From positions 1 to 21,267 of IMG/VR virus record IMGVR_UViG_3300046328_000181: a stretch of 21,267 bases of DNA, one strand, 5' to 3'. The stretch comes from a virus. Positions 1-21,267 of the stretch are shown one piece after another. Position 1 is the stretch's first letter; each line of letters starts with the position of its first letter. Both the position numbers and the translations under genes were made by a program. The notes below the pieces were generated by a model, which saw nothing but the letters and a program-made list of their open reading frames with translations, was not told the origin of the DNA and made no database searches.

Positions 1-707
1 CGGCCACAGCGATGGCCCAGCTACAGCCACAGGCCAACCCAGAGCTTGAGTCGGCACAGCAGCAGCTTGCAGCACTCACACAACAGCTTCAAGAGGCACA
101 AACCAATGCTGACCGGCTGATTTACGAGTCAAAGATCAAGGCTGATGACCGCATCCGTGAGCTGACAGTGAAGGCGGAGCAAGAAACCCTGGTTGGATTG
201 TCCAAAGAGCGTGAGATTGAAGCCCGCAAGGAGACTGAAATCGAGAAAGCGCGCATTAACGCCGACGCAACCGTAGAAGCGGCGCGCATTCAGGCCAACC
301 AGCGCAACGAAGTAGATGCACTGCTGTCCAAACTGACGGACTTGCAAAAGCAGGTTGCAGATATGGTTACGGATAGCAACAAAGCCATAGCAGAGCATGA
401 AAAAGCCATTGCGAAGGTAGAGCAAACCCACGAAAAGACCGTGGCACAGCTTGAGAAGGCCATCGAAAAGACCATTGAGCAGTCTGAAAAGGCTATCGAG
501 AAGGTCAAAGCCGACGTAGAGGCCAAAGAAGCCAAGGAAGAAGCCAAAGAGCCGGAAGAAAAAGAGTCAACCCCGCCTGTTATCAATGTAAACGTGCAGA
601 TTGATGGCCAAGGAGAAGTGACGAAAGAGATTGTCTTGAGCAAAGACAAAGACGGCAATGTGACTGGCGGCAAGGTCACGCAGAAGCAGGCGAAGAAGGC
701 TAAATGA
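1..707 (+). CDS. C-terminal part of a phage protein, possibly the portal protein (5' end outside window)
   Basis: The frame is open to the left edge (first full codon at position 3), and the first ATG at 12 has no Shine-Dalgarno sequence in the 11 bases before it, so this is probably the tail of a longer gene. The 235 visible codons are very rich in Q, E, K and A. A Gln-rich stretch is followed by a long predicted coiled coil with recurring EKAI units (about residues 120-170 counted from the ATG at 12), then a K/E-rich linker. The end contains INVNVQIDGQGEV and KDKDGNVTGG, a short beta-type tail. Portal proteins of P22-like and related short-tailed phages often end in such Gln-rich helices and a small beta end, and the position upstream of scaffold and capsid genes fits. 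This is inference from composition and position; a different coiled-coil virion protein is possible. It overlaps the next gene by ATGA. Confidence 0.55.
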   Translation, partial: ATAMAQLQPQANPELESAQQQLAALTQQLQEAQTNADRLIYESKIKADDRIRELTVKAEQETLVGLSKEREIEARKETEIEKARINADATVEAARIQANQRNEVDALLSKLTDLQKQVADMVTDSNKAIAEHEKAIAKVEQTHEKTVAQLEKAIEKTIEQSEKAIEKVKADVEAKEAKEEAKEPEEKESTPPVINVNVQIDGQGEVTKEIVLSKDKDGNVTGGKVTQKQAKKAK

Positions 708-3301
708 CGGCCTACACGATCAATAGCGGGGCTCTGACGTACTTTGACGCCCAAACTACGCCCAGCGTCAATGCCACGCTGGATACCTATGCGATTTCCA
801 ACCAGTCCACATTCGTAGTACGCACAGACACCAATGCCTGCCTGAACCACTCGGTAGCTGGCGGCAGCTTAGACACGGTAACTTTCACTGGCACAGGCGG
901 CACACTTCGCTTTGACCCAACGTATGTGCGCGTGATTGCGTACACGGCTGGCTCTGGTAACTCTCCAGCATTCGGTGCAACCATCAGCCAAGGCGGTGTG
1001 TCGGGTGTGTTCTTGGGCGCGTGGACAACCAATTGGCAAACCGAATGCATCGTGCCCGGAGCAGCCATTGGTGCGGCTGGCTTCATCAAGATCGGTGGCG
1101 TTACAGGTGGCAACTTCGCAGCGGGTGCTTTGACTGGCATCACTGCTACTTGCTCTGGCCCCGATGTGCAGGGCTGGATTGAGGTGCGCGGCGACACGAT
1201 TGCGACCATCACCGTTCCCCGTGTCGGCAAAGTAGAGTCGGTTGAGGCGTGGTTTGAGATTGGCACAACCAGTGGTACGGCTGGACAGATTATCTCTTGT
1301 CCAACCACTGCCACCAACGCCAGCACGTTTCCGGGCGTGTGGATTGAAACCGGAGTAGGCACTGGGGTGTACGAACCCTATGCTTCCGTGGGTACTGTTG
1401 TTGCACTGGCGACCCACCGCACAGATGCATCCATGAAGGTCATCACCCAGACCACGGGTGGCATCCGCATCGGAAATGACGGTACAAACAACGTGTTCTT
1501 TTTGCCCGGAGCAGGGCGCAAGGTTCGCATACCCGCAACTCTGCTGACCAACAGCACCCGCACAGTCTCAGGAACTGGCCCACGGGTACTGCCAAACGCA
1601 ACCATCGGCACACGGCAAGAGTTCGTCACCACGGGCGCTGGATTCTTTGACCTTCGCGGGGTCATGTCGCAGTGGTACATGAACTTTTCTCAGGCGTTCT
1701 ACGTCAAGTACAAGTCGTGCGCTATTGCTGACTCTATGGTGCTGTCCGAGATTGCATCGCCATTGGATGTGGACGACTGCATAGTTGCACCAACACAGGC
1801 CCAGCTTAACTTCGCGCTCAACGTGAGTTCCTGCTTTGCGGGTGGCACGATTCAAAACAGCGTGTTCAACCGATTCAGCTTGGCTGCTTCGGGTGCGTAC
1901 ATTGGCTCTATCAACTTCGCAACCGGGGTTACTTTCAGCGGTAACAAGTACCTTTCCGGCACCCTGCGCGGTAACGGAACTACGGGCGCTATCACCAGCA
2001 CACAGGCGGTCGCCTGCACCTTTACCAACGAAACCTTTATCGGTGGCCGTGGCCTGTTTGTGGGCGCACAGCGTTGCACGTTCAACAACCTGAGCTATTA
2101 CGACCACACGATCACCACGACCACCACATCGACCAACGCCATGTACGCACTGGACTTCTCCACGGGTTGTGCGGATACCGTAGTCAATGGCTTCGCCATG
2201 CCCAACGCTGCTGTCGGCCCCTATAACGGGCTGGTGCAAGGCAACGCCTGCTACAACACGCTGATAAAGAACATCGGCACGACTTACACCACGCCGCTGG
2301 TCATGAATGCGTCAGTCACGGGCCTCATTGTCAACGGCGCAGGCAACAACGACGGTATCACCATGAAGCGGTGCTATGTAAGCAACACCCGCTCTGGGCC
2401 GTATGCTTTTCTGAACAGCGATACTAACATTCTGGTGGAGAACATCAGCGGCGACACTGCGGATACTTCTGTGGTGGCAGGATTGAATGCGGTGATAAAA
2501 AACGCAATGCTGACTGGCGGCACTGGCGGGCAGATTTCGGTGTACGGAACCCACTGGCTAACTCGGTTCACATCGACTACAGCTGGCTTTGCCGAGATTC
2601 TTTGCAACGAGCCAACCTCTGCCAGTGCAGCGCAATGCGTAACCACGGGCGGCACACCTCAGTTCAACTCCAGCGGCTCCGTGCTGCTGACAAAAGTTGG
2701 CGACCAAGTAGTCTGGGAAATGCCGTTCTTTGCGGTGGGCTATACCGCTTTCACCAACAGCGCACCAACCATCACTGGCACGAACGTAACCTTCTCCAGC
2801 GGCTCCACATGGGGCAACCACACGCTGGAGTTTCAAGTCGATACAGGCTCTGGCTACGGTGGCACTTGGCTGGCGCTGAATGCCGCAACACTGATCGGGC
2901 AGACGTTCAACAGCACCGCAGGCTTCCGGTTGAAGATTCGCGCTACCTGTTTGACTGCCAACGCTGGAAACGTGCTGACTAACCTTCGGGTGGCACTGAC
3001 TACAACGCAGACTGACCGTGACACCAAGTTGTATCCGCTGTCTGTGAACACCATCACCTTCACTGGTCTACCCACAGGCACGGACGTAGTGGTACTGACC
3101 GCTGGCACATCGACCATTCTGGCAAGTGTTGACGCTGGCGCAGGTACTACATACGCCTTCCAGTACGAGGGTACGCCGAGCATCGACATTGGGTTTATCA
3201 ACGCTGGCTTTGTTCCTCAATACATTCGCAATCTGGCGCTTACCAGCACAGATTCATCCATCCCCGTCAGCTTAACTGTTGACCGCAACTACGCAGCATA
3301 G
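704..3301 (+). CDS. Large beta-helical virion/tail protein (865 aa)
   Basis: This is a long Thr/Gly/Ala/Asn-rich protein with few charged residues, typical of phage fibre, spike or collar proteins. About residues 340-610 hold repeated short turns with Asn, Gly and Cys (for example TIQNSVFNRFSL, NTLIKNIGTTY) consistent with a right-handed beta-helix. A beta-sandwich-like part follows near residues 690-770 (GTWLALNAATL, GFRLKIRATC). A final domain starts at about residue 785 (TFTGLPTGTDVVV) and ends DRNYAA. That final domain recurs inside the 1162-residue protein at 5342-8830 (FTGLLSGSQVVV ... DRSYVA). The ATG at 704 overlaps the previous stop (ATGA), pointing to coupled translation. The role as a virion surface protein is inferred from composition and neighbours; no catalytic motif is recognised. 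Confidence 0.75.
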   Translation: MTAYTINSGALTYFDAQTTPSVNATLDTYAISNQSTFVVRTDTNACLNHSVAGGSLDTVTFTGTGGTLRFDPTYVRVIAYTAGSGNSPAFGATISQGGVSGVFLGAWTTNWQTECIVPGAAIGAAGFIKIGGVTGGNFAAGALTGITATCSGPDVQGWIEVRGDTIATITVPRVGKVESVEAWFEIGTTSGTAGQIISCPTTATNASTFPGVWIETGVGTGVYEPYASVGTVVALATHRTDASMKVITQTTGGIRIGNDGTNNVFFLPGAGRKVRIPATLLTNSTRTVSGTGPRVLPNATIGTRQEFVTTGAGFFDLRGVMSQWYMNFSQAFYVKYKSCAIADSMVLSEIASPLDVDDCIVAPTQAQLNFALNVSSCFAGGTIQNSVFNRFSLAASGAYIGSINFATGVTFSGNKYLSGTLRGNGTTGAITSTQAVACTFTNETFIGGRGLFVGAQRCTFNNLSYYDHTITTTTTSTNAMYALDFSTGCADTVVNGFAMPNAAVGPYNGLVQGNACYNTLIKNIGTTYTTPLVMNASVTGLIVNGAGNNDGITMKRCYVSNTRSGPYAFLNSDTNILVENISGDTADTSVVAGLNAVIKNAMLTGGTGGQISVYGTHWLTRFTSTTAGFAEILCNEPTSASAAQCVTTGGTPQFNSSGSVLLTKVGDQVVWEMPFFAVGYTAFTNSAPTITGTNVTFSSGSTWGNHTLEFQVDTGSGYGGTWLALNAATLIGQTFNSTAGFRLKIRATCLTANAGNVLTNLRVALTTTQTDRDTKLYPLSVNTITFTGLPTGTDVVVLTAGTSTILASVDAGAGTTYAFQYEGTPSIDIGFINAGFVPQYIRNLALTSTDSSIPVSLTVDRNYAA

Positions 3302-3309
3302 GAGTCATC

Positions 3310-4710
3310 ATGCCAAAAATCACCTCACAAGCCGCCCTAATCGTAGGCACTAACTTAACCATTGACGAACCCGGACGAATTATTACGCTGAATGCCGGTG
3401 GTGCGCTGGTGGCTAAAGACGGCGTGACTTGGCAGGCGCTTTACTCCAAGCTGGTTAGTCTTTGGGCCACCTCTACCTATCAGGACAGTCCATTTCCGGC
3501 CTATGGTATTGATGCCTTGTCGGGGCAGTTCCAGATCGGCACGGATGGCTCCAGCTTTTCTGGCTGGACATTCTCTAATGTGGACTCCAATGCCACGCGC
3601 AATATGCTGCGTGACGGCGGCTGGTCTGAGTTCGACAACACAGGTGCATTGCTGCAACAGTTCGCAGGCTTCATTGGTCTGGGTGGTCTGACCCCGGCAA
3701 CTACTGTCCAGCCCTACTACCACTTGGCTCCAGCGGACGCTGCGGTCAACTTCCCGTTTACTGACCAGTTCAACGTGGGCGTGAAGGTGTTTGGCAACGC
3801 AGCCAACGGCAACTTCGATAAGCGCACCTACGCCAAGACGTTCGCCCGTGAGTACGGCAAAAAGTTCAAGTCCTCCGTGCTGGCAGACACAGGTGCTACA
3901 GGTACTGGAGCCAACAAGGTCAACTTTCTGGTGTCCAATGAGGATGACTTGAAAATCACTGGCTTGCTTGGCTCTGTGCAAGCTACTGGCGACGCAGCTA
4001 TGTCCGGCGCTCCCTACTCCGGCATCACTGTGGCGTACTACACCGCAGATCAGACACGCTCTATCGCAGGAACCAACCGCAACTTCAAGATCATCATCGA
4101 AGGCAATGGCGGCACGCTAGAGCAGATTTACGCCAAGGTGCAGTTCATGCTGCGCCAAGCCACTGACATTAACACTGGCGGCACTGCTGGCGTGAAGTTA
4201 GGAAAGATTCAGGACGAGCTACTGAAGTTTGTAGCTGACACACTGGTAACGAGCCAGTCGGTGTTTATTGATGACGTACTCCCTGCTGACAGCAACAGGG
4301 TCGAGTTCTATGACGATTCCAACACGCTGCGAATCAACAACTTCACATCAGCCGGTACGCTCAACTTCAATGCGGCACTGGTCGGTGCAGGTTCCAGCTA
4401 CCGACTCATGTACACCTCACCCACGGGCGCAGGCAACGACTACGGCGAGGCAGGCGCGATCACGGTCAACAACGCCGCAGCTACTCCAATCACTGGAACG
4501 ATCAGCACAGGCTCAATTGCCTTCGACTTCGATTGGAACGGAAACGTGCAGGGCGGTTACGCAGGCTCCACACCACGACCAGTCACCCTTATCGGTATCA
4601 AGCCCGGAGTCAACGGCGGCAAGTTCGCGGTAGCAACAGGAACCATCACCCAGAGCAAGACCATTTCCTTGTCGCTGGTTGCCGAGCAAGACCGTGTTTA
4701 CGCAGCATAA
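3310..4710 (+). CDS. Phage tail/virion structural protein (466 aa)
   Basis: No named family is recognised with certainty. The protein is Thr/Gly/Asn-rich and beta-type. Residues about 10-290 are collinear with residues about 540-800 of the 1162-residue protein downstream. The best anchor is VFGNAANGNFDKR (around residue 168) against VFGDATHGNFDRR (around residue 693), followed in both by an acidic DDLKITG / EDQLYIIG segment. The C-terminal third (from about residue 320) is Asn/Thr-rich beta sequence ending DRVYAA, echoing the DRNYAA end of the gene before it. The start is well supported: GGAG overlaps the upstream TAG stop (TAGGAGTCATCATG). It probably assembles with the flanking proteins in one appendage; that is inference from paralogy and linkage. 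Confidence 0.75.
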   Translation: MPKITSQAALIVGTNLTIDEPGRIITLNAGGALVAKDGVTWQALYSKLVSLWATSTYQDSPFPAYGIDALSGQFQIGTDGSSFSGWTFSNVDSNATRNMLRDGGWSEFDNTGALLQQFAGFIGLGGLTPATTVQPYYHLAPADAAVNFPFTDQFNVGVKVFGNAANGNFDKRTYAKTFAREYGKKFKSSVLADTGATGTGANKVNFLVSNEDDLKITGLLGSVQATGDAAMSGAPYSGITVAYYTADQTRSIAGTNRNFKIIIEGNGGTLEQIYAKVQFMLRQATDINTGGTAGVKLGKIQDELLKFVADTLVTSQSVFIDDVLPADSNRVEFYDDSNTLRINNFTSAGTLNFNAALVGAGSSYRLMYTSPTGAGNDYGEAGAITVNNAAATPITGTISTGSIAFDFDWNGNVQGGYAGSTPRPVTLIGIKPGVNGGKFAVATGTITQSKTISLSLVAEQDRVYAA

Positions 4711-4713
4711 CCA

Positions 4714-5271
4714 ATGCCAATCACCTTCGATGCCGCCAACAAGCGCATCATTCTTGATAGCGCAAGCGTAACTGCGACTGAGCTTTACAGCCGGTCTGTG
4801 GACTGGCTGGCGCTGTCCGACAACGCCAAGTACGGGGCTGTGTTTCGCACGGCTGGCGGGGACGATTTAGGTGGTGGTCTGTCCATCCCGCCTTACTTCT
4901 TTTTGCAAGGCGCTTGGCGGGTTCGCCCGATGGAAGCCAACCAGAACCTGACGATCACTGGCAACCTGTTTGTGGATGGTGGCGGGGTTCCGGTGGTGGC
5001 GACATTGGGCACTTTCCAAGTCAACGTGAACTACACCGTGCCAGTGCAGGCGCAGGGTATCAGCACATCAGGTGGTAGTGGGCCAACGGCGGCTGAGATT
5101 GCCGCCCAAGTTCGCACCGAGCTTGCCGCCGAACTCGCACAGCTAACCAAAGTCTCCAAGATTCACGGTGTCGGCGTACCACTGGTAGTAAGCGCCACAT
5201 CGCGTACCGCAGGCGACGTATCTCAAACAATCTCCACAGTCGGTGGAACAACTACGGTGAGCGCAGCATGA
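4714..5271 (+). CDS. Small tail/virion protein with conserved xVRTEL tail (185 aa)
   Basis: This is a compact beta-rich domain (FDAANKRIILDSASVTATEL, LYSRSVDWLALSD, FFLQGAWRVRPMEANQNLTI) of a type often seen in tail-appendage gene clusters of proteobacterial phages. It is followed by a Gly/Ser linker and the short helix AAEIAAQVRTELAAEL (about residues 125-140). The same order of elements occurs at the C-terminus of the 1162-residue protein: FDG/IQIDAND-type strands, RTFFGAITA, then VAVASQVRTELTTEL (about residues 945-1100). This gene therefore looks like a free-standing copy of that C-terminal part. It starts three bases after the previous stop without a clear ribosome binding site, so translation may be coupled. 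Its stop overlaps the start of a 25-residue ORF (ATGA). The exact function is unknown. Confidence 0.75.
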   Translation: MPITFDAANKRIILDSASVTATELYSRSVDWLALSDNAKYGAVFRTAGGDDLGGGLSIPPYFFLQGAWRVRPMEANQNLTITGNLFVDGGGVPVVATLGTFQVNVNYTVPVQAQGISTSGGSGPTAAEIAAQVRTELAAELAQLTKVSKIHGVGVPLVVSATSRTAGDVSQTISTVGGTTTVSAA

Positions 5272-5345
5272 CCTTCCTACTCGGCTTAATCCTCGGCGCT
5301 TGCCTCGGCGTGGGCGTGATGTGTTTGGTTAGGGGGAATGGATGA
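5268..5345 (+). CDS. Tiny single-pass membrane peptide (25 aa)
   Basis: This is a short ORF coupled on both sides by ATGA: its ATG overlaps the stop of the 185-residue gene, and its TGA (5343-5345) overlaps the ATG of the 1162-residue gene at 5342. The peptide starts MTFLLGLILG and ends CLVRGNG. It is one hydrophobic helix with glycines at 6, 10 and 14 (a GxxxGxxxG zipper) plus G16, cysteines at 12 and 19, and a basic residue at the C-terminal end. It recalls the small DUF3789-type membrane peptides found in phages and bacteria; that resemblance is from memory, not from a search. A GGTGAG sequence lies six bases before the ATG. An alternative is that this stretch is only a leader carrying the AGGGGG ribosome binding site of the next gene, but the double stop-start overlap argues for translation. 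Confidence 0.55.
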   Translation: MTFLLGLILGACLGVGVMCLVRGNG

Positions 5346-8300
5346 CGGTCAACAATAACAACGTCCGTTTTTACACGACCAAACCAACGGCGGTTTCGCC
5401 TGTAGTTGAAGGTTCTGCTTTTACGGCTTATGTGGACAGCGGCAACGCTAACGGCGCAACTGGAGGCACCAATACGGCTTTTACCGGAAGGCGTGGTGCG
5501 AGGATAGCCATACCTTCGACTCAGGACATTACTACGCATCGTTATGTTAGCTTTTACCTGTACTCAGAATCTGGCGGGTGGGCATCAAAACTTGCAACCA
5601 TTGCTAACGGTGGGATACGATTTGTATTAGTTGATGGCTCTGGCAATTACGCTGGGTACAACATTTATGGCTCTGGCATACCGGGGCTAGATGACAGTGG
5701 CCCTTCTGCCGAGGGCTTGTTAGCAGGATTTGTAAATGCAGACGCTGGAAACGCACCGGAATGGTTCATCGACCACACAAGGACTCCAGATATATCTTCT
5801 GGAACGCTCGACAAGACCAATATCACGCACTTTGAGTTTTCGATCAATTTAGCCTCTAGCGCGTCACCGAGTTTGTGGTTGCTGTGGATTGGGAAGCAAA
5901 ACGCCCCCTCTATAACTGGCACTGAAACCCTGCTGAATGTTGCTACCGCTTTTGAAACTGCTGTAAGCATTCAGAAGTTTAACAAAGTCATCAACCGTAC
6001 GCCTTGGTATTTTCAGTCGTCGTCGCAAAGTCTATTTAACGGGGCAATCGGCTTTACTGTTGGTAATGGGTCGACAACTACAAACTGGACTGACTCAGCG
6101 TTTCAGATAGGCTGGAAGAATACCTACGACAAGTCTCCAACGTATAGAGCGACTGGTCCAATGGTGCAGCTTGACAATAGCAACACCCGCCCACTTTTGA
6201 TTAACCAAAGCGCAACAGACACGCTAACTCTTTCGGATGGCTCCATTGCTTCTGCTGCATGGTGGCAGTGGCAATTGCAAGGCTCAGGCACAGCGACCAT
6301 CTCTCGCGTTCAATTTTGGCGCTACAACCAATTCCTAGCGGCTCACGGCTCTTACACCGATTGCATTTGGGACGGTGGCGAGGCAGCGGTAGAGATTGGC
6401 ACAAGCACAGTCCTGACACGCGCAACGATCAGGAATTGCACCAACGGCATCAAGATTTTGAGCGCAGCGGGGACGTACAACCAGACGATCACATTCAGCA
6501 ACCAGACAACTTACGACATTGAATGCGGCGCGGGTGGCGCAGGTACTTACAACTTGCCCAATATCTCTGTGGTGGGTGCGTACACGCTCAAGATTCGGAA
6601 TAACTCAGCGACGAATGCGGTGACCGTGGTTATTCCTTCTGGCATCGCCTTCACATCAAGTCATGCTGGCGGCGGTATCACGGTAACGCAGACCCCTCTC
6701 ACACGGGGTCTGGCTTTCACTGGCTTGCTCTCCGGCTCTCAGGTGGTTGTGTACGACACCGGCACAACAACAGAACTTTTCCGCACCAATAGCAGCGGCT
6801 CCAGCGCAACGTGGAGCGAGACAGCTACCGGCGCCAAGACGGTGGACTACACCATCATGCTTGCGGGTCGTTTGCCTATTCGCGTGGCTGGTATCACGGT
6901 GACTGCTGCAATCTCTGGTGGCGTGGTATCCACTCCAATCTCGCAGGTGCTAGACCGCTCGTATGTCGCATCGTCCGGGTTGATCTTCACCACCAACTGC
7001 ACCTTCAACGCTGGCACCAAGATAGCAACGTGGAGCATAGCCACGACGGTGCAGAACTTCTATTCCTTTGCGATAGAGGCGTGGATAGCTCAGTCATCGC
7101 TGCGAAATGTAGCCTTCCCATTCACCACCAACGGACCAAACTCGTTCACGTTCGGGAATGATTGGGAGGTTCGCGGCTTCACCACAGCGGGTACAGGCAT
7201 CAGTAACACATCGCTGGCGCTTCTATCTAAGGATGGTTTGCGTTACCAAAGCGCAGCGGGGGCCGACACCGCAATCTTTGCAGCCATTAACTCGGTTGAC
7301 ACTGCCGCAGGTTTACAAATCAACTACCAGCAGACGGACGGCGGCACGACCACGGCAGCGCAGAACACCGGAGCGATTGACCAACTGATTCAGGTCTTTG
7401 GCGATGCCACGCACGGAAACTTTGACCGCCGCAGCTTCCTATCGCTCAAGGTGCAGAAGGATGGCTTCGATCAGGCTGAGACTGATGTGGTGGCGACTTA
7501 CGGCAATCTGGAAGATCAGCTTTACATCATCGGCTTGAACCCGCTGAGTAATGGGTTGACCACTGGCGCACCCACGGTCAACGGTTCACCCACCATTACC
7601 GACCACGGCGCAAGCCCTGTCACTTGGAACGCCAAGCAGTTCAGCATCACGATCACCGACTCGGCAGCAGGCAACACCGGAACTACGCTCATGCGCTGGA
7701 TTCGCTACAACCTCGGTCTTGGCGGTACGTTCCAAGGCAAGGCGGCGTTCAACTGGCACGACCTCGTACAGACAAACGGTACGTCATTCAAGACGGTACG
7801 AGGCAAGGTCTATGGCGACACAGGCGCGGCACTCAAGGGTGTTCGCGTAATAACCAACGCAGGCAACCCACACCCAGACTTCAACCTGCATACCGCAGAT
7901 GACGGTACGACCTTCGCTCCAGTGTTCCCCGCCTCGGCAACCGCTACGGTGCTGGCAGACACGCGTCTTCAGCTTTACAACGTGACCACATCGACGGAGC
8001 TAAACAACGTCTTTGTAACCGGAACCTCGTACAGCTTCGTGGTATCTACCGGCGTGACGGTTGGCGATACCCTGCGCCTTCGGGCTTGCAAGAAGGGTCG
8101 CTTGTCGGGTGAGGCAATTACCGTGTGGAGCGCAGCGGGAGCTACGTTCTTGGTCAGCCAACCGGAAGACACGATCTACACTGCATGGGGTATCGACGGT
8201 GCTACGGTCACTGAGTATTCTCTTGATGGTCCGAACATCCAGATCGACGCTAACGACGTTGACGGCTCCACGCAGAAGATTCGCCTTGGTGCGTACTTTA

Positions 8301-8830
8301 GCTACGCGCTGACCTTGGATGTGGGCATCCGCACGTTCTTTGGCGCTATCACTGCACTGGCCGCAAGCTCCATCCGAATCAATGTGGGGGTGGCTAACCT
8401 GCGGATTGACAACACCAACGCCACAACGCCGCTGGTGTTCACTGACGTAAACGTGCGGCTATTCCGCTCGGACGGCTCCAGCATCATCGCGCCCGTCAGC
8501 TACACCATCCACAGCGATTACAACGGTGAGCCGTTCACGGTGGAGACAGGGGTTTCTGGATTGACCGGCCCTGAGTCGAGTCAGTTGCTCGGCTTGCCTA
8601 GCGCGGTGGCTGTTGCATCGCAGGTTCGCACAGAATTGACAACCGAGCTTGGCAGGATTGACGTAGCGGTGAGCAGCGTAAGCGCAGGAAGCGCCCCAAG
8701 CGCAGCTACCGTGGCGGCTGCGGTACTTGCTGCGGCAAACGCAACTCCCATCGCTGCCAGTGTCGAGCAGGTAAACGGCGTGACTATCCAAGGCTCGGGT
8801 ACAGCGCTTGACCCAATGCGTCCTGCGTAA
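5342..8830 (+). CDS. Giant multidomain tail/virion protein (1162 aa)
   Basis: This is a modular beta-rich protein. Residues 1-320 look like a globular beta domain rich in aromatics (HRYVSFYLYSESGGW, SLWLLWIGKQ). About 330-450 are helix-like beta repeats (IWDGGEAAVEIG, ATIRNCTNGIKIL). About 455-540 match the C-terminal domain of the 865-residue protein, ending DRSYVA. About 540-800 match the 466-residue protein (VFGDATHGNFDRR). A GKVYGDTGAALKGVRV segment (about 820-840) resembles a carboxypeptidase-regulatory/Ig-like beta-sandwich. About 945-1100 match the 185-residue protein (RTFFGAITA, VASQVRTEL). It ends in an Ala/Val-rich helix and NGVTIQGSGTALDPMRPA. AGGGGG five bases before the ATG serves as ribosome binding site. 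The first third is clearly AT-richer than the rest, hinting at domain exchange. It is probably a tail fibre or collar component; no enzyme motif was seen. Confidence 0.75.
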   Translation: MTVNNNNVRFYTTKPTAVSPVVEGSAFTAYVDSGNANGATGGTNTAFTGRRGARIAIPSTQDITTHRYVSFYLYSESGGWASKLATIANGGIRFVLVDGSGNYAGYNIYGSGIPGLDDSGPSAEGLLAGFVNADAGNAPEWFIDHTRTPDISSGTLDKTNITHFEFSINLASSASPSLWLLWIGKQNAPSITGTETLLNVATAFETAVSIQKFNKVINRTPWYFQSSSQSLFNGAIGFTVGNGSTTTNWTDSAFQIGWKNTYDKSPTYRATGPMVQLDNSNTRPLLINQSATDTLTLSDGSIASAAWWQWQLQGSGTATISRVQFWRYNQFLAAHGSYTDCIWDGGEAAVEIGTSTVLTRATIRNCTNGIKILSAAGTYNQTITFSNQTTYDIECGAGGAGTYNLPNISVVGAYTLKIRNNSATNAVTVVIPSGIAFTSSHAGGGITVTQTPLTRGLAFTGLLSGSQVVVYDTGTTTELFRTNSSGSSATWSETATGAKTVDYTIMLAGRLPIRVAGITVTAAISGGVVSTPISQVLDRSYVASSGLIFTTNCTFNAGTKIATWSIATTVQNFYSFAIEAWIAQSSLRNVAFPFTTNGPNSFTFGNDWEVRGFTTAGTGISNTSLALLSKDGLRYQSAAGADTAIFAAINSVDTAAGLQINYQQTDGGTTTAAQNTGAIDQLIQVFGDATHGNFDRRSFLSLKVQKDGFDQAETDVVATYGNLEDQLYIIGLNPLSNGLTTGAPTVNGSPTITDHGASPVTWNAKQFSITITDSAAGNTGTTLMRWIRYNLGLGGTFQGKAAFNWHDLVQTNGTSFKTVRGKVYGDTGAALKGVRVITNAGNPHPDFNLHTADDGTTFAPVFPASATATVLADTRLQLYNVTTSTELNNVFVTGTSYSFVVSTGVTVGDTLRLRACKKGRLSGEAITVWSAAGATFLVSQPEDTIYTAWGIDGATVTEYSLDGPNIQIDANDVDGSTQKIRLGAYFSYALTLDVGIRTFFGAITALAASSIRINVGVANLRIDNTNATTPLVFTDVNVRLFRSDGSSIIAPVSYTIHSDYNGEPFTVETGVSGLTGPESSQLLGLPSAVAVASQVRTELTTELGRIDVAVSSVSAGSAPSAATVAAAVLAAANATPIAASVEQVNGVTIQGSGTALDPMRPA

Positions 8831-8832
8831 TC

Positions 8833-9294
8833 ATGTGGATTAACGGGTTCTGGGCTAACGGGTTCTGGGTCAGCGGGTTCTGGGAGGGTGATGTATTGCC
8901 TCCGTCCGTTGGGAGTGACCTTGACCCACTGGCCGTTGCGGTTCAGGGTATTGGGTTTACGCCGGTTCGCGTTGCCGTTCAAGGTCTTATCGCTCAGATC
9001 CAAGAGGAACATCAGAGCCAGATTTATGGAAGTGGCAGAAACAGCTACATCAAGCCGGATCCATTCGCAGACGGCAAGCCGCTACTAAACCCAGCTGACG
9101 ATGATCTGATCCGAAAGGTTCAGGAGAAGTGGGACGCGATTGAGGCCAGCCAACTTCCATTTGAAATGGAGGATGGTGGATCCAAGAAACCCCAGCAGAT
9201 TGAACTCCCCAGCATCGAGAGTGCTGCGGATCTAAGAACCAGACAGCAGCAGGAGCAGACAGCACTTGTCTTGTTGCTTTTGGAGGCGGCGTAA
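8833..9294 (+). CDS. Small phage protein with NGFW repeats (153 aa)
   Basis: The N-terminus carries three pentapeptide repeats, INGFW, ANGFW and VSGFW (residues 3-17), encoded by three 15-bp tandem units. A short beta stretch (PLAVAVQGIGFTPVRVAVQG) follows, then a Gln/Glu-rich helical part and a hydrophobic C-terminal end, ALVLLLLEAA. Short proteins opening with W/GFW repeats are found beside tail-appendage genes in other phages as far as I recall, but no function is established to my knowledge. The ATG lies two bases after the previous stop and has no clear ribosome binding site, so coupling with the 1162-residue gene is likely. It could be a small virion component or an assembly factor for the big protein. 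Confidence 0.65.
   Translation: MWINGFWANGFWVSGFWEGDVLPPSVGSDLDPLAVAVQGIGFTPVRVAVQGLIAQIQEEHQSQIYGSGRNSYIKPDPFADGKPLLNPADDDLIRKVQEKWDAIEASQLPFEMEDGGSKKPQQIELPSIESAADLRTRQQQEQTALVLLLLEAA
8839..8883 (+). repeat. Three 15-bp in-frame tandem repeats encoding xNGFW
   Basis: The units are ATTAACGGGTTCTGG, GCTAACGGGTTCTGG and GTCAGCGGGTTCTGG. The last ten bases are nearly identical in all three, so this is a recent or constrained duplication at DNA level, not only at protein level. It lies directly after the start codon of the 153-residue gene. Confidence 0.9.
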
Positions 9295-9318
9295 GTAACT
9301 CAACAGGAGAAATAAGCA

Positions 9319-10194
9319 ATGGCAACTGAATTTACAGAGCAAGAATTGGCATCCATGACACCGGCCGAGCGCGAGGCGGTGACGGCCGAGGACGATGACA
9401 GCGATATGCAGAGCAATTTTGGTTACGACGATGATGTAACCGATGTTGTGCCAAAGGAAGCGCCAGCAGCGCCGAAAGAGGATCCAGCAGGCCTGTTTGA
9501 AGATGACGGCGCAGCCCCCAAGGCCGCGTATGTGGCAGCTGACGTAGAAAACTACGACGAGAAGGTAACTGCGCTGGAAACCAAGAAGGATGAAGCCTTC
9601 AAGCAGATGATGGACGGCGAGTTGGCCGACTCCGAGTACCGCACCATTGAGAAGGAAGTCAGCTCCGAGCTGCGCAAGCTGGACCGCGATCAGGCCAAGG
9701 CTGAAATCAGCGCCGACATGACCCAGCAGCAGGCCCGCGGCGCGTGGGGCGACTACGTTGAGCAGCAGATTGCCGCCAACAAGGCCGCTGGCGCTGATTT
9801 GTCAGCAACCGATGCGCTGATGGCCGAGCTGGACCGAACGACCCGCCTGATTGCAGCGCAAGTCAGTCAGGATCCGAGCATGGTCAAGCACTTGTTGCCC
9901 ACCAAGGCCGGTGCGCTGATTACCAACGTGGACAAGTGGGTGCTGAATGAGGCTATCGAGATAGTCAAGACCCGCAACAACCTGCTGGCCAAGACTCCGA
10001 TCGACGATGCAAGGCGCAAGCCAGGGCCACCGGATCTGAGCAAGATACCGCCATCGCTGGCCAAAGTGCCACCGGCTGCGGATCCAGTTATCGGTGCAGA
10101 CGAGTTTTCGCACCTGAATGGCCTCAAGGGTGTTGATTACGAGCGCGCGTTAGCCCGCATGACTCCGGATCAGCTTGAACGCTTCATGGGATGA
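9319..10194 (+). CDS. Capsid scaffolding protein (291 aa)
   Basis: This is a strongly acidic, low-complexity helical protein placed before the major capsid gene, the usual place of scaffold genes in short-tailed phages. Residues 20-75 are rich in D, E, A and P (DVVPKEAPAAPKEDPAG). About 78-130 form a charged predicted coiled coil (EKVTALETKKDEAFKQMM). A further helical region spans 135-220, followed by a Pro-rich linker (KPGPPDLSKIPPSLAKVPP). The C-terminal helix contains DYERALARMTPDQLERFMG, similar in style to the L(S/T)PDELERF-type ends of phage scaffolds, which in P22-like systems bind the coat protein. It is expected to guide procapsid assembly and then leave. AGGAGA lies upstream of the ATG. 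The stop overlaps the next start (ATGA). Confidence 0.75.
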   Translation: MATEFTEQELASMTPAEREAVTAEDDDSDMQSNFGYDDDVTDVVPKEAPAAPKEDPAGLFEDDGAAPKAAYVAADVENYDEKVTALETKKDEAFKQMMDGELADSEYRTIEKEVSSELRKLDRDQAKAEISADMTQQQARGAWGDYVEQQIAANKAAGADLSATDALMAELDRTTRLIAAQVSQDPSMVKHLLPTKAGALITNVDKWVLNEAIEIVKTRNNLLAKTPIDDARRKPGPPDLSKIPPSLAKVPPAADPVIGADEFSHLNGLKGVDYERALARMTPDQLERFMG

Positions 10195-10409
10195 GCATGG
10201 GCATGACCACACTTCGCAGAGAGCTTGAGGCAGGGCAAACCATGTCCTTTGACGGCGGGCGCGTGGTCATCACCATGGAGGAAAAGTCCGGCCGCAAGGC
10301 GCGATTGAAGGTGGAAATTGATTCCTCCTTGCAGCTGGACCGCCCGAATATGTCTGCCAACGGCATATTTACCAAAAAAGCTGTTGCACATGCTGAAAGT
10401 GTGCGGTAG
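10191..10409 (+). CDS. Small basic protein with CsrA-like sequence pattern (72 aa)
   Basis: The protein overlaps the scaffold stop by ATGA and has three possible in-frame ATGs at its start (10191, 10197, 10203). The central part, LRRELEAGQTMSFDGGRVV then ITMEEKSGRKARLKVEI and finally LDRP, follows the order of conserved points in CsrA/RsmA: an LxRR element, G(E/Q)T, a short hydrophobic strand, a G-x2-3-R(I/L) segment and a late Arg before a helix. CsrA proteins are about 60-residue RNA-binding dimers that block ribosome binding sites with GGA motifs. Identity is too low by eye to be sure; it could instead be an unrelated small beta-barrel head-assembly protein. Its 3' end, including the stop codon, lies in a possible RNA hairpin (10380-10410). 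Confidence 0.6.
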   Translation: MSMGMTTLRRELEAGQTMSFDGGRVVITMEEKSGRKARLKVEIDSSLQLDRPNMSANGIFTKKAVAHAESVR

Positions 10410-10410
10410 C
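10380..10410. other. Imperfect hairpin over the stop codon of the 72-aa gene
   Basis: Bases 10380-10390 can pair with 10400-10410 (11 pairs, three of them G-T wobbles) around a 9-base loop. The strong core is GCACA/TGTGC. A run of six A precedes it, so on the minus strand it would read as a stem followed by six T, terminator-like. No minus-strand gene is known here. On the plus strand it could be a processing or stability element. This was predicted by eye only. Confidence 0.35.
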
Positions 10411-10430
10411 ATGAAATCCACATCAACGTG

Positions 10431-10443
10431 GGCGCAAGAGTGC
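10431..10443 (+). repeat. Direct repeat GGCGCAAGAGTGC, left copy
   Basis: An identical 13-bp copy lies at 11187-11199, 756 bp away. The pair encloses almost all of the GIY-YIG endonuclease gene and may mark the borders of its insertion. Confidence 0.75.
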
Positions 10444-10478
10444 TCCTTTGAAGCGAATAGCTTTTTAGGAATTACTCT

Positions 10479-11225
10479 GTGTCCAACAAGATTGCCATTT
10501 ACGCACTGACCGACCCGAATACGGGTTGCGTGCGCTATGTCGGCAAGTCCAAGGACTTGGATTACAGGGTGCGATACGGCCACCTTGGCTCCGAACTCAG
10601 AAAAGCATCACTTCACAAATCCAGATGGCTGCGCAAACTTGCGTCTGTCGGATTGAAGCCCACGGTTGAAGTTCTTGAGTGGGCTGATGAAGCCGAATGG
10701 CAGGAGCGTGAGCGCCACTGGATAGCGCATTACCGCGCGCTTGGTGCGCCACTTACCAACATGACGGACGGCGGCGATGGGGGTTGCATTACGCACACAC
10801 CAGAGACACGCAAGAAGATGTCGGATGGGCGAAAAGGAAAGTCTCGCGGCAAAGAATTTTGCGAAACGATGCGCATTGCAAACAAGGACGCACGCCCTTC
10901 CGAGGCTTGCGAGATTGCGCGCTTAAAAGCCATCACTGGTAAGCCTGCGCACCCAAATACCAAAGCAGCAATTATTGCGTTTAACCAAGGCAATAAACAT
11001 GCTGCGCGGCATCTATATGTAGCTATCGACAAAGACGGAATGCGTCATTTTGTCGGAAGCGAAATGACCGAGTTTTGCAAAAAGCATTCACTCGATCAAG
11101 CGCGAATGAGAACACTTGCAAAGGGCGACCCTCTGCGCAAGTCTCATAAAGGGTGGACTTGTTTCTCAATGCCACTCAACCCCAAAGGCGCAAGAGTGCC
11201 ACAACTTGCCAACCTTAAGGAGTAA
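10479..11225 (+). CDS. GIY-YIG homing endonuclease, free-standing
   Basis: The N-terminal GIY-YIG nuclease domain is clear: A6-I7-Y8 in place of GIY, Y20-V21-G22 with GKS, the expected catalytic Arg at R30, a conserved Glu before W81-I82 (E78 or E76), then LTNMTDGGDGG. A NUMOD3-type DNA-binding motif follows (THTPETRKKMSDGRKGK, about 105-121). A C-terminal Y-x-DG-x-F-x-EFCKKH ... KGW module (about 180-230) resembles helix-turn-helix repeats of homing nucleases. Such enzymes cut related phage genomes lacking the gene and so spread it. The start is GTG at 10479, with TAGGA eight bases upstream. Parts of the gene are AT-richer (about 43% G+C at 10981-11100) than the capsid gene (60% at 11641-11700). 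It sits between scaffold/CsrA-like and capsid genes and leaves only five bases before the capsid ATG. Confidence 0.9.
   Translation: MSNKIAIYALTDPNTGCVRYVGKSKDLDYRVRYGHLGSELRKASLHKSRWLRKLASVGLKPTVEVLEWADEAEWQERERHWIAHYRALGAPLTNMTDGGDGGCITHTPETRKKMSDGRKGKSRGKEFCETMRIANKDARPSEACEIARLKAITGKPAHPNTKAAIIAFNQGNKHAARHLYVAIDKDGMRHFVGSEMTEFCKKHSLDQARMRTLAKGDPLRKSHKGWTCFSMPLNPKGARVPQLANLKE
11187..11199 (+). repeat. Direct repeat GGCGCAAGAGTGC, right copy
   Basis: This second copy of the 13-bp repeat at 10431-10443 lies inside the last codons of the endonuclease gene, just before the leader of the capsid gene. Confidence 0.75.
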
Positions 11226-11230
11226 ACAAC

Positions 11231-12355
11231 ATGGCGAGAACTTTTGTCGGCGTTAATGACGCACAAGCGGTAAAGAAGTGGAGCGGGCTTTTGTCCGTTG
11301 CTGCTTCCAAGAAATCTTACTTTTCCAGCAAAATGATGGGCGATGGCAAGCGCGCAAAGCGCCCCATTCAGCGCATTGACGATTTGGAGTCCGACGCAGG
11401 CGATGCGATCACAGTTGATCTGCTGATGCCCATGCGCATGGAGCCGGTAATCGGCGCTGACACCCTGGACGGTAAAGAAGAAGCGTTGCGGTACTACACC
11501 GACCGCCTTCTGATTGACCAAGTTCGCGGTGGCGCTGACATTGGCGATCGCATGACTCGCAAGCGCACCCTGCGCATGATCCGCGAAGATGCACTGGAAG
11601 CGATGAAAGACTGGTGGGCACGACTCTTTGATGAGTTGTTCTTCATCCACTTGTCTGCTGCCCGCGGCACTGGCGCTGGCTATATCTGGTCTGCTGCCAA
11701 CCCGTTTTTCAACGTCAACACATTGAGCGCACCTGACGCACAGCACTTGATGTACGCAGGCGCTGCGACATCGGTAGCAACGATCACTTCCGGCATGCCG
11801 ATGGATCTGCGCTTGGTGGACCGTTGCGTTGCCCGCGCTGAAACGATGGGCGGCGACTCGACAGACGAGCTTTCCATGGTTCCTTGCGAAGTTGAAGGCG
11901 AGAGCAAGTATGTGATGCTGATGCACACATTCCAGTTCGACGCTTTGAAATCCAGCATTAACGCTGGCCAGTGGCTCGACATTCAGAAGGCTGCTGCCGC
12001 TGCACAGGGCCAGAAGAACCCGATCTACACAGGCGCACTGGGCGAGTACAACGGGGTCATCATGCACAAACACCGCAACGTGGTGCAGTTCAACAACTAC
12101 GGCGCTGGCGCTAACTTGCCAGCCGCCCGCGCGTTGTTCATGGGATCCCAAGCCGCGTTTATCGCGTTCGGCTCCCCGGGCACCGGCCTGCGCTTTGACT
12201 GGACTGAGGAAGTCAAGGATCACGGCGACAAGGTGAAGATCGGTTCCAACTCGATCTTCGGCGTGAAGAAGGCTGTCTATAAGTCTGCGGATAACTCTAT
12301 TACCCGCGACTTCGGCGTGATTGCCGTTGACACCTACGCAGTCAACCCAGGCTAA
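11231..12355 (+). CDS. Major capsid protein, N4-gp56/DUF4043 family (374 aa)
   Basis: The pattern fits the N4-gp56-type major capsid proteins. There is a GDAITVDLLMP segment after an I-x-R-x-x-D-L start (about residues 47-66), then DTLDGKEEALRYYTDRLLIDQVRGG (about 76-100, given here as the conserved G-x-E-E and IDQ-R core), a long amphipathic helix with WWARLFDELFF (about 130-140), and an insertion-type beta region. The C-terminal half shows GVIMHKHRNVV and ARALFMGSQAAFIAFG, with F-D-W-T-E-E-x-x-D-H-G-x-K near residue 322. This protein should form the HK97-fold shell. Length is normal for the family. AAGGAG lies seven bases or so before the ATG. The large reverse-strand ORF over this gene is a shadow. 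Confidence 0.9.
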   Translation: MARTFVGVNDAQAVKKWSGLLSVAASKKSYFSSKMMGDGKRAKRPIQRIDDLESDAGDAITVDLLMPMRMEPVIGADTLDGKEEALRYYTDRLLIDQVRGGADIGDRMTRKRTLRMIREDALEAMKDWWARLFDELFFIHLSAARGTGAGYIWSAANPFFNVNTLSAPDAQHLMYAGAATSVATITSGMPMDLRLVDRCVARAETMGGDSTDELSMVPCEVEGESKYVMLMHTFQFDALKSSINAGQWLDIQKAAAAAQGQKNPIYTGALGEYNGVIMHKHRNVVQFNNYGAGANLPAARALFMGSQAAFIAFGSPGTGLRFDWTEEVKDHGDKVKIGSNSIFGVKKAVYKSADNSITRDFGVIAVDTYAVNPG

Positions 12356-12362
12356 TGAATTA

Positions 12363-12382
12363 GGGGCTGGGTAACTGGCCCC
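12363..12382 (+). other. Short GC hairpin between capsid and decoration genes
   Basis: GGGGC (12363-12367) can pair with GCCCC (12378-12382). There is no T-run after it, so it is not a convincing terminator. It may affect mRNA stability or be chance. Confidence 0.3.
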
Positions 12383-12412
12383 GTTCATAAACATCACTTT
12401 TAGGAGTAAATC

Positions 12413-12886
12413 ATGTCAAGTTTTCGCACACTCACAGCCCAAGGCATTCGCCCTTTGGCTTTACCTGACAACGCGCAAGTCGCATCTGTCACGGCCGATA
12501 TTAACTGGACCGATGCTGGCGCTGGCATTGCAATCTCGGACGTTGTTCAGATTGCAGATATTCCGGCTGGCTTTGAGCTGATCGACTGGACGTTCATCAC
12601 TGAGGACATTGATAGCAACGGTACTCCAACCGTGGCTTTCACCCTTGGAAGCCTGAATGCTGGCAAGACAGCTATCTCCACAGCCTACACGGCTGCTGGC
12701 GGTATCACTGCTGGCCAAGCCGGTGGACAGAACGCGCCTTCTGGCGCGACTGCTGCCGCTTGCTTCACAGAAGGACGCTCTGCTGCCCGCTCTATCGGTT
12801 TGGTTGCTACCGCTGCTACGGCAACGGCTGCGCTGGCCGGTAAGCGCGCTTGCGTGGTCTTGAAGCTGCGCGCTGGTGCTTATTAA
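12413..12886 (+). CDS. Putative capsid decoration/head protein (157 aa)
   Basis: This is a small Ala/Gly/Thr-rich beta protein with very few charged residues: ADINWTDAGAGIAISDVVQI, then ELIDWTFITEDID, FTLGSLNAGKTAIS and a long Ala/Gly-rich loop before KRACVVLKLRAGAY. Small proteins coded directly after the capsid gene and made at high level are often head decoration or cement proteins; that role is inferred from position and composition. The ribosome binding site is strong (TTTTAGGAGTAAATCATG). A strong terminator follows the gene, consistent with capsid and this protein forming the highly expressed end of a transcript. Confidence 0.6.
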   Translation: MSSFRTLTAQGIRPLALPDNAQVASVTADINWTDAGAGIAISDVVQIADIPAGFELIDWTFITEDIDSNGTPTVAFTLGSLNAGKTAISTAYTAAGGITAGQAGGQNAPSGATAAACFTEGRSAARSIGLVATAATATAALAGKRACVVLKLRAGAY

Positions 12887-12909
12887 TCCACAGGATTAGT
12901 TGCCACTTT

Positions 12910-12936
12910 GTAGGGGGCTTCGGTCCCCTACTTTTT
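12910..12936 (+). terminator. Intrinsic terminator with UUCG tetraloop
   Basis: GTAGGGG (12910-12916) pairs perfectly with CCCCTAC (12925-12931). The stem extends by a G-T and a C-G pair closing a cTTCGg tetraloop, and five T follow at once (12932-12936). This is a textbook rho-independent terminator placed after the capsid and decoration-like genes, 26 bases before the next ATG. It probably reduces, rather than abolishes, transcription of the downstream junction genes unless another promoter or antitermination acts. Confidence 0.9.
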
Positions 12937-12962
12937 AACTTGCGTTTTTAGGAGACACAGAT

Positions 12963-13313
12963 ATGACCAAATTCAGAACAGTGATCCGGCACAAACCGGG
13001 ATCAACTATCGAAGTCAATGGCTTCACCATTGCGCTAGGCCCTGATAGCGAGGGCTTTTGTGAATTTGATGTGCCTGAGGCGCGTGACGATGTGTTTGCA
13101 CGACTGAAAGAGATTCCAGAGGGGTTTCTTGAAGTGACCGAAGGCGCTCAAGCAGCCCAGTCGCTGGTGACAGTGGACGATGAGCAAGTAGATCTATCCA
13201 CCTTGGACCGCGAGAACCTGATGGCGCTGGCCAAGCATATCGGCCTGAACCCACACCACAAAGCGGGTGAGGCCAAGCTGCGCGAACTGATTGTCGAAAA
13301 GACTGCCGAGTAA
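12963..13313 (+). CDS. Small phage protein with C-terminal HeH/SAP-like helix pair (116 aa)
   Basis: An N-terminal beta part (FRTVIRHKPGSTIEVNGFTI, EFDVPEARDDVFARLKEI) leads to a C-terminal segment DLSTLDRENLMALAKHIGL ... GEAKLRELIVEK (about residues 78-113). The latter has the spacing of a helix-extended loop-helix, as in HeH/LEM/SAP-like motifs that occur in small phage head-tail junction proteins. Its place between the capsid/decoration genes and the adaptor genes fits a head-completion or junction role; this is inference. GGAG (12951-12954) lies eight bases before the ATG, in the recurring leader TTTTTAGGAG. The next gene starts three bases after its stop. Confidence 0.6.
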   Translation: MTKFRTVIRHKPGSTIEVNGFTIALGPDSEGFCEFDVPEARDDVFARLKEIPEGFLEVTEGAQAAQSLVTVDDEQVDLSTLDRENLMALAKHIGLNPHHKAGEAKLRELIVEKTAE

Positions 13314-13316
13314 AAG

Positions 13317-13934
13317 ATGGCACTCTGGTCCGGCTTTTATCCGCTGATTGGGGTCAATGTTATTGGGTGCCCAGCGCCCCTCATGGATCAGCACTTGCGG
13401 GCGGCTGCTATTGAGTTTTTCAAGCGCACCCGCGCGTGGATGATCTGGCTGGATCCGATAGCAGCATTGAACAACACTCGGGAATACACCATTGTTGTAC
13501 CGGCCGAAACATTCATCAACCGCATTGAGGCTGTGACTGTTGGCGGTACGCCGCTGAACGTCAACTCTTACCGGTATGCGCCAGCACAAAGCCAAACGAC
13601 CAATATGGGGTATGACGAGGCCTACGGCAGCTCTTTGAGTACGCTGATGCTCTCCAACTTCTACACGGCCGGTACACAAATTCTGGTGCAGGCCTCACTG
13701 GTGCCAAAGCGCGACTCCACCGGCATTCCGGATGCGCTGTTTGAGAAATACGCCGACGATATTTGTGAAGGGGCCAAGGCCCGCCTACTGATCCTGCCAA
13801 AACAAGAGTGGACCGACGCGGCCAGCGCGGGGATTGCCAAGAGCATTTTTGACAACTTAGTTGCCGAGCGCGCGGCCGAGGCATGGCGCGGAAATGCCAG
13901 CTCACGCAACCGGACGGTGGCAAGCCACTTCTAA
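13317..13934 (+). CDS. Head-tail adaptor-like protein (205 aa)
   Basis: The sequence contains MDQHLRAAAIEFFKRTRAWM at about residues 23-42, the amphipathic helix with E-F-x-x-R-T-x-A-W typical of a group of phage adaptor proteins. Short strands follow (YTIVVPAETFINRIEAVTVG, TQILVQASLVPKRD). A helical C-terminal half (FEKYADDICEGAKARLLILP, AGIAKSIFDNLVAERAAEAW) completes a helix-bundle adaptor architecture. In related phages such a protein binds the portal ring and carries the tail hub. Its length and pairing with the next gene support this. The family assignment is from pattern memory. Confidence 0.65.
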   Translation: MALWSGFYPLIGVNVIGCPAPLMDQHLRAAAIEFFKRTRAWMIWLDPIAALNNTREYTIVVPAETFINRIEAVTVGGTPLNVNSYRYAPAQSQTTNMGYDEAYGSSLSTLMLSNFYTAGTQILVQASLVPKRDSTGIPDALFEKYADDICEGAKARLLILPKQEWTDAASAGIAKSIFDNLVAERAAEAWRGNASSRNRTVASHF

Positions 13935-13936
13935 CC

Positions 13937-14602
13937 ATGCCAATTTCAGCCTCATCCCTCGTTCTACGTTGCCAAGACACCTTACAGGATCCAACAGGGA
14001 TCCGCTGGCCAGCTGCCGAGCTGGTCCGGCACCTGAATGACGGCCGACGCGCGCTGATTACATTCCGGCCGGACGCTAACCCAGTGCGCACTCAGATGGC
14101 GACGGTCCTTGGGGTGCGGCAGACAATACCAACAAATAGCATTGCACTGATTGATGTCATTGCAAATAGCGCCGGTCAGCGCGGAGCAATCACAAAAGTT
14201 CCAATGTCCACCTTGGACGCGGTATCGCCCAGCTGGCGAAATATGGCTGGCGTGACTGAGTTTCAGCACTTTATGCACGACCAGCGTGAGCCGCGGGTGT
14301 TTCATGTGTACCCGCCATCGGCTAATTCCGGTGGGCAGGTTGACATTATCGCCAGTGAGTTCATAACGGATGTACCAGTCCCATCATCGGCCATCCCATC
14401 CGGCGTGACCGGTGACATCGCTATAAGCGATCAATGGGACTTAGCCCTTTGCAGCTACATGCTTTCGCGCGCGTATGCAAAAGACGCTGAGTTTGGAGGC
14501 AATGCGCAGCTATCGGCTGAATATGCAGCGACTTTCGCAACCATGATCGGCCAGCAACTTCAAACCACGCGATCTATCTCACCCAAATCGCCAAAAGAGT
14601 AG
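13937..14602 (+). CDS. Phage adaptor protein, DUF6682-like (221 aa)
   Basis: The N-terminal part reads as a connector/adaptor protein: SSLVLRCQDTLQDPTGIRWP, then AELVRHLNDGRRALITFRPD (a helix with LNDGRRAI..RPDA-type pattern, about residues 27-48), and FHVYPPSANSGG-type strands in the middle (around residue 120). It ends in two helices (WDLALCSYMLSRAYAKDAEF, QLSAEYAATFATMIGQQL). This matches the DUF6682-type phage adaptors, which sit at the head-tail interface. The ATG at 13937 is preferred over an in-frame ATG at 13883: the family normally starts just before this hydrophobic N-terminus, and the extra 18 codons would lie wholly within the previous gene. No strong ribosome binding site is seen, so coupling with the gene ending two bases upstream is likely. 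Confidence 0.7.
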   Translation: MPISASSLVLRCQDTLQDPTGIRWPAAELVRHLNDGRRALITFRPDANPVRTQMATVLGVRQTIPTNSIALIDVIANSAGQRGAITKVPMSTLDAVSPSWRNMAGVTEFQHFMHDQREPRVFHVYPPSANSGGQVDIIASEFITDVPVPSSAIPSGVTGDIAISDQWDLALCSYMLSRAYAKDAEFGGNAQLSAEYAATFATMIGQQLQTTRSISPKSPKE

Positions 14603-14612
14603 GTCGTGCAAC

Positions 14613-15017
14613 ATGATTCACTTTAAGCAAATGCTACGTCGCGTACTACTCGCTGACGTAATTGCTATCAGGATTGCTGTCGCCGTAGGGGCGATTCTTT
14701 TTGGTATCGGTATGCTTGTTGGCGACATTGACGACGCCGCGTACTTTCACATGAAGACGCTGATGCCTGCGTGGGGCTGGGCGCTGACCATGTTTGCCTA
14801 TGGCGCAGCCAAGTTCTATCTCGCGGCACAGTACCCCGAGAATGTACATATTAGTTTCTGTGTCCTTGTTGTCGCGTCCGGTTTGTTCCTGTGGTCGTAC
14901 ACCTATTTCAGTTTCCTCGCGGACGGTCAATCCGCAGCGGAAACCATGATGCTTGCAATTATCTTTTGCGAGATTTGGATAGGCGCACACACTTTAGCGG
15001 GGGCGAAACGTGTCTGA
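14613..15017 (+). CDS. Four-helix membrane protein (134 aa)
   Basis: Four hydrophobic segments are visible: about residues 17-36 (IAIRIAVAVGAILFGIGMLV), 51-70 (MPAWGWALTMFAYGAAKFYL), 80-102 (ISFCVLVVASGLFLWSYTYF) and 110-129 (ETMMLAIIFCEIWIGAHTLA). A positively charged N-terminus (FKQMLRRVL) suggests a cytoplasmic N-terminus. Located at the head of the lysis block, it could be a holin/antiholin, but it is longer and has more helices than the clear holin at 15959. It could also be a superinfection or membrane-remodelling protein. No named family is recognised. Its end overlaps the next gene by eight bases. Confidence 0.6.
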   Translation: MIHFKQMLRRVLLADVIAIRIAVAVGAILFGIGMLVGDIDDAAYFHMKTLMPAWGWALTMFAYGAAKFYLAAQYPENVHISFCVLVVASGLFLWSYTYFSFLADGQSAAETMMLAIIFCEIWIGAHTLAGAKRV

Positions 15018-15447
15018 ATTTGAACTATGGGAGAAAGCCGCACTCGGAACAACCGGGGCGGCGGGAGCAGTAATGCTGCTGTTCAAAGCCATGTCTTTCA
15101 TCAAGAAGGAGCAGGCGGGCCAAGCCGGTGACGGCGCAATAGCAGCGCAGTTCAAGGCGCTGCAAGACCAAATTACTCAATGCCAAGCCGACAACAAGGC
15201 TTTGCACGAAGATAACAAGATGCTGCATCGTGAGTTCAATCGCATGTCCACGACTATTCATAAGCAGCAAACGAAGCTAACCCGCATGGAAATGCTTCTG
15301 CGCCAATTCTCAGGGCTTGTGCAGACAAACGGAACGCCTGTCCCCGTTTACATGCAAGACGAACTCGATGACCTGATTGTTGCGGAGAGCGAGAAAGCCG
15401 CCCTTGTTGGTGAGGAGCTAATGAGCCGCAGGAGTACCGACAAATGA
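15010..15447 (+). CDS. One-helix coiled-coil phage protein near lysis genes (145 aa)
   Basis: The gene starts with GTG at 15010, overlapping the previous gene. An N-terminal short hydrophobic segment (ALGTTGAAGAVMLLFKAMSF, about residues 11-30) is followed by a long coiled coil (FKALQDQITQCQADNKALHE through MSTTIHKQQTKLTRMEMLLR, about 48-115) and an acidic C-terminus. This N-terminal membrane anchor plus coiled coil is reminiscent of accessory lysis or membrane proteins, but not diagnostic. The stop overlaps the endolysin start (ATGA), which links it to lysis. Function unknown. Confidence 0.55.
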   Translation: MSEFELWEKAALGTTGAAGAVMLLFKAMSFIKKEQAGQAGDGAIAAQFKALQDQITQCQADNKALHEDNKMLHREFNRMSTTIHKQQTKLTRMEMLLRQFSGLVQTNGTPVPVYMQDELDDLIVAESEKAALVGEELMSRRSTDK

Positions 15448-15962
15448 CTACGTACCTCTCAAGCCATTTCACGCTAGATGAGTTTGTTTCGTCTCAAACT
15501 GCCGATAGAGAGTCTATCGACAACACCCCGCCGCCTGACGTTGTGGCTCGGCTGCGGGTGCTGGCTTACGGAATGGAGTCGGTGCGGCTGGTGCTCGGCA
15601 GCAAGCCCATCAGCATATCCAGCGGCTACCGCAGTGAGCCATTGGAGCGCAAGCTGACCGAAAAGGCATACCGCCAGTGGTGCGCCCGACGCAATATGCA
15701 AATAGATGCTGACTCATGGGCCGAATACTTTGCAGGCAAGAGCCACCCAAAAGGCGATGCCTGTGACTTCATTTGCCCAGCCTACGGGCCACCGGTTATG
15801 GTGGTCAGCGCCCTCATCAAACACGGTGGAGTCGAGTACGACCAGTTGATATTGGAATACCCCAATTCCCGCACGGGCGGATGGGTGCATATCAGCTTCA
15901 ACGAGAAGGCGCGCAAGCAGGCGCTCGTCATTGATGACAAAGGTACGAGGGCTTACGCATGA
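15444..15962 (+). CDS. Endolysin, M15-type peptidoglycan peptidase (172 aa)
   Basis: Residues 5-15 ([11 protein letters not shown]) match the opening of M15_3-type peptidases, which usually start with an S-x-H-F-x-x-x-E motif. [11 protein letters not shown] (57-68) is the conserved SGYR region. HPKGDACDF (101-109) supplies the zinc ligands H101 and D108, and GWVHISF (146-152) the third, H149. These enzymes cut peptide cross-links in murein in the periplasm. No signal peptide is visible, so release through a holin is expected. About 25 additional residues lie between SGYR and H101, where shorter relatives have a small SxH loop. GGAG (15431-15434) lies nine bases before the ATG. The stop overlaps the holin start (ATGA). 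Confidence 0.85.
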
Positions 15963-16171
15963 TCTCCGCCATCATGGAGAACTCAGGCGGCAGGCGTTTC
16001 GTCTTGACGATGGGCGCTGGCATCACTACGACCATGCTGCAGTGGGCGGGCAAGCTAGACCCCGCAGGCTCCACGTATGCGCTGGTCATCATCGGCACGG
16101 TGGGCGCATACATAGCGGGAAACACCACGCAGAAGGTCAAGTCCACCACGAAAGAGGAGGCCGACAAGTGA
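15959..16171 (+). CDS. Holin, two-helix type (70 aa)
   Basis: This is a small protein with two hydrophobic helices: about residues 13-30 ([18 protein letters not shown]) and 38-54 ([17 protein letters not shown]). They are joined by a short turn with KLDPAGS, and the C-terminus is charged ([12 protein letters not shown]). The GR-K/R-F start and the YIAGNTTQK end after helix two are typical of class II-like phage holins beside M15 endolysins. It would form the inner-membrane holes that let the endolysin reach the murein. It is flanked by ATGA at its start and GTGA at its end. Confidence 0.75.
16154..16160 (+). promoter_or_regulatory. Ribosome binding site GAGGAGG fixing the i-spanin GTG start
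   Basis: A near-perfect Shine-Dalgarno sequence lies seven bases before GTG 16168, inside the holin gene. It rules in the GTG and rules out the long upstream in-frame extension that begins at 15931 within the endolysin and holin genes. Confidence 0.75.
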
Positions 16172-16656
16172 ACCCTCTGGACTACATACCCAAATTCGTG
16201 TGGGCCGCACTCGTGGCAGTGCTGGCAGCTACATCCTGCAAACTGAAGTGGGACAACAACGGACTTTCACTGGAGGTAGAGAAACATGCAACACGAATTG
16301 CGGAACTTAAACAAGGCATTTCCTCGGCAAACGAGCAATCGGCTCTCGCCGGGGCAGCAATGGAGAAAAGGGTACGAGAGGCGGCTCAAGCTGCGGCAGT
16401 ACGGGAAAGGACTCTTGTTGCTGATCGTGCTCGCGCTGCTGATGAGCTTGCAGGGCTGCGCGTCGCTGTGTCCAGAACCCAAAGAGGTTTTAGTTTACAA
16501 GCCGACCCCAATTCCACCGGCACCGGCCTTGACTACGCCGACCCCTTTAGAGACTTATTCCTCCAGTGTAGCGGACGACTTGTCGAAGTGGCGAGCAAAG
16601 CTGACGGACACCTCTACGACGCGCTGACCCTGTACGAGTCTTGGCCGAGGAACTGA
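16168..16656 (+). CDS. i-spanin, Rz-like (162 aa)
   Basis: Start GTG overlaps the holin stop (GTGA) and has a strong ribosome binding site. The N-terminus is a signal-anchor helix ([15 protein letters not shown], about residues 10-24). A long helical, Glu/Ala/Arg-rich periplasmic part follows ([40 protein letters not shown]), the coiled-coil build of Rz-type inner-membrane spanin subunits. The C-terminal part ([20 protein letters not shown]) is more globular and holds a Cys. It pairs across the periplasm with the lipoprotein encoded inside it to fuse inner and outer membranes in the last lysis step. The identity rests on topology, position after the holin and the embedded lipoprotein ORF. Confidence 0.8.
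16272..16276 (+). promoter_or_regulatory. Ribosome binding site GGAGG of the nested o-spanin gene
   Basis: GGAGG lies nine bases before ATG 16286 inside the i-spanin gene. It supports translation of the embedded lipoprotein from that ATG, not from a later start closer to the hydrophobic stretch. Confidence 0.7.
16286..16627 (+). CDS. o-spanin, Rz1-like outer-membrane lipoprotein nested in the i-spanin gene (113 aa)
   Basis: The ORF lies fully inside the i-spanin gene in the +1 frame. A hydrophobic stretch ([12 protein letters not shown], about residues 43-54) is followed by the lipobox LQGC with acceptor C58. The predicted mature part is short and Pro-rich ([19 protein letters not shown]), as in Rz1. 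It should be lipidated, placed in the outer membrane and joined to the i-spanin coiled coil. The GGAGG site before ATG 16286 gives an unusually long basic N-region of about 42 residues before the hydrophobic core. A shorter product from a non-ATG start (for example CTG with GAGAGG upstream, near residue 36) cannot be excluded. Confidence 0.8.
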   Translation: MQHELRNLNKAFPRQTSNRLSPGQQWRKGYERRLKLRQYGKGLLLLIVLALLMSLQGCASLCPEPKEVLVYKPTPIPPAPALTTPTPLETYSSSVADDLSKWRAKLTDTSTTR

Positions 16657-16657
16657 A

Positions 16658-19333
16658 ATGGCAGTAATTAAGATCACACAATTCGGTGGTGAGCAGCCAA
16701 GCATTTCTGACCGAGCTTTGCCGCCAAGTGCTTCCCGCGCAACTAGCAATCTGTACGCGCGCACTTTCGAGTTTCGCCCATTAGCAGCGGATACGAGCGT
16801 TGCCACGTGCAACAACAACCCATCGTCACTATTTCGTTTTTACAGAAATCCATCTGACGGCACGATCAACAACAACCTGACAACCGGATGGGTGTCGCCA
16901 AACTCGGGGCCTGTGTATCACTTTGCCAGAGGGATGTTGAACGATAACATCACCGAGCGGACCTATGTGTCCACTATCGACGGCAGCGTTGAGCCAACCG
17001 TCGGAAGCAACAACACCAATATCATTACTTCCGGCTCGTATGGCAAAACGCTAGGCGTACCGGCTCCAGCCGCGTCAAGTATCACACCGACTCTCGGTGT
17101 TGGGTTTACAGCGGAGCAACAAGATGCGGCAAAGCTGTCTGTCCCGGTAGCACTTGCAAACGCGGTACGAAATTCGCTGTCCATAACGTACTTCGGGGAC
17201 CCACCGGCCACGCTCAACGTCGTTACCACAACCACTGGACCGCAGTGGGTGGACCCCAATGATGCGACGGCAATGTCTAGGTACACATCGGCGCTCCCCA
17301 CTGGACGCGGTAAGTTCTTCTTTCTGCTGCCCATAACAACCGGCGGCGGCGTCATAACCGTGGATGCACCGTATAGCGGGTATGCGTGGGTTCTTAACCC
17401 CGCGCTAGGCGGCGTAAAGATTACCGCCATCGGGTCAGCCCCCGTACTTCTCGCCAACCGCAACAAAGAGTTTTGGGCGATTCCATATCAATATCAAGCG
17501 GTTGGCTACTCCATCAGCCTGACCACGCTTCTGGCGGAGATTGAGAAGATACCTTACCCGCTTACCGGTGTTGCAAGTCAGGGCGACGCGCATTGGATAA
17601 ATTCAAGAGCCGCAAACAACAGCAAGACCTTGCAACTAGCCAATACGCTCGTTTCTCGCTACCTGATAGCAGACGGCGTGTACCCGCATCTTTGGTCTGT
17701 GGCAAGGCCAACATCGGCACCGGTTTCTACTGTGGCAGGGACTATCACTTATTCGGCATCCAAGGACCTGACCTCGGCCCTCGACGTGTTCAAGAAGTTT
17801 CAATCGAGTTTGGTTTACACGTTCGTCACCACGGCGGAGGCGGACGCTGCTTCATTGGCAACCGGCCTGACGGTAAAAGAATTGAACGCTGCCAAAGTTA
17901 CTAATGCATCGCGCGGGCAAGCAGACTTACTGGTGGCTGCAAGTGCGGTGACAGCGGTGTTTGACGCAACAAATGCCAATATTGTGAACATCATCACAGG
18001 GCAGACATTTTGGGCCGAAGGCTTTATGCCGCTACTGCCTCCCGTTGGGCAACCGAAGCGATACACCACCTACTACGTTACAACTTTGGTCACAAGTTGG
18101 GGTGAGGAATCTGCGCCCTCTGCGCCCGTAGGGCCATTCGACATAGACCTTACTTACGACTCAGTAACCATACCAAGACCGACAGAGTTGGCAAGTGGCC
18201 CAACTGTGGCTCAGTACGGACTTGTCGGCTGGAGGCTATACAGAGCCAACACAGGAACCACGGGCACAGCCTTCCAGCTTGTCACCCCAACAAACCGGCT
18301 GTCTAACCCGATAGAAACCAACGGTGCGTTTGACTACCTGACTGCTACGACTTTCGCGGATGCGAAAAGATGGACGCAATTAGCGGAAGTGCTGCCTTCA
18401 ACGGATTGGTTGCCGCCACCGAAGATAGTCAAAGGGGCAACCACGTATTACTTGGCAGGCATAACGCAAGTTACCAACGGCGTGATGGCAGGCTTCATCG
18501 ACAACAACCTGTATTTCTGCGAGCCCTACCAGCCGTATGCGTGGCCGGAAGCGTACCGCTTGACAACCAAGGAGCGGGTGATCGGCATCGCCAATTTCGG
18601 GCAAACTCTGGCCGTTCTTACCGCTGGAGCACCCTATTTGTGCGGCGGGTCAGATTCGGCCAGCATGTCGCTGCAAGAACTGCCAAGCCCGCAATCATGC
18701 GCGAGCGCACGGTCCATTGTCGCTACTGAAAATGGTGTCCTGTATGCATCGCCTGACGGACTGTGCATGGTGGACCTCGGCGGCGTGAGCATCATCACAG
18801 AGGGTCTATTTACTAGGGACGACTGGCAGCGCCTTACGCCGTCCAGCATTTTTGCCGAGTACCACGACGGCGTGTACTTTTTCAAGTTCTCCGGCACGGC
18901 ACCGGACGGCACCAGCGGGTTTTGCTACGCAATAGACTTTGCCGCAAAGAAGCTGACACGGCTCGATCTGTCCTGCACGTGCTTGTATAACGACCCCATA
19001 ACCGACACTTTGTACGCGGCCAACGGCACAAGCATATCCGCGCTCTTTTCTCACGCATCCAACAAGCGCACTGGTGTTTACAGAACGGGCGTTATCAAGC
19101 TAGAAGCACAAACGGGGTTCGCATGGCTTCAAATCGACAGCGACTTTACTTCCTCCGTTGTGTTGCAGTGGTTCGGGGATGGCTCGTTGGTCTATACCGC
19201 CACGGTCACAAGTATTGCTCCGGTTCGCTTGCCAGCAGGGCGCTACTTAGAGCATCAGCTTGTCTTAACCACGGCCTCGCGCGTTACTTCCGTAACGATG
19301 GCAAGCTCCACACAGGAACTAAAAGCAGCATGA
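16658..19333 (+). CDS. Large tail protein, P22 gp10-like beta-propeller type (891 aa)
   Basis: The C-terminal half follows a pattern widespread in short-tailed phages and prophages: WRLYRANTGTTGTAFQLV, then NNLYFCEPYQPYAWPEAYRL (about residues 615-635), VIGIANFGQTLAVLTAGAPY, SCASARSIVATENGVLYASP, DGLCMVDLGG and FTRDDWQRLTPSSIFAEYHD. This is a set of blade-like repeats comparable to the packaged-DNA stabilisation protein gp10 of P22, which plugs the portal channel and attaches the tail needle. The end (VLQWFGDGSLVY, RLPAGR) is a beta-sandwich-like cap. Residues 1-450 form an extra N-terminal region absent from the shorter gp10 (472 aa in P22 by recollection). GAGG lies seven bases before the ATG. 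The stop overlaps the tail spike start (ATGA). Confidence 0.75.
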   Translation: MAVIKITQFGGEQPSISDRALPPSASRATSNLYARTFEFRPLAADTSVATCNNNPSSLFRFYRNPSDGTINNNLTTGWVSPNSGPVYHFARGMLNDNITERTYVSTIDGSVEPTVGSNNTNIITSGSYGKTLGVPAPAASSITPTLGVGFTAEQQDAAKLSVPVALANAVRNSLSITYFGDPPATLNVVTTTTGPQWVDPNDATAMSRYTSALPTGRGKFFFLLPITTGGGVITVDAPYSGYAWVLNPALGGVKITAIGSAPVLLANRNKEFWAIPYQYQAVGYSISLTTLLAEIEKIPYPLTGVASQGDAHWINSRAANNSKTLQLANTLVSRYLIADGVYPHLWSVARPTSAPVSTVAGTITYSASKDLTSALDVFKKFQSSLVYTFVTTAEADAASLATGLTVKELNAAKVTNASRGQADLLVAASAVTAVFDATNANIVNIITGQTFWAEGFMPLLPPVGQPKRYTTYYVTTLVTSWGEESAPSAPVGPFDIDLTYDSVTIPRPTELASGPTVAQYGLVGWRLYRANTGTTGTAFQLVTPTNRLSNPIETNGAFDYLTATTFADAKRWTQLAEVLPSTDWLPPPKIVKGATTYYLAGITQVTNGVMAGFIDNNLYFCEPYQPYAWPEAYRLTTKERVIGIANFGQTLAVLTAGAPYLCGGSDSASMSLQELPSPQSCASARSIVATENGVLYASPDGLCMVDLGGVSIITEGLFTRDDWQRLTPSSIFAEYHDGVYFFKFSGTAPDGTSGFCYAIDFAAKKLTRLDLSCTCLYNDPITDTLYAANGTSISALFSHASNKRTGVYRTGVIKLEAQTGFAWLQIDSDFTSSVVLQWFGDGSLVYTATVTSIAPVRLPAGRYLEHQLVLTTASRVTSVTMASSTQELKAA

Positions 19334-21267
19334 GCACTCCAGCGAAATTACCCGCGTTGCAGCCGCCACGGACAACACGCGACGGCGCATTGGACCAGTG
19401 GATTCAAGCGGTTACTGAGCGCATGGAGGTGCGCGAAGGTCGTCGCGGCGACGATCTGGAAAAGGTGCTGACGCGCCGCGACGTTGGCGGGTATAACCTG
19501 AGCGACGTTACGACGTTCTTAGCCACCACCGGTCAAGGCTTCATGCAGAAGCAGCAAGACGGCAGCTACGACTACGTTGACGCTACCGAGTTATCTGAGC
19601 AGCTTCGCAGTACCGCGCTATTTCAGGCGTTGCTATCTGGCACCAAGGAAGGCGCTGAATATGACGTGCTCCCTCAACGGGTGCAGTCTTTAGTTGCCAA
19701 CGGCATATCCGATATTCGTTCGGCGCAAAAAGCTGATTTTGATAACCTGCGTACTCAGTTGACAACGGGGCTGTCCATTTCTGGCGGCGGCGGTGCGAGT
19801 GCTGTATGGATTAACGTCAAAGACAGCCCCTACAACGCAGTAGGCGATGGAACAGCCGACGACACTGCGGCCATCCAATCCGCCATCAATGCCGCGCAGG
19901 CCGCAGGAGCAAACGGCAACATTGTCTATTTGCCAGCGGGTAACTACAAGATCACCAGTAACCTGATTATTACTTGGCCGAACTCCACGACGGATTTCAG
20001 CCGAGAGGGGAAGGTTTATTTGCGCGGCGCTGGCTCCGGTTTAACGGCTCTGTTCGACAACCGCGCAAGCGTTGGTACGGGCGGCTGTGTAACCTTGGAC
20101 TTCTCGACCACGGGCGGGCCCGGAACCCCCGACGTTGATTTGAGCGAACACTACATGTTCACTTACTTCGGCGGGTTCTCAATATTAAAGAAGATCAACT
20201 TTACGGTAGCACTTGACGGCGGCGGGCTACCGACGTACCCATCTGTCGGGACCGGAGTTGGCTTGTATGTTGAGCGGGTTGTCTGCGGGACGTTCGTTGA
20301 TTTGATTATTAAGGGCTATGCCACCGCCATCAAGCTAGTGGACAACCTCGGCGGCTCAATTCGTGACTGCATCATCCAAGAGCATTTGGTCGGCATTGAT
20401 TACACCGGTTACTCCGCGTTCTCTCAATCCACCGCTACGCAGGTTGATAACGTAACCATCGCGGGTTGCCGGGATTGGGGTATTCGCAATGTCGGCGGCA
20501 GCACGTTCACGATACGCGACTGCACCATTGAATCCAGCGGGAACCTAAGTACGACTTCTGGCGGCATTTATTACCAGAACCCCGACCCGATATTGATGGC
20601 AAAGGGGCTGACGGTTGTTGACTGCTACTTTGAAAGCTGCTTCGGCGCATCGTTTATTTACATCGACACACCAACAGGAAAATTGGCTGATGTCGCCAAC
20701 AGCGTAGTAAATTGCGTTTTTACCAAGACCAATGGCACGTACTTTGCCACCAACTACATTGCGGTGAACGTCGTAGGGACGACCACGATGGAGCTTCTAG
20801 TGATGAACTGCGGATTCCGTGGCTTCAACTCTTACGTTCCTAGCGCAGCGCGTCCGGTGGTTGGTTTGTATGGCTCCACAACCAATGTAAACATCACCTA
20901 CATTTCCAACAAGTTCTACGACACGGTTGAAATTCCAGCCGGTGCCGAACTTTCTATGGGGGTACCCGCGCGGGGAATGAAGATCGGTGCCACAGGGAAG
21001 ATTGAGGCTGACGCCGTCACCCTAACCATCGGCTCCGCAAGCAACAGCATTTATGTGTCGAGCGTTGCGGGAGGGGGGAATCAGGGTCTATTCCCATCGG
21101 TAACAAACACGATGATGCTCGGCGGTGGCGCGTTCCGATGGTCAAACGTGGTTGCCTCGGCTGCAAACATAACAGGCATCTTTACGTGGAACACCTACGC
21201 CTACGCGGCCCCAACAGGCGGTACGACGACTTTCATGCGAAATGACGGCACGTGGTCCGTGCCACCC
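19330..21267 (+). CDS. Tail spike with pectate-lyase-like beta-helix (3' end outside window)
   Basis: The frame is open from ATG 19330 to the right edge (646 codons). The first 145 residues or so are mainly helical and probably attach to the virion (KLPALQPPRTTRDGALDQWI; SLVANGISDIRSAQKADFDN), ending in a Gly-rich linker (SGGGG). Then comes the start of a Pectate_lyase_3-type domain: WINVKDSPYNAVGDGTADDT, AAIQSAINAAQAAG, IVYLPAGNYKIT, VYLRGAGSG. Repeated beta-helix turns follow (SIRDCIIQEHLVGIDYTG, TFTIRDCTIESSG, LTVVDCYFESC). Near the right edge, FRWSNVVASAANI and FMRNDGTWSVPP resemble sequences that precede a C-terminal tip or chaperone domain. Such spikes bind and often degrade host capsule or O-antigen. 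Catalytic residues cannot be assigned by eye. Confidence 0.85.
   Translation, partial: MSTPAKLPALQPPRTTRDGALDQWIQAVTERMEVREGRRGDDLEKVLTRRDVGGYNLSDVTTFLATTGQGFMQKQQDGSYDYVDATELSEQLRSTALFQALLSGTKEGAEYDVLPQRVQSLVANGISDIRSAQKADFDNLRTQLTTGLSISGGGGASAVWINVKDSPYNAVGDGTADDTAAIQSAINAAQAAGANGNIVYLPAGNYKITSNLIITWPNSTTDFSREGKVYLRGAGSGLTALFDNRASVGTGGCVTLDFSTTGGPGTPDVDLSEHYMFTYFGGFSILKKINFTVALDGGGLPTYPSVGTGVGLYVERVVCGTFVDLIIKGYATAIKLVDNLGGSIRDCIIQEHLVGIDYTGYSAFSQSTATQVDNVTIAGCRDWGIRNVGGSTFTIRDCTIESSGNLSTTSGGIYYQNPDPILMAKGLTVVDCYFESCFGASFIYIDTPTGKLADVANSVVNCVFTKTNGTYFATNYIAVNVVGTTTMELLVMNCGFRGFNSYVPSAARPVVGLYGSTTNVNITYISNKFYDTVEIPAGAELSMGVPARGMKIGATGKIEADAVTLTIGSASNSIYVSSVAGGGNQGLFPSVTNTMMLGGGAFRWSNVVASAANITGIFTWNTYAYAAPTGGTTTFMRNDGTWSVPP

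Follow-up and report, generated by a model that had tools for sequence, protein, structure and literature searches.

A putative horn-type appendage encoded in both split and fused form in a Bcep22-like phage fragment

The window (the whole 21,267-nt stretch of viral DNA analyzed, IMG/VR record IMGVR_UViG_3300046328_000181) is, by its capsid protein, a fragment of a Bcep22-like phage, and at 704–8830 it carries four adjacent genes that raise the question of whether one phage encodes the same device twice, once as three proteins (A, B, and C) and once as a single chain (D). A sequence-only reading had proposed that A, B, and C are a split copy of D, produced by tandem duplication followed by gene fission or fusion, and all four genes do exist where that reading placed them (Table 1). 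Searches of Pfam and PHROGs placed none of the four proteins in a significant family (the Syn5 proteins discussed below were likewise left without one by PHROGs), while a PDB sequence search gave no meaningful match and megablast against phages returned zero matches.

Table 1. Features of the A-B-C-D locus (window coordinates)
Feature	Position	Strand	Description
A	704..3301	+	865 aa; long variable N-terminal part and C-terminal connector domain
A connector, residues 784–865, ends DRNYAA	3053..3298	+	Equivalent to D 457–543; hhalign, domain tree
B	3310..4710	+	466 aa; Syn5 gp53 homolog over full length
B residues 7–351	3328..4362	+	Equivalent to D 544–870; hhalign
C	4714..5271	+	185 aa; N-terminal domain conserved (Syn5 gp55 family), C-terminal tail exchangeable
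C residues 2–132	4717..5109	+	Equivalent to D 958–1082; hhalign, shuffles
Possible 25-aa membrane peptide MTFLLGLILGACLGVGVMCLVRGNG	5268..5345	+	Between C and D, 4-base overlap with each; weak DUF3789 match below cutoff
D	5342..8830	+	1162 aa; fused single-gene version
D 1–455	5342..6706	+	Exchangeable N-terminal part; encoded on its own in L068, in the slot of A
D 457–543	6710..6970	+	Connector domain, equivalent to A's end; hhalign
D 544–870	6971..7951	+	B-like part; hhalign and Syn5 gp53 match
D 865–955	7934..8206	+	Second connector copy, where B's end would be; hhalign
D 958–1082	8213..8587	+	C-like domain; hhalign, shuffles
D 1086–1162	8597..8827	+	Exchangeable C-terminal tail, predicted helical; common to C-slot proteins of other phages

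Compared as single sequences by blastp, A 696–865 matches D 378–543 (27.7%, E 5e-7), B 144–235 matches D 672–750 (30.5%, E 1.5e-4), and C 124–144 matches D 1086–1106 (52% over 21 residues, E 3e-4). Comparison of family profiles with hhalign, the check suggested by the sequence-only reading, strongly aligned A 784–865 with D 457–543 (probability 98.5%, E 3.5e-15) and B 8–185 with the D 543–712 segment (99.3%, E 3e-20), the B match extending over B 7–351 and D 544–870 when the whole D core was used (98.9%, E 3e-17). The match of C 2–132 to D 958–1082 is modest and the weakest of the three, with a probability of 46% (E 2e-4) against the whole core and 83% (E 9e-6) against the segment alone; it was insignificant without the wider D family and rose once more D relatives were added. 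Against a null of profiles with shuffled columns, the real scores were never reached, at 105 versus a best null of 25 for A–D (0 of 40), 137 versus 30 for B–D (0 of 40), and 41 versus 30 for C–D (0 of 100). The matches are collinear, as proposed, and the D ranges first assigned to the three segments (455–540, 540–800, and 945–1100) were close, except that the B match reaches to about D 870. The motif AAQVRTEL, which had been quoted for the C match, sits in the exchangeable C-terminal tail, but the folded domain of C matches independently, if more weakly. A ends at D 543, B starts at D 544, and C starts at D 958; that is, the split genes are delimited at domain borders of the fused protein, in keeping with the earlier placement of stop codons at domain borders. 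The two connector copies within D also match each other by hhalign (96.7%, E 4e-10), and a profile comparison of D 865–955 with the C-terminal end of B itself was not significant.

Both forms recur in other phages. B relatives are encoded in 276 viral-contig stretches, and A, B, and C stand together as a gene trio in dozens of viral contigs. The nearest homologs of A and B are separate genes elsewhere (79% and 89% identical, respectively), and C 1–133 is up to 85% identical in other contigs, with a variable tail. Fused relatives hold the connector, the B-like part, and the C-like domain within one chain. Counting the window, 24 distinct sequences encode this D core (455–1085), and their N-terminal parts and tails vary. 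Identity between D and fused genes in other phages is about 60%, and a single profile built from 14 D relatives was too diverse for scanning. An assembly error or frameshift as the origin of the split was rejected because the borders of A, B, and C are identical in dozens of contigs. Against relatives, pN is 0.07–0.27 and pS 0.64–0.77 for A, B, C, and D, a sign of coding constraint; all four genes are intact, and neither version looks decayed, with purifying selection apparent in both. In one contig (L163, 7790–12257) the D-family gene lies in two ORFs (D 499–602 and D 675–1049), either a frameshift or a natural split. B homologs in L019, L069, L070, L083, and Rctr197k (gene 178, L095) carry an insertion at about residue 264–269, an internal module border.

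What the proteins might be is indicated by cyanophage Syn5. B matches Syn5 gp53 over its whole length (tblastn, 34%, E 5e-53), and gp53 also matches D 569–794 (27%, E 8e-10). The resemblance to Syn5 gp54 is confined to its C-terminal domain, residues 538–618, which matches A 780–863 (E 1.5e-5) and the connector of D (E 4e-5), and C matches gp55 (41%, E 4e-16). These alignments relate A to gp54, B to gp53, and C to gp55. In the Syn5 record gp53 and gp54 are annotated as "structural protein" and gp55 plainly as gp55; gp53 and gp54 reportedly make up the head horn. Syn5 bears its horn, an unusual structure, opposite the tail, and capsid stabilization has been proposed as a purpose for it (PMC10575957). 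Genes of the gp53, gp54, and gp55 types are neighbors in the horn operon of Syn5 and in S-TIP28, as they are in the window and some 50 further distinct sequences. However, Syn5 and S-TIP28 are T7-like cyanophages, the order is 53-54-55 in Syn5 and 54-like, 53, 55 in the window, the Syn5 horn genes lie near the terminases rather than between portal and scaffold, and Syn5 yielded no fused copy. The B structure model (mean pLDDT 80.7) gave nothing below E 1e-3 by fold against the PDB; its best viral fold match is a 622-residue Syn5 structural protein, the length of gp54 (E 1e-6, low TM-score). The model obtained for D is of poor quality (mean pLDDT 61), with helices in the tail at 1089–1111 and 1121–1134 at low confidence; its top PDB match by fold is to the HFTV1 capsid turret (E 1.4e-3), a suggestive hit only. 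Maribacter phage Panino (L094, 15563–18981) has two gp54-type proteins of 35% mutual identity beside a gp53 homolog, a duplication of the A-slot gene.

How did the two versions come to lie together? The sequence-only reading had invoked tandem duplication in place, with fission of one copy, and the side-by-side, collinear arrangement of split and fused versions is what such an event would leave. Yet the two window copies are not each other's nearest relatives: A and B are closest to separate genes elsewhere and D to fused genes, A–D and B–D similarity is only about 28–30%, and the corresponding interval of relatives carries a single version. Sister pairing of A with D and of B with D in the window was rejected by the AU test (p 5e-6 and 1e-5, respectively), and we regard in-place duplication in the window phage as extremely improbable. 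The fission or fusion itself stands as a real event, but an old one, in that a single fully supported branch (100) of the tree of B-like sequences parts split from fused copies. Of the 14 fused-type rows in the tree of connector domains, 13 group as a single clade (support 98), the exception being the A-slot protein of L068, which is itself not fused and whose connector falls in the split-type (A) clade. Among 132 distinct sequences, 93 carry split B, 24 carry fused D, and one (the window and its strain contigs) carries both; the loci counted extend no more than 10 kb from the match, and a second copy lying farther off may have escaped the count. Throughout the rest of the sample the two forms are mutually exclusive. 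The trees and the AU rejections together indicate a single separation of split and fused forms within this sample, earlier than the divergence of the phage types, with both later brought together by the window phage. A recent duplication is thereby refuted; an ancestral one predating all sampled phages may have occurred.

The equivalence of the two forms is also displayed directly by fusions and exchanges in relatives. Three contigs (L107, L108, and L110) encode a 1632-aa protein in which an A-like portion (residues 1–859, 31–35%) is fused to the D core (residues 989–1607), and L102 has a similar fusion. The 1145-aa protein of L156, a D-family member, combines full-length gp54 homology (gp54 1–618, 30%, E 2e-42) with gp53 39–259 (33%, E 4e-17) and D 457–1059. 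Conversely, in L068 a separate gene in A's slot (8227–9828) matches D 1–542 (40%, E 4e-118) and is followed by separate B and C genes. The tails are exchanged in both directions: the D of L004 carries a tail resembling that of window C, and C proteins of other phages carry tails resembling that of window D, the D 1086–1162 profile matching C-slot proteins in L028 (E 1.7e-20), L077, L047, and L050. The natural fusions suggest which horn-type proteins touch. They also bear on the possibility that modules are merely shared promiscuously and that A-B-C and D are not versions of one device, a reading to which the occurrence of the C-terminal tails in other proteins (L086–L091) and the weakness of the C match on its own would lend some weight. 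We hold it to be very unlikely, and largely refuted by the natural fusions, given that three segments match in the same order with matching borders, that an A-like part and the D core (L107), or gp54 and gp53 (L156), share one chain, and that the two forms exclude each other outside the window.

The genomic setting speaks to where the products might act. In a same-strain contig (L006; A 100% and B 99.7% identical) terminase, a 154-aa gene, and portal lie upstream of A, whose start overlaps the portal gene by 4 bases; the portal is directly upstream of A in L007 as well. In another Bcep22-like contig, L010, the portal is followed by A, B, C, a 238-aa gene, scaffold, and capsid, without D. In L099 the run is D, a 132-aa gene, scaffold, and capsid, and A-B-C is absent as far as the contig reaches, its stretch beginning just upstream of D. 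The window combines all four genes in this interval. The cassette adjoins portal or terminase in quite different phages too: D directly follows the portal in L097, with a major head protein after it, and directly follows the terminase in L005. This setting favors a head appendage, short of proof. Burkholderia phage JC1 and other Bcep22-like phages (Lessievirus) have a capsid 45% identical to that of the window, related scaffold and portal proteins, and the same head gene order, but JC1 has neither A-B-C nor D in the portal–scaffold interval. Caudoviricetes phage ctPCi537 (MW202577) has the A-B-C cassette in the order of the window (A 36%, B 46%, C 37–39%), without D, and a 713-aa protein annotated "collagen alpha 1" takes the next place. 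In Curvibacter phage PCA1, a different phage type, the C-terminal part of a 981-aa hypothetical protein matches D 791–1079 (35%, E 4e-26), with no match found to the D 457–543 connector or the B-like part.

The products might instead be fibers or adhesins attached to the tail (tail, neck, or whisker) that have modules in common with the Syn5 proteins. Adhesins typically have exchangeable N-terminal parts and tails, the D model has weak carbohydrate-binding-like fold matches, and an A-slot relative has a lectin-like Pfam match. The neighbors, however, are portal, scaffold, and capsid genes (window and L010) or other head genes (L097) rather than tail genes, among viral proteins it is one of the Syn5 structural proteins that B matches best by fold, and the window has a separate pectate-lyase-like beta-helix protein of the usual tailspike kind (19123–21267, cut by the contig end), likely a tailspike of its own. 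On balance we rate tail attachment as unlikely.

We consider it probable that the locus encodes a modular, horn-type virion appendage in two architectures, united in one phage by recombination. In such an appendage A 1–780 and D 1–455 would be exchangeable N-terminal parts with an outward or binding function, joined through the connector to a conserved body (B; D 544–955), with a small domain next and a short tail, likewise exchangeable, at the end (C; D 958–1162). A, B, and C would associate noncovalently in the split form, and the fused form would be one chain. The two lineages would have separated long ago, the window phage gaining both by recombination in the portal-to-scaffold interval. 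We infer that both versions are made and that their products sit on the virion, presumably on the head, as in a horn, rather than on the tail, with the N-terminal part probably the outward-facing end. More tentatively, the phage may assemble a pair of horn-type head appendages simultaneously, one three-chain and one single-chain, both equipped with an exchangeable N-terminal binding part of their own. If so, it would have two surface specificities, and this family of horns would amount to a widespread set of swappable binding devices instead of the peculiarity of one cyanophage. The horn protein family appears to extend to roughly 300 viral contigs, some in Betaproteobacteria MAGs, with split and fused forms and swappable ends, making horn assembly and role testable outside cyanobacteria; its spread, and a phage with both forms, would come as a surprise to specialists.

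Two further features of the region were observed. Between the scaffold and major capsid genes the window has a GIY-YIG homing-endonuclease-like gene (10479–11225). The genes that follow the cassette (window 8833–9294; L010 9703; L007 13388; L097 12446) encode N-terminal repeated Trp motifs, such as NGFWANGFW and SAWGKSWG.
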